A DNA stretch of 64,000 nucleotides from Phenylobacterium sp. SCN 70-31 (GTDB lineage: Bacteria; Pseudomonadota; Alphaproteobacteria; Caulobacterales; Caulobacteraceae): the NCBI RefSeq assembly GCF_001724605.1, contig NZ_MEEX01000006.1, positions 62,001-126,000 on the forward strand, in the 5' to 3' direction. The position numbers and the translations under genes are program-made. Below are positions 1 through 64,000 of the stretch, piece after piece. The notes under the pieces were generated by a model that worked only from the letters and a program-made list of their open reading frames with translations, was not told where the DNA came from and made no database searches. Position 1 is the stretch's first letter; every line of letters begins with the position of its first letter.

Positions 1-14
1 CGTCTCTGGACGTC

Positions 15-31
15 ATTCCATTATATGGAAC
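15..31. promoter_or_regulatory. IclR-like operator, copy 1
   Basis: Contains the perfect inverted repeat TTCCAT-TAT-ATGGAA. The 17-bp form matches the reverse complement of the site at 3102-3118 at 15 of 17 positions. It lies about 180 bp before the MFS carrier start. The size and symmetry resemble IclR-family operators; the regulator itself is not in the window. Confidence 0.55.
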
Positions 32-84
32 GATCCGCAAGCTGGAATTTTCCGGGCTGTCGCCCTGGGCCAGACGGTTCGAAT

Positions 85-101
85 GGTCCAAATAATGGAA
101 C
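85..101. promoter_or_regulatory. IclR-like operator, copy 2
   Basis: GGTCCAAATAATGGAAC keeps the TCCA/TGGA arms and the ATGGAAC half seen in copy 1, with a more degenerate left arm. It is about 110 bp before the MFS start, so copies 1 and 2 could act together on one promoter. Confidence 0.4.
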
Positions 102-209
102 ATAAGTTTGTAATTATGAACTGTGTTGACGAATTTGCGCCGTTTGAGGATGTTCGGGGAAAGAAGAGGACCTGCGGGCCAGCGGCGCGTGCGTTCAGGG
201 AGGGGAAGC

Positions 210-1616
210 TTGAGTATCAAAACCGCAGCGAACACGTCGGAGCCGCCTGCGTCCGCCACAGACTCCGCTGCCGGAGCAGGCTTCTCACCAGGCTACCAGC
301 GGCTTCTGGTGGGCGTGCTGGTGCTCGTCCTGATTCTGAATGTGCTCGACCGGCAGATCATCAACGTCCTCGCCGAACCGATAAAGCGGGACCTGGGCCT
401 TTCAGACACCCAGCTCGGCCTGGTGACGGGCCTGTTCTTCGCGATCTTCTACAATTCGGTCAGCATTCCGCTTGGCCGTATCGCCGACAATCTGCGCACC
501 AACCGGGTGCACCTGATCAGCGTCTGCCTGGCGTTCTGGTCCGGCATGACCGCGCTCTGCGGTACGGCCCAGACGTTCTGGCACCTGGTGCTGGCGCGGA
601 TCGGCGTGGCCACGGGCGAGGCGGGCTGCGTGCCGCCGGCGCACTCGCTCATCGCCGACACCGTGCCCAAGGCGAAGCTCGCGATGGCGCTGGCGATCTT
701 CGGGCTCGGCTCGCCGATCGGCGCGTTCCTGGGCAAATCCATCGGCGGGGTGTTGAACGATCTGTACGGGTGGCGCGCGGCCTTCTTCATTGTGGGGGTG
801 CCGGGCGTTCTCGTGGCCCTTCTCATGTGGCTCCTTCTGCGGGACCCGCGCAGGATGCGGACAGCGGAGTTGAGCCGCGCCGAGCCGAAGGTTCCGTTGC
901 GCGAGGTCATCGCCGAGATCCGCGGCTCGAAGGCCTTCGTGAACATCATCCTCGCGGTCGCCACCGCCGCACTGCTGGGCGCGGGCGGCAGCGTCTGGGG
1001 AATGATCCACTTCCTCCGCAACCACGAACTCTCCACCACCCAGGCCGGTCTTTGGCTGGGGGTGATCGGCGGCATCGGTGGGTCGCTCGGCACCTGGATC
1101 GGTGGGGTGCTGGCCGATCGGTGGGGCCAGAAGAATCCCCGCCACTACATGACGCCGCAGACGATCGGCCTGCTCTGCAACATCCCGTTCCTGTTCTTCG
1201 CCTGGTACACCCACAACTGGGTGCTGGCGATCGCCCTGCTGATCCTGCCGGACCTGTTCGACGATCTGTATTACGGCGGCACCTTCGCCTCGGTTCAGGG
1301 GCTCGTCAGCCGCCGTGTCCGGGCCACGGCGACGGCCAGCATGCTGTTCGTCACGACGCTGCTGGGGACCGGTTTGGGCGCGCTCTCGTTCGGTTTCGCC
1401 TCCGATCTCCTGAAGCCCTACGTGGGTGACAAGGAGAGCGTGCGCCTGGTCCTGATGGGATCGTCGTTCCTGTATGTGGTGCCGGCGTACTTCTTCTGGC
1501 GGGCCGGCTGCTTCCTCAAGGAAGAACTGGATCGCCGCGCCGCGATCGAGGCGAGCACCCTGGATACCGGGAAGGCGGAGTTCAACGCCCGCCTTCAGCA
1601 GGAAGACGGCGACTGA
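210..1616 (+). CDS. MFS transporter, spinster-like
   Basis: Twelve-helix major facilitator predicted to move a small organic acid across the inner membrane. An early DRQIINVLAEPIK-type segment and a GRIADN motif between helices 2 and 3 fit the spinster-like MFS group common in alphaproteobacterial catabolic clusters. The track opens at GTG 123, but TTG 210 follows a strong GGGAGGGG Shine-Dalgarno and removes a basic, non-conserved 29-residue extension, giving 468 residues. It is followed after 11 bp by the MatB-like ligase, so the two are probably cotranscribed. Two operator copies lie upstream. The substrate is unknown; a carboxylate is inferred from the neighbours. Confidence 0.85.
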   Translation: MSIKTAANTSEPPASATDSAAGAGFSPGYQRLLVGVLVLVLILNVLDRQIINVLAEPIKRDLGLSDTQLGLVTGLFFAIFYNSVSIPLGRIADNLRTNRVHLISVCLAFWSGMTALCGTAQTFWHLVLARIGVATGEAGCVPPAHSLIADTVPKAKLAMALAIFGLGSPIGAFLGKSIGGVLNDLYGWRAAFFIVGVPGVLVALLMWLLLRDPRRMRTAELSRAEPKVPLREVIAEIRGSKAFVNIILAVATAALLGAGGSVWGMIHFLRNHELSTTQAGLWLGVIGGIGGSLGTWIGGVLADRWGQKNPRHYMTPQTIGLLCNIPFLFFAWYTHNWVLAIALLILPDLFDDLYYGGTFASVQGLVSRRVRATATASMLFVTTLLGTGLGALSFGFASDLLKPYVGDKESVRLVLMGSSFLYVVPAYFFWRAGCFLKEELDRRAAIEASTLDTGKAEFNARLQQEDGD

Positions 1617-1627
1617 GCGCCGGGCCG

Positions 1628-3037
1628 ATGACGGGGAACTTCCACGACGACCTCCGCGCGGGCTTCGCGCCCGGACGGACCTGCTTCGCCCTGCCGGACG
1701 GGTCGGAGATCACCTACGGCGACCTCTCCGCCGCGGTGGACGGCGCGGCCGGACGGTTGCGCGCGGAGGGGGTGAGGCCCGGCGACCGTGTCGTTCTGGT
1801 CTGCGAGAAGAGCTGGGAGGTCGTGGCCGTCTATCTGGCTACGCTGAAGATCGGCGGCGTCTTCGTCCCGCTGAACCCGGCCTACACGCCGAGCGAACTG
1901 GACTACTTCCTCGGAGACTGCCGCCCGAGCGTGGTCGTCCGCGACGCGGAGGCTTTCGTCGCCGGCGCCGCTGGCCGGGGCGCCGGGGGGGTCGGCGACG
2001 CGTCCACCTGGGCCTGCTCTCCGACGCACGCCGCCTCGATCATCTACACCTCCGGCACGACGGGCCGACCGAAGGGCGCGATCCTGACCCACGGCGGCCT
2101 GCGGGCGAACGCGGAGGCGCTGCGGGCGGCGTGGGGGTTCTCGGCGTCGGACGTGCTGCTGCACGCGCTGCCCGTCTTCCACGTGCACGGGCTGTTCATC
2201 GCCCTCCACTGCGCCCTTCTGAGCGGGTCTCCGATGCTCTGGCTCCCGCGGTTCGACGAGGCCGAGGTGCTTGCCGGCCTGCGGCGCGCCACGGTGCTCA
2301 TGGGCGTGCCGACCTTCTACGTGCGCCTGCTGGCGAGGCCCGAGTTCACCCGAGACGTGGCGGCGGACGTGCGGCTCTTCGTGTCCGGCTCGGCGCCGTT
2401 GCCCCCCTCGGTCTTCGAGGCGTTCGAGGCCCGGACCGGCCAGCGGATCCTGGAGCGGTACGGGATGAGCGAGGCGCTGGTGATCGCCTCCAATCCGCTG
2501 GAGGGCGACAGGCTCGCCGGCAGCGTCGGGTTTCCCCTGGACGGCCTGCAGCTCCGGATCGCCGGCGGGGGAGACGTGGGGCCGGTCGAGGTGCGCGGCG
2601 ACAGCGTCTTCGTCGGCTATTGGGACCAGCCCGGAAAGACGGCCGATGCGTTCACGGCCGACGGCTTCTTCATCACCGGCGACGTGGGTCGCCTCGACGG
2701 GGACGGCCGCCTGTGGCTGTCGGGTCGGGAGAAGGATCTCATCATCACCGGCGGGCTGAACGTCTATCCGCCCGAGATCGAGCGCGTGATCGACAGCCTG
2801 CCCGGCGTCGCCGAATCCGCCGTGGTCGGCCTACCCCACAAGGACTTCGGGGAGGCCGTGACCGCCATCGTCTGCGGTGACGGGGATGAGGTGGAGATCA
2901 TCGCCGCCGCGCGCCGCAGCCTGGCTCCTTACAAGACGCCAAAGCGGGTGGTGTTCGTGGACACGCTCCCCCGCAACGCGATGGGCAAGGTCCAGAAGGC
3001 CCTTCTGCGGACGACGTTCTCCGACCTCTACGACTGA
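1628..3037 (+). CDS. MatB-like acyl-CoA synthetase (AMP-forming)
   Basis: A 469-residue ANL-superfamily enzyme that would activate a carboxylic acid through an acyl-AMP to its CoA thioester. Visible motifs are the P-loop YTSGTTGRPKGA (about residue 138), ERYGMSE, the hinge/TGD region ITGDVGRLDGDG, GREKDLIITGG and the C-terminal lysine in NAMGKVQKALL. Stretches such as ALPVFHVHGLF, LMGVPTFYVRLL and RLFVSGSAPL closely resemble rhizobial malonyl-CoA synthetase MatB, so a malonate-like dicarboxylate is the best guess. After ERYGMSE it has ALV where rhizobial MatB, as I recall it, has TNM, so specificity may differ. It sits 11 bp behind the MFS gene. Confidence 0.82.
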   Translation: MTGNFHDDLRAGFAPGRTCFALPDGSEITYGDLSAAVDGAAGRLRAEGVRPGDRVVLVCEKSWEVVAVYLATLKIGGVFVPLNPAYTPSELDYFLGDCRPSVVVRDAEAFVAGAAGRGAGGVGDASTWACSPTHAASIIYTSGTTGRPKGAILTHGGLRANAEALRAAWGFSASDVLLHALPVFHVHGLFIALHCALLSGSPMLWLPRFDEAEVLAGLRRATVLMGVPTFYVRLLARPEFTRDVAADVRLFVSGSAPLPPSVFEAFEARTGQRILERYGMSEALVIASNPLEGDRLAGSVGFPLDGLQLRIAGGGDVGPVEVRGDSVFVGYWDQPGKTADAFTADGFFITGDVGRLDGDGRLWLSGREKDLIITGGLNVYPPEIERVIDSLPGVAESAVVGLPHKDFGEAVTAIVCGDGDEVEIIAAARRSLAPYKTPKRVVFVDTLPRNAMGKVQKALLRTTFSDLYD

Positions 3038-3101
3038 TCCGGCGCGGCGTTTTCGGATGCGCTTGCGACTCCGAAGACTATGTGCATTATATCAAAAATA
3101 A

Positions 3102-3118
3102 GTTCCATATAATAGAAC
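3102..3118. promoter_or_regulatory. IclR-like operator, copy 3
   Basis: GTTCCATATAATAGAAC lies about 20 bp before the TonB receptor start. Its reverse complement differs from copy 1 at only two of 17 positions. Its place, in an AT-rich patch between matB and the receptor, suggests that the same regulator controls both transcription units. Confidence 0.55.
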
Positions 3119-3136
3119 TAAATTTGGGGAGGCTGA

Positions 3137-6067
3137 ATGATGCGAGCGACGATCTGGTGCGGTGCTTCCGCCATGGCGCTGATGCTGGGCTTCGGTCCGG
3201 CCGCGGTGGCGCAGTCGTCGGGCGGTGAGGGCGAGGTGGCGGAGGTCGTGGTGACCGGGTCGCGGATCGCCCGCGCCGACTACACGGCGGAGAGCCCGAT
3301 CGTGAGCCTCACCGCCGAGGCGGTCGAACTTGCGGGGCCCCAGACGCTGGAGGCCACGTTCAACCAGATGCCCCAGTTCTCGGCGACCAACGCCAACTCC
3401 AGCAGCAGCCCCGCCCGCCAGGGGCGGAACAACGCCAACCTCCGGGGCCTCGGCATCCAGCGGACGCTGATCCTGCTCGACGGTCGCCGGATGCAGCCGT
3501 CGGACGCGCTGGGCGCGATCGACCTGAACTCCATCTCCACCTCGCTGGTCGAGAACGTCGAGGTCATCACGGGCGGGGCGTCCGCCGTCTATGGCTCGGA
3601 CGCGATCGCCGGCGTGGTCAATTTCCGTCTGAAGCGCAACTTCACGGGCGTCGAACTGGACGCCCAGTATGGCGTGACCGAGCGTGGCGACGCCGAGGCG
3701 GTGAACCTCGCCCTCAGCCTCGGCGGTCCGATCTCGGACGGCCGCGGGCACATCATGGCCTCGATGTCGTACTACGACCGCGGCGCGGTCTTCCGCGGCA
3801 CGCGGTCGTTCTTCGAACGCTCGGGCGTCGCCGGCGCGCTCCAGGGCGGCGCGATCGTGTCCGACGCCACAAACCTCCCGACCCAGGCCGCCCTCAACGG
3901 CGTGTTCCAGGGGATCTATGGATCCGCGACGCCTCCGGCCCGCAATGCGCCGTTCGCCGTGAACCTCGACGGCACGATCCTGACCACCCAGTCTCCGATC
4001 CTCAACAACCGGTTCCCCGAAGGCCAGCCCTACATTTTCGACGAGGGCCGGCTGGGCTTCCCGCAGGGCGCCACCTATCCCCTGCAACAGCCCCTCGAAC
4101 GCTGGACCGCCTTCGTTCGCGGTCGCTACGAACTCACCGAGAGCGTCGAAGCGTATATCCAGTTCAATCACATGCAGTACGGGGCGCAATACAGCCGCCA
4201 GGGCTGGTCCGCCGGGGCCTCCGAACCGCGTGGGTTGATCCCGGTGACCAACCCGTTCGTGCCGCAGGAACTGCGCACGATCATGGCGTCCCGGCCCAAT
4301 CCGACCGCACCGATGTTCTTCACCTACAACACCGGCCGCGTCGGACGCACGATCTACGACTTCAAGTACTCGATCGACGAGTTCCTGGTCGGCCTGACAG
4401 GCCGGGGGCCGATCCGCGACTGGCGATGGGACGTCTACGCCTCGTACGGCAGCACGGACGCGTCGGAGGTGACGTCGGGCTTCATCAACGTCGAGGCCTG
4501 GCAATCGCTGGTCAATGCGCCCGACGGCGGCGCCAGCGTCTGCGCGGGCGGGTTCAACCCCTTCCTGCCGGAATCGCTCTCGGACACCGACCCGAAGTGC
4601 TTCGACTATCTGAACCGGGTCCTGCAGGAGCGCACGCAGTTCGAGCAGCAGGTCGTCGAAGGCACGATGCAGGGCGGACTGTTCGACCTGCCCGCCGGCG
4701 AACTGCGCTTCGCGGTGGGCGGCACCTACCGCCGGTCCACCTACGACTATCAGCCCGACGAGCAGCGGGTGCGCCAGACCGTGTGGCCCAACCAGCCGAC
4801 GGGCCGGGCCGGCGGCGCCTACGAAGTCTATGAGCTGTTCGGCGAGGTGTTCGTCCCGCTGATCCGCGATCAGCCTTTCATCCGGCACCTGAACGCCGAC
4901 GTCGCCTACCGCTTCTCGGACTACAGTTCGGTGGGAGCGGTCCACACCTACAAGGGCAGCCTCGACTGGGGCGTGATCGACAGCGTCCGGTTGCGCGGCA
5001 GCTATCAGCGGGCGATCCGCGCGCCCAGCCTGGGCGAACTGTACGCACCTCCCGAGCGCGCCTCCGCCGGCCTTGGCTCGACGAGCGTGGGCGGCGGTGA
5101 TCCCTGCGCCTCCAACTCGCGCTGGCGCGATCCCGCCCGCAACCCGGACCACGCCCGCGTGCGCCAGCTCTGCCTCGCCCAAGGCGTGCCGGATGTCGTC
5201 ATCGACCTCCTGCGCTTCGGGGGCAGCTCGGTCAGCGGCGTTGCGGCCGGCAACACCAACCTCCGCGAGGAGACGGCCGACACCTACACCGCGGGCGTGG
5301 TGTGGCAGAGCACGTTCGACAGCCCCTGGCTGAGACGCCTCCAAGTGTCGCTCGACTACTACAATATCCAGGTCGAGGATGCGGTCGGCGTGATCACGGC
5401 GCAGGTCGGCGTGCAGCGTTGCTTCAACACCGACGGAAGCTCAAACCCGAACTTCGACGTCAACAACTTCTTCTGCCAGCTCACGGATCGGCGCGTGGAC
5501 GGCGGCATCGAGACCCAGCGCCAGCCCACCCTCAACCTGGCTTCCTACGAGGTCGCCGGCGTGGACCTGCAACTGGACTGGCGCGGTGAACTGGCGGATC
5601 TCGGCGTCGGTGACGTGGGGGCGCTGAGCTTCAATCTCATCGTTTCCTATCTCGACAAGTACAAGATCCAGAACACCGTGGACTCCCCGTTCCTCAACTT
5701 CGCGGGAACGATCGGGAACAGCCAGATCGATCCGGGCGCCATCGCGTTCCCGGAATGGAAGGTGTCGGCGTCGCTGACCTGGGAGTATGGCCCGCTTTCG
5801 CTGACCGGCCGCTACCGGTGGTTCGATTCCATGACCCATTCGGCCGATGTCGGTTCGCCCACGCCCAGCCAGCCCGGTGTGAAGACCCGAAGCTATGCGG
5901 ACCTCGTCGCCACCTGGTCGTATGACGAAAAGACCCAGTTCCGCGCCGGGGTCCTCAACGTCTTCGACACCCAGCCGCCGGTCTGGACGGGGAACGGGAG
6001 CACCGACCTCGGCCTCTACGACCTCCTCCAGCGCCGGTACTACGTGGGCCTGAAGAAGTCCTTCTAG
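3137..6067 (+). CDS. TonB-dependent outer-membrane receptor
   Basis: A 976-residue receptor. It has a signal peptide (cleavage near AVAQSS, about residue 26) and then a plug domain with EVVVTGSRIAR at the TonB-box position, NLRGLGIQRTLILLDGRR and ASAVYGSDAIAGVVNF. A large beta-barrel follows and ends in the terminal-Phe signature RRYYVGLKKSF. The long barrel and the VVTGSRI start resemble the large Caulobacterales/Sphingomonad receptors for organic substrates rather than siderophore receptors. The start sits behind GGGGAGG. The operator just upstream and the MFS/ligase/MmgE neighbours suggest import of the acid handled by this cluster. Confidence 0.93.
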   Translation: MMRATIWCGASAMALMLGFGPAAVAQSSGGEGEVAEVVVTGSRIARADYTAESPIVSLTAEAVELAGPQTLEATFNQMPQFSATNANSSSSPARQGRNNANLRGLGIQRTLILLDGRRMQPSDALGAIDLNSISTSLVENVEVITGGASAVYGSDAIAGVVNFRLKRNFTGVELDAQYGVTERGDAEAVNLALSLGGPISDGRGHIMASMSYYDRGAVFRGTRSFFERSGVAGALQGGAIVSDATNLPTQAALNGVFQGIYGSATPPARNAPFAVNLDGTILTTQSPILNNRFPEGQPYIFDEGRLGFPQGATYPLQQPLERWTAFVRGRYELTESVEAYIQFNHMQYGAQYSRQGWSAGASEPRGLIPVTNPFVPQELRTIMASRPNPTAPMFFTYNTGRVGRTIYDFKYSIDEFLVGLTGRGPIRDWRWDVYASYGSTDASEVTSGFINVEAWQSLVNAPDGGASVCAGGFNPFLPESLSDTDPKCFDYLNRVLQERTQFEQQVVEGTMQGGLFDLPAGELRFAVGGTYRRSTYDYQPDEQRVRQTVWPNQPTGRAGGAYEVYELFGEVFVPLIRDQPFIRHLNADVAYRFSDYSSVGAVHTYKGSLDWGVIDSVRLRGSYQRAIRAPSLGELYAPPERASAGLGSTSVGGGDPCASNSRWRDPARNPDHARVRQLCLAQGVPDVVIDLLRFGGSSVSGVAAGNTNLREETADTYTAGVVWQSTFDSPWLRRLQVSLDYYNIQVEDAVGVITAQVGVQRCFNTDGSSNPNFDVNNFFCQLTDRRVDGGIETQRQPTLNLASYEVAGVDLQLDWRGELADLGVGDVGALSFNLIVSYLDKYKIQNTVDSPFLNFAGTIGNSQIDPGAIAFPEWKVSASLTWEYGPLSLTGRYRWFDSMTHSADVGSPTPSQPGVKTRSYADLVATWSYDEKTQFRAGVLNVFDTQPPVWTGNGSTDLGLYDLLQRRYYVGLKKSF

Positions 6068-6111
6068 CCCGCTTCCGACGAGGTCACCCCGCTCCTCCCG
6101 GGGATACTCAC

Positions 6112-6142
6112 GGACCAGGGCGCTGGGGGTGCGTCCTGGTCC
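6112..6142 (+). terminator. Hairpin between receptor and mmgE-like gene
   Basis: An 8-bp perfect stem, GGACCAGG/CCTGGTCC, around a 15-nt loop, 45 bp after the receptor stop and followed by AGCTTTC. The weak T-run suggests an attenuator or mRNA-stabilising stem that tapers expression into the next gene rather than a strong terminator. Confidence 0.4.
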
Positions 6143-6188
6143 AGCTTTCAGTTCAACCGATCGTGGCGGCGACGCCGATGGAGTTCAG

Positions 6189-7631
6189 ATGCGCGTCCAG
6201 TCAGGTGTGGGGCCGATCGAGGATGATGGGGCGGCGGGGGGAGTGTGGCTGACGCCATCCGTCACGGAACCTGTGGCGCGGTTCATCTCGGGCAGTCCGG
6301 AGGCGGAGATCTCCTCGGAGTTCAGGGATCTCGCCAAGCGACACATCCTCGACACCCTGGCCTCGATCGTCGCCTGCCGCGATCTGGAACCGTCCGTCCT
6401 GGCCCGGACCTTTGCGCTGGAGCAGAGCGGCGACGCCCGCCGCAACGCCGTCACCATCCTCGGCACGAGCGAGAAGGCCGCGCTGATCGATGCGGTCTTC
6501 GCCAGCGCGATGGCGGGGCACGGGGCCGAGATCAACGATTTCATCCCCTCGTCGTTCGTGCAGCCCGGACCTTCGATCGTCAGCGCCGCCTTGGCGCTCG
6601 CGGAGCTCCGCGGCGGCGGCGGCGACGCGGTGGTGCGCGCGGTGGTGACCGGCTACGAACTGGCCGGACGCATTCCAAGGGCGCTGGGAATCGACAACCT
6701 CCGGCGCTTCAACATCGCCAATCACGGCATTGGACCGGTGTTCGGCGTGGCCGCCGCGGCCGCATCCATGATGCGGCTGCCCGAAGACCGGATCGGCGAC
6801 CTGCTCTCGTACTGCGTCCAGCAGGCCTCGGGGTGCTATCAGTGGCTCCTCGACGTCGAGCACATCGAGAAGTCCTTCGTCTTCGCCGGTCTGGGAGCCA
6901 GGGCCGGCCTGCAGGCGGCGCTGTTCACCGAGGCCGGCTTCCGCGGCGTCCGCAAGGCTCTCGATCATCCGGCGGGCTGGATGGGATCGGCGACCTTCAC
7001 CGGACCGGGGTCCGACGCCGACCGCAACTATCTCATAGAGGATCTGGGCGTCCGCTCCGAACTGCCGCTGACGGCCTACAAGCGCTTCCCGGTCGGCGGG
7101 CCGACCCAGCCGGCGGTCCAGGGGATCCTCGAACTGCTCCCGGAGGTGGATGTCGCCGACGTCGAGCGCATTCGCATCGAGATGCCGGGCCGCTGGGAGG
7201 CGTTCCGCGACGCCGAGATGCCGGCCCTGAATCTGCGCTATCTGATGGCCATCATCCTGCTGGACGGCGAACTCGACTTCGTGGGGGCCCAGTCGCTCGA
7301 ACGCATGCACGGCGACGCCGCGGTCCGGGCGCTGATGGAGCGTGTCGAGGTCGTCCACGATCCCGAGCAGGAGCATGCGCCCGGAGAGGCCCGCCGCGAG
7401 TCGGCCCGGGTGAGCGTCCGCCACGCCTCGGGACGGACGCTCGAGATTTTCGTGCCCTATGTGGTCGGGTTCCCTTCGCATCCCATGAGCCGGGGCGAGG
7501 TCGAGGCCAAGGCCCTCGAACTTCTCTCCCGGCCTCTCGGACGTGGGAAGGCCGAAGCGATCGTCGCGGCGGTGCGCGACCTGGAGGCCGCGACCGAGGT
7601 TTCCAGCCTGATCGCTCTGATCTCCCGCTGA
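6189..7631 (+). CDS. MmgE/PrpD family protein
   Basis: A 480-residue member of the MmgE/PrpD family, which includes 2-methylcitrate dehydratase, cis-aconitate decarboxylase and iminodisuccinate epimerase. Typical segments are RDLAKRHILDTLASIVAC near the N-terminus, GHGAEINDF, NIANHGIGPVFGVAAAAA and YKRFPVGGPTQPAVQGI, followed by the smaller C-terminal domain. The track begins at GTG 6129; ATG 6189 has a GGAG six bases upstream and is preferred. It lies downstream of the TonB receptor and is probably the intracellular enzyme of this cluster. The exact reaction cannot be read from sequence. Confidence 0.85.
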   Translation: MRVQSGVGPIEDDGAAGGVWLTPSVTEPVARFISGSPEAEISSEFRDLAKRHILDTLASIVACRDLEPSVLARTFALEQSGDARRNAVTILGTSEKAALIDAVFASAMAGHGAEINDFIPSSFVQPGPSIVSAALALAELRGGGGDAVVRAVVTGYELAGRIPRALGIDNLRRFNIANHGIGPVFGVAAAAASMMRLPEDRIGDLLSYCVQQASGCYQWLLDVEHIEKSFVFAGLGARAGLQAALFTEAGFRGVRKALDHPAGWMGSATFTGPGSDADRNYLIEDLGVRSELPLTAYKRFPVGGPTQPAVQGILELLPEVDVADVERIRIEMPGRWEAFRDAEMPALNLRYLMAIILLDGELDFVGAQSLERMHGDAAVRALMERVEVVHDPEQEHAPGEARRESARVSVRHASGRTLEIFVPYVVGFPSHPMSRGEVEAKALELLSRPLGRGKAEAIVAAVRDLEAATEVSSLIALISR

Positions 7632-7643
7632 CCCGCCGTCGGA

Positions 7644-7669
7644 TCGACCGGCCCTCGCAGGCCGGTCGA
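7644..7669 (+). terminator. Strong hairpin after mmgE-like gene
   Basis: A perfect 10-bp stem, TCGACCGGCC/GGCCGGTCGA, with a 6-nt loop, 12 bp after the stop codon. There is no T-run, so it may be a Rho-assisted terminator or an mRNA 3' end stabiliser closing the catabolic cluster. Confidence 0.45.
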
Positions 7670-7765
7670 GAGGCGTCGTCGGCAGCGGTGAGGGGGGTGG
7701 CCACTTCGCCGCCGGCGGGACTCATCAAGAAGAGAGGCCCGCAATGCGTGGCGACAACAGTTGCA

Positions 7766-7949
7766 TGAACTCCCCAACCAGCGCCAAGCTCAGCCGCCTG
7801 GCCTTCCTGGCTCGCGATCCGCAGTGGCGAACTTGGATGGCGAGCAACCCGCGTGTCTGAAGCTACGAATGTTGCTCAAGGCAGAGCTGCCGCTGGCGTG
7901 GGCCGATCGGCGTGCGTGGTTTGAGCGGATGCGCGCTGCCGCCGGCTGA
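7766..7949 (+). pseudogene. Serine recombinase C-terminal remnant (copy A)
   Basis: After two compensating one-base indels relative to copy B, the reading ends in LLKAELPLAWADRRAWFERM and a TGA. This resembles the extreme C-terminus of long zinc-ribbon serine recombinases (an APD...GxQP...LPLxWxxQR pattern). No N-terminal catalytic domain is present in the window, so it is a fragment. Confidence 0.45.
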
Positions 7950-8219
7950 TTCTTACTGAGAGCTATTTCCATGCACGGCTCGGAGGCGTCTCCGAGTCGT
8001 CTCTCATGGTTTGCCCCGCTGTTATCTCCCCGTTCTCAGGGGGAAGCCGTCGCGGTCTCCAGGTCGCGGAGAATGAGCCCGATGTCGGGGATGTTTGGGG
8101 GCCATTTGAGAGGCGCCGCATATGGGCGGGTGACGGAACGCGTGTCGTCAAAGCCCCGAAAGTCGAGCCTTTCTCCGGGCCCGATGCCGCAGAGACGGCT
8201 TTGGGTGACTGCGTGGCGG
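7766..8219. repeat. Long direct repeat, copy A
   Basis: About 454 bp and, by eye, about nine bases in ten identical to 9131-9574. Differences include single-base indels and a block around 8115-8130 (CATATGGGCGGG) missing from copy B. Both copies end in GACTGCGTGGCGG; in copy B this runs into the 3' end of the tRNA-Ser gene. The repeat carries the decayed recombinase tail. Confidence 0.8.
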
Positions 8220-8259
8220 TGGAAGCAGTCAAGAGACGAACCGTCTCCGACGGGTCCTG

Positions 8260-8727
8260 CTATGCGAGCGGGATCAGTTTCGTGCGGATGAAATCGATGC
8301 GGCCAAGAAGATTCTCGGCGTGCTCCCGGGTGGGAGCGACCGGAATCGGATAGCTGTCCGCGAGATCGCGGCCCGCCAGGACGTTGTCGGCCCAATCCTG
8401 GGCGATGGCGCAGTACAGTTCCAGCGCAAGAGCCGGCGTCGGCGTGTCGTCCGTTTCGAAGTGCATCGACGGCAGATTGCCGACCACGACCCAGCGCTCG
8501 GCGTCTTCGGGTCTCGCGCCAGGTTCACGCCGGGCAAGGAAGAGCGAGATGACGGGAGCGACGCCGAAGGCGAGAACGAGATCTGCGATGGGCGGGTTCC
8601 ACCTGTATGTATGCAGATAGCGCCAAGCCTCGGCTCGCAGCACTTCCAGCTGGTCGAGCTCCTCCTTGCCCTCGTAGTCGAGATTTTCACCCGTCGGAAA
8701 CGAGGAGGTGTCGATCAGCTGGCTCAT
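8260..8727 (-). CDS. Hypothetical protein, orphan between repeats
   Basis: A 155-residue acidic, soluble protein I do not recognise. The composition is convincingly coding, with alternating hydrophobic patches such as PPIADLVLAFGVAPVISLFLARR and a tail LLGRIDFIRTKLIPLA. There is no signal peptide, and the strong hydrophobic stretches are too short for a clear membrane span. The ATG at 8727 has only a weak upstream GGAAG. It is the only intact gene between the two long direct repeats, so it may be cargo left from the element that used the tRNA-Ser site. Confidence 0.6.
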   Translation of the reverse strand: MSQLIDTSSFPTGENLDYEGKEELDQLEVLRAEAWRYLHTYRWNPPIADLVLAFGVAPVISLFLARREPGARPEDAERWVVVGNLPSMHFETDDTPTPALALELYCAIAQDWADNVLAGRDLADSYPIPVAPTREHAENLLGRIDFIRTKLIPLA

Positions 8728-9130
8728 CTGAAGATGCTATCGCGCTTCCGTTAAAGAGCAAGAACAAGAAGGCAACGCGGGCTGTAGACCGGCAGCGCTG
8801 AAATTCATATGACGTCCCCCGGCTTCGGCAGATGGTCGTCCGGCGCGGGGAAGCCGGCCATGTCATACCAGAAGTGGACGGGGTTAGGCGCTACGCTGCG
8901 AAACGTCGGGGCTGGTGGAAAACGGCCCTGGCGGCGCAGCCGCAGTCCATGACCGTACTAAAACTCTGCCAAATTCGCCCGAGAACGGGTGACAACTTAC
9001 TTGACTCAGTGACGGCTAAGCCGATGCGGCATAGCTTCCCGTTCGATGGGCGGCGCGCGCGAGGTCATACCGGCGGAGGAATACGACCGCTGGGTACCGG
9101 TTAGGCTTCGGTCCAAGCGGCCAAGGCGCC
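8728..9130. other. Intergenic stretch with no recognisable gene
   Basis: About 400 bp between the orphan gene and repeat copy B. The only open frame (8832-9104, plus) has no family resemblance and atypical composition. The sequence is less GC-rich in places (around 8950-9020) than its surroundings, which fits eroded mobile DNA. Confidence 0.5.
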
Positions 9131-9574
9131 TGAACTCCCCCACCAGCGCCAGCTCAGCCGCCTGGCCTTCCTGGCTCCCGATCCGCAGTGGCGGAACTTG
9201 GATGGCGAGCAGCCCGCGTGTCTGAAGCCACGAATATTGCTCAAGGCAGAGCTGCCGCTGGGGTGGGCCGATCAGCGTGCGTGGTTTGAGCGGATGCGCG
9301 CTGCCGCCGGCTGATTCTTACTGAGAGCTATTTCCATGCGCGGCTCGGAAGCGCCTCCGAGTCGTCCTTCATGGTTTGCCCCGCTGTTATCTTCCCTGTT
9401 CTCAGGGGAAACCGTCGCGGTCTCCAGGTCGCGGAGAATGAGCCCGATGTCGGGGGATGTTTGGGGGCCATTTGAGAGGCGCGGCTGACGGAATGCGTGT
9501 CGTCAAAGCCCGGAAAGTCGAGCCTTTCTCCGGGCCGGATGCCGCAGAGACGACTTTGGGTGACTGCGTGGCGG
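9131..9574. repeat. Long direct repeat, copy B, ending in tRNA-Ser
   Basis: About 444 bp matching copy A (7766-8219). Its last shared bases, TGGCGG, are the complement of the encoded CCA tail, the discriminator base and the last acceptor-stem bases of the tRNA-Ser gene. This is where an integrative element would have its junction. Confidence 0.8.
9132..9314 (+). pseudogene. Serine recombinase C-terminal remnant (copy B)
   Basis: An uninterrupted frame reads LSRLAFLAPDPQWRNLDGEQ, then LKAELPLGWADQRAWFERM and a stop. It matches the end of large serine recombinases in spacing (LAPD, GxQP, LPLxWxxQR). Only about 60 codons remain, with no start codon and no resolvase domain upstream. Being next to the tRNA fits an integrase gene located beside its attachment site. 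Confidence 0.5.
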
Positions 9575-9658
9575 AGAGAGAGGGATTCGAACCCTCGATA
9601 GGCTTTCACCTATACACGCGTTCCAGGCGTGCGCCTTCAACCACTCGGCCACCTCTCC
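9569..9658 (-). tRNA. tRNA-Ser (anticodon GGA)
   Basis: A 90-nt gene with encoded CCA. The acceptor stem GGAGAGG pairs with TCTCTCC (one G-U). The anticodon loop CTGGAAC gives GGA, reading UCC. A long variable arm (ATAGG/CCTAT) and G73 are typical of serine tRNAs, and the T-loop GAGGG-TTCGAAT-CCCTC is complete. The gene looks functional although a repeat abuts its 3' end. Confidence 0.97.
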
Positions 9659-9860
9659 ACGCCCGCAGGGGCGGACCCCGGCGGAAGGCGGGCATATACC
9701 GTCAGGTGGGCAGGCCGGGCAAGCGGCGGTTCGCCGCCGGTCTGCGTCATCGCCGGATCGGGCGATTTCCTCGGCGCGCGACAGGTTCTAGGATCGCCAC
9801 CCTGAAAACGCGGGACCGGCGCGACTATCTGTGTCGGGACCGCAATTCCGGAGACGCCCG

Positions 9861-10514
9861 ATGTTCTTCGCCAGAAAGTCGCTCGACCTGCCGACGCCCG
9901 AGACCGCCCTGCCGGGCCGCGCCCAGGCCATCCCCACGGCCGACACGCACTTCGTGAACGGCCGTCGCCTCAAGGGGCCGTATCCCGATGGCCTGGAGAC
10001 GGCCTATTTCGCCATGGGCTGCTTCTGGGGGGTGGAGCGCATCTTCTGGCAGGTCCCTGGCGTGTACGTGACGGCCGTGGGTTATCAGCAGGGGCTGACG
10101 CCGAACGCCACCTACGAAGAGGTCTGTTCCGGCCTCACCGGGCACACCGAGTCGGTGCGGGTGGTGTTCGATCCCAAGGTGGTGAGCTTCGCCGGCCTGT
10201 TGAAGGTGTTCTGGGAGAACCACGACCCTACCCAGGGCATGCGCCAGGGCAATGACATCGGCACCCAGTACCGCTCGGGCGTCTACACGGTGAGCGCCGA
10301 ACAGGCCGCGGCGGCGGTGGCGTCACGCGACGCCTATCAGGCCGAACTGTCCAAACGGGGCTTCGGCCGGATCACAAGCGAGATCCAGCCCGCCGGCCCA
10401 TTCTACTTCGCCGAGGACTACCACCAGCAGTACCTGGCCAAGAACCCCAACGGGTACTGCGGCGTCGGTGGCACGGGGGTCTCCTGCCCCATCGGCGTGG
10501 GCGTCGGCGCCTGA
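9861..10514 (+). CDS. msrA: Peptide-methionine (S)-S-oxide reductase
   Basis: A 217-residue MsrA that repairs methionine-S-sulfoxide in oxidised proteins using thioredoxin. The catalytic motif AMGCFWGVE is near residue 50, followed by [27 protein letters not shown] and [19 protein letters not shown], all typical. Resolving cysteines are in the C-terminal tail ([12 protein letters not shown]). ATG 9861 has GGAGA upstream and is preferred over the track start at 9831. The N-terminal extension of about 45 residues is common in alphaproteobacterial MsrA. Confidence 0.96.
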
Positions 10515-10536
10515 GCAGCGCCTGGGGTCGGGGGGC

Positions 10537-10875
10537 ATGACGCGCGAGGAGGTCGAGGCCTGCGCCCTGGCGCTGCCGGCGGCGACCAAGGTCGTCCAGT
10601 GGGGTGGGTCCGATGTCTACAAGGTCGGCGGCAAGGTCTTCGCCGTATGCGGCCTGGGCGACGGACTGGCGTTCAAGGTGAGCCCGATCGGCTTCGAAGT
10701 GCTGACCACCGCCGGCGGCCCGGGCCGCCAGGCGCCCTATTTCGCCAAGGGCGGCTGGGTGGTGGTGAATCTGGACGGTCTGGAGGCGGACGACGCGGTC
10801 GGCTGGCTTTCGACCGCGCACGAACTGATCGCGGCCAGGCTCACCCGGGCGGTGCGGGCGGAGCTGGGTCTCTAG
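10537..10875 (+). CDS. MmcQ/YjbR family DNA-binding-like protein
   Basis: A 112-residue protein of the YjbR fold: MTREEVEACALALPAATKVVQWG at the start, a VFAVCGLGDGLAFKVSP strand pair, and PYFAKGGWVVVNL near the end. The molecular role of the family is unclear. The internal ATG at 10537 (after GGGG) is chosen over the track start because it begins the conserved domain. It starts 22 bp after msrA and overlaps the convergent DUF599 gene by 35 bp at its 3' end. Confidence 0.85.
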   Translation: MTREEVEACALALPAATKVVQWGGSDVYKVGGKVFAVCGLGDGLAFKVSPIGFEVLTTAGGPGRQAPYFAKGGWVVVNLDGLEADDAVGWLSTAHELIAARLTRAVRAELGL

Positions 10876-11560
10876 ATTCCAGCAGCCGCCGGAAATCCTG
10901 GATCGCCTGCGCGGCGTTCGACCGGCGTTGACGCCAGACGAGGAGGGCCGTCGCGCCGGCGGTGGCGCCCGCGAACGCCCACGGCCCGAACAGCCACGCG
11001 GCGGCGGCCAGGGCGAAATAGTAGCCGCGGACGCCCGAGTTGAACGCCCCCAGCGCCGGGTTCAGCAGCCGGCCCAGCAGGACGCCGAAAGTGGCGCGCT
11101 CGGTCTCGCTCAGGGGATCGGGCGTCGCCCCCATGGCGGCCAGGCAGTAGTTGAGCTGCCGAATGGCCCAGATGAAGTCCAGCAGGCCGCGCGACAGGGT
11201 GACGAGCACCAGGGCGAGTTGCACCTCGAACAGCAGGCGCGATGAGGTCTTCACCACCTCCAGCGCCGAGACCGATCGGAAGGTGGCGTCCCCGCCGAAC
11301 AGGGCCCCGGCCGCAGCCGCGATCAGCAGCAGGTTGGACGAGGCGAAGAACGACGCCGAGTTGAGCGCGTGGCCCAGGAGCTGGCCATCCATCAGCCTGG
11401 GGTCGCGGCCTGTCATGGTGGTCATCCACGCCGAGCGGATGACCGTCATGTCGGTGTTGAGCGTGCTGCCCCGGCGGCCGGCGAAGGCCTTGAACAGCGG
11501 CTCGTAGAACACCCAGGCGAACAGGAAGAAGGCCAGCGCGGCGATGTTGGGCGCCGACAT
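10841..11560 (-). CDS. DUF599 family membrane protein
   Basis: A 239-residue protein with about four membrane segments. The DUF599 signature is clear: a first helix ending FYEPLFKAFAGRR, then DMTVIRSAWMTTMTGRDPRLMDGQLLGHALNSASFFASSNLLLIA. The function of the family is unknown. It starts 4 bp downstream of the MFS gene stop on the same strand, so the two are probably an operon. Its 3' end overlaps the convergent YjbR gene. Confidence 0.88.
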   Translation of the reverse strand: MSAPNIAALAFFLFAWVFYEPLFKAFAGRRGSTLNTDMTVIRSAWMTTMTGRDPRLMDGQLLGHALNSASFFASSNLLLIAAAAGALFGGDATFRSVSALEVVKTSSRLLFEVQLALVLVTLSRGLLDFIWAIRQLNYCLAAMGATPDPLSETERATFGVLLGRLLNPALGAFNSGVRGYYFALAAAAWLFGPWAFAGATAGATALLVWRQRRSNAAQAIQDFRRLLESRDPAPPAPPG

Positions 11561-11564
11561 GGGA

Positions 11565-12899
11565 TCAGTCCTCGAGGATCAGGCTGTGCTTGCGGTTGTC
11601 GGGGAGCAGGAAGACGATCAGGAAGGCCATCAGGAGGCCAAGGGCCACGTAGACATAGAAGCCGCTCTCGTTCCCGGCGTGCTTGAAAGCCAGTGCGATG
11701 GGCTCGGCGGTGCCGCCGAAGGTGGCGGTGGCCATGCCGTAGGGCAGGGCGACGCCCAGGGCGCGGACGTTGGCGGGGAACAGCTCGGCCTTCACCACGG
11801 CGCTGACGGCGTTGTAGCCCGACATCAGGATCACCATCATCGAGACTAGGCCGAAGGCCACCCAGGGGTTCTGATTCACCGCCAGGATCGACAGCGCCGG
11901 GAAGGCCGCCAGCGCCCCGCCGCCGAAGGCGATGTAAAGCGTCGCCTTGCGGCCCCAGTGGTCGCTGAGCCAGCCGAAGAAGGGCAGGGCAAAGAGATAG
12001 ACCACCAGCGCTCCGGCGGTGACCGCCGTGGCCGTGGGGCCCTCGAAGCCGGCGGTCCCGGTGAGGAACTTCGGCATGTAGGTGGTGAAGGCGTAGAAGG
12101 CGAGCGAGCCTCCGGCCGTGAAACCGAAGATGGTCAGAGTCTGCTTCGGGTAATTCAGGAACAGCATCACGGTCCGGGCGCGCTCGGCGCCGGCGGCCTT
12201 GGCGTTCTCGTAGGACTGGCTCTCCTCCATCCGGCTGCGGATCCAGAACACCACCACCGCCATGGCCGAGCCGATGAGGAAGGGGATGCGCCAGCCCCAT
12301 TCCTCGAGGGCGGCCCGATCCATCGTGAGCTGAAGCAGCGCCAGCAGGCCCACGGCCAGGAGCTGGCCCATGATCATGGTGACGAACTGGAAGCTCGACC
12401 AGAAGCCGCGGCGGCGGCGGCCCGCCATCTCGGAGAGATACGTGGCGCTGGCGCCGTACTCGCCGCCGACCGACAGGCCCTGGAGGATGCGGGCGACCAC
12501 CAGGAGGATGGGGGCCGCGACGCCGATGGAGTCGTACCCGGGCAGGATCGCGATGATCAGGGAGCCGCCGCACATCAGCGTGACCGCGGCCGTCAGCGCC
12601 GTCTTGCGGCCCGCCCGGTCGGCGTAGAGGCCCATCAGCCACGCCCCCAGCGGCCGGGCGAAGAAGCCCACGGCGAATACGGCCATCGTCTTGAGCAGCC
12701 CGGCCAGATCGTCGCCGCCCGGGAAGAAGTGGCTCGAAAAATAGACTGCGAACGCCGAGTAGACGAACCAGTCGTACCATTCGACCAGATTGCCGGCCGA
12801 TCCGCCCAGGATCGCCTTGATGCGCTGGCCGGCGGTGAGGCCGGGGGCGACCGCGCCGGGCGGGATCTGGGCCTCGGCCCCGGTCTCCGTCGCGGTCAT
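11565..12899 (-). CDS. MFS transporter, metabolite:H+ symporter (MHS) family
   Basis: A 444-residue, 12-helix symporter. The N-terminal SAGNLVEWYDWFVYSAFAVYFSSHFFP and GFFARPLGAWLMGLYADRAGRK are diagnostic of the MHS group (KgtP/ProP/ShiA-like), which imports dicarboxylates, proline/betaine or shikimate with protons. RILQGLSVGGEYGASATYLSEMA is the family motif after helix 4. It is likely cotranscribed with the DUF599 gene 4 bp downstream. The substrate is not predictable. Confidence 0.92.
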   Translation of the reverse strand: MTATETGAEAQIPPGAVAPGLTAGQRIKAILGGSAGNLVEWYDWFVYSAFAVYFSSHFFPGGDDLAGLLKTMAVFAVGFFARPLGAWLMGLYADRAGRKTALTAAVTLMCGGSLIIAILPGYDSIGVAAPILLVVARILQGLSVGGEYGASATYLSEMAGRRRRGFWSSFQFVTMIMGQLLAVGLLALLQLTMDRAALEEWGWRIPFLIGSAMAVVVFWIRSRMEESQSYENAKAAGAERARTVMLFLNYPKQTLTIFGFTAGGSLAFYAFTTYMPKFLTGTAGFEGPTATAVTAGALVVYLFALPFFGWLSDHWGRKATLYIAFGGGALAAFPALSILAVNQNPWVAFGLVSMMVILMSGYNAVSAVVKAELFPANVRALGVALPYGMATATFGGTAEPIALAFKHAGNESGFYVYVALGLLMAFLIVFLLPDNRKHSLILED

Positions 12900-12959
12900 G
12901 CAGTGATCCCCCGTCCCCGTTTCGCCCGATGCTAGGGGCCCGGCGGCCGGAGGGCTAGG

Positions 12960-13118
12960 TCAAAGCCGGCCCAGGAGCACAAGTATGATGATGATCACCA
13001 GGACCAGGCCGAGGCCGCCGCTCGGGAAATAGCCCCAGCCCCGCGAATAGCCCCAGCTCGGCAAGGCGCCGATCAGAAGCAGGATCAGGATGATGATGAG
13101 GATGGTCCCCAGGGACAT
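12960..13118 (-). CDS. DUF3309 small membrane protein
   Basis: A 52-residue, very hydrophobic protein: one helix (TILIIILILLLIGALP), a central SWGYSRGWGYFPSGG turn and a second helix ending LLGRL. This layout is that of DUF3309 (YtpI-like mini-membrane proteins). A strong AAGGAG lies 6 bp before the ATG. It is too short for the track, which shows it only inside a longer shadow ORF. Function unknown; an envelope or stress role is usual speculation. Confidence 0.85.
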   Translation of the reverse strand: MSLGTILIIILILLLIGALPSWGYSRGWGYFPSGGLGLVLVIIIILVLLGRL

Positions 13119-13195
13119 GCGGCTCTCCTTCCGTTCCCCGACCGGCGTAGCGAACGCTTGCGGCCAAGCCGGGTTCCGGAATCGCGGAGAGGTTG

Positions 13196-13591
13196 TCAGT
13201 CCGCCGCGTCGGCGGTGTGCAGCTTCTGGTCCTTGTCGGTGACCTGGAGCGAATACATCAGGCCGATCCACAGTCCCTTGATGCGCGGGAGGGCGACCAG
13301 GGTGATCCCCGTGAGCGCGCCGAGAATGATCGGCAGGGAATAGTAGGGCGGCGCCTCCCACACGATCGGGAAGATGAGCAGGGGAGCCACGATCAGGTGG
13401 CCGACGAGTAGGATCGTCAGATAGGCCGGCCCGTCGTCGGCCGGATACTTCTGCAGCGTATGGGCGCAGACCGCGCAAGCGGGCTCGACCTTCAGGTATC
13501 GGCCGAAGAGGCGACCGTCCCCGCAGCAGGGACAGCGCTGGCGCAGACCCCGCCCGATCGAGCGGAACAGCGGATAGGCGATTTCGGCCAT
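13196..13591 (-). CDS. DUF983 family protein
   Basis: A 131-residue protein with an N-terminal zinc-ribbon-like pair (QRCPCCGDGRLF ... CAVCAHTL) followed by two membrane segments around VGHLIVAPLLIFPIVWEA and IILGALTGITLVALP. This is the DUF983 layout, found near cytochrome oxidase genes in many alphaproteobacteria. The start at ATG 13591 (MAEIAYPLFRSIGRGLRQRCP) fits the family; the longer track ORF is an upstream read-through. Function unknown. Confidence 0.87.
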   Translation of the reverse strand: MAEIAYPLFRSIGRGLRQRCPCCGDGRLFGRYLKVEPACAVCAHTLQKYPADDGPAYLTILLVGHLIVAPLLIFPIVWEAPPYYSLPIILGALTGITLVALPRIKGLWIGLMYSLQVTDKDQKLHTADAAD

Positions 13592-13683
13592 GCGCCCATA
13601 TGACCGGCCTTGGACCGTCTGGGAAGGCCTCTGGACGTCCTTCGAGCTTCCGCCGACGGCGGCGCGGCGTCGCAGGTCGGAGA

Positions 13684-13821
13684 TCAGCGCTTGGCGTCCT
13701 CCGCGGCGCCGGTGACGGCGCGGCCCGCGGCCTGGGCGTCCTTGCCGAGGCCCGAGACGGTGTTGCAGCCGGCGACCAGGAGGGCGGCGGCCGCGGCGGT
13801 CAGGACGATCAGCTTGCGCAT
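13684..13821 (-). CDS. Entericidin A/B family lipoprotein
   Basis: A 45-residue small lipoprotein missing from the ORF track. It has a signal peptide with lipobox LVAGC (Cys at residue 19), then NTVSGLGKDAQAAGRAVTGAAEDAKR. This amphipathic tail with GKD and AGRAV is characteristic of the entericidin family of small cell-envelope lipoproteins. AAGGAG precedes the ATG. No second entericidin gene is adjacent, so the toxin/antidote pairing described for E. coli ecnAB is not visible here. Confidence 0.85.
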   Translation of the reverse strand: MRKLIVLTAAAAALLVAGCNTVSGLGKDAQAAGRAVTGAAEDAKR

Positions 13822-14073
13822 GGAAGGCTCCTTCGGGGTCGGGACCACGTCCGAGGCGCGTGGTCGAGCTTAGGTCGGTCACGCCGCCTTTGTCGTCAAG
13901 CCTGGGCGCTTTTGCGGCGCCTGCGCACCATCCGGATGCGCCATTCGGGCGCTCGGCCTCGCCTGAGGAGTGAATCTCGAAGGCCGTCATTGCGCTGCAA
14001 TAGAAATTCGTAGAATGGCTTTTGCAGTGCAGCGCCCGTGGGTCGGTCCTACGACCCATACTGGAGCAGAGTG

Positions 14074-14268
14074 ATGATCGAGTTGCGTACCTTCCCGGGC
14101 CTGTTCGTGGGCCGCCGCACCCTCCTCCTCGCCGAGGAAGCGCCGCGCGACGGCGAGGGCTCGGCGTTCGCCTGCGGCGCGTGCCGCACCGAACTCATCC
14201 GCGCCGACCGCACCTTTCTCAACGATGTGGTCGTGAAGTGCAGCTGCGGCGAGTACAACCAGCTCTGA
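14074..14268 (+). CDS. Small putative zinc-ribbon protein
   Basis: A 64-residue protein starting MIELRTFPGLFVGRRTLLL and ending in two cysteine pairs, CGAC and CSC, which could form a zinc site with ACRTELIR between them. ATG 14074 is chosen because GGAG stands 7 bp upstream; the track start at 14038 lacks one. I do not recognise a named family. It stands alone between divergent entericidin and a DUF2784 gene. Confidence 0.6.
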   Translation: MIELRTFPGLFVGRRTLLLAEEAPRDGEGSAFACGACRTELIRADRTFLNDVVVKCSCGEYNQL

Positions 14269-14324
14269 AGGGCTGACGGCGGCCGGCGGCTGCGCCAGCC
14301 GATCGTCAGGCGCATATTGCGGGG

Positions 14325-14693
14325 ATGAGTCCCGCCGCCCTCGGCCAGGTCGTGCTCGCGGTCCATGTGGTCGTGATCGCCTTCAATGTGGCGGGTTTGG
14401 TCCTCGTGCCCGCAGGCGCAGCCGTGGGATGGCGCTGGGTGCGGCTGCGCTGGCTGCGCGCTCTGCACCTGGGATCGCTCGCTGCGGTGGCGTTGCAGGC
14501 GGTGCTGGGTCGGGCCTGTTTCCTGACCGACTGGCAAGCGGCGCTGACGGGTGGCGGTGCGGCCGACCCCTTGATCATGCGATGGGTGAACGGCCTGATC
14601 TACTGGCCGCTGCCGGCCTGGGTGTTCGCCGCGGGCTATGTCGTGGTGCTGGCCTACGTGGTCGCGCTGTGGCGATGGATACCTCCGCGCTGA
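14325..14693 (+). CDS. DUF2784 family membrane protein
   Basis: A 122-residue protein with four hydrophobic segments. The pattern LAVHVVVIAFNVAGLVLV, then RWLRALHLGSLAAVALQAVLGRACFLTDWQ, with the conserved Cys and the following Trp, is that of DUF2784. Function unknown. It lies 70 bp upstream of lepA. Confidence 0.75.
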   Translation: MSPAALGQVVLAVHVVVIAFNVAGLVLVPAGAAVGWRWVRLRWLRALHLGSLAAVALQAVLGRACFLTDWQAALTGGGAADPLIMRWVNGLIYWPLPAWVFAAGYVVVLAYVVALWRWIPPR

Positions 14694-14764
14694 CGGCGGG
14701 CCGGTCCGCCCGCGACAGGCGGCGCGCTAGCGCGGGGCGCGGGGTGTGCTAGAGGGGCGCCACA

Positions 14765-16573
14765 ATGACCACGCCCCTCGACAAGATCCGCAACTTCTCG
14801 ATCGTCGCGCACATCGACCATGGCAAGTCCACGCTCTCCGACCGCCTGATCCAGGAGACGGGCGCGCTGACCGCCCGCGAGATGTCCGAGCAGGTGCTCG
14901 ACAACATGGAGATCGAGCGCGAGCGCGGGATCACCATCAAGGCCCAGACCGTGCGCCTGCACTACAAGGCCGATGACGGCGAGACCTACATCCTCAACCT
15001 GATGGACACGCCCGGGCACGTCGACTTCGCCTATGAGGTCAGCCGGTCGCTGGCGGCCTGCGAGGGCTCGATCCTGGTGGTGGACGCCTCGCAGGGCGTG
15101 GAGGCCCAGACGCTGGCCAACGTCTACCAGGCCATCGACAACAATCACGAGATCGTCCCGGTCCTGAACAAGATCGACCTTCCGGCCGCCGAGCCCGAGC
15201 GGGTGCGCCAGCAGATCGAGGATGTGATCGGCCTGGACGCGTCCGACGCCGTGGAATGCTCGGCCAAGTCCGGCGTCGGCATTCACGACGTGCTGGAGGC
15301 GGTCGTGAAGCGCCTGCCGCCGCCCAAGGGTGATCGTGACGCGCCGCTCAAGGCCCTGCTGGTGGACGCCTGGTACGACCAGTACCTGGGCGTGGTGGTG
15401 CTGGTCCGGGTCTTCGACGGGACGCTGAAGGTCGGCCAGAAGGTCAAGATGATGCAGACCGGCGCCCAGTATCAGATCGACCGTCTGGGCGTGTTCCGGC
15501 CCAAGCAGACCGATGTGGCTGAGCTGGGGCCGGGCGAGGTGGGCTATATCACCGCCTCGATCAAGGAGGTGGCCCACGCGGCCGTGGGCGACACCATCAC
15601 CGACGAGCGGAAGCCCACCGACAAGCCGCTCGCGGGCTTCCGCGAAGTGCAGCCGGTGGTGTTCTGCGGCCTCTTCCCCGTCGATGCGGCCGACTTCGAG
15701 GATCTGCGCGCCGCCATCGGCCGCCTGCGCCTGAACGACGCCAGCTTCACCTACGAGATGGAGACCAGCGCGGCGCTGGGCTTCGGCTTCCGCTGCGGGT
15801 TCCTGGGGCTGCTCCACCTGGAGATCATCCAGGAGCGGCTCAGCCGCGAATTCGACCTCGACCTGATCGCGACGGCGCCGTCGGTGGTCTACAAGATTCA
15901 GCTCGCCCACGGCGGCGGCGAGATCGAGCTCCACAACCCGGCCGACCTGCCGGATCCGGTGAAGATCGAGAGCATCGCCGAGCCGTGGATCAAGGCCACG
16001 ATCTTCACGCCGGACGACTATCTCGGCGCGATCATCAAGCTGTGCCAGGACCGCCGCGGGCAGCAGCGCGAGCTGAGCTACGTGGGCAACCGCGCCATGG
16101 TGGTCTACGACCTGCCGCTGAACGAGGTGGTGTTCGACTTCTACGACCGCCTGAAGTCGATCTCGAAGGGCTATGCGTCCTTCGACTATTCGATCGAGGA
16201 GTACCGGGTCGGCGATCTCGTGAAGATGTCGATCCTGGTGAACGCCGAGCCCGTGGACGCGCTCTCCATGCTGGTCCACCGCGACCGGGCCGAGAGCCGT
16301 GGCCGGGGCATGGTCGAGAAGATGAAGGAACTCATCCCCCCGCACATGTTCCAGATTCCGATCCAGGCGGCCATCGGCGGCCGGATCATCGCCCGCGAGA
16401 CGGTCCGTGCGCTGCGCAAGGACGTGACGGCCAAGTGCTACGGCGGCGACGCTTCCCGCAAGCGCAAGCTCCTCGACAAGCAGAAGGAGGGCAAGAAGCG
16501 CATGCGTCAGTTCGGCAAGGTGGAGATCCCGCAGGAAGCCTTCATCGCCGCCCTGAAGATGGACGCGGACTGA
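14765..16573 (+). CDS. lepA: Elongation factor 4 (LepA)
   Basis: A 602-residue translational GTPase that acts on the ribosome under stress. G-domain motifs [18 protein letters not shown] and NKIDLP are all present. The EF4-specific C-terminal domain (from about residue 490) ends [22 protein letters not shown], and the length is normal for the family. In the usual arrangement LepA lacks the EF-G domain IV, as here. The stop lies only 6 bp from the stop of the convergent GNAT gene. Confidence 0.98.
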
Positions 16574-16579
16574 AGGGCC

Positions 16580-17164
16580 TCAGCCCCGACCCGGCCGCAG
16601 CATCCAGTGGATCGGCGGGGCGGTGGCCGTCTGGGTGCGGCCCACGACCTCGAAGCCGTGGCGCTCGTAGAAGGGGATGTTCCGCGGGTTGGGGGATTCC
16701 AGCCACGCGGGCAGGCCGGATTCATCGACGATCCTGAGCGAGTGCTTCATCAGCCGCGCGCCCAGGCCCTGGCTCTGGCGCGCCGGATCCACCGCCAGCC
16801 AGGGCAGGTACCAGTGCGGATAGTCGGGATGCGCTCCACCCACCTGGGCGGCGATTTCGAACATCTCCGGCATCTTCTCCGGCGCCACCTTGTCCTGGAT
16901 GGCGGCGACCACGCCCTCCGAGTCGCCCTGGACGCCGGGCGGCAGCCAGATGGCGACGCCGGCGTGATCGCCGACCTGGAAGGTCATGTCGTGCGCGAAG
17001 GCCGCGCCGTGCATGGCGGCTGCGAACCGCGGGAAGCCGGTGAGATACTTCTGGGGCGTGTCGAAGATCCAGCGCATGACCGGATCGGCCATGAACCCCG
17101 CTGTCAGCGTTCCGGCGGCGACGGCCGCATCGGTCGCCCGCTCCACCTGCGGCTCTCGGCTCAT
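16580..17164 (-). CDS. GNAT family N-acetyltransferase
   Basis: A 194-residue GNAT protein. The acetyl-CoA binding stretch is YLPWLAVDPARQSQGLGARLMKHSLRIVDESGLPAWLESPNPRNIPFYERHGFEV, containing the Q-x-x-G-x-G/A loop. The N-terminal part (GTLTAGFMADPVMRWIFD) matches acyltransferases annotated near efflux or antibiotic genes, but no substrate can be deduced. It is convergent with lepA. Confidence 0.85.
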   Translation of the reverse strand: MSREPQVERATDAAVAAGTLTAGFMADPVMRWIFDTPQKYLTGFPRFAAAMHGAAFAHDMTFQVGDHAGVAIWLPPGVQGDSEGVVAAIQDKVAPEKMPEMFEIAAQVGGAHPDYPHWYLPWLAVDPARQSQGLGARLMKHSLRIVDESGLPAWLESPNPRNIPFYERHGFEVVGRTQTATAPPIHWMLRPGRG

Positions 17165-17296
17165 CGTCCCCTCCTCGCGAGCGCGGAGAGAATTCCTGAC
17201 GCCCGTCTCATCTTTGCCGTCATGGACGACGAAGTTGCGCCCGGGGGCAAGCCCCTGAAGGCAGCAAGGACGAAACCGTCGCCCGCCCGAACGTGG

Positions 17297-17311
17297 TTAA
17301 TCGGCCGTTAA
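17297..17311. promoter_or_regulatory. Putative CtrA binding box
   Basis: TTAA-TCGGCCG-TTAA is an exact match to the alphaproteobacterial CtrA consensus TTAA-N7-TTAA. It lies 66 bp upstream of the eipA-like start codon, a normal position for a CtrA-activated promoter. CtrA is an essential cell-cycle response regulator. Confidence 0.6.
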
Positions 17312-17377
17312 GGCTGGGCCGGCCATCCAGGACGGGGCGGAAACCCGATTCACGAACTTGGAGGCGGAGACGCGCCC

Positions 17378-17992
17378 ATGGACCGACGCACACTCATCGT
17401 TTCGGGGCTGGCCACGGTGGGCGCACCAGGGTTGGCCTGGGCGCAGCGCGGGGCCGAGGCGCCTCCGCCGCCCAACAGTTCGCCCTCCTATGCGTCGGGC
17501 GGACCGACCGAGACCTACAGTCAGGACGAGATCGTCCGCAGCGTCTCCGACTTCCTGGGCGTGACCGCCGAGGCCGCCGGCGCGGCGGTCGAGCGCCTGT
17601 TCGCCAGCAACGGCCGTCCCACCGCCTACATCGCGGGCGAAGAGGGCTCGGGCTCGTTCGTGCTGGGTCTGCGTTACGGCCGCGGCCTGATGTACATGAA
17701 GGACCGTCAGGCTCAGGAGGTCTTCTGGCAGGGCCCCTCCATCGGCTGGGACTGGGGCGGCAACGCCAGCCGCGTCTTCACCCTCTGCTACAACCTCCAT
17801 GTCCCGGAGATGATCTACCAGCGTTTCCCGGGCGTCGAGGGCTCGGCCTATCTCGTGGGCGGACTGGGCGTGAACTATCAGCGCGCCGAGGAAATCACGC
17901 TCGCTCCCATCCGCGCCGGCGTGGGGCTCCGCCTCGGCGCCAACGTCGGGTACCTGGCCTATACGCGGAAGCGGAATATCATCCCGTTCTGA
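17378..17992 (+). CDS. eipA: DUF1134 family envelope protein, EipA homologue
   Basis: A 204-residue exported protein. The N-terminus MDRRTLIVSGLATVGAPGLAWA looks like a signal peptide with twin arginines. The mature protein has the DUF1134 core GRPTAYIAGEEGSGSFVLGLRYGRG, FWQGPSIGWDWGGNASRVFTLCYNL and EEITLAPIRAGVGLRLGANVGYLAYT. In Brucella, EipA is a periplasmic beta-barrel protein needed for envelope integrity and is reported to be controlled by CtrA. The TTAA-N7-TTAA box upstream fits this. GGAGGCGGAG precedes the ATG. Confidence 0.88.
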   Translation: MDRRTLIVSGLATVGAPGLAWAQRGAEAPPPPNSSPSYASGGPTETYSQDEIVRSVSDFLGVTAEAAGAAVERLFASNGRPTAYIAGEEGSGSFVLGLRYGRGLMYMKDRQAQEVFWQGPSIGWDWGGNASRVFTLCYNLHVPEMIYQRFPGVEGSAYLVGGLGVNYQRAEEITLAPIRAGVGLRLGANVGYLAYTRKRNIIPF

Positions 17993-18025
17993 AGCCTGCG
18001 CGGACCCGCCCGCCGACGCCGTCGG

Positions 18026-18046
18026 GACTCGCGCATTAGGCGAGTC
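18026..18046. terminator. Hairpin after eipA-like gene
   Basis: A perfect 7-bp stem, GACTCGC/GCGAGTC, with a 7-nt loop, 33 bp after the eipA stop. No T-run follows, so it is a weak terminator candidate or an operator for the gene downstream. Confidence 0.3.
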
Positions 18047-18143
18047 TGCATTGACTTGTGCGGGGGGCGGCGTTCAGTCGATCTATAGTCGACGAACGTG
18101 GTTCGTTGCGGGGGCCCATTGTTCCAGGATGTGGAGTGGGCTG

Positions 18144-18839
18144 ATGAGACTTTCGATCGGGATGCTCGCCGGACTGGCGTTGTCCGGCGTCACGGCCGGC
18201 GCGGCGCAGGCGACGGCCTTTACGGACGAGGCGGCCTGGCGGGCCGCGGTCCTCAACGTGTATGCGCTTGAGACCTGGGATACGGCTGCGACCCCCACCT
18301 ACGGCGATGTGGGCGCCATGCCGTCGCTGGGCATCCGGTTCCTGCCCCTGGACGACGGGACCCAGCCCACGGTCCAGCCTTACGCCCAGACGGGCGGCGT
18401 GGTGCGCTCGGGGCCGAACAACCTGCTGAACGACCGGGACTATTCGCTGCCCGCCCGGGGGCCGCTGAACATCGTCCCGCTCAACAGCGGCGACTATTTC
18501 TTCGGCCTGGGGATGTGGAACGTGGGCGGGGACGACACCTTGACCCTCACCTTCTTCGACGTCGATGACAACGTCATCGAGAGCGTGACCTCGGCGGCGT
18601 CCTTCGGCTTCTTCGGCCTCGTCAGCACCACCCAGGGCGCCGTCCGCGCCCAGGTGGCGTTCGCCGGCGGCAACGAGTATTCGCCCACCGACGACTTCCA
18701 GACCGCGGTGCGGGGAACGTTCGTGCCGACCGATCCCGGCGGTGTCGTTCCCGAGCCGGAGACCTGGGCCCTGATGATCGCCGGTTTCGGCTTCGCCGGG
18801 GCGGCGCTGCGTCGTCGCCGGGGCCTCTCGGCCGCCTGA
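18144..18839 (+). CDS. PEPxxWA-CTERM sorted exported protein
   Basis: A 231-residue protein with a signal peptide (MRLSIGMLAGLALSGVTAGAAQA). The C-terminal sorting tag has the PEPETWALMIAGFGFAGAALRRRR form: PEP motif, hydrophobic helix, arginine cluster. Such tags are processed by exosortase in exopolysaccharide-producing bacteria. The central domain (a beta-rich stretch with FFDVDDNVIESV) resembles other PEP-CTERM secreted proteins with no enzymatic motif. ATG 18144 has GGAG 8 bp upstream. No exosortase gene is in this window. Confidence 0.85.
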   Translation: MRLSIGMLAGLALSGVTAGAAQATAFTDEAAWRAAVLNVYALETWDTAATPTYGDVGAMPSLGIRFLPLDDGTQPTVQPYAQTGGVVRSGPNNLLNDRDYSLPARGPLNIVPLNSGDYFFGLGMWNVGGDDTLTLTFFDVDDNVIESVTSAASFGFFGLVSTTQGAVRAQVAFAGGNEYSPTDDFQTAVRGTFVPTDPGGVVPEPETWALMIAGFGFAGAALRRRRGLSAA

Positions 18840-18931
18840 CGTCGTCCCGCCTGACACCATCCGCCTGCCGCCCTGCGCGCCGTGGGGCGGCGGCGGTTCG
18901 GGCCGGCGGGCGGACGCCGAAGCGGCGCGGC

Positions 18932-19486
18932 TCAGTGCTTCTCGGCCTTGCCCGCCAGCCAGTCCATCAAGGCGAGCAGCACGCCCGAGACCACGAAGAC
19001 GATGTGGATCGTCACCAGCCACATCAGGTGGCGGTCGGGGATCTCCTTGCCCTCGGCCAGTTCCATGAACGCTTTCAGCAGCGCGATGGCGCTGATGGCC
19101 ACGATCGAGGCGATCAGCTTCATCTTCAGGCCCGAGAAATCGACCGTGCCCATCCAGCCCGGCCGGTCCTCGTCGTCGCCGGTGTCGATCTTGGAGACGA
19201 AATTCTCGTAGCCCGAGAAGATCACGATCAGCAGAAGGTTGCCCGCGAGCGACAGGTCGATGAGCGCCAGCACCATCAGGATCGCCTCCTCGGCGCTCAT
19301 GGTCATGACGTTCGACAGTTCGTGGATCGCCTCGTTCGTGAAGACGATCAGCAGCGCGCCCAGCGCGACGACCAGGCCCACGTAGAACGGCGCCATGAGC
19401 CAGCGCGAACGGAACAGGCCGAGCTCCAGATAGTGCTCGAGCAGCGGCTTGATCGATCGGGGGCGTTGCGTGGGGGGCTGGCTCAT
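18932..19486 (-). CDS. YqhA/UPF0114 family membrane protein
   Basis: A 184-residue inner-membrane protein with about four helices. The family signature is LELGLFRSRWLMAPFYVGLVVALGALL and IFSGYENFVSKID, with GTVDFSGLKMKLIASIVAISAI in the middle. YqhA function is undefined. It lies downstream of pheT on the same strand with a 46-bp gap, so it may be read through from the pheST unit. Confidence 0.92.
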   Translation of the reverse strand: MSQPPTQRPRSIKPLLEHYLELGLFRSRWLMAPFYVGLVVALGALLIVFTNEAIHELSNVMTMSAEEAILMVLALIDLSLAGNLLLIVIFSGYENFVSKIDTGDDEDRPGWMGTVDFSGLKMKLIASIVAISAIALLKAFMELAEGKEIPDRHLMWLVTIHIVFVVSGVLLALMDWLAGKAEKH

Positions 19487-19532
19487 GGCCGCCTAGATAG
19501 CGGCTCGCGCATCCCACGCAACGGGGCTCCGG

Positions 19533-21902
19533 CTACCCGCGCAGCTTCGCGCCCACGGCCTTCTCGGCGGCGGTGACGATACGGGCGGACAGGGACTCGA
19601 TCTCACCATCCGTCAGGGTCTTGTCGCGCGGCTGGATGACCACCTCGATTCCCACGGACTTCTGTCCTTCGGGCACGCCGGCGCCGGCATAGACATCGAA
19701 GACGCGCGCCTCGGCGATGAGCGTCTTGTCCACGCCCAGCAGCGGCCGCACCAGATCGCCGGCCGGCGTTGCAGCGTCCACCAGGAAGGCGAAGTCGCGG
19801 CTGAGCGGCATGAGCGGCGAAAGCTCCAGCGCGGGCTTGGTCTTCACGCCCTTCTTCTTCGGCTCGGGAATGGCGTCCAGGGCGATCTCGAAGGCCAGCA
19901 TCGGCCCTTCTGCGTCGATCGCCTTGAGCACCGCCGGATGTAGTTCGCCGAACTCGGCGACCACCACCTTGGGGCCGAGTTGGAGCCGGGCCGAGCGGCC
20001 GGGATGCCACCAGGGCGCGTTCTGGCCCTGGACGATCTGGAGGGACGGCGCGCCCAGGTCGTCCAGCAGCGCCAGCAGGTCGGCCTTGAGCGCGAACAGC
20101 GGATCGCCGGCGGACTTGGCCCAGTGCCGGGCGCCGTGCGGCGCCAGCAGCGCGGTGACCGCCGTCCACTGGTCGGCCGGTTCGTCGCCGCGGAAGTTCG
20201 GACCCACCTCGAAGAGGGCGGCGTCGGGGAAGCCCTTGCGGGCGTTGCGGGCGGCCGCGTCGATCAGGTTCGGCAGCGCCGAGGGGCGCATGGTCGAGAG
20301 GTCGGATGCGATGGGGTTGGTCAGCACCAGCCGGGGATCGCCGCCGCCGAACAGCTTGGCCCAGGCCTCGCGCAGGAAGCTCCAGGTGACCGCTTCGGCG
20401 TAGCCGCGGGCCGCCAGGGCGCGGCGGGCGTCGCGCATCCGGCGCTGGCGCAGGGTGAGCACGCCGCCCGATGCGCGCGGCATCGGCGGAAGGGGCGTGG
20501 ACGGCAGGGCCTCGAAGCCCTCGATCCGCGCCACTTCCTCCACCAGGTCGGCCTTGCCCTCGACGTCGCGGCGCCAGGACGGCGGGGTCACGGCGTCGCC
20601 GTCCACGGCGAAACCCAGCCGGATCAGGATCTCGTCGATCCGGGCCGGCGTCACGTCCAGGCCCGACAGCTTCTTCACATAGGCTCTGTCGAAGACGATG
20701 GCCTCGGGCGGGGCGGGCGCGTGGCCAGCCACGCGGATCTCGGACGGCTCGCCGCCGCAGATGTCGAGGATCAGTTGCGTCGCCTGCTCCAGGCCGGAGA
20801 CGACCGACTGGGGATCGACGCCGCGGGCGAAGCGGTATTGGGCGTCCGAGGTGATCCCGAGCGAACGGCCGGCCTGGGCCGTGCGGATCGGGTCGAACCA
20901 GGCGCTTTCCACGAAGACGTCGGTGGTGTCTTCCAGCGACTTGGTGGACTCGCCGCCCATGACGCCGCCAAGGCCGATGGCGCCCGAGCCGTCGGCGATG
21001 ACGCAGACCTCGGGACCGACGGCATAGGTCTCGCCGTCGAGGGCCGCCAGCGTCTCGCCGTCCCGGCCCAGGCGGGCCTCGATGACCGGGCCAGTCAACT
21101 TCCTGGCGTCGTAGACGTGCAGCGGGCGCGCGCGGTCGTAGGAGATGAGATTGGTGACGTCGACCAGGGCGTTGATCGGGCGCAAGCCTACGCTGGCCAG
21201 CCGCTGCTGCAGCCATGCCGGCGAGGGACCGTTCTTCACGCCGCGGATCAGCCGGCCGGCGAAGACCGGACAGGCGTCGCCGTCGACGCGGATCTCGATG
21301 GGGCAGGGGAAGGCGCCCTTCACCGGCTGGACCGGGTCGGGCTTCAGCGTTCCCAGGCCGGCGGCGGCCAGGTCGCGGGCGATGCCGCGCACGCCCAGCC
21401 AGTCGGGCCGGTTGGGCGTGACCTCGAAGTCGATCACCGCCTCCAGGCCGAACGCCTCGGCGGCCGACACGCCTACGGCCAGGTCGTCGGACAGTTCGAC
21501 GATGCCGTCGGAGTCGTCGGCGACCTCCAGCTCCTTGGCCGAGCAGAGCATGCCGTTCGAGACCACGCCGCGGACAGGGCGGGCCTCCAGGGTGATCCCG
21601 CTGCCGGGCACATGGGCGCTGATCGGGGCATAGATGGTGGTCAGGCCCGCCCGCGCGTTCGGCGCGCCGCAGACGATCTCCAGCCGGCCGTCCTTCGTAT
21701 CGACCTGGCAGACCCGCAGCTTGTCGGCGTTGGGGTGCTGCGTCGCCTCGACGATCCTGGCGACCGTGAACGCCGCCAGCTTCTGGGCGGGGTTCTCGAC
21801 GTGTTCGACCTCGAGGCCGGCCATGGTCATGGCCGCGACGACCTGATCGACGCCGGCGTCGGTATCGAGGTGTTCCTTGAGCCAGGAGAGCGTGAACTTC
21901 AT
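19533..21902 (-). CDS. pheT: Phenylalanine-tRNA ligase beta subunit
   Basis: A 789-residue beta subunit that, with PheS, charges tRNA-Phe. In order: N-terminal [13 protein letters not shown], an EMAP-like tRNA-binding domain ([12 protein letters not shown]), the B3/4 editing domain, B5, the core domain, and a C-terminal anticodon-binding FDX-ACB domain ([11 protein letters not shown] to the end). The frame is open upstream of the ATG into the ASCH gene because that gene has no in-frame stop. No good Shine-Dalgarno is close to the ATG; GGAGAGG is about 19 bases away, so translation may depend on coupling. Confidence 0.97.
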
Positions 21903-22397
21903 CGTGCGAGCTCGCTTGAGCCCTCTCCCCCCTGCGGGGAGAGGGTTGGGAGTGGGGGTGTCGGCGCTGGGGCTGGTTGAGCATCCCGCGCCGCCGGCGT
22001 GAGCCCCCCCCCCCCCGACCCCTCCCCGCAAGGGTGAGGGGAGGGCGCTCTCGGGCGAGAAACCGCCGTTGCGGGTGAAATAGGCCTGGTGGCCGTCGCG
22101 CCAGTCCTCGAGGCAGGAGTCACCCTCGCCCTCGGCCTCGGCGAACGCCCAGGGCACGTCGCGGAAGCGCATCTGCTCCAGCGACGCGGTCTCGACGACC
22201 GCGCGCGGTCGCCCGGCGCCGTCCTTCACGACCATGCGCTTGCCCACATGGGTCTGCTGGCCGTCGGCGACCGACCAGCAGGTGGCCGTCTTCGCGCCCG
22301 CCAGCACGAAGCCCAGCAAACGGTCGGCCATCTCCGGGCTATCGCCGAACGCGAAGCTCTCCAGCGACCGCCAGTCCTGAACGGGGGCTTCGGTCAC
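21903..22397 (-). CDS. ASCH domain protein, 3' end altered by a repeat
   Basis: The GTG start overlaps the pheS stop as GTGA. The first 115 or so residues form a normal ASCH domain ([42 protein letters not shown]), a putative RNA-binding fold. From residue 117 the native C-terminus is replaced by low-complexity sequence ([15 protein letters not shown]...) encoded by a palindromic repeat with 13 consecutive G. In the sequence as given, no stop occurs before pheT, so the frame is one 954-codon ASCH-PheT ORF. One G fewer would give a TGA overlapping the pheT ATG. It could be functional, phase-variable, or a pseudogene. Confidence 0.7.
21921..22045. repeat. Palindromic repeat element with C13/G13 tract
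   Basis: Two hairpins frame the element: CCCTCTCCCC/GGGGAGAGGG with a CCTGC loop at 21921-21945, and CCCTCCCC/GGGGAGGG near 22020-22045. Between them is a run of 13 C (22004-22016). The element looks like the dispersed CCCTCTCCCC-type palindromes of many alphaproteobacteria. It lies inside the ASCH coding frame just before pheT. Confidence 0.75.
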
Positions 22398-23503
22398 GAC
22401 AGCCCCGTCGCCGGGTTCGGGGCCTGGAAGGCCGAGAAGCCGAAGTGCTCCAGCCAGCGGACGTCGCTGGCGAACATGTCGCGCAGGTCGGGCATGCCGT
22501 ACTTCAGCATCCCCAGCCGATCGACGCCGAAGCCGAACGCGAAGCCCTGCCACTGGTCCGGGTCGAGGCCGCAGTTCCGCAGCACGTTGGGATGCACCAT
22601 CCCGCAGCCCACGATCTCCATCCAGTCGGCGCCCTGGCCGATCTTCACGTCGCCGCCCGAGCGGTCGCAGCGCACGTCCATCTCGGCGCTGGGCTCGGTG
22701 AACGGGAAGTGGTGCGGCCGGAACCGCGTCTCGACCACCGGCGTCTCGAAGTAGCGGGCGATGAACTGGTCCAGCGTCCACTTCAGGTGGCCCATGTGGA
22801 TGTCGCGGTCGATGACCAGGCCTTCGAGCTGGTGGAACATCGGCGTGTGGGTGGCGTCGGAATCCGAGCGATAGGTGCGGCCCGGCACGATCACCCGGAT
22901 CGGCGGCTCCTGGCCGCCGGCGATCCAGGACGGGAGCTTCTCGTTGAGCCGCTGCATCACGCGCACCTGGACGGGGCTGGTGTGGGTGCGCAGGACCTTG
23001 CGCTCGCCCTTTTCGTTCACGGGCAGCCAGAAGGTGTCGTGCATCTCCCGGGCGGGATGCTTCGGCGGGAAGTTGAGCGCGGTGAAATTGTGGAAGTCGT
23101 CCTCGATGTCGGGCCCCTCGGCGAGCGAGAAGCCCATCTCGGCGAAGACGGCGATCATCTCGTCCATGACCTGCATGGTGGGATGCACCCGCCCGCGCCG
23201 CTCGGGCGGCGGCGGCAGGGAGAGATCCACGCGCTCGGAGGCGAGGCGCGCATCCAGCTCGGCGGTCTCGAGGGCGGCCCTGCGGCGGGCGATGTGGGCG
23301 GCGACCTCGTCGCGCAGGCCGTTGATCTTCGGCCCCTGCTCGCGGCGTTCGTCGGGGCTCATCTTGCCGAGCGACTTCAGCAGTTCGGAGATGGTCCCGG
23401 TCTTGCCCAGGGCCTCGACGCGGATGGCGTCCAGGGTGGCGAGGTCCGCGGCGGCGGCGATCCGTTCGTCCAGCGTGCGCGCGAGTTCGGAATAGTCGGT
23501 CAT
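22394..23503 (-). CDS. pheS: Phenylalanine-tRNA ligase alpha subunit
   Basis: A 369-residue catalytic subunit. The N-terminal coiled coil (about 1-100) precedes the class II core. Motif 2 is in [23 protein letters not shown] and motif 3 in [37 protein letters not shown] contributes to the active site. It forms an alpha2-beta2 enzyme with PheT. Its TGA overlaps the GTG of the ASCH gene, an unusual intruder between pheS and pheT. Confidence 0.98.
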
Positions 23504-23544
23504 GGGACGCTCGTCCTAGATGACGTTGGTGTGGAGTGGAACCC

Positions 23545-23675
23545 GCTCCTCGCCCCAACCGAAGAGTTCGGAGGAGGGGGAGGGGGTGTCCGGCGGCGGA
23601 CGCTGAGCTCCCGGCCTCGCGCCCCCTCCGTCGGCTTCGCCGCCACCTCCCCCGTCGCCTGCGCGACGGGGGAGG
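23545..23675. repeat. Intergenic palindromic repeat element
   Basis: A GC-rich block between pheS and rplT. It contains a perfect 12-bp hairpin CTCCCCCGTCGC/GCGACGGGGGAG (23647-23674, loop CTGC) and the motif CCCCCTCCGTCGGCTTCGCCG. Such blocks are dispersed between genes in Caulobacterales genomes. No coding potential. Confidence 0.65.
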
Positions 23676-23685
23676 AGCGAGCAGC

Positions 23686-23720
23686 AAAAAGCCCTCCGGC
23701 GGTTCGGCCGGAGGGCTTTT
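23686..23720 (-). terminator. Rho-independent terminator of rplT
   Basis: Stem GCCCTCCGGC/GCCGGAGGGC with a short loop, flanked by AAAAA and TTTT. On the minus strand it ends in TTTTT, 33 bp after the rplT stop, and so separates the ribosomal-protein unit from pheS. The symmetric flanks could also terminate plus-strand transcripts. Confidence 0.9.
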
Positions 23721-23753
23721 CAGAAACAGTCGGATCGAATGATCCGCAGCTCC

Positions 23754-24110
23754 TTAAGCCAGCGCGGCGCGAACCTTGTCGGCGATGGCCTTGAAAGCGG
23801 TCGGGTCGGCGCCGGCGACGTCGGCGAGGACCTTGCGGTCGATCTCGATCCCGGCCTTCTCAAGGCCGTGAATAAACTGCGAGTAGGTGAAGCCTTCCAG
23901 GCGCGCCGCGGCGTTGATCCGCTGGATCCACAGCGAACGGAAGTTGCGCTTGCGAACCTTGCGGTCGCGGTAGGCGTACTGGCCGGCACGGTCCACGGCC
24001 GCCTTGGCGGTGCGGATGGTGTTCTTGCGGCGCCCGTAGAAGCCCTTGGCCTGCTCGAGAACCTTCTTGTGCTTGGCGTGGGCGACGACGCCCCTTTTGA
24101 CGCGAGCCAT
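23754..24110 (-). CDS. rplT: 50S ribosomal protein L20
   Basis: A 118-residue, highly basic protein with the standard L20 pattern: [33 protein letters not shown], then [27 protein letters not shown]. It binds 23S rRNA early in 50S assembly. It lies 13 bp downstream of rpmI and is followed by a strong terminator. Confidence 0.99.
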
Positions 24111-24123
24111 CTGTCAGTTCTCC

Positions 24124-24324
24124 TTAGAGGCCGTAGGGGAGCCAGAGCTTGATGATCTTGGCGTCGGCCTCGCTCATCACCTTGGTCCCGCGGTTCTGAC
24201 GGATGTACTTGCCGTTGTGGCTGATGAGGCGGTGGCGCTTGCCGGCGACGCCGGCCTTCAGCTTTCCAGACGCCGTCATCTTGAAGCGCTTTTTCACGCC
24301 CGACTTGGTCTTCAGTTTCGGCAT
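24124..24324 (-). CDS. rpmI: 50S ribosomal protein L35
   Basis: A 66-residue basic protein, [23 protein letters not shown] through NKGxR-type RQNRGTKVM to the C-terminal WLPYGL, typical of alphaproteobacterial L35. The start at 24324 is chosen over the longer track ORF because MPKLKTKSG is the invariant L35 N-terminus. It is in an operon with rplT. Unusually, infC is not immediately upstream but 4 kb away on the same strand. Confidence 0.98.
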
Positions 24325-24497
24325 TTCACTCGGAGTTCGAAAACCCCGTCCTCTGGTCGTGTTGATGAACTGCCATGGCATGCCTTGGGGCCAGGCGGTT
24401 CCGAAGGGGCGGGCTAGTAGCGGAAAGGCCCGTGAAAGGCAAGGCTGAGGGACGACAGGGCGCCAAAAGCCAGGGCGCCGGCGGGTCGGCCCGCGAC

Positions 24498-24854
24498 TCA
24501 GGCTGCGCCGACGGTCCCCAACACCTGCTGCAGGCGGGTGAGTTCATCGGCCTCGGGCAGCCAGGGCTGTTCGCCCACCTTCTGGGAGCCGGGCATGGCC
24601 TCGTCGAGCACCAGGGAGCGGACCCCCCAGGTGTCGTGCAGTTCGCGCGCCAGTTCCTCGGCGTCGCGCCGGCCGGTCAGGGGATGGGTGACGATGGCCA
24701 TGCTGGGCGAGGTCTGGGCGGCGAGCGCCAGGGCCACGCTGGCCTGGGTGACCGGCCCCACCACGCTGGCGCCCTTGTCGTGCAGCTTGCCGATGAGGTC
24801 GCTGGCATAGGCCTCGTCGTTGCAGACCACGAGAATGGCGCCGAGGTTGTTCAT
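24498..24854 (-). CDS. Degenerate receiver-like (pseudo-receiver) protein
   Basis: A 118-residue, single-domain protein with a CheY-like layout: [24 protein letters not shown] (beta1, partial acidic pair), then [18 protein letters not shown], a beta3 strand [10 protein letters not shown] where a receiver would have its phosphoacceptor Asp, and [11 protein letters not shown]. The beta3 Asp is replaced by Thr/His, so phosphorylation is unlikely. Family assignment rests on pattern only. ATG 24854 is preferred over the longer track start. Confidence 0.5.
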
Positions 24855-24965
24855 CCGATGTCGTCTCCTGATCGATGGGCGCACTAGATAGCGTCCGCCC
24901 GCCGGCCTGCGCGAGACCCCCAGCTTGACGATTGCGTGAGCGGGCGTGGCTCAGGCCAACGGCGC

Positions 24966-26168
24966 TCAGGCCAGGCGTGGCGCTCGCCGGATGACGCTGC
25001 GGGCCAGCCACAACGCCGGCAGGATCAGCAGCGCCGAAGCTGCAAAGGGCGCGCCGGGCGAGACCGTAGAGAAGAGCTGGCCGGCGCCCACCGGACCGCC
25101 GATGCGGGCCAGCGCCATGCCGCTCATGTTGAGGCCCAGCATCTCGCCCTGCCGGTCTGCGGGCGCGGCGCGAGAGATCAGGGCCGAGACGTTCGGAAAG
25201 CAGATCGACTGGCCCACGCACACGAAGGCGAACCCCACCATGGCCATCGGCCAGTTCGGCGAGAGCCACTGGGTCGCGAGCCCGATCCCCATCAGAGCGA
25301 GCCCGGCCGCCAGCGTTCGCGCTTCACCGAACGCCCGGGCCATCCAGCCGGACAGCCATCCCTGGCACACCGCGCCCAGCAGGCCGATGACCATGAAGGC
25401 CAGGCCAATCTCGCGCGGGCCCCAGCCGAACCGCGCCTCGGTCCACAGGCCGTAGGTGGCCTCGATCCCGGCGAAGCCTGCCATCACGATGAAGCTGATC
25501 AGCAGCATGCGGCTGACGATCGGGTCCGCGGTGGCCTCGTGAAGTCCGGCCAGGCGGCCCCGGCGCGTGGTCGGCCCGCGCGGCGCGGCGCGGTGTTCGC
25601 GGACGAACAGCAGCACCGCAAGGGCGGAGGCGAAGGTGAAGCCCGCCGCGGCCAGGAGGGGTAGCTGGAAGCCCAGGGCGCCGCGTTCGGGCTGAGCCAG
25701 GAGGCCGCCGATGGCGGGGCCCATGACGAAGCCGGCGCTGAACGCGGCGCCCATGATCCCCATGCGGCCGGCGCGCTTGTCGGGCGGGGTGATATCGGCC
25801 AGGGCGCCTTGCAGCGTCGAGATATTGCCGGCGAAGACGCCGGTCAGGAAGCGGATGGCGAACGCCCAGCCGATGTTCGGGGCGAACGCCAGCGCCGCGT
25901 AGCTGACGCCTACGGCCGTGATGGTGATCAGCAGCACCGGCCTCCGGCCGATCCGGTCCGAGAGGCGGCCCCAGAACGGTTCGCCCAGGAACTGGCCGAA
26001 CGAAAAGGCCGAGAAGAGCAGGGTGATCTGCCAGGCCGGAGCGTCGAACGCCTTGGCGAAGAAAGGCAGGAGCGGGATGACCAGGCCGAAGCCCGCGATC
26101 ATCAGGAAGATCACCGACAGCAGGACCGCCAGGGCTCGCCGTTCTTCATTGCGGGCGGGCTGGCTCAT
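24966..26168 (-). CDS. MFS transporter, TetA-like (second of tandem pair)
   Basis: A 400-residue, 12-helix drug:H+ antiporter-type MFS protein: FLGEPFWGRLSDRIGRRPVLL (motif A) and RFLTGVFAGNISTLQGALADITPPDKRAGRMGIMGAAFSAGFVMGPAIGGLLA. Its start overlaps the stop of the upstream MFS gene as ATGA, so they are cotranslated. The two share long stretches such as GWGPREIG-AFM, showing an old tandem duplication. Confidence 0.9.
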   Translation of the reverse strand: MSQPARNEERRALAVLLSVIFLMIAGFGLVIPLLPFFAKAFDAPAWQITLLFSAFSFGQFLGEPFWGRLSDRIGRRPVLLITITAVGVSYAALAFAPNIGWAFAIRFLTGVFAGNISTLQGALADITPPDKRAGRMGIMGAAFSAGFVMGPAIGGLLAQPERGALGFQLPLLAAAGFTFASALAVLLFVREHRAAPRGPTTRRGRLAGLHEATADPIVSRMLLISFIVMAGFAGIEATYGLWTEARFGWGPREIGLAFMVIGLLGAVCQGWLSGWMARAFGEARTLAAGLALMGIGLATQWLSPNWPMAMVGFAFVCVGQSICFPNVSALISRAAPADRQGEMLGLNMSGMALARIGGPVGAGQLFSTVSPGAPFAASALLILPALWLARSVIRRAPRLA

Positions 26169-27400
26169 GGCGACGGGCTCGGCTGCGTCGCGCGCCAGGC
26201 CGTCGCTCTCCGACCCGCGGCCAGGGCCAGCCATATGGCCGGAACGACCACGAGGGCGCCCTGGAAGAACGGCGCGTGGATGCTGAGTCCCGCGAAACTC
26301 AGCCCCGCGCACAGCGGTCCCGCGACGCGCGCCAGGGCGCCGGTGGCGTTGTTCAGTCCCAGGATCTGTCCCTGCCTGTGGGGATCGGCGGTCTCGGAGA
26401 TCATCGCGCTGACGTTCGGCCATGCGACGGACTGGCCGCACGCCGACAGCGACATCAGGACGATGGTCATGGTCCCGCTGGCGGAGAACGGCTGCAAACC
26501 GATGCAGATCACGGTGATCGCCATGCCGATGGCCAGCATGGGCGCCTGGCCGAAGCGTTCGGACAGCGGGCCGGTCAGCAGGAGCTGAGTGAACGCGGAC
26601 GCGATTCCCACGAACATGAAGGCCCATCCGATCTCGCGCGGACCCCAGCCGTAGCGCTCCTGCGCCCACAGGCCGAAGATCGACTCGATGCCGGTGAAGG
26701 CGAAACCCACCAGGAATGTCACAAGCATGAGCCGTCCGATCACGGGATGCCGCACGGCTTCGCCGGTCGCAGCCCAGCGATTGGGGCGGTAGCTGTTGGT
26801 CAGGTCGCGCTGGCGGCTCTCGCGGATGAACGCCAGGATGAACAGCGCCGAGGTCAGGAACAGTCCGGCGGAGATGAAGAGCGGAAGCTGGAACCCGATC
26901 GGCCCGAGCGACGGCTTGGCGAACACGCCGCCCAGGAATGGGCCGACGATCAGGCCCACGTTCCACGCCGCTCCCATCCAGCTCATGGCGCGGGTCCGGC
27001 GCTCGGGCGGCGTGACGTCGGCGATATAGCCCTGGATGATCGAGCCGTTGCCGCTGAACAGGCCGCCCGCCAGCCGGATGACGAACGCGATCCAGGCGTT
27101 CGGCGCAAACGCCAGCGCCAGGTAGCAGAGCCCGTTGGCGCAGATGGTCATGATCAGGAGCGGCTTGCGGCCGTACTTGTCCGACATCCGGCCCCAGAAC
27201 GGTTCGCCGATGAAGGTGCCGACCGAGAACGCGGAGAAGATCAGCGCGATCTGCCAGGGAGAGGCGTCGAACGATTTCGCGTAGAAGGGCAGCAACGGGA
27301 CGATGATCCCGAAGCCCAGCATGTTCAGGAAGATGATCCCGATCAGCGACAGCGCGGCCCAGCGGGGCGGCGCCGCCTCCGGGGATGCGGTCGGTGTCAT
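26165..27400 (-). CDS. MFS transporter, TetA-like (first of tandem pair)
   Basis: A 411-residue, 12-helix MFS protein: FIGEPFWGRMSDKYGRKPLLIM (motif A) and RLAGGLFSGNGSIIQGYIADVTPPERRTRAMSWMGAAWNVGLIVGPFLGG. The track extends it to 27490, but ATG 27400 (MTPTASPEAA) begins the plausible protein. A 150-bp gap separates it from the beta-lactamase gene. Substrate unknown; the multidrug or sugar-efflux branch is likely. Confidence 0.9.
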   Translation of the reverse strand: MTPTASPEAAPPRWAALSLIGIIFLNMLGFGIIVPLLPFYAKSFDASPWQIALIFSAFSVGTFIGEPFWGRMSDKYGRKPLLIMTICANGLCYLALAFAPNAWIAFVIRLAGGLFSGNGSIIQGYIADVTPPERRTRAMSWMGAAWNVGLIVGPFLGGVFAKPSLGPIGFQLPLFISAGLFLTSALFILAFIRESRQRDLTNSYRPNRWAATGEAVRHPVIGRLMLVTFLVGFAFTGIESIFGLWAQERYGWGPREIGWAFMFVGIASAFTQLLLTGPLSERFGQAPMLAIGMAITVICIGLQPFSASGTMTIVLMSLSACGQSVAWPNVSAMISETADPHRQGQILGLNNATGALARVAGPLCAGLSFAGLSIHAPFFQGALVVVPAIWLALAAGRRATAWRATQPSPSP

Positions 27401-27550
27401 GTGAACGGTGTTAAGCCGCGTCCGGCCACGCGGGCAACCGCGACGCGAGCCGCGAGCGCCGATCCCGGTCCGGCCGTTGGTTCGGCGCAACAGTCGCGCG
27501 GGACGGTCCGCCCGGGAGTCCGTTGAGAGGGGAGCCCGCGAGCCGGGAGT

Positions 27551-28438
27551 CTAAGGGTTCTGCTTCTTCAGTTCGGCTCGGAACACCGCTTCCTGCTGGG
27601 CGTAGAAGGCCTTGCAGCCGACTGGATCGACGAAGGCGTCGGCCTTGCCCGCGTCCAGGGCCTTGCGTTTGGCGTCCATGCCGAAGAAGCGGCCGTGGGA
27701 GCCCAGGAACACCTCGCAGGGCAGGGCCCTCCAGGTGCCGAAGCTCTTCTCGTAGGCCGCCGTGATGCCGGGATAGGTCTCGGTCTTGCCCAGCTTGTAG
27801 CCCGGCAGCACGCTGGACGAGCAGTGGACGAGGGCCTGACGCACCTTGCCCGCCACCGTGACCGGGAAGGTCCAGGTGGTGCAGCCGGCCGTGTGTCCGC
27901 CGGTGACGTGGGCCGTCAGCGTCCATCCGCCCAGCGTGACCTTGTCGCCGTCGTTCAGCGTGCGGGCCACGGGGACGGGCTCGTACTCGAACGGCTTGCC
28001 CTTCAGGAAGGGATCCCCCTTGCCGCCGGCGGCGATGATGGGACCGTCCGCGGCGCTGGCGTACAGGCGGGCGTCCGGCGCGGCCTTGCGGATTTCGGCG
28101 AGTCCGGCGGCGTGGTCGAAGTGCTGATGCGAGTTGAGCAGGATCTTCACCTGGGCCGGATCGAAGCCCAGGGCGCGGATGTTTCCGACGACCTGGCGGC
28201 CCACGGCCTGGTCGCCGCCGTCGAGCACGATCAGACCCGCCTTGGTGGCGATGAGATAGGCCGCATAGTCGCTTCCGCCCACATAGTAGAGACCCTCGCC
28301 GATCCTGAACGGCCCGACGGGAGCGTTGCGCGGGGCTTCCCGAGGCTGGGCCGCCGCCGGCGAAGGGAGGGCGGTGGAAACGAAGACGGCCGCTGCGAGA
28401 GCGGCCGTTCCGGAAACCAGAGGCTGGCGGGCGCGCAC
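27551..28438 (-). CDS. Subclass B3 metallo-beta-lactamase
   Basis: A 295-residue periplasmic zinc enzyme of subclass B3. A signal peptide (cleavage near AAAQP, about residue 31) precedes the MBL fold. Zinc ligands are visible as HQHFDH (104-109, HxHxDH), H182 in GGHTAG and H248 in GSHGRF, the B3 arrangement that lacks the B1 cysteine. It resembles CAU-1-type enzymes of Caulobacter. The GTG start shares a base with the infC stop (TAGTG), so it may be translationally coupled to IF3. Activity against beta-lactams is inferred from family; other hydrolase roles are possible. Confidence 0.85.
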   Translation of the reverse strand: MRARQPLVSGTAALAAAVFVSTALPSPAAAQPREAPRNAPVGPFRIGEGLYYVGGSDYAAYLIATKAGLIVLDGGDQAVGRQVVGNIRALGFDPAQVKILLNSHQHFDHAAGLAEIRKAAPDARLYASAADGPIIAAGGKGDPFLKGKPFEYEPVPVARTLNDGDKVTLGGWTLTAHVTGGHTAGCTTWTFPVTVAGKVRQALVHCSSSVLPGYKLGKTETYPGITAAYEKSFGTWRALPCEVFLGSHGRFFGMDAKRKALDAGKADAFVDPVGCKAFYAQQEAVFRAELKKQNP

Positions 28439-28959
28439 TACCGCGGCGCCAGGATCATGATCATCTGGCGCCCCTCCATGCGGGGCTCGTACTCCACCTT
28501 GGCGATGGGCTCGAAGTCGGCCTTGACCTTCTGGAGTAGCTTCATCCCCAGTTCGGGGTGGGCGAGTTCGCGACCACGGAAGCGCAGGGTGATCTTCACC
28601 TTGTCGCCTTCTTCGAAAAACCGATGCATCGACCGGGCCTTCACGTCGTAGTCGTGATCATCGATGTTGGGACGGAGCTTGATTTCCTTGAGCTCTACGA
28701 CCTTCTGTTTCTTGCGCGCCTCGTTCTTCTTCTTTTGTTCCTGGAACTTGAACTTGCCGTAATCCAGGATCTTGCACACGGGCGGATCCGCGTTGGGCAC
28801 GATTTCGACCAGATCGAGGCCTGCCTCCTCGGCGGCTTCGATGGCGGCGGACGTGGGCATCACACCCTGCTTCTCACCGTGCTGGTCGATGAGGAGGACG
28901 CGGGGCACGCGGATGTCTTGGTTCATGCGCGGCCCTTCCTTGACGGGCGGCGCTTGCAT
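28438..28959 (-). CDS. infC: Translation initiation factor IF-3
   Basis: A 173-residue IF3 that binds the 30S subunit and checks the start codon. The N-terminal domain begins after [19 protein letters not shown]; the linker [42 protein letters not shown] and the C-terminal [16 protein letters not shown] are canonical. ATG 28959 is chosen because the preceding PVKEGPR is conserved in alphaproteobacterial IF3. The internal ATG 28926 has a better AAGGAAGG and is an alternative. It is separated from rpmI/rplT by four unrelated genes. Confidence 0.95.
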
Positions 28960-29065
28960 GGGGCGGCGAATAGGCAGGGCTCCTAGGTCGTTACAACGCA
29001 AAAACGCCGGGACGCTTCGAGCGCTCCGGTCGCTAAGTCGAATATGAGCCAGCCGCGGTCCACTA

Positions 29066-30064
29066 TCAAGGCGCGAGCGCGCCCTGCCGTGCGAGCGGCG
29101 GAACAAGGGCCTGCGCGGCTTGCGCCACCTGGGCCACGGCGAGGTCGGAGAGGTCGTCGGCCCGCAGGATCGCCACCCGCCCGCGCGGGGCGGAGAGGGC
29201 CGGATCCGAAGCTTTCGAGAACAGCACGATCGTGGGGGCTCCCGCCGCCGCGGCCAGATGGAGCGGTCCGGTGTCGTTGCCGACCGCCAGCGCGGCGCGG
29301 GCCCCCAGCGCGGCGACCGCGGCGAAGTCCGTGCGGCCGGTCAGATCGCGCGCCCTCGGGGTGGTGCGCTGGATCGTGTGCGCCAGATCGGTCTCCTGCG
29401 GCCCGCCTATGATGACGATGTCGAAGCCGCGGCCGTAGAGGATGCGCGCCAGCTCGGAATAGCGCTCCACCGGCCAGCGCTTGTCCATTCGGTGGGCCGA
29501 CCCGCCCGGTACGAACAGCACATAGGGTCGAGGCCGGTTGGCGCCCGGCGTCGACCGCGCGGTCGCGGAGCCCTTGAGGATCCAGGACAGGTCGGGCGGC
29601 GGCGCGGAGCCGGGCTCGGTCGGCGCGTCGGGCCAGATGCCGGCGTGCATGAGCTGGTCCGCCTGTCGCTCCAGGGTGTGCATCCTGTCGCGGTCGGGAT
29701 TGCGGTGCGGCATCGAGCAGCCGAAGGCGACGCCCGACCAGGCCGGCGGGCCGGGGCGAAGAGCCTGGAAAATCCGGTTCGATTGTGAGGAAGTCTGCAA
29801 GTCGTAGACCCGCTCGAAGCCCGCAGCCTTCAGCCGGCGCCGGAGATCCAGCCACGCCGCGAGACCTTGGGGCCGCCCGCCCGTATCGACGGCGTTGAAG
29901 TAGGGGCAGCTTCGGGCCAGGGCTTCGAATGGCGGCGTGGTGAGCAGTGTGATGTGGGCCTTGGGGTGGGCCTCGCGGATCTTTTTCATGGCGGCCAGGG
30001 CCAGCACGAAATCGCCGAGGGCCGACAGCTTGATCACCAGGATGCGCGCTATGTTGCGGGGCAT
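29066..30064 (-). CDS. Glycosyltransferase family 9 (heptosyltransferase-like)
   Basis: A 332-residue GT-B enzyme of the ADP-heptose:LPS heptosyltransferase family: [24 protein letters not shown] at the N-terminus, [25 protein letters not shown] in the middle, and [23 protein letters not shown] as the nucleotide-sugar site. It probably acts in LPS core or another surface glycan. The start codon shares one base with the stop of the GT4 gene (TGATG), indicating an operon. Confidence 0.9.
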
Positions 30065-31227
30065 CAGGCGTGGGCCTCCAGAACCCGGCGGTAGGCGGCC
30101 AGGGTCTGCTCGCACATGGCTTCGACCGAATAGAGCTGCCGGGCGCGTCGACGTCCGGCTTCGCCCATCTCCAGCCGCCGGGTGGGCCCGACGTCGATGG
30201 CCTGGGCGATGGCCTCGGCCCAGGCTTCGGCGTCGCCCACGGGCGCAAGCCAGCCGGTGACGCCGTTCTGGACGGTCTCGGTCACGCCGCCGTGGTTCGA
30301 GGCGATGACGGGGCGTCCCATCACCTGCGGCTCGACGGCCGTGCGGCCGAAGGACTCGGGCACGGTGGTGGGCAGGATGGCCAGGTCGGCCACCAGGTAG
30401 GCCGCCGGCATGTCGTCGCAATGGCCGACGATGCGCACCGCATCCTCCAGGCCCGCCGCCGCGATCGCCGCCTCCAGTTCGGCTGAGTAGCCCGTGCGTC
30501 CCTGGTCGTCGCCGGCGAACAGGATCAGGAAATCGTGACGGCCGCGGGCGCGCAGTCGGGCCGCCGCCTCGATGATCGTCAGGTGTCCCTTGATCCGCGT
30601 CAGCCGCCCGGCCAGCAGGATGCGTGTTCGGTGTTCGCCGGCCTGCACGCCCCACGCCTCGCGCAAGGCGCTCAGCCGGCTCTCGGTCACATAGGCGGGC
30701 TCGAACCGCTCCAGGTCCACGCCGCGCGGGATGGTCACCAGGCGCTCGGGAGCGACGGCGTGTTCCGCCAGGACATGGTCACGGGTGTAGTCGGAGTTGG
30801 CGATCACGAGGTCGCCGCGGGTCATCACGGCGTTGTACCAGCGCTTCAATCCGGACCGGGCCTTGTAGACCCCGTGATAGGTGGCGACGAAGGGCGTGCC
30901 CGTGGCGTGCGCCGCCCACAGCGCCGAGAACGCCGGGGCGCGGCTCCGGGCATGGACGATCGACACCTTCTCCTGACGGATCAGCCCCACCAGGCGCGCG
31001 GCGTTGCCCAGCATGGTCAGGGGATTCTTGGTTTGCACCGGCATCTGGGCCATGCGCCCGCCGTCCGATTCCAGCCGCGCCGCCATCCGGCCGCCACGGG
31101 TGGCGACCAGCGCAGTCCCTCCAGCCCGTACGACGGCTCTGGCCACGTCGATCGTGCTCTGCTCGGCGCCGCCGGTCTCCAGCTCAGGCACCACCTGCAG
31201 CAGGGTGAAGTTGGGGGGCAGGCTCAC
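30064..31227 (-). CDS. Glycosyltransferase family 4
   Basis: A 387-residue GT-B fold enzyme: QVVPELETGGAEQSTIDVARAVVRAG (N-terminal acceptor domain), HARSRAPAFSALWAA, and C-terminal donor motifs RILLAGRLTRIKGHLTIIEAAARL and VPESFGRTAVEPQVMGRPVIASNHGGVTE (EX7E). It likely adds a sugar to a lipid-linked glycan in LPS or exopolysaccharide synthesis. It is the first gene of a two-gene unit with the GT9. Confidence 0.92.
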   Translation of the reverse strand: MSLPPNFTLLQVVPELETGGAEQSTIDVARAVVRAGGTALVATRGGRMAARLESDGGRMAQMPVQTKNPLTMLGNAARLVGLIRQEKVSIVHARSRAPAFSALWAAHATGTPFVATYHGVYKARSGLKRWYNAVMTRGDLVIANSDYTRDHVLAEHAVAPERLVTIPRGVDLERFEPAYVTESRLSALREAWGVQAGEHRTRILLAGRLTRIKGHLTIIEAAARLRARGRHDFLILFAGDDQGRTGYSAELEAAIAAAGLEDAVRIVGHCDDMPAAYLVADLAILPTTVPESFGRTAVEPQVMGRPVIASNHGGVTETVQNGVTGWLAPVGDAEAWAEAIAQAIDVGPTRRLEMGEAGRRRARQLYSVEAMCEQTLAAYRRVLEAHA

Positions 31228-31293
31228 GAGGGCCTTCTCTAGACTGTTTCGGCGGCGCGAAGAACACCCGCCCTGGACGGCCGGCGCCGGGTC

Positions 31294-31650
31294 TCAGTCG
31301 TCCTGGTAGCGCCACGTCTCGGCGCCGTCGAACCGGCGCACCCGGATCGTCGACCAGTCGAGGCCGTCCACGAGCCGTGTGTTGATCGCCATGCGGTCGC
31401 GGGCGCCGTTCAGGCTCTGCCAGTGGGTGGCGACGCCGCAGGCTCTGCAACGATGGAAGGCCAGCATGCGGTCGCCCCAGACATAGACCTGGGTCGCCGC
31501 CGGGGCGGGCAAGCCGACCTCCGCTGGCGGATAGTAGGCCCAACGCGCCGCGAGGCGGCGGCAGATCGAGCAGTTGCACTCGGTCACTTCGGTGGGCGCG
31601 GCGGGCGCCGTCAGGACGGCGGCGCCGCAGTGGCACGCGGCCGTGATCAT
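31294..31650 (-). CDS. GFA family (S-formaldehyde-glutathione-like) protein
   Basis: A 118-residue protein of the Gfa/CENP-V zinc fold. Cysteine motifs appear in order: ACHCGA, CNCSICRR and FHRCRACGVATHW. The family includes glutathione-dependent formaldehyde-activating enzyme, but most members have unknown activity. It is single and well separated from its neighbours. Confidence 0.88.
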   Translation of the reverse strand: MITAACHCGAAVLTAPAAPTEVTECNCSICRRLAARWAYYPPAEVGLPAPAATQVYVWGDRMLAFHRCRACGVATHWQSLNGARDRMAINTRLVDGLDWSTIRVRRFDGAETWRYQDD

Positions 31651-31740
31651 GCTGCCTCTCCCTTCAGCCGGCTCTCGCGGCCGGCTTGGCGAAAGGCTGG
31701 GCCGCTTGGCCGTCCAAGTCCAGTCCCGTCGAATTCGCGC

Positions 31741-32154
31741 CTAGCTGATGCGTTTCCAGTTCTGGGACTTGCAGCCCAGGCCGGCGATCAGGCAGCCGCG
31801 GGCCCGCAAGGTGTTTTCGTCAACGAGCTGGGCCGAGCCCGAGAACGTGGCGTTGAGGTCCGGCACGAACACCCGGCCTCGCCACGAGCCGCTCTTGCTG
31901 GGCGAGAAGTTGCGCAGGAGCTGGGAGCCGACAAGGTTGGCCGTACCGCCTTTGCGCGCATCCTCCTTGGCATCCTCGGTCGCCCACACGACGTAGCCGC
32001 ACAGATGCTCGCCGCAGGGCTGGATGCGGATATGCACGGAGTTCTTCGGATTCCGCCACACGCCCTCCACGCCGCTGGGTTGGGCGGCCGAGGCGGCGGG
32101 CGTGGCCAGCGCAACGGCGGCGAGGGCGGTGGAAATCAGGGTTCTACGAAACAT
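31741..32154 (-). CDS. DUF2147 family secreted protein
   Basis: A 137-residue exported protein with a signal peptide (MFRRTLISTALAAVALATPAASA). The DUF2147 core reads VEGVWRNPKNSVHIRIQPCGEHLCGYVVWA, then GRVFVPDLNATFSGSAQLVDENTLRARGCLIAGLGCKSQNWKR. Cysteines at CGEHLC and GCLIAGLGC suggest disulfides. A periplasmic lipocalin-like role is assumed for the family. Confidence 0.88.
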   Translation of the reverse strand: MFRRTLISTALAAVALATPAASAAQPSGVEGVWRNPKNSVHIRIQPCGEHLCGYVVWATEDAKEDARKGGTANLVGSQLLRNFSPSKSGSWRGRVFVPDLNATFSGSAQLVDENTLRARGCLIAGLGCKSQNWKRIS

Positions 32155-32232
32155 GGTCGCGCTTAGGTCGCCCGGGACCTCGGCTTTTTCAAGACCGGTC
32201 CGGTATGCCGCACATACTGTGGCGTCCGTGCA

Positions 32233-32697
32233 TCAGTTGCGCGGGCGTGTCTTCTTGAGCGAGGCGGAGAAGCTCATCAGGGGTTCGCCGCCCGTAGCGA
32301 TGATCCCGCGCACGAACACCAGGCTGCGACCGCCCTTCACCACCTCGCCCGTGCATTCGATGAGGTCGCCGATGCGCGCCGCGCCCACCATCTCGCAACT
32401 GAACGTCGCGGTCACCGAATGGCTGTCCTGCAAGTGGTCTCGGGCGATCACGAACAGGCAGAAATCGGCGAAGGTCATGTAGCAGCCGCCGTGCATGAAC
32501 ATGCCGCCGTTCATGTGCTTGTGCTCGGCGCGGAACGCGCAGACCGGCCGGCCGTCGTCGCCGATACGGAAGTAGAAGGGGCCGGCCAGGTCCTCGTAGG
32601 GGTCGCCGCCGGGATAGCAGGACCAGCCCGCCCATTCGCCCTGGGTGATCTGCGTCAGCTTCGACGCGTAGCTGGTCTGGTTGTCGCCGCCGTCCAT
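32233..32697 (-). CDS. PaaI-type hotdog thioesterase
   Basis: A 154-residue hotdog-fold thioesterase. The helix motif HMNGGMFMHGGCYMTFADFCLFVIA holds the PaaI-like HGG element, followed by SVTATFSCEMVGAARIGDLIECTGEVVKGGRSLVFVRGII. It probably hydrolyses an acyl-CoA. The start at ATG 32697 begins the conserved region; its GGAG is only one base upstream, so the start is uncertain. Confidence 0.82.
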   Translation of the reverse strand: MDGGDNQTSYASKLTQITQGEWAGWSCYPGGDPYEDLAGPFYFRIGDDGRPVCAFRAEHKHMNGGMFMHGGCYMTFADFCLFVIARDHLQDSHSVTATFSCEMVGAARIGDLIECTGEVVKGGRSLVFVRGIIATGGEPLMSFSASLKKTRPRN

Positions 32698-32842
32698 GCT
32701 CCGGCCATCCCCGTTTTTCTGTTCTGTTCGTGCCTGCCGGCCTCTAAGCACGCGAGGGAGAGATCGAAAAGGGGCCGGCGCTTACCGTTTGCCCCGCGAC
32801 GGCCGTCCCACTAGTTTGCGCGCCCGCACCGCCCGAGGATGA

Positions 32843-33580
32843 ATGCCCGCGCCCTTCATCGCCCTGCTCGCGCTCGCCGCCGCCCAGCCCGCGCCCGTCG
32901 CGAGGCCCGGCGCAGCGCCGGACGACGGTCCCGTGGCCACGGCGCCGCGCGATCGGCCGGCCGTGACCGAGGCGCCCGGTCTGGACGAGCGCACCGTCGA
33001 GGCGTCGGCGCCAGCGCCGGACGCGGCGAAGCCTGAGGAAGACGTCGAGGCCGCGCCCGGTCCACCGCCTGGTTCGTCACCGGGGGCGACGGCGCAGCAT
33101 GGGATCAAGCCGGAAGACGGGCCCGATCAGGCCGCGCGCGCGACGCTGGACGTCGAGGCCCGCACGAAGGCCGACGGCGAGACGCTCCAGGTCGTGCTGG
33201 GCCAGCGGGCGCTGTTCCGGCTCGACGACCGGGGCTGGCCGGTGCTGATCGGCGTAGAGGACGGACGGCTCGCCGCCGCTCATCCTCCGGGCAAGGTCGT
33301 CGAAGCGTTCGATGCGCCCCCGGACGGCCAGGTGGCCGTCGCCCTCGACGGTTCGGCCGAGGTGCGCGCCACGCTGATGAAGATCTGGAACCAGACCGAC
33401 AAGGCCCTCGACTACCGCGCCATCGCCCTCGTCTACAGCGGTGGCAAGGTCATCGCCGCCGAGGCGCCGGTCTGCGCGGTGGCGGCGCGGTCGGTCCGCA
33501 CCGAGACCTGGCGACGGCCGGTCGTCGGCGTCGGTCTCAGCCGCTTCAAGACATCCACGACCACCCGCGCCTGTCCTTGA
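32843..33580 (+). CDS. Hypothetical exported protein, Pro/Ala-rich N-terminal half
   Basis: A 245-residue protein with a short signal-like N-terminus (PAPFIALLALAAAQPAP) and then about 90 disordered residues rich in Pro, Ala, Glu and Asp. From about residue 100 a compact domain follows: TLDVEARTKADGETLQVVLGQRALFRLDD, ending GVGLSRFKTSTTTRACP. I do not recognise the family. The domain has cysteines at CAV and the C-terminal CP. It is 30 bp upstream of the acyl-CoA dehydrogenase gene. Confidence 0.7.
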   Translation: MPAPFIALLALAAAQPAPVARPGAAPDDGPVATAPRDRPAVTEAPGLDERTVEASAPAPDAAKPEEDVEAAPGPPPGSSPGATAQHGIKPEDGPDQAARATLDVEARTKADGETLQVVLGQRALFRLDDRGWPVLIGVEDGRLAAAHPPGKVVEAFDAPPDGQVAVALDGSAEVRATLMKIWNQTDKALDYRAIALVYSGGKVIAAEAPVCAVAARSVRTETWRRPVVGVGLSRFKTSTTTRACP

Positions 33581-33610
33581 GGCGCTGAAGACCGAGAGGG
33601 GGATCAACCC

Positions 33611-34759
33611 ATGGCGCTCGACGCCGAAACCCGCGACCAGCTCATCGAAACCGTCCGCCGCTTCGTGACCGAGCGCCTGCGTCCGCTCGAGGCCAAGGTG
33701 GCGGAAGACGACGCCATGCCCGACGACGTCATCGAGGAGATGAAGAGCCTGGGCCTCTTCGGCCTCTCGATCCCGGAGTCCTACGGCGGCCTGGACCTCT
33801 CGATGGAGGACGAGTGCCTGGTGGGGATCGAACTGGGGCGCACCAGCCCGGCGTTCCGGTCGGCGTTCGGCACCAATGTGGGCATCGGCTCGCAGGCGCT
33901 GGTGATGTTCGGGACCGAGGCCCAGAAGGAGAAGTTCCTGCCGGGCATCGCCTCGGGCGAGATCGTCACCTCGTTCGCCCTGACCGAGCCCGAGGCCGGG
34001 TCCGACTCGGCCAACGTCCAGACCCGCGCGGTCAAGGACGGGGACCATTATGTGCTGAACGGCGCGAAGCGCTTCATCACCAACGCCAACAAGGCGCACC
34101 TCTTCACCGTGATGGCCCGCACCGATCCCGCGAAGCCGGGTGGCGGCGGAGTCTCGGCCTTTCTGGTCGAGCGCGACAGCCCTGGTCTTACCGTGGGCAA
34201 GTCCGAGAAGAAGATGGGCCAGCAGGGGGCCCACGTCTCGGAGGTGTTCTTCGACAATGTCCGGGTGCCGGCCGAGAACCGGATCGGCGCCGAGGGCGAG
34301 GGCTTCAAGGTGGCCATGCAGGTGCTGGATCGCGGTCGCCTGCACATCTCGTCGGTCTGCATCGGCGTGGCCGAGCGTCTGATCGCCGACTGCGTGGCCT
34401 ATGCGTCCGAGCGCAAGCAGTTCGGCCAGCCGCTGTCGAGTTTCCAGCTCCTCCAGGGGATGATCGCCGACTCGAAGACCGAGGCGCTGGCCGCCAAGGC
34501 GTTGACCCTCGAAACCGCCCGCAAGCGCGACGCCGGCCAGAACGTCACCATGGAGGCGGCGGCGGCGAAGTACTTCGCCTCGGAGATGGTGGGCCGGGTG
34601 GCCGACCGCGCGGTGCAGATCTTCGGCGGGGCCGGCTACATCGCGGACTACGGCATCGAGCGCTTCTACCGCGACGTACGCATCTTCCGGATCTATGAGG
34701 GCACCAGCCAGATTCAGCAGGTGATCATCGCCCGCGAGACGCTGAAGCGGGGCGGCTGA
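33611..34759 (+). CDS. Acyl-CoA dehydrogenase
   Basis: A 382-residue FAD enzyme that introduces the alpha,beta double bond of acyl-CoA. Motifs are FALTEPEAGSDSANVQTRA (FAD/substrate loop), FITNANKAHLFTVMART, RKQFGQPLSSFQLLQGMIAD and the C-terminal GGAGYIADYGIERFYRDVRIFRIYEGTSQIQQ, where the Glu in YEGTS is the catalytic base. The branched-/short-chain-like group is likely. The start has GGGG in AGAGGGGGATCAACCC upstream. Confidence 0.96.
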   Translation: MALDAETRDQLIETVRRFVTERLRPLEAKVAEDDAMPDDVIEEMKSLGLFGLSIPESYGGLDLSMEDECLVGIELGRTSPAFRSAFGTNVGIGSQALVMFGTEAQKEKFLPGIASGEIVTSFALTEPEAGSDSANVQTRAVKDGDHYVLNGAKRFITNANKAHLFTVMARTDPAKPGGGGVSAFLVERDSPGLTVGKSEKKMGQQGAHVSEVFFDNVRVPAENRIGAEGEGFKVAMQVLDRGRLHISSVCIGVAERLIADCVAYASERKQFGQPLSSFQLLQGMIADSKTEALAAKALTLETARKRDAGQNVTMEAAAAKYFASEMVGRVADRAVQIFGGAGYIADYGIERFYRDVRIFRIYEGTSQIQQVIIARETLKRGG

Positions 34760-35013
34760 TGGACCCCGTGGAGACGGCCATCTTCGATCTCCTGGCCAAG
34801 CTGCCGGCCGGCAAGTCCGTCTCGCCCGAAGAGGTGGCCCGGGCCCTGGACGCAACCGGCTGGCGGCGGGAACTGGGCAAGGTGCGGGCCGTGGCGATCG
34901 GTCTGGCCCGCAGCGGGCGACTGGTGATCCTGCGCCACGGCAAGCCGGCGGATCCGGACGATTTCAAGGGCGTGTGGCGGATGCGCCTGCCACAGCCCGA
35001 CGGGGCGGCCTGA
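34759..35013 (+). CDS. DUF3253 family protein
   Basis: An 84-residue protein, winged-helix-like in pattern: ETAIFDLLAKLPAGKSVSPEEVARALDATGWRRELGKVRAVAIGLARSGRLVILRHGKPADPDDFKGVWRMRLP. This is the DUF3253 consensus (short, with RxG..I.RxGxxVDP-like turn). Its start shares a base with the acyl-CoA dehydrogenase stop (TGATG), so it is coupled. Function unknown. Confidence 0.85.
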   Translation: MDPVETAIFDLLAKLPAGKSVSPEEVARALDATGWRRELGKVRAVAIGLARSGRLVILRHGKPADPDDFKGVWRMRLPQPDGAA

Positions 35014-35093
35014 CCCGCCCGCGACATCGCCCTCGCCTTAAGGCCGGGGGCTTTTCCCGAGGTTGCGGCCGTAGGCTATAGTCCATCCCCGAG

Positions 35094-36119
35094 ATGACCC
35101 GCCTGGCCCTGATCCTGTTGCTGTTCGCGCTGTCGGCCTGTGCGCCGATGCTGCGCCAGCAAGCGGCGACGCCGCCGCCCGGTTTCCAGGGGCCGCGGAT
35201 CGAGGCCGATCGTGTCGTCAGTTTCGATGGCGCGGCCCTGGGCCTGACCACCTGGGCCGCCGACGGCGAGCCCTGGGCGGTGATCGTGGCGGCGCACGGC
35301 ATGAACGACTACGCCAACGCCTTCAATCTGGCCGCGCCCGAGTGGGCCAAGGCCGGCGTCACCACCTACGCCTACGATCAGCGTGGCTTCGGCCGCTCGC
35401 CGCAGCGGGGCGTGTGGGCCGGCGAGGGCCTGATGGTCGAGGATCTGCGGACGGTGACGGCGCTCGCGCGCGCCCGGCACCCCGGGGCCGTCGTCGCGGT
35501 CGTGGGCGAGAGCATGGGCGGCGCCGTGGCCGCCGTGGCGTTCGCGGACGACAATCCGCCGGCCGCCGACCGGCTGGTGCTGCTCGCGCCAGGCGTCTGG
35601 GGCTTCAGGACCCAGCCGCTGCCCAACAAGACCCTGCTGTGGCTGGCGGCCAACTTCACCGCCTCCAAGGTCTACACGCCGCCGCGCTGGGTGACCGACC
35701 GCATCAGTCCGACCGATAACCGTGAGGAACTGGTCCGCATGGGGCGGGACCGCCTGATGATCTGGGGCGCGCGGTCCGACACCCTCTACGGTCTGGTGAA
35801 GCTGATGGACCGTGCGGCCGACAGGGTGGGCGACGACGACCTGCCGACCCTCTATCTCTATGGCGCCAACGATCAGATCGTGCCGAAGAAGGCCGCCTTC
35901 CGCGCCGTCCGGAACCTGAACGCCTCGGATCGCACGGCCTATTACGCCCAGGGCCATCACCTGCTGACACGCGACCTCCAGCGGGAGGTGGTGATCGCCG
36001 ATGTCCTGGCTTTCCTTCGCGATCCGGAGGCTCCGCTGCCGTCGGATGCGCCGCCCATCCCGGGCTCGCCAGGGGCGTCCGACAAAGCGGACGGGGCGCG
36101 GCATGCGGCGGGATTATGA
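35094..36119 (+). CDS. Alpha/beta hydrolase lipoprotein (monoacylglycerol lipase-like)
   Basis: A 341-residue serine hydrolase. The N-terminus MTRLALILLLFALSAC is a lipoprotein signal with lipobox LSAC, so it is anchored to the envelope. The catalytic serine is in VVGESMGGAVAA; oxyanion and acid regions follow in AYDQRGFGRSPQRG and YLYGANDQIVPKKAAF, with His in AQGHHLL. It resembles the monoacylglycerol lipase/lysophospholipase group. It is separated from Leu dehydrogenase by 60 bp. Confidence 0.9.
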   Translation: MTRLALILLLFALSACAPMLRQQAATPPPGFQGPRIEADRVVSFDGAALGLTTWAADGEPWAVIVAAHGMNDYANAFNLAAPEWAKAGVTTYAYDQRGFGRSPQRGVWAGEGLMVEDLRTVTALARARHPGAVVAVVGESMGGAVAAVAFADDNPPAADRLVLLAPGVWGFRTQPLPNKTLLWLAANFTASKVYTPPRWVTDRISPTDNREELVRMGRDRLMIWGARSDTLYGLVKLMDRAADRVGDDDLPTLYLYGANDQIVPKKAAFRAVRNLNASDRTAYYAQGHHLLTRDLQREVVIADVLAFLRDPEAPLPSDAPPIPGSPGASDKADGARHAAGL

Positions 36120-36178
36120 CATGCCTTCGTTCGTCGTAGACGCCGAAAATTCACCCCCATGATTGAAGGTCGTCAGGC

Positions 36179-37255
36179 ATGACTTTGTTTGATTCTCCGG
36201 CCTTCGAGGGTCATGAGGGCGTCCACGCCTTCGCCGACGAGGCGTCGCGACTGAAGTGCGTCATCGCCGTGCATTCGACCGCCCGCGGACCGGCCGCCGG
36301 CGGCTGCCGAATGTGGCCGTACGCGAGCGCGGAGGAGGCGCTGACCGACGCCCTCCGCCTGTCGCGGGCCATGTCCTACAAGAACGCCATGGCCGATCTG
36401 GAGCTGGGCGGCGGCAAGAGTGTGATCATCGGTGACTCCCGCACCCAGAAGACCCCGGCGTTGTTCGAGGCCTTCGGCCAGGCGGTGGAGGCCCTGGGCG
36501 GCAAGTACTGGACGGCCGAGGACGTCGGCGTCTCGCCCGCGGACCTGGCGCACGCGCGGCGGCGCACCCGCTATGTGGCGGGTCTGGACGACCACCCGGC
36601 CGCCTCGGGCGATCCCAGCCCGGTGACGGCCGAGGGCGTGTTCCGTGGCGTCCGCCTGTGCGTTCGCCGGGCGCTGGGTCGGGACTTGGACGGCGTCCGC
36701 GTGGCGATCCAGGGCGTGGGCCATGTGGGCGAGCACCTGGCGAAGAAGCTGCGCGCGGCCGGCGCGAAGCTGGTCCTAACCGACGTCAACGGCGAGGCGC
36801 TGCGTCGGGTGGCGGCCGAGACGGACGCCGAGACCGCGGCTCCCAGCGCCATCTTCGACGTGGACTGCGACGTCTTCGCCCCGTGCGCCATGGGCGGCGC
36901 CGTCAGCCTCGACACCATACCGCACCTGAGGGCCAGGGTGGTGGCCGGGGCGGCCAACAATCAGCTCGCCGGCCCCGAGGCCGGTCAGGAGCTGTTCCGC
37001 CGGGGAATCCTCTACGCACCGGACTATGTGATCAACGGTGGCGGCATCATCAACGTGGCCGGCGAGATCCGGGCCCTGGAGCGGGGCGAGGCCTTCGATC
37101 CCGCCTGGGTGGACGCCCGGCTGGAGCGCCTGATGTCGACCCTGGACGAAGTGCTGGACCAGGCTCAGCGCGAGCGCCGCCCGACACACGATGTCGCCAA
37201 CGCCATCGCCAGGGCGCGTATCGCGGGCGCCGCAGCCGAGCGCGCGGCGGCTTGA
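36179..37255 (+). CDS. Glu/Leu/Phe/Val dehydrogenase
   Basis: A 358-residue NAD-dependent amino acid dehydrogenase that interconverts branched-chain or aromatic amino acids and 2-oxoacids. Substrate-domain segments are STARGPAAGGCRMWPY and MSYKNAMADLELGGGKSVIIGD, with catalytic lysines K in YKNAM and GGGK. The Rossmann motif is VAIQGVGHVGEHLAKKL. The NH2-terminal pattern fits the leucine/phenylalanine dehydrogenase group more than glutamate dehydrogenase. A kinase gene follows after 2 bp. Confidence 0.9.
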   Translation: MTLFDSPAFEGHEGVHAFADEASRLKCVIAVHSTARGPAAGGCRMWPYASAEEALTDALRLSRAMSYKNAMADLELGGGKSVIIGDSRTQKTPALFEAFGQAVEALGGKYWTAEDVGVSPADLAHARRRTRYVAGLDDHPAASGDPSPVTAEGVFRGVRLCVRRALGRDLDGVRVAIQGVGHVGEHLAKKLRAAGAKLVLTDVNGEALRRVAAETDAETAAPSAIFDVDCDVFAPCAMGGAVSLDTIPHLRARVVAGAANNQLAGPEAGQELFRRGILYAPDYVINGGGIINVAGEIRALERGEAFDPAWVDARLERLMSTLDEVLDQAQRERRPTHDVANAIARARIAGAAAERAAA

Positions 37256-37257
37256 CC

Positions 37258-37830
37258 ATGCCCCGGCTGATCGTCCTTGCCGGTCTGCCGGGCTCAGGCA
37301 AGACCACCATAGCCCGCGAACTGGCCCGACGGATCGGTGCGGTCTGGCTGCGTATCGACACGATCGAGACGGCGATCGCGGATGTGGACACCCCTGTGGA
37401 AGGCGCCGGCTACCAGGCGGCCTACGCCCTCGCCCGGGACAACCTGCGCCTGGGCCTGGACGTGGTGGGGGACAGCGTGAACCCCTGGATGGAGACGCGG
37501 GACGCCTGGCGCGCAGCGGGGCTGGACGCCGGCGCCCAGGTGACCGAGGTCGAGATCGTCTGTCGCGACACCGTCGAACATCGTCGCCGGGTGGAAACGC
37601 GGGAGACGGACATCCCGGGCCTGACGCCGCCGACCTGGCGGGAGGTCGTTGAGCGCGACTACCGGCCGTGGAGCCGCGAACGGGTGGTCGTCGACACCGC
37701 CGGCCGCGACGCCGAGGCCTGTGTCGCCGAGGTGATTTCGACGGGGAGGCGGTCCGCGCCAGCCAGACCTCCCGCCGCAGGACCCAGGTCTCGCGCACGC
37801 CTGGGCCACCGACGTAGATTCCGGGCGTGA
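37258..37830 (+). CDS. P-loop kinase (zeta/AAA-type), extended C-terminus
   Basis: A 190-residue P-loop protein: Walker A GLPGSGKTTIARELARR, then WLRIDTIETAIAD and GDSVNPWMETRDAWRAAG, with the lid region EHRRRVETRETD. It resembles small gluconate-/chloramphenicol-kinase-like ATPases of uncertain substrate. The domain should end near DTAGRDAEACVAEVI; the last 25 or so residues (STGRRSAPARPPA...) are Arg/Ala-rich and lie antisense to the GNAT gene. This suggests loss of the original stop. Confidence 0.7.
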   Translation: MPRLIVLAGLPGSGKTTIARELARRIGAVWLRIDTIETAIADVDTPVEGAGYQAAYALARDNLRLGLDVVGDSVNPWMETRDAWRAAGLDAGAQVTEVEIVCRDTVEHRRRVETRETDIPGLTPPTWREVVERDYRPWSRERVVVDTAGRDAEACVAEVISTGRRSAPARPPAAGPRSRARLGHRRRFRA

Positions 37831-38314
37831 CGTCCACCAGTTCGGCTCCCTGCTTTTCCTTGATGCGGTGCGAACCGATGTTCTCCTGGGCGTTGCTGAG
37901 CCAGAGCTCGGGCCAGCCCAGTATGCGGAAGGCGTAGTCGGTCACCGCGTCGGCCGCCTCGGTCATCAAGCCCTGGCCATGCAGCCGCGGATCGAGCCAG
38001 AAGCCGCGCGAGTCCCGGACCTGGGCGTCGCCGGGCCAGAGGTCGATTCTGCCGCGCAGTTCGTCGTCATCCTTGAGCGTGATCGCCCAGAAGAATTTTT
38101 CGCCCTTCGCACGCTGATCGAGGCACATGGCCATGTTCGTCGCGGCGCCGTCGTCGGGGTAGGGCCAGGGCACGGCCGCGTTCAGGTGTTTCACCACCTC
38201 CCACTGCGGGAAGATACGCTGGATCGCCGGGACGTCGTGGTCCTGCAGCGGTCGCAGGATGAGACGGGCGGTCTCGAGGATGGGAGTCGGGGGGAGGGGA
38301 ATGCGGTGGTCCAT
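37784..38314 (-). CDS. GNAT N-acetyltransferase, stop codon missing
   Basis: A RimJ/RimL-type GNAT: TARLILRPLQDHDVPAIQRIFPQWEV, FWLDPRLHGQGLMTEAADAVTDYAF (acetyl-CoA loop) and SHRIKEKQGAELVDVTPGIYV. The family domain ends near residue 177 (REVWLAR). No stop occurs there; the frame runs on to 36776 through the antisense of the kinase and dehydrogenase genes (512 codons). The coordinates here cover the domain only. A deletion between the two convergent genes is the simplest explanation. Confidence 0.75.
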
Positions 38315-38519
38315 CGGTCTCTCTACGGTCTGAGCCGGAGGCCGGAACGGGCACCTTCCTGGATCGCTGGAGCCCCGGCCGGTTCGGCGGGGCGGGTCCG
38401 GGAAGGCTAGGCGCGTCTGCACGCTCGGCCGTTCGGACGCCCCGCGAGGGTGGCGTTCGGGCGACCGGACGGATTGGCGACCATGCGAACCATGTCCGCA
38501 GCCATAGCACGGAGGTGGG

Positions 38520-39887
38520 TCAGACGGCGAGCTTTCGCCGCGGGTCGCGGACGGCCGTCACGAGGATCACGAAGGCGGCGGCCAGGAAGCCCAGGGACGC
38601 CACGAACACGACGTCGTAGCCGAACAGCTCGGCGATGATCCCGCCGGCCAGGGGGCCGGCGGTCGCGGTGATACTTTCGGCCGTCGCGGAGACGGCGATG
38701 CGCATGGGCAGGTCGTCGCGGCTTCCGAACTCCAGGATCATGGTCTGGGAGGCCATCATGTAGCCGCTGAGCGAGGCGCCCAGGACCGCGAATGCGGCGA
38801 AGACCGCGGCGCCGTGGTGGAAGTTGAGCAGCATCAGGGTCGCGATGGTCCACCCGATCAGCGAGATCGTCAGCACCAGCTTGAAGCCCGTCTTGTCGCC
38901 CAGATAGCCCCAGAGGAGGTTCGAGGCGGTGTCGGCCCCGAGGAAGGCGAAGGTGAGCAGGCCGATGGTCGCCCCATCGGCGCCGATCTGGCGACCGACG
39001 TAGAGGATGTAGAACGGCGTGGCGATGCGGGCCGAGGTGGCCAGCATCTGGACCAGCAGGAAGAAGCCGTAGGCCCGATCCTGGGCGATCAGGGCCGGGA
39101 ACTCCCGCAGACGGTCGCGGAAGCGGGCCTGCGGTCGGGTGGTGGGCGGCTCGGGCTCCTTCAGCAGGATCTGAAGCGCCCACAGGCCCAGGCTGGTCAG
39201 GAAGAAGGCGAAGAGGAAGGTGGTGGAGTAGCCGTTGCCGAACAGGTCCGGCTCGATGAAGTACTTGCCCGCCACCCAGGCCAGGATCGCGGCGATCAGG
39301 CCTCCGGTGGCGTTACGCCAGGCCTGGAGCCGGCCGCGCCGACTGATCGGGATCACCTTGGACATCAGCAGGCTGAACACCACCCGCTGCGCGCCCATGA
39401 AGACGCCGAACATGAGGATGAAGAACAGGAGCGCCCAGACGAGCGGCTGGCCGCTCAGGAACCACCCGGCCAGCGCCATGCCCAGGATGGCCAGCCGCCC
39501 CAGGCTGCCCATCCAGACGGCGGCGGGCATCACCTTGGTGCGGTGCTCGATCTTGGTGGCGCCGAAGATGGGCGAGATCACGCCGCCGAGTTGCTGGAGC
39601 GCCAGCCCCAGTCCGACGATGCCGTTCGATCCCGATACGGCGAAGAGATAGGCCGGCAGGAAGGTGGGCGCGTTGACCAGCCGGAAGCCGGTCATGCCCA
39701 GCATGCCGTGGAGGTAGTTGCCGAGATAGTTGCGACGCAGGTTGTCCCAGACGAACTTCTCGTAGGCGGCCTCGCGTTCCGCGAGATCGTCTGTCACCGC
39801 CGCGGCGATCGCGGCGTCGGAGTCGTTTTCCTCGAGTTTGGCGTCCAATCCCTCGCCCGCGCCACGGGTCTTCGCGCCCGCGTCCAA
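38520..39887 (-). CDS. MFS transporter
   Basis: A 455-residue, 12-helix MFS protein. The N-terminal tail of about 45 charged residues (MDAGAKTRGAGEGL...) precedes the first helix at NYLHGMLGMTGFRLVNAPTFLPAYL. RRGRLQAWRNATGGLIAAILAW and GYLGDKTGFKLVLT are typical cytoplasmic loops. No close relative with a known substrate can be named. It is divergent from the small exported gene at 40110. Confidence 0.85.
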   Translation of the reverse strand: MDAGAKTRGAGEGLDAKLEENDSDAAIAAAVTDDLAEREAAYEKFVWDNLRRNYLGNYLHGMLGMTGFRLVNAPTFLPAYLFAVSGSNGIVGLGLALQQLGGVISPIFGATKIEHRTKVMPAAVWMGSLGRLAILGMALAGWFLSGQPLVWALLFFILMFGVFMGAQRVVFSLLMSKVIPISRRGRLQAWRNATGGLIAAILAWVAGKYFIEPDLFGNGYSTTFLFAFFLTSLGLWALQILLKEPEPPTTRPQARFRDRLREFPALIAQDRAYGFFLLVQMLATSARIATPFYILYVGRQIGADGATIGLLTFAFLGADTASNLLWGYLGDKTGFKLVLTISLIGWTIATLMLLNFHHGAAVFAAFAVLGASLSGYMMASQTMILEFGSRDDLPMRIAVSATAESITATAGPLAGGIIAELFGYDVVFVASLGFLAAAFVILVTAVRDPRRKLAV

Positions 39888-40054
39888 CGGCTCCCTGACA
39901 CTGACCTGTTTCGCCGGCCTGTTTTCGAAGGTCCGGTCCGTGCGGAGCCGATCCGCGTCCTATGCTAGGAGGAATCGCGGGGCGCGCAATGGGCCGTGGG
40001 CCGCATCGGCCAGCCTGAGGGGCGAGCGTGCTTGACCGCCGCCGCGGCGCCTGC

Positions 40055-40100
40055 CCAATGTCGGGGTGCGTCGGAGGCCAATGTCGCGGTGCGTCGGAGG
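40055..40100 (+). repeat. 23-bp tandem duplication covering a ribosome binding site
   Basis: Two adjacent 23-bp units, CCAATGTCGGGGTGCGTCGG-AGG and the same with one G to C change. The second copy's GGAGG is the Shine-Dalgarno of the gene that starts at 40110, so the first copy carries a duplicate that is unused. Confidence 0.8.
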
Positions 40101-40109
40101 AATTTGTCG

Positions 40110-40565
40110 ATGAGATCTGTGGTTCTTGGCGCCGTCGCGGCCATCCTGGTCGCCGGGGTGGCCCATGCGGCGGATTTCGTCGTCGTGTCCTCGACCGAGC
40201 CGGGTGTGGCGCGCGGCCAGGAGTTCGCGGCCGGAACCCTGGTCCAGATCGCGCCGGGCAAGTCGGTGGTCCTCATCGACACCGCCGGACAGGTGGTCCG
40301 GCTGAACGGCGCGGCGGGCCAAGTGATCGTGCCGCGCCGGCAGTACGCCAGTGTCAACGAAGACCGCGTGGCGGTGCTGAAGATGCTGGTCGGCCCGCCG
40401 CGCGTACGTCGCGCGGCGCCGGGACTGGGCAAGGTCTGTCCCGAAACCGACATGACCGCCTTCGACGGGATCGTCACCGTGGCCCAGGTGGACGGCTGCC
40501 TCACGACGGCCCGGACCGCGTTCGAGGCCTATGTGGACAAGGCCCTGGTTTCGACCCGGCCGTAG
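40110..40565 (+). CDS. Hypothetical periplasmic protein
   Basis: A 151-residue exported protein. The signal peptide MRSVVLGAVAAILVAGVAHA ends near residue 20. The mature part DFVVVSSTEPGVARGQEFAAGTLVQIAPGKSVVLIDTAGQVVRLNGAAG has a beta-rich, FecR/sigma-regulator-like look without the full family pattern, and cysteines at CPE and GCL may form a disulfide. The track start at 39996 is rejected: ATG 40110 has GGAGG 8 bp upstream. It overlaps the convergent MFS gene by 37 bp. Confidence 0.75.
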   Translation: MRSVVLGAVAAILVAGVAHAADFVVVSSTEPGVARGQEFAAGTLVQIAPGKSVVLIDTAGQVVRLNGAAGQVIVPRRQYASVNEDRVAVLKMLVGPPRVRRAAPGLGKVCPETDMTAFDGIVTVAQVDGCLTTARTAFEAYVDKALVSTRP

Positions 40566-41686
40566 CGGCGCCACAGTATGGCGAATGCGGCCGTCGCACC
40601 CGCCAGCCCGAGCAGAACAGGCGCCGCATAGGTGAAGCCGCCCCAGATCATCGCGGCCCCGATCAGGCACGCTCCGCCGCAGCCCACGTCCCACCCGCCC
40701 TCGGTCGCCACGTTGAAACGCAGCGGGCAGGCCGAGGCCTTGGCCAGATTGTAGATCGGGGCGCCCAGGGCCGGCATCCACACCGCCGTCACCAGGGCGC
40801 CGACCGCGTTGGCCGTCACCGCCAGGCCCGGCGAGCCGATGCTGACGGCGCGGAACATGAGCACTGTGGCGGCCACCAGGAAGGCGATGACGATGGCCGA
40901 GCGGCCGGTGCCTGCGTCGATCCGCTTGCCGATCCACAGGCTGAATCCGGCGCCCACCAACGCCGCGAGCGCCATGGCGCCGCCATAGGCGGTGAAGCTT
41001 CCGTCCAGGGCGGTGAAGAGGGCGATCTGCCAGACGAAGAAGTACCCCCCGGCGAAGACGCCGTCGCAGGCCGACAGCGCCGCGCCCGTGACCACCCCCT
41101 TCAGCGGTTCGCGGCTGGGCGCCGCCAGCGGAACCTCGGGCGCCCCGACCAGGGGGGCGGCGGCCAGGATCTGGATGGCGCCCGCGGCCAGGAAAGCCAA
41201 CCAGGGGCCGCCCGCCGCCAGCAGGCCCGCGCCCAGCAACGGCGCGATCACGCCCACGATCGAGGTGAGCGCGGTCCGCAGGGCGACCTGGCTACCCCGG
41301 TGTTCGTCGTCTCCCACGGCGGCGAAGTAGGCGTGATAGCAGGTCCAGTAGAGCACGCTGCCGATCGGACCGATGAGCACGAACGCCAGGAAGTAGCCGT
41401 CGACGCCGGCCACCAGAGGCAGAAGCGGAAAGACGGCCGCCTCGCCCACCGTGCCCAGGATCAGCGTGCGCCGCAGACCGATACGCCGGGCCAGGGGCAG
41501 AACCACGGGGCGCAGGACGAAGCGGCCCGCCGTCAGCGCGGCCATGGCGCACAGGACCAGCGGCGCAGGCACGCCCGCCTGCAGCAGGAAGACCAGGACG
41601 AAGACGCCGCCAGCGCCCTCGGACAGGGCCTGGACGACGGTGTGCAGATTGACGCGGTTCACCGCGCCGTTGCCGAAGAAGCTCAT
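40529..41686 (-). CDS. MFS transporter
   Basis: A 385-residue MFS protein with 12 predicted helices. RFVLRPVVLPLARRIGLRRTLILGTVGEAAVFPLLPL is the motif A region; YWTCYHAYFAAVGDDEHRGSQVALRTALTSIVGVIAPLLGAGLL forms the central part. The closest look is to uncharacterised bacterial MFS proteins of the sugar-phosphate or drug-export kind. Its 3' end overlaps the upstream convergent gene. Confidence 0.82.
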   Translation of the reverse strand: MSFFGNGAVNRVNLHTVVQALSEGAGGVFVLVFLLQAGVPAPLVLCAMAALTAGRFVLRPVVLPLARRIGLRRTLILGTVGEAAVFPLLPLVAGVDGYFLAFVLIGPIGSVLYWTCYHAYFAAVGDDEHRGSQVALRTALTSIVGVIAPLLGAGLLAAGGPWLAFLAAGAIQILAAAPLVGAPEVPLAAPSREPLKGVVTGAALSACDGVFAGGYFFVWQIALFTALDGSFTAYGGAMALAALVGAGFSLWIGKRIDAGTGRSAIVIAFLVAATVLMFRAVSIGSPGLAVTANAVGALVTAVWMPALGAPIYNLAKASACPLRFNVATEGGWDVGCGGACLIGAAMIWGGFTYAAPVLLGLAGATAAFAILWRRYGRVETRALST

Positions 41687-41915
41687 GGAAGGAACGCCCG
41701 GAAGAGGAGTGCGCGCAAAGGCTCACGCCCGCGTCTTGCGGGGAGCCTTGGGTTCGGCGGGGGCTCTTAACCCCTGAGGCGTTCGCAGCCGGGACACATG
41801 AGGAATTGATGCCGCGAGGTCGCGGCTCATGCAACCGCGCCGGAAAGCTGACGTTCGCGAAAACCGACTTTCGGTTCGGCGGACCGCGACTGCGGCGCGC
41901 CAAGCGTCCCGGATT
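41687..41915. other. Intergenic, no gene seen
   Basis: A GC-rich gap of 229 bp between the MFS start and the DUF6134 stop. It holds short open frames only and no clear terminator or promoter motif that I can support. Confidence 0.5.
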
Positions 41916-42527
41916 CTAGATCCGCTTGTACTCCAGGGTCGAACCGTCCTCGAGCTTGCCCTTCAGCGCCAGCCAGTTGCCCTGGGCGTCGTAGAAGTCG
42001 TCGATCTCGGCCTCGCCGCGGATCTGCCAATGGCCGGGCTTCACCTGCGCGCACCGCACCTTCAGCAGCGCGCCTTCCTGCTGGTTGAACAGGGGCCGGC
42101 GGAAGGCCGCCTGGTTCCAGTGGCTGAGCGGCATGGCGTCGGCGGGGCCGCGGCTGGCGCCCTTGGGCCCCGTGAGCTGGACAAACCCGTCCATGGCCCG
42201 GCCCGACGCCTTGTAGATCTTCCCGTTGCCGTTGGTGGTGGTCTCGATACTGGCCCAACGGCCGTCGGCCCAGCGTTCCACAGCCGAGTGCTTGTAGCGA
42301 TAGACGGGGACGGGCCCGATCTTGACCGTCATGTCGACCTGGGTGTTGACGACACGGTTCGCGTCGTCGCCCGAGAAGGTCATCATGTGTTCGCCCACCT
42401 TCGTGCCGTTGCGGAAGACCGAGAAGGCCAGGCGCGGCGGCTGGGCGGCCAAAGAGGACGGGGCGAGGGCGAGGCCTGCGCCGGCGAGGATCAGGCCGCG
42501 GCGGGCGATCAGCAGGCGGTCGGTCAT
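41916..42527 (-). CDS. DUF6134 family exported protein
   Basis: A 203-residue protein with an N-terminal signal sequence (RRGLILAGAGLALAPSSLAA; the twin arginines suggest Tat). The mature part LAFSVFRNGTKVGEHMMTFSGDDANRVVNTQVDMTVKIGPVPVYRYKHSAVERWADGRW matches DUF6134, a beta-rich periplasmic fold of unknown role. It stands alone. Confidence 0.75.
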   Translation of the reverse strand: MTDRLLIARRGLILAGAGLALAPSSLAAQPPRLAFSVFRNGTKVGEHMMTFSGDDANRVVNTQVDMTVKIGPVPVYRYKHSAVERWADGRWASIETTTNGNGKIYKASGRAMDGFVQLTGPKGASRGPADAMPLSHWNQAAFRRPLFNQQEGALLKVRCAQVKPGHWQIRGEAEIDDFYDAQGNWLALKGKLEDGSTLEYKRI

Positions 42528-42611
42528 GATTGGCCTCCGGGCGCGGGTTCTGGGCGCGTGTCGCGAGTTTCTAGCGCGAACCGATACGCGTGCCAGCGTC
42601 CTTTGGATCCA

Positions 42612-42758
42612 TCAGTGTCCCGGACGCGGCTTGTAGCTGCGCGGCTCGGGCGCCGGAATGGGCCGGGAGGCCGGCTTCTGGCCGTGCTGAGGTGAGGCGC
42701 AGGATTTCGGAAAGACCCAGCCCTGGCTGGGGGGTTGCTGCTGGAGGCCTCGGGTCAT
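42612..42758 (-). CDS. Small hypothetical protein
   Basis: A 48-residue Pro/Gln-rich peptide (MTRGLQQQPPSQGWVFPKSC ... YKPRPGH) with AAGGAG about 10 bases before the ATG. It is too short for the track except as the tail of a longer shadow. I recognise no family. The Shine-Dalgarno and the position in a gap support it weakly. Confidence 0.35.
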   Translation of the reverse strand: MTRGLQQQPPSQGWVFPKSCASPQHGQKPASRPIPAPEPRSYKPRPGH

Positions 42759-42793
42759 CGCCCTGTTCTCCTTCTTGCGATGTGATTTCTGAC

Positions 42794-43672
42794 TCACGCA
42801 GCGGCCGGAAGCGAATCGGACGCGCGCACATCCACGTGAACGGTCAGCCGGGTGTCCCCTGGGTCCCCGTAGATGGCTCCGCTGACGGGCGTGGCGTCCT
42901 GCGGCGCACGGGCGGCCGCCACCGGGATCAGGTCCGGGCTCTCGGCCAGCGCATTGGTCGGGTCGAACTCCGTCCAGCCCAGGTCCGGGAGGAAGACTTC
43001 GCACCAGGCGTGGGTTGCGCCGGCGCCGCGAACCTGTTCATGGGCGGGCGAGAACAGGTAGCCGGTCACAAAGCGGGCCGCATACCCCAGCCGCCGCAGC
43101 GCCTCGACCATCAGCCAGGCGAAATCGCGGCACGTCCCCGACCTCAGGCGTACGGTCTGCGCCGGCTCCTGCGCCGCGCCGACGTCCCGGGGCTGGTATT
43201 CGAAGCCCCCGTGGATGGCGCGGTTCAGCCGCAGCAGGAAATCCAGGGCCGGCTCTTGGGGGCTGCCCATCTGCTCGCGCACCCAGCGCAGGAGGTGCTC
43301 TTCGGCATCCTCGGTGACCGGATCGACGAACGGCGACAGGATGGCGCGGTCGGCGGGCGCGTAGACGATCGGGGTCGCCGTGCGTGGATCTTCCACGCGC
43401 GGGTCCGAAAGCCGGGCGGGAAAACGCTCGATCACCAACTCGCTCACGATCGACAAGGTGGTGCTCTCGCCGCCGGGCGTGAAACTGCATACGGAGTTGC
43501 CGAGCGCGTCGTACAGCCAGCGGACGTCGCCGGGCGGGGAGACCGTGAGGACGGCGTCGACGACGCGGATGGCGTGGCTGTCGCGCGGCCGAACCAGCAG
43601 GCGGTGGGGCGCAAACGCCACGGGCCGCGCATAGGCGTAGAGCGTTTCGTGGCGGATCGACAGGCGGGCCAT
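42794..43672 (-). CDS. Transglutaminase-like domain protein
   Basis: A 292-residue protein with the bacterial transglutaminase N-terminal domain (MARLSIRHETLYAYARPVAFAPHRLLVRP) and then a transglutaminase-like core. The catalytic triad is visible: Cys in RSGTCRDFAWLM, His in GATHAWCEVFL, Asp in WTEFDPTN. It resembles the proteins often annotated as transglutaminase family next to alpha-E genes; a protease-like activity is likely. It is divergent from the FAD oxidoreductase gene 81 bp away. Confidence 0.9.
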   Translation of the reverse strand: MARLSIRHETLYAYARPVAFAPHRLLVRPRDSHAIRVVDAVLTVSPPGDVRWLYDALGNSVCSFTPGGESTTLSIVSELVIERFPARLSDPRVEDPRTATPIVYAPADRAILSPFVDPVTEDAEEHLLRWVREQMGSPQEPALDFLLRLNRAIHGGFEYQPRDVGAAQEPAQTVRLRSGTCRDFAWLMVEALRRLGYAARFVTGYLFSPAHEQVRGAGATHAWCEVFLPDLGWTEFDPTNALAESPDLIPVAAARAPQDATPVSGAIYGDPGDTRLTVHVDVRASDSLPAAA

Positions 43673-43753
43673 CCCGTCGGAATGGCCAGGGAGGCGGCCG
43701 GTTCCACCCGATACCGGCGTTGCGGCGCGTTCCGGGGCGTGCCATCGGCGGGC

Positions 43754-45349
43754 ATGGCGCGGGACGTGATCCTGATCGGCGGGGGCCACAACGGCCTGAC
43801 CTGTGCGGCCTATCTGGCCGCGGCGGGGCTGAAGGTGACGGTTCTGGAGCGGCGCGCCGTGGTGGGCGGGGCGGCGGTGACCGAGGAATTCCACCCCGGC
43901 TTCCGCAACTCCACGGCCAGCTACACCGTATCGCTGCTCAATCCCAAGGTGATCCGCGACCTGGATCTGGCGCGCCACGGGCTGAAGGTGGTCGAGCGGC
44001 GAATGGCCAACTTCCTGCCGCTGGACGGCGATGGCTTCTGCGTGGGCGACGGGCTGACACAGGCCGAGACGGCCCGCTTCTCGGCGCGCGACGCCGAGCG
44101 GCTGCCGACCTACTGGTCGCGTCTGGAGGCGGTGGCCGACGTGCTGCGCGAACTGGTGCTGGTGACGCCGCCGAACCTGGTCGAGGACGGCTGGGCGCAG
44201 GCGGCGCCGGACCTGCTCAAGAGCGTCGCGATCGGTCGCAGGCTGACCCGCCTCGACCTGACCGCCAAACGCGATCTGCTCGCCCTCCTGGCCCAGTCGG
44301 TGGGCGACTGGCTGGACGGCTGGTTCGAGAGCGACCCGATCAAGGCGGCCTACGGCTTCGACGGCGTGGTGGGGGCCTATGCCAGCCCCTATACGCCGGG
44401 ATCGGCCTACGTCCTGCTGCACCACGTCTTCGGCGAGGTGAACGGGAAGAAGGGCGCGTGGGGCAACGCCATCGGCGGGATGGGCGCGATCACCGAGGCG
44501 ATGGCCGCCTGCTGCCGGGCGCGCGGCGTCGAGGTCCGCACGGGAACGGCGGTGGCCGAAGTCCGGACGGTGAAAGGTCGCGCCACGGGCGTCGTGACCG
44601 AAGCGGGCGAGGTGCTGGCCGCGCGGGCCGTGGTCTCCAACCTGCACCCGCAGCTTCTCTTCCGGACGCTGGTGGACCCGGGCGTGCAGCCGACCGACTT
44701 CGCCGAGCGAATCGGCCGCTATCGGTCGGGGTCGGGGACCTTCCGGATGAATCTGGCGCTGTCGGAACTGCCGCGCTTCACCGTCCGGCCTGAGCGGGGC
44801 GACCACCACACCGCGGGGATCATCGTCGCCCCCAGCCTCGCCTACATGGAGCGCGCCTTCCACGACGCGCGGGCGAACGGCTGGTCGCAAGCCCCGATCG
44901 TGGAGATGCTGATCCCCTCGACACTGGACGATACCCTGGCGCCGCCCGGAGCCCATGTGGCGAGCCTGTTCTGTCAGCACGTCGCGCCCGAGCTGCCGGA
45001 CGGCCGCTCCTGGGACGATTGTCGCGACGAGGTCGCCGACCTGATGATCGCGACGGTGGACGCCCATGCCCCCGGGTTCGCGCAATCGGTGCTGGGCCGG
45101 CAAATCCTGTCGCCGCTGGACCTGGAGCGGACCTTCGGCCTGGTGGCCGGCGACATCATGCATGGCCGGCTCAGCCTGGATCAGCTCTTCTCGGCCCGTC
45201 CCGTGCTGGGCGCGGGCGATTACCGGACGCCTATCCGCGGGCTCTACCAGTGCGGCGCGGGCACGCATCCCGGCGGCGGCGTGACCGGCGCGCCGGGCCA
45301 CAATGCGGCCGCCGAGATCCTGAAGGATTTCCGCCGCCGCCGGATCTGA
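43754..45349 (+). CDS. FAD-dependent oxidoreductase, PYROXD2/phytoene-desaturase-like
   Basis: A 531-residue protein. The dinucleotide fold VILIGGGHNGLTCAAYLAAAGLKVTVLERRAVVGGAAVTEEFHPGF is at the N-terminus. The C-terminal GLYQCGAGTHPGGGVTGAPGHNAAAEIL is the conserved FAD-end motif of the CrtI/PYROXD2 group. No carotenoid genes are nearby, so a carotenoid role is not implied. ATG 43754 is the real start; the longer track ORF from 42590 is read-through antisense to the transglutaminase gene. Confidence 0.88.
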   Translation: MARDVILIGGGHNGLTCAAYLAAAGLKVTVLERRAVVGGAAVTEEFHPGFRNSTASYTVSLLNPKVIRDLDLARHGLKVVERRMANFLPLDGDGFCVGDGLTQAETARFSARDAERLPTYWSRLEAVADVLRELVLVTPPNLVEDGWAQAAPDLLKSVAIGRRLTRLDLTAKRDLLALLAQSVGDWLDGWFESDPIKAAYGFDGVVGAYASPYTPGSAYVLLHHVFGEVNGKKGAWGNAIGGMGAITEAMAACCRARGVEVRTGTAVAEVRTVKGRATGVVTEAGEVLAARAVVSNLHPQLLFRTLVDPGVQPTDFAERIGRYRSGSGTFRMNLALSELPRFTVRPERGDHHTAGIIVAPSLAYMERAFHDARANGWSQAPIVEMLIPSTLDDTLAPPGAHVASLFCQHVAPELPDGRSWDDCRDEVADLMIATVDAHAPGFAQSVLGRQILSPLDLERTFGLVAGDIMHGRLSLDQLFSARPVLGAGDYRTPIRGLYQCGAGTHPGGGVTGAPGHNAAAEILKDFRRRRI

Positions 45350-45368
45350 CGACGAGCATCGGCGCCGC

Positions 45369-45397
45369 TTGCATGAACAAATGGAGAACACTATCCT
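45369..45397 (+). promoter_or_regulatory. SigA-type promoter with embedded LexA box
   Basis: TTGCAT (-35) and TATCCT (-10) are separated by exactly 17 bp. The predicted start site is at or next to the ATG at 45404, which would give a leaderless mRNA; no Shine-Dalgarno is seen. The LexA box lies in the spacer. Confidence 0.5.
45375..45389. promoter_or_regulatory. LexA (SOS) box
   Basis: GAAC-AAATGGA-GAAC is an exact match to the alphaproteobacterial LexA direct-repeat operator GAAC-N7-GAAC (GTTC-N7-GTTC on the other strand). It is placed between the -35 and -10 elements of the radical SAM/UdgX operon, where LexA binding would block RNA polymerase. Confidence 0.75.
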
Positions 45398-45403
45398 TCG
45401 CGC

Positions 45404-46630
45404 ATGGCCGCCCTCACGCTCAGGCAGAAGCTCGCGATCCTTTCGGACGCCGCGAAATATGACGCCTCGTGCGCGTCGTCGGGGTCGGTGAAACGGGACT
45501 CGCGGGGCGGACGCGGGATGGGGTCGACGGATGGCGGCATGGGCATCTGCCATGCCTATGCGCCGGACGGGCGGTGCATCAGCCTTCTGAAGATCCTGCT
45601 GACGAACTTCTGTGTCTACGACTGCGCCTACTGCGTGAACCGGGTCAGTTCGAACACGCCTCGGGCGAGGTTCACGGCGGACGAGGTGGTCGATCTCACC
45701 TTGGGGTTCTACAGGCGGAACTACATCGAGGGCCTGTTCCTGTCGTCGGGGATCATCCGCAACCCGGATTACACGATGGAGGAGATCGTCCGCGTGGCCC
45801 GGGCGCTGCGCGAGACCCACGATTTCCGCGGCTACATCCACCTCAAGGTGATTCCCGAGGCGTCGCCGGCGCTGGTGAGCGAAGCGGGGCTCTACGCGGA
45901 TCGGGTGTCGATCAACATCGAGCTTCCGCGCGACGACAGCCTCGAGAGCCTCGCGCCCGAAAAGGACGCGCCGGGCATCCGCAGGGCCATGGGCGCCGTG
46001 CGTCTCGCCGAGGACGCCGCCCGCGAGCCGGCGCGCAAGGCCCGGCCGCCGAGGTTCGCGCCGGCCGGCCAGTCCACCCAGATGATCGTGGGCGCCGACG
46101 GCGCCAGCGACGGCGAGATCCTGAGGCGCAGCGAGACGCTCTACGGCGCCTACCGGTTGCGGCGGGTCTACTATTCGGCCTTCTCGCCCATCCCCGAGGC
46201 GGCCGCGCGGCTGCCGCTCAAGCCGCCGCCGCTGGTGCGGGAGCACCGTCTCTATCAGGCCGACTGGCTGATGCGGATCTATGGCTTCGGCCGCGCCGAA
46301 ATCCTGGACGAGGACGCAAACCTCGACCTGACCGTCGATCCGAAGTTGGCCTGGGCGCTACGACGGCGCGAGGACTTTCCGGTCGATGTGAACACGGCCG
46401 ACCGCGAGATGCTGCTGCGCGTGCCGGGCCTGGGCGTGCGAGGCGCGGACCGTATTCTGGCGGCGCGCCGGCTGAAGCGACTGGAACTGGCCGACCTGAA
46501 ACGCATCTCGCGCAGCCTGGAAACCCTCAAGCCGTTCGTCGTCGCCGCCGACTGGTCGCCGGGCGGCCTGACCGACAGCGTGGGACTTCGGGCGCAGTTG
46601 GAGCCGTTCCAGCCCGATCTCTTCGCATGA
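45404..46630 (+). CDS. Putative DNA modification/repair radical SAM protein
   Basis: A 408-residue radical SAM enzyme of the family found beside UdgX (TIGR03916-like). The [4Fe-4S] motif is C70-VYD-C74-AY-C77. SLLKILLTNFCVYDCAYCVNR, LFLSSGIIRNPDYTMEEIVRVAR and HLKVIPEASPALVSEAGLYADRVSINIELP are family signatures. A helix-hairpin-helix DNA-binding motif (DVNTADREMLLRVPGLGVRGADRIL) sits near the C-terminus. The reaction is unknown. It is overlapped by UdgX via ATGA and preceded by a perfect LexA box. Confidence 0.9.
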   Translation: MAALTLRQKLAILSDAAKYDASCASSGSVKRDSRGGRGMGSTDGGMGICHAYAPDGRCISLLKILLTNFCVYDCAYCVNRVSSNTPRARFTADEVVDLTLGFYRRNYIEGLFLSSGIIRNPDYTMEEIVRVARALRETHDFRGYIHLKVIPEASPALVSEAGLYADRVSINIELPRDDSLESLAPEKDAPGIRRAMGAVRLAEDAAREPARKARPPRFAPAGQSTQMIVGADGASDGEILRRSETLYGAYRLRRVYYSAFSPIPEAAARLPLKPPPLVREHRLYQADWLMRIYGFGRAEILDEDANLDLTVDPKLAWALRRREDFPVDVNTADREMLLRVPGLGVRGADRILAARRLKRLELADLKRISRSLETLKPFVVAADWSPGGLTDSVGLRAQLEPFQPDLFA

Positions 46631-48066
46631 GAGTGGTGCGGCTGGCGCACGAGACGGACCTCGCCGGCTGGCGCGAAGCGGCCCGGCGCCTTCGGGCCGA
46701 GGGCGTGGCGCCCGAAGACGTGTTCTGGGCGGTGGAGGGCGGGGGAAACCTGTTCGCGGCCGACATCACATCGGAGGTCGGGGTTGGCCAGGCCGATGCG
46801 GGGGAAGGATTCACCGTCTCGCGCGATTTCGTGGCCGTGGCGGAGCGGGCCGTCCTGAACCGCTCGGACGAGCGGTTCGGCCTGCTCTACCGCCTGCTTT
46901 GGCGGTTGAAGGACGAGCCCCGGCTGATGCGCGATGCGTCGGACGCGGACGTCTGGCGGGTTCAGGCTCTGGCGCGTGACGTCGACCGGGCGGCCCACAA
47001 GATGAAGGCCTTCGTCCGTTTCAGGGCGGTGCGCGATGCGGCTGGGGAGGCCTTCGTGGCCTGGTTCGAGCCGGCCCACCGCGTGGCCGAGGCCACCGCG
47101 CCGTTCTTCGTCCGGAGGTTCGCCAACATGCGGTTCTCGATCCTGACGCCGGACGTCTGCGTGCATTGGGATACGCAGAACCTCGGCTTCACGCCGGGCG
47201 CCGACGCCGCGGCGGCGCCGCGAGCCGACTCGCTGGAGGACGACTGGCGCACCTACTACGCCTCGATCTTCAATCCGGCCCGCCTGAAGGTGGATGCGAT
47301 GACGAAGGAGATGCCCAGGCGCTACTGGCGGAACCTGCCCGAGGCGGCGCTCATTCCGGAGCTCGTCGCCAACGCCCAGGACCGGACCCGCCAGATGGTC
47401 GCCGCGCCCGCCTCGAAACCCGCCCGCCGGATCGCTGGGGTTCCGCGCGCCGGGGCGGCGGGGCCGTCCGACGATCCGCCACAGAGCCTGGAGGCCGTCG
47501 CGGCGGGCGTTTCGGGCTGCCGTCGCTGCGATCTGTGGCGCGACGCGACGCAGGGGGTGGCGGGCGAGGGGGCCGGGGCGGCCCGGATCATGTTCGTCGG
47601 CGAGCAGCCCGGCGACCAGGAGGACCTTGCCGGCCGGCCGTTCGTGGGACCGGCGGGCCAGCTTTTCGACCGCGCTCTGGCGCAGGCCGGCGTCCCGCGC
47701 GACGCGGTGTGGATCACCAACGCCGTCAAGCACTTCCGGCACGAACTCCAGGGCAAGCGCCGCATCCACAAGACGCCCTCGGCGGGCCAGGTCGCGGCCT
47801 GTCGCTGGTGGCTGGACGCCGAGCGTGCGCTGGTGCGGCCGAAGGTGATCGTGGCCCTGGGCGCGTCGGCGGCGCTGGGCGTCATCGGCAAGGCGACGTC
47901 GGTCGGCAAGGCCCGGGGCGCGCCGATTTCCCTGGCCGACGGAACGCAGGCGGTGATCACCTGGCATCCCTCGTACATGCTGCGCCTGCGGGACGCCGCG
48001 GCCAAGGCGGCGGCGTTCGAAGGGTTCGTCGCGGATCTGAAGAGCGCCTGGTCCCTAGCCGCCTGA
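46627..48066 (+). CDS. udgX: DUF4130-UdgX fusion, uracil-DNA-binding protein
   Basis: A 479-residue fusion. Residues 1 to about 250 form a DUF4130 domain (TIGR03915-like). Residues from about 290 are a UdgX-type uracil-DNA glycosylase: Cys pair CRRC (298-301), motif A GEQPGDQED (325-333), the UdgX-specific loop KRRIH (377-381) and the HPS motif at 447-449. In M. smegmatis UdgX, the His in KRRIH forms a covalent bond to the uracil-derived sugar; the equivalent here is H381. It is co-translated with the radical SAM partner (4-bp overlap), so the two act in one pathway. It overlaps the convergent MFS gene by 12 bp. Confidence 0.92.
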   Translation: MRVVRLAHETDLAGWREAARRLRAEGVAPEDVFWAVEGGGNLFAADITSEVGVGQADAGEGFTVSRDFVAVAERAVLNRSDERFGLLYRLLWRLKDEPRLMRDASDADVWRVQALARDVDRAAHKMKAFVRFRAVRDAAGEAFVAWFEPAHRVAEATAPFFVRRFANMRFSILTPDVCVHWDTQNLGFTPGADAAAAPRADSLEDDWRTYYASIFNPARLKVDAMTKEMPRRYWRNLPEAALIPELVANAQDRTRQMVAAPASKPARRIAGVPRAGAAGPSDDPPQSLEAVAAGVSGCRRCDLWRDATQGVAGEGAGAARIMFVGEQPGDQEDLAGRPFVGPAGQLFDRALAQAGVPRDAVWITNAVKHFRHELQGKRRIHKTPSAGQVAACRWWLDAERALVRPKVIVALGASAALGVIGKATSVGKARGAPISLADGTQAVITWHPSYMLRLRDAAAKAAAFEGFVADLKSAWSLAA

Positions 48067-49221
48067 GGCGGGACGTCGGCGCAGGCCGGCGGCGAAGAAC
48101 CCCAGGCCGATCAGAGCGGCCACGACGCCGGACGCGAGGAAGGCGGCTCGGTACGAGGCCGCTTCGGCGACGAGGCCGAACGCCAGCATCAGGATCACCG
48201 TACCGCCCTGCATCACGAAGCCCTTAACCGAAGCGACGGTCGCGCGCGTCTCGGCCTGAAGGCGGTGGTGGAACCGGGCGTCGGCGTTCACGTCCACGAG
48301 CCAGAACAGGGCGACGTAGATCACCGGCAGCATGACCGACCAAGGTCGCCAGGTCAGGGCCGCGGCGACAACGCAGCCTCCGGCCACGGCGATCATCAGG
48401 CACAGCGCCAGGGTCGGCAGGCCGCGCAGGCGGTGCGCAACGGCGGCGGCCAGGACGCCCGAGGCGGCGAGCGCGGCGACGAAGAGCGCGATGGCGGGCT
48501 TTGGAAGGCCCACCTGCTGGCCGAAGATCTGCCAGTAGTCGGCCAGGGCCGAAACCACCGCCTGGGTGGTGGCGATGAACGCCAGGAGGGCGGGGATTCC
48601 CGGCAGGCTTGCGGCTTCGCGAAGGCCGCGTCCAAGGTGCCGCAGGGTGTTCCAGCCGCTGCCGACAACGGCGCGAGGCGCCTTGGGCAGCAACAGCGCC
48701 GACGCGCCGGCCGCGACGCCGGCCAGGATGCTGCCGCCGATCAGGGTGGGATAGCCCAGGGACGCCAGCGGCGCGGCGAGGAGGGCCGCGGTCAGGAGGC
48801 CGGCGAAGCGGGCCGATTGGGCTCGGCCCAGAACCCGCACGTACTCGGTCTCGCGTCCCAGCGCTTTCAGTTCGTCGAACAGTGCCGCCTCGAACGCGCC
48901 CGAGAGAGTCGCGCTCTTGAGACCCCAGAGCATGAGTCCGACCAGGAAACCCCAGAAGCCGGGGAAAGCCAGCCAGACGACAAAGCCCAGGCAGCGGACG
49001 AACTGTGCGATGGCCAGGAGCCAGCGCCGCGAGACCCGGTCGGCCAGCACCCCGCAAGGCACTTCCAGCACCAGGCAGACCGCCGACCACGAGGCGAGGA
49101 TCACGCCGATCCGCCCGGGCGTCAGGCCCTGCTCGGCGAACATCACCGTGTAGAACGGCGCGATGAGAACGAAGCTGTCGAGGAACCGGAGCGCGCAGGC
49201 GCCGAGGAGGAGCCGGTTCAC
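48055..49221 (-). CDS. MFS transporter
   Basis: A 388-residue, 12-helix MFS protein: FVLIAPFYTVMFAEQGLTPGRIGVILASWSAVCLVLEVPCGVLADRVSRRWLL carries the first helices and motif A. The GTG start immediately follows the TetR stop (TAGGTG), so it is the likely target of that repressor. Drug or metabolite export is the usual role of such pairs. Confidence 0.88.
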   Translation of the reverse strand: MNRLLLGACALRFLDSFVLIAPFYTVMFAEQGLTPGRIGVILASWSAVCLVLEVPCGVLADRVSRRWLLAIAQFVRCLGFVVWLAFPGFWGFLVGLMLWGLKSATLSGAFEAALFDELKALGRETEYVRVLGRAQSARFAGLLTAALLAAPLASLGYPTLIGGSILAGVAAGASALLLPKAPRAVVGSGWNTLRHLGRGLREAASLPGIPALLAFIATTQAVVSALADYWQIFGQQVGLPKPAIALFVAALAASGVLAAAVAHRLRGLPTLALCLMIAVAGGCVVAAALTWRPWSVMLPVIYVALFWLVDVNADARFHHRLQAETRATVASVKGFVMQGGTVILMLAFGLVAEAASYRAAFLASGVVAALIGLGFFAAGLRRRPASGG

Positions 49222-49881
49222 CTAGGCCATGAAGCCAGCCTCGGCGAAATCCAGCATCCGGGCCAGCAGCGCCTCGGTGTCGCCCTCACGCGTCAGGCCG
49301 CCCGAAAGGTGGTGCAGTCGGTCGAATTCGGCGAAGCGGTTGTTGTGGACCATGCCCAGCACGAAATGCAGGCGCCAGTAGACGTCTTCCTTCGGCAGGT
49401 CGGGCCGCGCGGACATCAGGGCGGCGGCGAACCGCTCCAGGTGGCTCACGTCGTTACGCAGGACTTCCCGCATCTCGGCCGTGCCCTCGGATCGGGCGCG
49501 GATGATGAACTGGGCCGAGACCCGCCGGTCGTGGTCGGGCGTTCCCCAGCGCAGCGGTGGGCCGAAATAGGCCTCCAGGATGTCGCGCACGGGCGGGCTG
49601 CCGGCGTGTCGGGCGGTGGCCTCGTGGAGCATGCGGGCGCGCTCGCGGTTCAGCTCGGACGTGCGCCGCCGGAAGATCTCGAACAGCAGGGCGTCCTTGG
49701 AGCCGAAATGGTAGTTCACGCTGGCCAGGTTGACCCCGGCCTCGGCGGTGATGTCGCGCACCGACACGTTCTGGAAGCCATGCAGGGCGAACAGCCGCTC
49801 AGCGGCGTTGAACACCGCCGCCTTGGTCGCAGCCTGAGCCTCGTCGCTGTCGTGAGGATCCTGAAGTAGGGGATCGGTCAT
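49222..49881 (-). CDS. TetR/AcrR family transcriptional regulator
   Basis: A 219-residue regulator. The helix-turn-helix is AAERLFALHGFQNVSVRDITAEAGVNLASVNYHFGSKDALLFEIF. The C-terminal ligand-binding domain begins RRRTSELNRERARML. It is first in a two-gene unit with the MFS gene and probably controls it. Upstream, TGAG-CCGAA-CTCA (near 49895) is a weak palindrome but could be an operator. Confidence 0.93.
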   Translation of the reverse strand: MTDPLLQDPHDSDEAQAATKAAVFNAAERLFALHGFQNVSVRDITAEAGVNLASVNYHFGSKDALLFEIFRRRTSELNRERARMLHEATARHAGSPPVRDILEAYFGPPLRWGTPDHDRRVSAQFIIRARSEGTAEMREVLRNDVSHLERFAAALMSARPDLPKEDVYWRLHFVLGMVHNNRFAEFDRLHHLSGGLTREGDTEALLARMLDFAEAGFMA

Positions 49882-49946
49882 GCGAATCCCTTGTGAGCCG
49901 AACTCAGCTTAAGCCGATCGCGACGTTTTCGCGACAGGCGCGTGGA

Positions 49947-51122
49947 TCAGCGCGACAACTCCCTCATCGCCTTTTCCAGCCCGTCGATGGTCAGCGGGAA
50001 CATCCGGTCGCCGACGAGCTGCTTCATGACACCAATCGAGGGGGTGTAGTCCCAGTGCCGCTCAGCGGTGGGGTTCAACCACACCATGCGCTCGTAGATC
50101 TGGGCCACGCGATCCATCCAGATGGCGCCGGCCTCCTCGTTCCAGTGCTCGACCGAGCCGCCCGGATAGGTGATCTCGTACGGGCTCATGGTGGCGTCGC
50201 CGACGAAGATGACTTTGTAGTCGTGCGGGAACTTGTGGAGCACGTCCCAGGTGTTGATCTTCTCGGCGTGCCGACGCCGGTTGTCCTTCCACACGCTCTC
50301 GTAGAGGCAGTTGTGGAAGTAGTAGAACTCCATGTTCTTGAATTCCGAGCGGGCGGCGCTGAACAGCTCCTCGCAGACCTTGATGTGGCTGTCCATCGAG
50401 CCGCCGATGTCGAAGAAGATCAGAACGCTGATCTTGTTTCGCCGTTCGGGGCGCAGGTTGATGTCGAGATAGCCCTTCTCGGCCGTGCCCTTGATGGTCG
50501 CGCCCATGTCGAGTTCTTCGGCCGAGCCCTCGCGCACCCATTTGCGCAGGCGGCGCAGAGCGACCTTGATGTTGCGCGTGCCGAGTTCGACCTGATCGTC
50601 CAGGTTCTTGTACTCGCGCTTGTCCCAGACCTTCACGGCGCGTCCGTGGCGGCCCTTTTCCTGGCCGATCCGCACGCCCTCGGGATGATAGCCGCCCGCG
50701 CCGAAGGGCGAAGTCCCGTTCGTGCCGATGGCGCGGTTGCCGCCTTCGTGACGCTCCTTCTGCTCGCGCATGCGTTCCTGCAACGCGTCCATGAGCTTGT
50801 CGAAGCCGCCCATGGCCTCGATCTGGGCCTTCTCCTCGTCGGTGAGGAAACGGTCGGACAGACGCTTGAGCCACTCGGCCGGGATGTCGTGGGCGATCTC
50901 GTCGCTCACGTTCTCCAGGCCCTTGAAGACATGGCCGAAGACGCGGTCGAACTTGTCGAGGTTCTTCTCGTCCTTCACCAGGGCGGTGCGCGACAGATAG
51001 TAGAAGTCGTCGACCGTCCGATCGATGACCTGCTTGTCCATCGCCTCCATGAGGGCGAGGTATTCCTTGAGCGTCACGGGCAACTTGGCTTCGCGGAGCT
51101 CGGTGAAGAAGCGCATGAACAT
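49947..51122 (-). CDS. VWA domain protein, CoxE-like
   Basis: A 391-residue protein with a C-terminal von Willebrand A domain. The MIDAS is KISVLIFFDIGGSMDSHIKV (D-I-G-G-S), followed by EFYYFHNCLYESVWKDNRRR and IFVGDATMSPYEITYPGGSVEHWNEE. The N-terminal half (MRFFTELREAKLPVTLKEYLALMEAMDKQVIDRTVDDFYYLSRTALVKDE) is the CoxE-like helper domain. These proteins normally act with a MoxR AAA ATPase; no such gene is in this window. Confidence 0.88.
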   Translation of the reverse strand: MFMRFFTELREAKLPVTLKEYLALMEAMDKQVIDRTVDDFYYLSRTALVKDEKNLDKFDRVFGHVFKGLENVSDEIAHDIPAEWLKRLSDRFLTDEEKAQIEAMGGFDKLMDALQERMREQKERHEGGNRAIGTNGTSPFGAGGYHPEGVRIGQEKGRHGRAVKVWDKREYKNLDDQVELGTRNIKVALRRLRKWVREGSAEELDMGATIKGTAEKGYLDINLRPERRNKISVLIFFDIGGSMDSHIKVCEELFSAARSEFKNMEFYYFHNCLYESVWKDNRRRHAEKINTWDVLHKFPHDYKVIFVGDATMSPYEITYPGGSVEHWNEEAGAIWMDRVAQIYERMVWLNPTAERHWDYTPSIGVMKQLVGDRMFPLTIDGLEKAMRELSR

Positions 51123-51202
51123 CGGGGAAGGCCCCTCGGGTGTCGAACGGTCGTTTGAACCCGAGGATGGGGGTTGCGATCCCCGATGTCCAGTGTGTCG
51201 GG

Positions 51203-52195
51203 TCAGCCGCGTTCGCTGTCCAGGGACCCCATCAGGGCGCTCGGATACCGGTCCCCCGCAGCCGCTCCCTTCGGAACCGCACGCTCCAGGGCGCTCAGCG
51301 CGTCCGCCGACAGAGGCCGTTCCATCGCGCCCAGCGCTTCGGTCAGCCGGTCGCGGCGACGCGCGCCGACCAGCGGGACGATGTCGTCGCCCTGGGCCGC
51401 CACCCAGGCGATGGCCGCCTGCGCCGGCGTCAGGCCCATCTGAGCCGCCGCCGTCCGGAGGGCTTCGGTGAGGGCCAGATTCGTCGCCAGGGCGTCGCCC
51501 TGGAACCGCGGGCTGAAGGCGCGGATGTCGCGACCGCCGTCTGGCGCCGTCATGTGGCCGCCGATGAGCCCGCGGGCGAGCACGCCATAGGCCGTCACCC
51601 CGATGCCCAGTTCGCGCAAGGTGGCCAGGATCCCGTCCTCGATCCCGCGCGAGATCAGCGAGTATTCGATCTGGAGGTCGGCGATGGGATGCACGGCCGC
51701 CGCGCGCCGGATCGTTTCGGAGCCCACTTCCGACAGCCCGATGTGGCGGACGTAGCCCGCCCGGACCATGTCGGCGATGGCGCCGATAGTGTCCTCGATG
51801 GGCACGGTCGGGTCGAGACGGGACGGGCGGTAGATGTCGATATGGTCCACGCCCAGGCGGCGCAGAGTGTAGGACAGAGCGGTCTTCACCGCCGCGGGTC
51901 GCGCGTCGTAGCCCAGCCAGCCGCCGTCGGGCCCGCGCTGGGCGCCGAACTTGACGCTGAGGACCAGCCGGTCGCGGTCGTGGCGCTTCAGGGCCTCGCC
52001 GATCAGCATCTCGTTGTGGCCCATCCCGTAGAAGTCGCCGGTGTCGATCAGGGTGATCCCGGCTTCGACGGCTGCATCGAGGGTGGCCAGGCTCTCGGCC
52101 CGGTCGGCGTCGCCGTACATGTCGGACATGCCCATGGCGCCCAGACCGACGGCCGAGACGATGGGGCCGGTGTTTCCAAGCCTGCGGGTCTGCAT
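51203..52195 (-). CDS. Aldo/keto reductase
   Basis: A 330-residue TIM-barrel NADPH reductase: LGLGAMGMS-like start, DTGDFYGMGHNEMLIGEAL (Asp and Tyr of the tetrad) and VLSVKFGAQRGPDG (Lys). The usual His of the tetrad is Ser/Pro here (DIYRPSRLDP), a variant I recall in a clade of bacterial AKRs. PLVGARRRDRLTEALGAM is the NADP-binding end. ATG 52195 with AAGGAG upstream is preferred over the track start. It is divergent from a LysR gene that probably controls it. Confidence 0.92.
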   Translation of the reverse strand: MQTRRLGNTGPIVSAVGLGAMGMSDMYGDADRAESLATLDAAVEAGITLIDTGDFYGMGHNEMLIGEALKRHDRDRLVLSVKFGAQRGPDGGWLGYDARPAAVKTALSYTLRRLGVDHIDIYRPSRLDPTVPIEDTIGAIADMVRAGYVRHIGLSEVGSETIRRAAAVHPIADLQIEYSLISRGIEDGILATLRELGIGVTAYGVLARGLIGGHMTAPDGGRDIRAFSPRFQGDALATNLALTEALRTAAAQMGLTPAQAAIAWVAAQGDDIVPLVGARRRDRLTEALGAMERPLSADALSALERAVPKGAAAGDRYPSALMGSLDSERG

Positions 52196-52218
52196 GGTGG
52201 GTCTCCTTCGTTGGATGA

Positions 52219-52231
52219 CCCCAATCTGGGG
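52219..52231. promoter_or_regulatory. Palindrome in the AKR/LysR divergent promoter region
   Basis: CCCCA-ATC-TGGGG is a perfect inverted repeat in the 95-bp gap between the divergent aldo/keto reductase and LysR genes. It is a candidate binding site for the LysR protein, although it is shorter than a typical LysR box. Confidence 0.35.
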
Positions 52232-52290
52232 CTGCACATTCTCCGAGATAATCGGCATTGTCTCGCGCGCACTGTGCGGAAAAACGAACA

Positions 52291-53187
52291 ATGGACCGGC
52301 CGGACCTCTACGCGCTCGACAGCTTCGCCGCCGTCGCCCGACATCGCAACTTCCGCCGCGCCGCCATCGAGCGGGGCGTTTCGGCGTCGACGCTGAGCCA
52401 GGCCGTCCGGGAACTGGAGTCCCGCATGGGCGTCCGCCTGCTGAATCGCACCACCCGCAGTGTGGCGCTGACCGACGCCGGCGCAGCCCTGCTGGCGCGC
52501 TTGCAGCCCGCCTTGTTCGAGATCGGCGAGGCCGTCGCCGCGGCCCGCGCGGCCCAGGCGGAGCCGCAGGGCGCCCTGCGCATCAATGCGCCCGAGCCGG
52601 CCGTCGAACTGGTGCTGGCGCCGCTGGTGGCCGACTTCCTCGCCACTTATCCGGCCGTCCGCCTGGAGGTAACCAGCGAGACCCGTTTCGTCGATATCGT
52701 GGCCGGCGGATACGACGCCGGCGTGCGCTGGGGTGAAAGCCTCGCGCAGGACATGATCGCCGTCCCGCTCGGCCCGCCGCAGCGGTTCGTGGTCGCCGCG
52801 GCGCCTTCGCTGATCGCCCGCGTCGGCGCCCCGCAGCATCCTCGCGACCTCATGGACCGTCCATGCCTTCGCGTTCGCTTTCCCAGCGGCGCCGAACCGG
52901 CCTGGGAGTTCGAGCGCGATGGCGAGGCGGTGCAGATCACGCCGGCGGCCCGACTGGTGAGCGGCAATGTCCACATGCTGCTAAGGGCGGCGATCGACGG
53001 GACCGGCTTTGTCCCCACCTTCGACGGCTACGCCCGACCGCACCTGGAGTCCGGGGCGTTGGTGGAGGTGCTGGCCGACTGGTCGGAGACCTTTCCCGGC
53101 CCCTACCTGTATTACCCCAGTCGACGGACCATGCCCTCGCCCCTGCGGGCCTTTGTGGACTTCGTGCAGGCGCGCCGGAGGCGGTGA
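52291..53187 (+). CDS. LysR family transcriptional regulator
   Basis: A 298-residue regulator. The HTH is LDSFAAVARHRNFRRAAIERGVSASTLSQAVRELESRMGVRLLNRTTRSVALTDAG. The effector domain follows with GALRINAPEPAVELVLAPLVADFLATYPAVRLEV. ATG 52291 starts the domain and avoids the track's longer N-terminus. It is divergent from the aldo/keto reductase gene. Confidence 0.93.
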   Translation: MDRPDLYALDSFAAVARHRNFRRAAIERGVSASTLSQAVRELESRMGVRLLNRTTRSVALTDAGAALLARLQPALFEIGEAVAAARAAQAEPQGALRINAPEPAVELVLAPLVADFLATYPAVRLEVTSETRFVDIVAGGYDAGVRWGESLAQDMIAVPLGPPQRFVVAAAPSLIARVGAPQHPRDLMDRPCLRVRFPSGAEPAWEFERDGEAVQITPAARLVSGNVHMLLRAAIDGTGFVPTFDGYARPHLESGALVEVLADWSETFPGPYLYYPSRRTMPSPLRAFVDFVQARRRR

Positions 53188-53193
53188 AGGATG

Positions 53194-53682
53194 TCAGGCG
53201 CCTGCGGACTCGACCGCCTTGAGCTTGCGCCAGACGGTCATCCGCGAGACGCCCAGGCGCCGGGCGATCTCGACAGGGCCGACACCGGCCCGCTGGAGGG
53301 CGAAGATCTCGTGGGTCGCCGCGGCGGGGCGTCGCCGGCGCGTCGCCGGTTCCAGGTCGGCCACGGCCGCGACGACCGCTCTCAGGGCCGTTCCCGATGC
53401 GCCGACGCTCGACAGTTCCGGCTCGACGACGAACAGGCTGGCCGCACGGGCGTCGAGCCGTTCGATAGCCTCGAGCAGCCCGCGACCGGTCAAGCCCAGA
53501 CGATCCAGGCGGCGCACCACGAGTTGGTCGCCCGCACCGATGAAGTCGAGGATGGTGTTGAGCGTCTGCCCCGCAGCGCCCGGCTCCTCGGCGCGGACCA
53601 CCTGGCAGCCGGCCGCCTTGAGAAGCGCCGTGTCCTCTTGGGCCGTCGGGTCCCGAAGCCGAACGTAGCCGATCCGCAACAT
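53194..53682 (-). CDS. Resolvase-like protein without catalytic serine
   Basis: A 162-residue member of the serine resolvase/invertase family. The N-terminal domain begins MLRIGYVRLRDPTAQEDTALLKAAGCQVV, where the standard GYARVST has its catalytic Ser replaced by Arg (position 10). The second motif, RLDRLGL, has Leu in place of the final catalytic Arg. A Hin-like C-terminal HTH is intact (PVEIARRLGVSRMTVWRKLKAVE). It therefore probably binds DNA without recombining it. ATG 53682 is preferred over the track start. Confidence 0.8.
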   Translation of the reverse strand: MLRIGYVRLRDPTAQEDTALLKAAGCQVVRAEEPGAAGQTLNTILDFIGAGDQLVVRRLDRLGLTGRGLLEAIERLDARAASLFVVEPELSSVGASGTALRAVVAAVADLEPATRRRRPAAATHEIFALQRAGVGPVEIARRLGVSRMTVWRKLKAVESAGA

Positions 53683-53798
53683 TCCCCCGTCCGTTCGAGT
53701 CCGTACGCCGAATGACATGAGGGTCCCAAATGGTCGGGCCTTCGCCAAGACGCGCCCGCGTTAAATCTCGGCAATGATCGACCGTTCGTCGCGCCGAT

Positions 53799-54416
53799 TC
53801 AGGCGGGATTGTGTCGGTCTCGCTCGGTCTGCGCGCCGGGTCGGGCAAAACTCTCCGCGGGTCGCCTCAGGATGAACTCCAGGTCCACCGTCGCGCCGAC
53901 GTGGAAGCCGTACTCGCCGACCTTGTGGAAGCCCTGGCGTTCGTAGAACCGCCGGGCGCCGAAGTTCTCGGACCAGACCCCGATCCACACGGTCCGGGGC
54001 CCCGCCGACTGAAGCCATTCCATCACCTCGGCGAAGAGGCGGCCCCCCAGGCCGCTCCCCTGAGCGCCCTTCAGGAAGTAGATTCGCTTCAGCTCGCCGC
54101 AGGCGGATGTGACCTCGGGGTGGGGCAGGCCGCAGGGCCCGGCCTGGGCGTAGCCTATCGCCTCACCACCCTGCTCCATGATCCAGGCGGCCTGGGCGGG
54201 ATCAATCAGATCGAGACGGGTGCGCCCCGGATCGTAGGCCTGGGCCAGGAAGGCGGCGAGGTCCTCGGGGGGATAGAGGTGGGCGAAGGTTTCGCGAAAG
54301 GTGCGTGCGCCGAGCGTGGCCAGGAGGGGGGCGTCGGTTTCGCCCGCCCGGCGGATCACGGCGCCGCTCGCCGCGGGGCGTGCGGCGGGCGCGGGATTTG
54401 GGTTAGGATGCGCCAT
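53799..54416 (-). CDS. GNAT family N-acetyltransferase
   Basis: A GNAT of up to 205 residues. IRRAGETDAPLLATLGARTFRETFAHLYP at the N-terminus and LKRIYFLKGAQGSGLGGRLFAEVMEWLQSAGPRTVWIGVWSENFGARRFYERQGF with the acetyl-CoA loop are typical. The tail after EFILRRP is less conserved. The ATG at 54416 overlaps the start of the divergent HDAC gene; the Pro/Ala-rich first 20 residues suggest the true start may be the GTG at 54359. Confidence 0.8.
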   Translation of the reverse strand: MAHPNPNPAPAARPAASGAVIRRAGETDAPLLATLGARTFRETFAHLYPPEDLAAFLAQAYDPGRTRLDLIDPAQAAWIMEQGGEAIGYAQAGPCGLPHPEVTSACGELKRIYFLKGAQGSGLGGRLFAEVMEWLQSAGPRTVWIGVWSENFGARRFYERQGFHKVGEYGFHVGATVDLEFILRRPAESFARPGAQTERDRHNPA

Positions 54417-55338
54417 GGCTGTTGCGCTCTACACCCAAGCCGACATGTTCGACCACCGTCCCGGGGAGCGTCATCCCGAGCGGCCCGAACGACTGGCGGC
54501 CGTGCTGGACAGCCTGGAGGACGCGGGTCTGGACCTCGCGCCGCATCAGGCGCCCCTGGTCGACGGCGCCGACCTCCTGCGCGTGCACGATGCGGCCTAC
54601 CTGGCCGAGATCGCCCGGCTGGCCCCACGGGAGGGGCGAGCGCATCTCGACCCCGACACCAGTATGTCGCCAGGTAGTCTGACGGCGGCCCGGCGAGCCG
54701 CGGGCGCGGTGGCCCAGGCCGTGCGCGACGTGGCCGCCGGGCGGGTCGGGCGGGCGTTCTGCGCCGTGCGGCCGCCGGGGCATCATGCCGAGCCGGGGGC
54801 TTCCATGGGCTTCTGCATCTATTCCAACGTGGCCGTTGCGGCCCACGTGGCCCGCGCCGAGGGATTCGAGCGCGTCGCTGTGGTCGATTTCGACATCCAC
54901 CACGGCAACGGCACCCAGTCGGCGCTGGGCGGACGGCCGGGGATGTTCTTCGCTTCGATCCAGTCCTGGCCCATGTGGCCGGGCACGGGGCATCCGTCCG
55001 AGGCGGCTCCGGACAACATCGCCAACGCCGTCTCGCTCGAGGGCGCGCCGGTCGGGGTGTGGCGCGCGGCCTTCGAGCGCCTGATGGATCGGGTGGACGC
55101 GTTCGCGCCCGACCTGATTCTGGTGTCGGCGGGTTTCGACGCCCATCGTCTCGACCCCGTGGGCGGCGGCGGGCAGAGCCTGGAGGCCGAGGATTTCGCC
55201 TGGGCCACCCGCGCCATCGCCTCGGTGGCCGATCGCCACGCCAAGGGCCGGGTTGTGTCGTCGCTCGAGGGCGGATACGACCTCGAAGCTCTGGGTCGTT
55301 CGGCCCTGGCCCACGTCCGGGCGCTGGGTGAAGGTTGA
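54415..55338 (+). CDS. Histone deacetylase-like amidohydrolase
   Basis: A 307-residue class II/acetoin-utilisation-type HDAC. Zinc-site and catalytic motifs are RPPGHHAEPGASMGFCIYSN, VVDFDIHHGNGTQ (Asp and His ligands) and SAGFDAHRLDPVGG (Asp ligand). It removes acetyl groups from lysines or polyamine-like substrates. AGGA 10 bases upstream supports ATG 54415. It is followed after 31 bp by the histidine phosphatase gene. Confidence 0.94.
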   Translation: MAVALYTQADMFDHRPGERHPERPERLAAVLDSLEDAGLDLAPHQAPLVDGADLLRVHDAAYLAEIARLAPREGRAHLDPDTSMSPGSLTAARRAAGAVAQAVRDVAAGRVGRAFCAVRPPGHHAEPGASMGFCIYSNVAVAAHVARAEGFERVAVVDFDIHHGNGTQSALGGRPGMFFASIQSWPMWPGTGHPSEAAPDNIANAVSLEGAPVGVWRAAFERLMDRVDAFAPDLILVSAGFDAHRLDPVGGGGQSLEAEDFAWATRAIASVADRHAKGRVVSSLEGGYDLEALGRSALAHVRALGEG

Positions 55339-55369
55339 AGGACGAAGCGCGGGTGCGTTCTCGGAAGCG

Positions 55370-55987
55370 ATGGACAGCGGTCTGACGACGCGGCCCCACG
55401 GCGACGCCGACGCGAGCCCTGGCGCGATCATCCTCGCCCGGCATGGCGAGCCTGCGCTGTCGCGCAAGGTGCGGCTGACGGCCGCCGGCTATCGTGAGTT
55501 CTGGGCCCGATACGAAGTGGGCGGGATCGTGCCGGGCCAGGCGCCGCCCGACCGACTGCGCCGGTTCGTGGCGGAATGCGGGGTGATCGTGTCGTCCACG
55601 CGCCTGCGCGCCATCGAGAGCGCGAGGACCCTGGTCGGCGAGCAGGTGTTCGACCACCACGACGTCCTGATCGAGGCGCCGCTGCCGCCGCCGAATTTCC
55701 CGTCGTGGATCAAGCTGTCGCCGCGGATCTGGGGATTCGTCGCGCGGCTGTGGTGGTGGTATTTCGACCACCACGAAGGACAGGAGACCCGCGCCGAGGC
55801 CGAAGCCCGCGCCGACCGGGCGGCGGCGTTGCTCATCGGACTGGCGTCGGGGGGCGGAAACGTGGTGGTCCTGGCGCACGGCTTCTTCAACCACCTGGTC
55901 GGGCGCGCGCTGAAGCGCCGCGGCTGGCGGCTGGCCGAGAGCGAAGGCTACAAATACTGGTCCATGCGCCGCTTCGAGCGGGGCTGA
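55370..55987 (+). CDS. Histidine phosphatase family protein
   Basis: A 205-residue phosphoglycerate-mutase-like phosphatase. The catalytic motif is IILARHGEP and the second histidine is in VLAHGFFNH. The middle part has an unusual aromatic run (WGFVARLWWWYFDHHEG). ATG 55370 with GGAAG upstream is chosen. Substrate unknown. Confidence 0.88.
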   Translation: MDSGLTTRPHGDADASPGAIILARHGEPALSRKVRLTAAGYREFWARYEVGGIVPGQAPPDRLRRFVAECGVIVSSTRLRAIESARTLVGEQVFDHHDVLIEAPLPPPNFPSWIKLSPRIWGFVARLWWWYFDHHEGQETRAEAEARADRAAALLIGLASGGGNVVVLAHGFFNHLVGRALKRRGWRLAESEGYKYWSMRRFERG

Positions 55988-56051
55988 TCCCGGGAATACA
56001 GTCGTGGACATGCCGGTGGATTCCGTTCCGGCGGACGGCTAGAGAGACGGC

Positions 56052-56294
56052 ATGTCCGAGCCCGCCGACATCGCCGCCATGTCCTTCGAGCAGGCGCTCT
56101 CCGAGCTGGAGCAGATCGTGGCGCGCCTGGAATCGGGTCAGGCGCCGCTGGAGGATTCCATCCGCATGTACGAGCGGGGCGCGGCGCTGAAAGCCCATTG
56201 CGAGGGCCGACTGGAGGCCGCGCGGCTGCGCGTCGAGCAGATCGTGCAGCGCGCCGGCGGGGCTATCGCGGCCGAACCCGCGGAGTTCGGATGA
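56052..56294 (+). CDS. xseB: Exodeoxyribonuclease VII small subunit
   Basis: An 80-residue protein. The core [53 protein letters not shown] is the XseB pattern that pairs with XseA; a helical partner. Its TGA overlaps the ispA ATG (ATGA). xseA is not in this window. The xseB-ispA-dxs order is conserved in many proteobacteria. Confidence 0.97.
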
Positions 56295-57172
56295 CGGACC
56301 TTCCGCGCCGCGTCGACGAGGCGGCCGACCTCGTCACGGTCGCGCTGGACGAGCTGCTGCCCCGCGCCGACGGGCCGGAGAGCCGGCTGACCGAGGCCAT
56401 GCGCTACGCGGCCTTGGGGCCGGGCAAGCGCCTGCGCACCTATTTCGCCCTGGAGACGGGCCGGATGTTGGGGGTGGACGAAACCTATGTGCTTCGCGCC
56501 GCCTGCGCTCTGGAGTGCATCCACGCCTACAGCCTGGTGCACGACGATCTGCCGTGCATGGACGACGACGACATGCGCCGGGGCCATCCCACCGTTCATG
56601 TGGCCTATGACGAAATGACGGCCGTGCTGGCGGGCGACGCCCTTCAATCGGCGGCATTCGAGATCCTGGCGCATCCCGACACCCATCCCGACGGCGCGGT
56701 CCGCGCCGAACTGGTGGCGCGCCTGGCCGGGGCCGCCGGCGCGCGGGGCATGGTGGGCGGCCAGATGATCGACATGCTGGGCGTGCGCGAGGACCTGGGC
56801 GGCGTCGCCCGGATGCAGCGGCTCAAGACCGGAGCCCTGATCGCCTGCGCCTTCGAATTGCCGCTTGTGATGGCCCACGCTCAGGACGCTGAGCGCCACG
56901 CGCTGCTGGCCTTCGCCCACGACCTGGGGCTGGCGTACCAGATCGTGGACGACCTGCTCGACGCCGAGGGCGACGCCGCCGCGATGGGCAAGGCGGCCGG
57001 CAAGGACGCTGCGGCGGGGAAGACCACGTTCGTGACGCTGCTGGGCGTCGAAGCGGCCCGCGAGCGGCTGGGCCTGCTCAAGACCCAGACGAAATCTCAC
57101 CTGGATCCGTTCGGACCCCGGGCCGAATTCCTGCGGGACAGCGTCGATTTCGTGCTAGAGCGCCGACACTAG
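56291..57172 (+). CDS. ispA: Farnesyl diphosphate synthase (IspA family)
   Basis: A 293-residue trans-prenyltransferase making farnesyl diphosphate from IPP and DMAPP/GPP. The first Asp-rich motif is [14 protein letters not shown] and the second is [15 protein letters not shown]-type [11 protein letters not shown] and [11 protein letters not shown] are standard. The start at ATG 56291 overlaps xseB. It is followed by dxs 88 bp later, so early and later isoprenoid steps are in one cluster. Confidence 0.96.
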
Positions 57173-57260
57173 ATCGTTCGCGCCTTCCCGCGGCGAGCCG
57201 GCGTCGATCCCGCCCGCAGCGCAACCGCCCGAAGCGCGCCAGTCCAAGGATTCCGCCGCG

Positions 57261-59174
57261 TTGCCGCCCGTCACGCCCCTGCTCGACACCGTTGCGTCGC
57301 CCGCCGACACCCGCGACTTCACGATCCCCCAACTCCGGCAACTCGCCGACGAACTGCGGGCCGAGACGATCGACGCTGTGTCGCAGACGGGCGGCCACCT
57401 GGGCGCCGGCCTGGGCGTTGTCGAGCTGACGGTGGCGCTGCATCACGTCTACGAGACGCCCAGGGACATCCTGATCTGGGACGTGGGCCACCAGGCCTAT
57501 CCGCACAAGATCCTGACCGGGCGGCGCGACCGCATCCGCACCCTGCGCCAGGGCGGCGGTCTGTCGGGCTTCACCAAGCGGTCCGAGAGCGACTACGACC
57601 CCTTCGGCGCGGCCCACGCCGCCACCTCGATCAGCGCCGCGCTGGGCTTTGCGGCCGCCCGCGACGCGGAAGGCCGGGACAACAAGGTGGTGGCCGTCAT
57701 CGGCGACGGCTCGATGAGCGCCGGCATGGCCTACGAGGCCATGAACAACGCCGGGTCCACGAAGCAGCTCACCGTCATCCTGAACGACAACGACATGTCG
57801 ATCGCCCCGCCGGTGGGCGGGATGAGCGCCTATTTCGCCCGGCTGGTCTCGGGCGGCGGGTACCAGAGCCTGCGCAACCTGGGCAAGTCGGTGGCCAAGG
57901 CCTTCCCGCGCCCGATGCGCGAGGCCGCCCGCAAGGCCGAGGAGTACGCCCGCGGCATGGTCACGGGCGGGACGTTCTTCGAGGAGCTGGGCTTCTACTA
58001 CGTCGGCCCCATCGACGGGCACGACATGGACGCCCTGGTGCACGTGCTGCAGAACGCCCGCCGGATCGACGACAAGCCGGTGCTGGTCCATGTGGTGACC
58101 CACAAGGGCAAGGGCTATGCGCCGGCCGAGAACGCGGCCGACAAGTACCACGGCGTGGTCAAGTTCGACGTGGTGACGGGCCAGCAGGCCAAGAGCCAGG
58201 GCGGCGCGCCGCAGTATACGAAGGTCTTCGCCCAGGAGCTCATCAAGCACGCGGAGCTCGATCCGAAGATCGTGGCGATCACCGCGGCCATGCCCTCGGG
58301 CACGGGGCTGGACCTGTTCGGCGAGCGGTTTCCCGAGCGCACCTTCGACGTCGGCATCGCCGAGCAGCATGCGGTGACGTTCGCCGCCGGCCTGGCCGCC
58401 GATGGGATGAAGCCGTTCTGCGCGCTCTATTCCACCTTCCTCCAGCGGGGCTACGACCAGGTGGTCCACGACGTGGCGATCCAGGGGCTGCCGGTCCGCT
58501 TCGCCGTCGACCGCGCGGGGCTGGTGGGCGCGGACGGCGCCACCCACGCGGGGTCGTTCGACGTCGGATACCTGGGCGCCCTGCCGGGCATGGTGGTGAT
58601 GGCGCCGTCCGACGAGGCCGAGCTGGCCCAGGCGGTCGCCACGGCCGTGGCCCTCGACGACCGCCCCTCGGCGTTCCGCTATCCGCGCGGCGAGGGCGTC
58701 GGCGTGCAGATCCCGACGCTGGCCGCGCCGTTCGAAGTCGGCAAGGGTCGTATCGTGCGCGAGGGGACGGCGGTGGCCATCCTGTCGTTCGGGACCCGGC
58801 TGGCCGAGTCGCTGAAGGCCGCCGACATGCTGGCCGCGCGCGGGCTCTCGGCCACGGTCGCCGACGCCCGCTTCGCCAAGCCGCTCGACATCGACCTGAT
58901 CCTGCGGCTGGCGCGCGAACACGAGGCGCTGGTCACGGTGGAGGAGGGCGCGGTGGGTGGCTTCGGCGCCTTCGTCCTGCACGCCCTGGCCGAGCACGGG
59001 GCGCTGGACCGCGGCCTGCGGGTCCGGACCCTGACCCTGCCCGACATCTTCCAGGACCACGACAAGCCCGACGTCATGTACGCCCAGGCGGGCCTGGACG
59101 CCGAGGGGATCGTGCGTGGGGCGCTGTCGGCCCTGGGGGTCGATAACCTCTCGGCCAAGGGGCGGCGGGCCTGA
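57261..59174 (+). CDS. dxs: 1-deoxy-D-xylulose-5-phosphate synthase
   Basis: A 637-residue thiamine diphosphate enzyme that condenses pyruvate and glyceraldehyde-3-phosphate, the first MEP-pathway step. ThDP motif [34 protein letters not shown] and the transketolase C-domain (EEGAVGGFG) are clear. The start is TTG 57261 with AAGGA 9 bp upstream; it gives [20 protein letters not shown], a normal Dxs N-terminus. The end RRA is followed by a 163-bp gap. Confidence 0.97.
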
Positions 59175-59337
59175 TCCCGGCCGAGCCGGACCATTCCCGG
59201 ATCTGCGCGGTCTCTGGACAGCCGAGCCCGTGTTCCGCGCACGGCGCCGGTATTCTCACGCCGTAGCGCGGCGGGACCTTCTCTCGGGAAACGGCCGGCG
59301 TACCGATCGAGCGAACACGAGTCGCTCGAGGTTTCCC

Positions 59338-60930
59338 ATGGATCCGGGCCGTCAGGCTCCCACGCGCCGCCAGTTGCTGAACGCCATCGGACTGATGGGC
59401 GGTACGGCCGCCGTCTACCAGCTCATGACCACCTTCGGCCACGCGGCCGAGACCCGCTTTCCGGGGCCGCCCGATCTGTCGGGCTCGCGCAAGGGACAGT
59501 CGGTGATCGTTCTGGGCGCCGGTCTCGCCGGCATGCTGGCGGCCTATGAACTCGACAAGGCCGGCTACAGGGTCCGCATCCTGGAGTTCCAGGATCGCGC
59601 AGGCGGACGCAACTGGTCGCTGCGTGGCGGAGACCGCTACACCGAACTGGGCGGGCCGACCCAGAACGTGGCCTTCGCCAAGGGCAACTATTTCAATCCG
59701 GGCCCCTGGCGCATCCCGCACCATCACCGGACGCTCCTGTACTACTGCAAGAAATTCGGCGTGGCGCTGGAGCCGTTCATCCAGTTCAACCACAACGCCT
59801 ACGTCCATTCGACCGACGCCTTCGGCGGCGCCCCCCAGCGGTTCCGTGCGCTGGCGGCGGACTTCGAGGGCAATGTCGCCGAACTCCTGGGCAAGGCCAT
59901 CGACCAGAAGGCGCTGGACACCCGGCTGACGCCCGAGGACCTGGATCTGCTCAGGGAGGCGCTGCGCGGCTGGGGGATGCTCGACCGGGACATGCGCTAC
60001 GTGAAGGGCGACCGGTCCTCCAGCCATCGCGGCTTTCTTCTGCCTCCCGGCGGCGGGGTGAACGGGACGCCGAAACCCTCGGACCTGTTCGCTTTCGACG
60101 AGGTCCTGAAGTCGCGGGTCTGGGCCAACATGGCGTTCTTCATGAACGACGAGTTCCAGACCACCATGTTCCAGCCGGTGGGCGGCATGGACATGATCGG
60201 CAAGGGGTTCGCCCGGCAGGTTGGACGCCTGATCACCTATAACGCCAAGGTCACCCGCCTGATGCAGGGCGCGGGCGGCGTGACGGTGACCTACGCCGAC
60301 GCAAAGAGCGGCAAGGTCGGTACGGCCGAGGCGGACTTCTGCGTCTGCACCATTCCCCTGACCGTGCTCAGTCAGATCGAGACGAACCTGTCGGAGAAGA
60401 AGCAGGCGGCGATCCAGGCGGTCCCCTACAGCCCGGGGGTTAAGGTCGCGCTGGAGATGCGGCGGCGCTTCTGGGAGGAGGACTACGCCATCTACGGCGG
60501 CCACTCGTTCACCAACCAGGAGATCGGACTGGTCTCATATCCCAACGACCGTCTGCTGAGCGACGGCCCGGCGGTGCTGCTGGGCGCCTTTGCGAACGGC
60601 CCGGGCGGATTGCACCTGGGCGGGATGACCCCGGATGAGCGGATCGAGGCGGCGCTGGAGCAGGGCTCGGTCTTCCATCCCGACAGCTATCGCAAGGAGT
60701 TCCTGAGCGGAGCGTCCGTCTCCTGGAGCCGCGTGCCGTGGGCGATGGGATGCTGCGCCCGCTGGAACGAGGACACCCGACGCGAGCACTATCAGAGCCT
60801 CGTCTCCCTGGAGGACCGCGTCGTGCTGGCGGGCGAGCACGCGTCGTACGTCGGGTGCTGGATGGAGGGTTCGCTCCTCTCGGCCATCGACGCCATCACC
60901 CGTCTCCACAAGCGTGCGCAGGAGGCCTGA
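59338..60930 (+). CDS. Flavin amine oxidase with Tat-like signal
   Basis: A 530-residue FAD protein of the monoamine oxidase fold. The N-terminus PTRRQLLNAIGLMGGTAAVYQLM has a twin-arginine motif and a hydrophobic stretch, so export is likely. The dinucleotide fold is QSVIVLGAGLAGMLAAYELDKAGYRVRILE, then RAGGRNWSLRGG. The C-terminal FAD motif is VVLAGEHASYVGCWMEGSLLSAIDAI. A cytochrome c gene follows 2 bp later, suggesting that electrons go to cytochrome rather than oxygen. Substrate unknown. Confidence 0.9.
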   Translation: MDPGRQAPTRRQLLNAIGLMGGTAAVYQLMTTFGHAAETRFPGPPDLSGSRKGQSVIVLGAGLAGMLAAYELDKAGYRVRILEFQDRAGGRNWSLRGGDRYTELGGPTQNVAFAKGNYFNPGPWRIPHHHRTLLYYCKKFGVALEPFIQFNHNAYVHSTDAFGGAPQRFRALAADFEGNVAELLGKAIDQKALDTRLTPEDLDLLREALRGWGMLDRDMRYVKGDRSSSHRGFLLPPGGGVNGTPKPSDLFAFDEVLKSRVWANMAFFMNDEFQTTMFQPVGGMDMIGKGFARQVGRLITYNAKVTRLMQGAGGVTVTYADAKSGKVGTAEADFCVCTIPLTVLSQIETNLSEKKQAAIQAVPYSPGVKVALEMRRRFWEEDYAIYGGHSFTNQEIGLVSYPNDRLLSDGPAVLLGAFANGPGGLHLGGMTPDERIEAALEQGSVFHPDSYRKEFLSGASVSWSRVPWAMGCCARWNEDTRREHYQSLVSLEDRVVLAGEHASYVGCWMEGSLLSAIDAITRLHKRAQEA

Positions 60931-60932
60931 CC

Positions 60933-61319
60933 ATGAAGACGCTACATCTCGCGGCGTACGCCGCCGTGCTCTCGATGCTGGCCGCCGCGCCGGTGGGCGC
61001 CGACGAGCCCGGACCGGGGGGCTCCCGCCCGCCCGTGGCCAAGACCGGGGCCGACGTCTACCGGATGTACTGTCAGGCCTGCCACATGGCCGACGCCAAG
61101 GGCGCGGTCGGCGCCGCAGCCTTTCCGCCGCTGGCGGACAATCCCCGTATGGGGACCACGGCCTACGCCATCTATGTGATCCAGGAAGGGAAGGGAGGGA
61201 TGCCGCCCTTCAAGGCCATGCTGTCGCGGGATCAGACGGCGGCGGTGGTGGCCTATCTGCGAACCCATTTCGGCAACAGCTACGCCGAGCCGGTGACGGC
61301 GACCGACGTGCCGCCCTGA
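60933..61319 (+). CDS. Periplasmic cytochrome c
   Basis: A 128-residue c-type cytochrome. Signal peptide MKTLHLAAYAAVLSMLAAAPVGA; heme motif CQACH (in YRMYCQACHMADAKG), with the axial Met in GKGGMPPFKAML. Nothing else in the protein is unusual. It lies 2 bp behind the amine oxidase gene and likely accepts its electrons. Confidence 0.92.
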   Translation: MKTLHLAAYAAVLSMLAAAPVGADEPGPGGSRPPVAKTGADVYRMYCQACHMADAKGAVGAAAFPPLADNPRMGTTAYAIYVIQEGKGGMPPFKAMLSRDQTAAVVAYLRTHFGNSYAEPVTATDVPP

Positions 61320-61358
61320 TCCTGCTTCTACCTGCCGCGAGGCGGTCCGCGCGACGGG

Positions 61359-61781
61359 CTAGATCTCGATGACGGTCAAGCCCAGCTTCCGCGCCTCCCG
61401 CGCCATGACCTGATCGAACGTGAGCAGCGGCGCGCCGATCCGCTGCGCGATCACGACATGCAGCGCATCGGGCGTCCTCAGGGTTGTGTCGAGAGATCGC
61501 AGCATGCGTTCTGCGGCGCGGATGTCGGCCGAGGCGACCTCGATCCGCTCGGCGGCGCTTGCGGCCCAGCCATCGATGCCCGCCAGCGCCGTCCTTGCGT
61601 CCTCCCTGGACAGCACCCGCATGCGAACGCCCCGCGAAATCGCCGAAACCGCCTCGGCGATCGTCCAGTCGCTGAGAACGGAGGCCTCCGACCCCGTGCC
61701 GACGAACATTCGGGCGCGATCGGAGAATTCGTCACGAACGAACAGCGAAACGAGCGCGCTGGCGTCGAAATAGGCAGTCAA
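61359..61781 (-). CDS. PIN-domain toxin, VapC-like
   Basis: A 140-residue PIN nuclease. Acidic residues are in MTAYFDASALVSLF (Asp), WTIAEAVSAISR (Glu), TPDALHVVIAQ (Asp) and TFDQVMAREARKLGL (Asp). It probably cleaves RNA when released from the antitoxin. It starts 4 bp inside the antitoxin gene stop. A chromosomal TA module beside flagellar genes. Confidence 0.9.
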   Translation of the reverse strand: MTAYFDASALVSLFVRDEFSDRARMFVGTGSEASVLSDWTIAEAVSAISRGVRMRVLSREDARTALAGIDGWAASAAERIEVASADIRAAERMLRSLDTTLRTPDALHVVIAQRIGAPLLTFDQVMAREARKLGLTVIEI

Positions 61782-62026
61782 TAGCTCTCGTCGCGCATCT
61801 GCCGGACCAGCTCGACCGCGCCCGGATAGTCCTTTCCGGGCTCAACCCGATGCGCATCCAGCCAGTCGAGGTCGGCCTGGGTGACCTTCCCGCGCGTCGG
61901 CCGAACGGGCCTTATCTCGGCCACCGGCACGCCGTGGCGCGTGATCACCACGTCTTCGCCCTTCGCCGCACGGGCGATCAGGTCCGACAGCTTGTTCTTG
62001 GCTTCCGCGACGCTGTGATGACTCAT
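61778..62026 (-). CDS. Phd/YefM-type antitoxin
   Basis: An 82-residue antitoxin. MSHHSVAEAKNKLSDLIARAAKGEDVVITRHGVPVAEIRPV is the Phd/YefM DNA-binding domain; the C-terminal tail (about 45-82) would neutralise the VapC-like toxin. It precedes the toxin with a 4-bp overlap, the standard order. It probably represses its own operon. Confidence 0.9.
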   Translation of the reverse strand: MSHHSVAEAKNKLSDLIARAAKGEDVVITRHGVPVAEIRPVRPTRGKVTQADLDWLDAHRVEPGKDYPGAVELVRQMRDESY

Positions 62027-62098
62027 GGGCGAAATATAGCTATCAGATGGCCATTCTGTCCATGTTGTCGGACTTGCCGGGTCGGCGCAGCCGGGAAC

Positions 62099-62563
62099 TC
62101 AACCGCCGCAGAGCGCCAGGAAGCGGGCGCTGAGGCGGTGGGGCGCGGCTGGGAAGCGCTCGGGGCGGTCCAGCCCGATCGAGACGGCTCCGGTGCGCCC
62201 GAAGCGGGCCAAGACGTCGGAGGCTGCGGGCGTCTCGGCGCGGTGGACCTCGCCGAACAGGTCATCGGCCTCGGTCCGCACGGGGAGGTCCACCCGCGCC
62301 GGGCCGGACGCCAGGACCAGCCGCCGGGGCGGGCGTTCGGCGGCCCCGAAGACGAGGAGGTCCACCTGCCCCGAGCCCCGTCGGCATTCCAGAGCGACGG
62401 CGAGATGGTCGCTCTCGCGCACCCCGTAGACAAGGGCGGGACGGTCGGCCTCGTTCAGGATCCAGGTCATGCCGTCGACTTCCGGACTCCCGAGGGCCGC
62501 CGGGTGCGCGCAGGCGGCCAGGGCCAGGGGGACGATCAGGCAAAGGGCGGCCGGGCGGCGCAT
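62099..62563 (-). CDS. Hypothetical lipoprotein
   Basis: A 154-residue protein with a lipoprotein signal (MRRPAALCLIVPLALAACA; lipobox AACA). The mature part GMTWILNEADRPALVYGVRESDHLAVALECRRGSGQVDLLVFG is beta-rich and matches no family I can name. ATG 62563 is chosen over the track start. It lies 60 bp downstream of flgH on the same strand and may be in the flagellar unit. Confidence 0.7.
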   Translation of the reverse strand: MRRPAALCLIVPLALAACAHPAALGSPEVDGMTWILNEADRPALVYGVRESDHLAVALECRRGSGQVDLLVFGAAERPPRRLVLASGPARVDLPVRTEADDLFGEVHRAETPAASDVLARFGRTGAVSIGLDRPERFPAAPHRLSARFLALCGG

Positions 62564-62623
62564 GAGGTCTCTCCCGAAGGGGCCGGAAGCAGAGAACGCC
62601 ATGGTCGCCCGTGCGATCCCGGC

Positions 62624-63361
62624 TCAGAACGGCGAGAAGCGTTCCAGCAGCGACTGGCCGGCGGGGGTCTTCTGGACGCGGCTGATGTCGCCACGGCCGC
62701 CGTAGCTGATGCGGGCCTCGGCGATCTGGGTGTGGCGGATGGTGTTGGCCGAGGAGATGTCCGTAGGCCGCACGATGCCGGCGACGGTGAGCTGGCGCAG
62801 ATCGGTGTTGGTGCGCACCTCCTGGGTGCCCTGGATCACCATGTTGCCGTTGGGGAGGATGCCCGTGACCACCGCGGCGATCGTGAGGCTGATCTTTTCC
62901 GAGCGACTGACGGCACCCGCGCCGGCGTTCGAGGTGTTCGAGCGGGTCTCGATGGCGTTGGCCGGGTCGAACTCGCCGGGCAGCAGGCGGCCCAGGCTGG
63001 ATTCCAGGCCCAGCAGGTGCGGCACGCCGGCGTTCATGCCCGAGGAGCGGGAACTGGAGGTGGCGTTGGTGGTCTTGGCGCTGTCGTCGATGTCGATCTG
63101 GACGGTCAGGATGTCGCCCACCCGGCTGGCGCGCTGGTCGTTGAAGAAGGCGCGGGCGCCGACGCGCCACAGCGAATTGGCGCCGGCGGCCTGGGGCAGG
63201 GGCTCGCGGGCCGAGGCCAGCGGCAGCACGTTCTGGTCGCGCGGGACCAGGGCGGCGGGATAGCCGACGGGCGCGAGTTCCGGCCCCTTCACGGCTTCCG
63301 AGACCGTCGAGCAGGCGGCGAGCGGGGCGAGGGCGACGAGGGTGAGAAGACGCAGACGCAT
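62624..63361 (-). CDS. flgH: Flagellar L-ring protein FlgH
   Basis: A 245-residue outer-membrane lipoprotein forming the flagellar L-ring. The signal MRLRLLTLVALAPLAAC ends in a lipobox. NSLWRVGARAFFNDQRASRVGDILTVQIDIDDSAKTTNATSS, EKISLTIAAVVTGILPNGNMVIQGTQEVRTN and VAGIVRPTDISSANTI are FlgH hallmarks. AAGGAAG precedes ATG 63361; the track start at 63379 (TTG) is rejected. It follows flgA with a 14-bp gap. Confidence 0.96.
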   Translation of the reverse strand: MRLRLLTLVALAPLAACSTVSEAVKGPELAPVGYPAALVPRDQNVLPLASAREPLPQAAGANSLWRVGARAFFNDQRASRVGDILTVQIDIDDSAKTTNATSSSRSSGMNAGVPHLLGLESSLGRLLPGEFDPANAIETRSNTSNAGAGAVSRSEKISLTIAAVVTGILPNGNMVIQGTQEVRTNTDLRQLTVAGIVRPTDISSANTIRHTQIAEARISYGGRGDISRVQKTPAGQSLLERFSPF

Positions 63362-63375
63362 GGCGAGGGCTTCCT

Positions 63376-64000
63376 TCAACGGAGCGCGTAACGGGAAGAG
63401 CGGGCGAGCTTCAGCTCATCCGCCTGGGGGCCGACCGCGGCCTGACCGGGTCCGGTGACCACGGCCTGGACAGTCTTCTTCGACGTGACGTTCTGCACGT
63501 TGATGGTCTCGCCGACGCCGCCGCCGGCCAGGGCCTTGGCCTGGAGAGCGAGGGAGACGCCGCCGTTGTCGTAGGTCAGGGTTACGATCTCGTTGGCCTT
63601 GACCACCTGGGGCGCCGAGACGTCGCGGGCGGTCACGACGGCTCCGGCCCGCAGGGGACGCCGGGCGGCCAGACCGATCACCGCCTCCGGCTCGCCGGGG
63701 CTGTCGGCGGGGGCGATGGCGGACTTGCCCCAGACGAGGTCGGCGGGCTGAACGACCTCGCCGGCCGAGAGACTCCGCGCCCAGGTGAGGACGTCCACGT
63801 TCCCGCGGGCGGCCACGGCGCCGGCCGTCGGTCCGGAGGCGGCGCCGGCCGCGGGGCCGCGCACGACGATCTGGCGCAGGCCCTGGGCGTTCGCCCAGTC
63901 CAGTCCCGCGCGCGCGGCGGCCAGACGGACCGCCTGGGCGCTGAGCATCACCGTGGCCATCGGGCGCGAGGCGATGGGGATCGAGCCCGCGGCGCCGGCG
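63376..64000 (-). CDS. flgA: Flagellar P-ring assembly protein FlgA, 5' end off the window
   Basis: The frame is open to the window edge, and the track's ATG at 63960 lies in the middle of a conserved run (SIPIASRPMATVMLSAQ), so the N-terminus and signal peptide lie beyond 64000. The visible part has the FlgA/SAF pattern: ARSLSAGEVVQPADLVWGKSAI, IGLAARRPLRAGAVVTARDV and KANEIVTLTYDNGGVSLALQAKALAGGGVGETINVQNVTSKKTV. FlgA is a periplasmic chaperone for P-ring assembly. The operon continues to flgH. Confidence 0.92.
   Translation of the reverse strand, partial: AGAAGSIPIASRPMATVMLSAQAVRLAAARAGLDWANAQGLRQIVVRGPAAGAASGPTAGAVAARGNVDVLTWARSLSAGEVVQPADLVWGKSAIAPADSPGEPEAVIGLAARRPLRAGAVVTARDVSAPQVVKANEIVTLTYDNGGVSLALQAKALAGGGVGETINVQNVTSKKTVQAVVTGPGQAAVGPQADELKLARSSRYALR

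Follow-up and report, generated by a model that had tools for sequence, protein, structure and literature searches.

The genes at the left end of the window (the whole 64,000-nt stretch of DNA analyzed here, C6:62001-126000 of a 4.89 Mb genome in 61 contigs) and those just outside it very probably form one small regulon, in which an autoregulated, locally encoded IclR-type protein controls a TonB-dependent receptor, hydrolases, an MFS carrier, a malonyl-CoA synthetase (MatB) and a decarboxylase, and a pathway metabolite releases all four transcription units. The cluster spans approximately 14 kb and comprises, in order, a rightward esterase operon, a leftward iclR, a rightward MFS-matB unit and a rightward TonB receptor-MmgE/PrpD unit, each with one predicted operator. 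Uptake, ester cleavage and malonate breakdown appear to be tied into one switchable circuit, although binding, repression, effector and substrate are all inferred from sequence. An IclR dimer (or tetramer) would bind the four sites, one before each unit. The receptor would take an ester-bearing compound into the periplasm for cleavage by secreted hydrolases, after which the MFS carrier would import the released diacid, MatB would convert it to malonyl-CoA and the decarboxylase would turn malonyl-CoA into acetyl-CoA. A pathway metabolite would free IclR from the DNA, switching on all four units together.

Gene content is consistent with this scheme. The MFS carrier (window positions 210-1616, forward strand; MFS_1, 157 bits) starts at a TTG codon with AGGGAGGGG in front, although translation may begin further upstream, at GTG 123, and has a 65% identical homologue in the cluster of a related genome (G253). 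It is followed by matB (1628-3037, forward), which scores 607 bits against the malonyl-CoA synthase family NF005702 (cut-off 558) and has malonyl-CoA synthetase 4FUQ as its best PDB match (E 5e-131). The TonB-dependent outer-membrane receptor (3137-6067, forward; Plug and TonB beta-barrel domains) has orthologues of 62-67% identity beside the same IclR in relatives. Behind it lies an MmgE/PrpD-family gene (6189-7631, forward; MmgE_PrpD_N/C), a conserved part of the cluster, whose nearest solved relatives, cis-aconitate decarboxylase (IRG1) and IDS epimerase, are both remote. A strong GC-rich hairpin (GGACCAGGGCGC/GCGTCCTGGTCC, 6098-6131), followed by a weak T run, separates these last two genes and may attenuate read-through. 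The esterase operon, outside the window, encodes a type-B carboxylesterase, two SxxK-type serine hydrolases (Pfam Beta-lactamase) and a malonyl-CoA decarboxylase (MCD; 295 bits), the last encoded only once in the genome. The esterase and the two serine hydrolases each carry an apparent N-terminal secretion signal (read from the sequence), which makes receptor uptake followed by periplasmic hydrolysis the simplest path.

Three of the four operators lie in the window, and all three 17-mers read exactly as given in the preliminary description, including the 15/17 identity between copy 1 and the reverse complement of copy 3 and the perfect TTCCAT/ATGGAA arms of copy 1. Copy 1 (15-31) reads ATTCCATTATATGGAAC on the forward strand and GTTCCATATAATGGAAT toward iclR, on the minus strand. 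Copy 2 (85-101, forward, GGTCCAAATAATGGAAC) precedes MFS-matB, and copy 3 (3102-3118, forward, GTTCCATATAATAGAAC) is centered at -27 from the receptor start. The earlier assignment of one site to the receptor stands, whereas that of two sites to MFS-matB is better revised. Copy 1 is better given to iclR because its center is at -39 from the start codon of the divergent iclR, and most likely copy 1 serves iclR and copy 2 MFS-matB. In copy 2, one side is degenerate, and the center lies at -117 from TTG 210, which would be unusually far if this is the true start, or at -30 from the alternative GTG 123. The fourth copy, GTTCCAAATAACAGAAC, lies outside the window (C6:55790-55806, L009:3790-3806), centered 24 nt before the esterase operon. 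A TTGACG-17-GATTAT promoter and site 4 also flank a weak tandem operator-like copy, GGACCCAATAATGGACT (L009:3770-3786, C6:55770-55786), which is spaced 20 nt from site 4, center to center.

The proposed regulator was found where the preliminary description had predicted an IclR gene, to the left of base 1. It is encoded on the minus strand (C6:61241-61984, L009:9241-9984; 247 aa), its start codon lies 17 nt left of the window, and it contains HTH_IclR (62.6 bits, cut-off 22) and IclR_C (79.4 bits, cut-off 24) domains. Among NCBIfam profiles, BhcR and PcaR/PcaU/PobR are nearest, but all characterized subfamilies compared (BhcR, PcaR/PcaU/PobR, KdgR, AllR and IclR) fell far below their curated cut-offs (e.g., 116 against 350 for BhcR). 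With iclR adjacent and the motif exclusive to the cluster, the idea of one regulator over both the carrier/ligase and receptor units is supported, and the case for the predicted regulator-operator link is strong.

IclR proteins include both repressors and activators. Control by repression is the more probable mode here, since the sites overlap a -10-like core or sit just downstream of a promoter. TATAAT-like cores in all four sites face the downstream gene (TATAAT 6/6, TATAAT 6/6, AATAAT 5/6 and AATAAC 4/6), and those of copies 1 and 3 contain TATAAT itself. In the esterase operon, the sole sigma-70-like promoter (TTGACG-17-GATTAT, L009:3741-3769) lies just upstream of the operator, an arrangement that, together with the tandem copy at 20 nt (18-22 nt in the published survey discussed below), fits repression. 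Alternatively, the local IclR could bind the same operators as a PobR/PcaU-like activator that recruits polymerase when substrate is present, a possible though distinctly less likely reading. It would account for the lack of any recognizable good -35 hexamer for the -10-like cores at copies 1-3, and a TTGACG-17-GATGTT element at 127-155, downstream of copy 2, would place that copy upstream of the MFS promoter; BhcR and PcaR/PcaU/PobR are also the nearest profiles, though far below cut-off. Against activation are the TATAAT hexamers inside copies 1 and 3 and the esterase promoter upstream of its operator with the weak tandem site between them, which is repressor geometry. A local repressor thus remains the preferred reading.

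The preliminary description had proposed a genome-wide motif search, with random occurrence at similar frequency counting against the idea. The search showed instead that the motif is confined to the cluster at ≤2 mismatches: a pattern built from copies 1 and 3, RTTCYATTATATGGAAC, matched four places, all inside C6:55790-65118. Because copy 4 was not used in building the pattern and was new relative to that description, its recovery is an out-of-sample confirmation. Two further places, both outside the cluster, matched at 3 mismatches and were rejected as regulon members: C35:3320 adjoins PepSY/GntR genes, and C3:198334 adjoins an FAA-hydrolase gene that has two other IclR-type genes in its surroundings. 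The latter 17-mer (C3:198334-198350, L081:9334-9350) lies directly upstream of the FAA-hydrolase gene, the two IclR-type genes are at L081:278-1150 and 7497-8315, and the site is possibly the operator of an IclR paralogue. A related Caulobacteraceae locus (L073) has gene families in common with this region and carries GTTCCATATTATGGAAC. Across the family, GTTCCATTATWTGGAAC was found at ≤1 mismatch in only 7 of 299 genomes, in three of which the site lies beside this IclR or its homologue.

Conservation in relatives also links the sites to the regulator. In 25 Caulobacteraceae loci (477 kb), the published consensus of the operator class discussed below matched 4, 17 and 16 sites at 0, 1 and 2 mismatches, where 0, 0 and 1.0 were expected (21 observed against about 0 expected at 0-1 mismatch), and nearly all of these sites precede a gene for IclR, an esterase, a serine hydrolase, MmgE or a TonB receptor. 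In the 300 nt upstream, a site with ≤2 mismatches is present for 29 and absent for nine of the 38 IclR orthologues, among which one gene appears twice through a contig-end overlap. Operators were also found before the esterase (L054-L056, L063-L065 and L098) and before the TonB receptor in many loci (including L053-L058, L062, L067, L070, L077, L079, L080 and L099), with some of these counted at 3 mismatches. Among 101 Phenylobacterium genomes, IclR orthologues occur in 23 and MmgE/PrpD orthologues in 23, with both in 20 (Fisher p 4e-15, a statistic that ignores relatedness); the MmgE/PrpD proteins alongside IclR in these 20 genomes are orthologues of 61-71% identity. In another family of the order, one locus (L105) combines esterase homologues, both serine hydrolases, MmgE, MFS and IclR with A-type sites (defined below). 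Exceptions include three genomes (L074-L076) with near-perfect 17-mers and no IclR detected nearby, and one genome (G220) with MmgE and no IclR detected, where the contig ends at the expected IclR position. In L075 and L076, the 17-mer adjoins related HTH_3 proteins.

It is improbable that the sites belong to another regulator, such as the paralogous IclR at C3:189362, and that the neighboring IclR is incidental. The genome does encode further IclR-type genes, and two of them are found in the region of the 3-mismatch site at C3:198334, but the best matches are all beside the local IclR, site and regulator are kept together in orthologous loci, and other IclR-type genes considered as owners (at C34, C4, C1, C18 and C3) have no such operator upstream (0/5). 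Chance, i.e., AT-rich -10 regions with a palindromic look, is least likely of all, for while the cores resemble TATAAT and sit at expected promoter positions, dinucleotide shuffling of the window gave a mean of 0.01 matches per shuffle (100 shuffles, ≤3 mismatches to GTTCCATTATATGGAAC, which in the real window matches the three known copies only), neither the reversed RTTCYATTATATGGAAC pattern in the whole genome nor a 2 Mb order-3 Markov simulation trained on it (≤3 mismatches) gave any match, and the four sites at ≤2 mismatches are exclusive to the cluster, with the fourth out of sample and the motif conserved in related loci.

The recognition helix of the IclR orthologues, KS-(N/T)-x-HR, is conserved, and its variable residue 37 covaries with one operator letter. 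Regulators with Asn have GTTCCA-type half-sites (30 A : 4 G), whereas those with Thr favor GTTCCG-type half-sites (17 A : 41 G). These counts are large, but on the tree the Asn/Thr change happened only once (99/99 support), so the covariation counts once and was not accepted as strong support. A contrast within one target helps somewhat: the esterase operator (like that of the receptor) is A-type in our genome, which has an Asn-type regulator, whereas the esterase operators in L054-L056, with Thr-type regulators, are G-type. Direct contact between residue 37 and the A/G base would be a guess, and this residue-base pair is absent from published IclR-DNA contacts.

The locus may also have a composite origin. 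Among relatives with a long contig, G253 (L053/L054) is the closest. It carries two neighboring modules, one Thr-type (hydrolase-esterase / IclR / receptor-MmgE) and one Asn-type (IclR / AMP ligase-receptor-MFS), and judging by gene content our locus looks like two such modules merged under one Asn-type regulator. With ends that overlap by about 21.7 kb, the G253 contig (C2, 371 kb) is probably a circular replicon, and the cluster copies at its two ends (L053 and L054) are one locus. A second IclR-family gene with a KSTVQR helix was observed behind MmgE/PrpD in Thr-type modules (L057:3718-4464, with equivalents in L054, L056, L058, L059 and L061) and was not found at our locus.

Malonate is likely the acid handled here, because MatB and MCD share a regulator. 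No MCD hits were obtained in relatives carrying the core module, hence the original substrate may differ from malonate. More tentatively, the cluster could represent an undescribed TonB-fed pathway for malonate-bearing esters (e.g., malonylated plant products) under an IclR of a new subgroup, whose operator letters changed with Asn37/Thr37 and of which one regulator type took over, in our genome, promoters that have operators of the other type in other loci. No account of this regulon was found in the literature searched. The analysis assigns a specific predicted operator to an uncharacterized IclR subgroup that is conserved across Caulobacteraceae and occurs in one or more further families of the order, and joins orphan TonB receptors, type-B carboxylesterases, class-C-like serine hydrolases and an MmgE/PrpD enzyme in one putative pathway. 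The substrate of that pathway can be sought via the compound that releases the regulator, and the specificity of IclR-DNA recognition could be tested simply through the Asn/Thr-A/G pattern.

The 17-mers are a predicted new member of a published operator class, the GTT-11-AAC subgroup of IclR group 1, whose sites are given in the text of the survey as a 17-bp palindrome, GTTYCRYW3RYGRAAC, mostly at -20 to -80 from the start codon, in tandem at 18-22 nt spacing, and in small, local regulons that include the regulator's neighbors (Suvorova and Gelfand 2021, PMC8222616). The likeness extends to palindrome, positions and local regulon, and to the weak tandem site 20 nt off at the esterase operon. 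The consensus of our sites, GTTCCATATAATGGAAC, matches the survey's consensus in full, the individual copies have 1, 1, 2 and 2 mismatches (copy 2, with 2 mismatches, is the weakest), and centers at -24, -39 and -27 fall inside the published range, with copy 2 at -117 or -30. At ≤2 mismatches, the survey's consensus matched 14 places in the genome against 9 for its reversed control, barely above it, so that what supports copies 2 and 4 is their resemblance to copies 1 and 3 together with their position, and not the family consensus alone. Malonate and carboxylesterase are not mentioned in the main text of the survey (PMC8222616). Another 1-mismatch match to the consensus, GCTTCGCATTGTGGAAC, was observed elsewhere in the genome (G000:C26:79553-79569).

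The gene cluster of the fumonisin esterase FumD comprises a TonB receptor, an MFS permease and a regulator. FumD (PDB 8S6D) belongs to the same type-B carboxylesterase family as the esterase described here (E 3e-60), but is far from its best match, and with better matches available a fumonisin-type function was rejected. The rhizobial matRABC malonate locus likewise unites malonyl-CoA decarboxylase, malonyl-CoA synthetase, a carrier and a local regulator (PMC5237526), and synthetase and decarboxylase also share one locus here, as in matABC-type systems. However, its regulator MatR is GntR-type (PMC5237526), whereas ours is an IclR, and the carrier of our matB operon belongs to MFS_1 rather than to the MatC-type dicarboxylate carriers. 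Our locus further adds a TonB receptor, secreted ester hydrolases and MmgE/PrpD. Operator and regulator are thus of a familiar kind, while the combination of genes differs from that of rhizobial matRABC.
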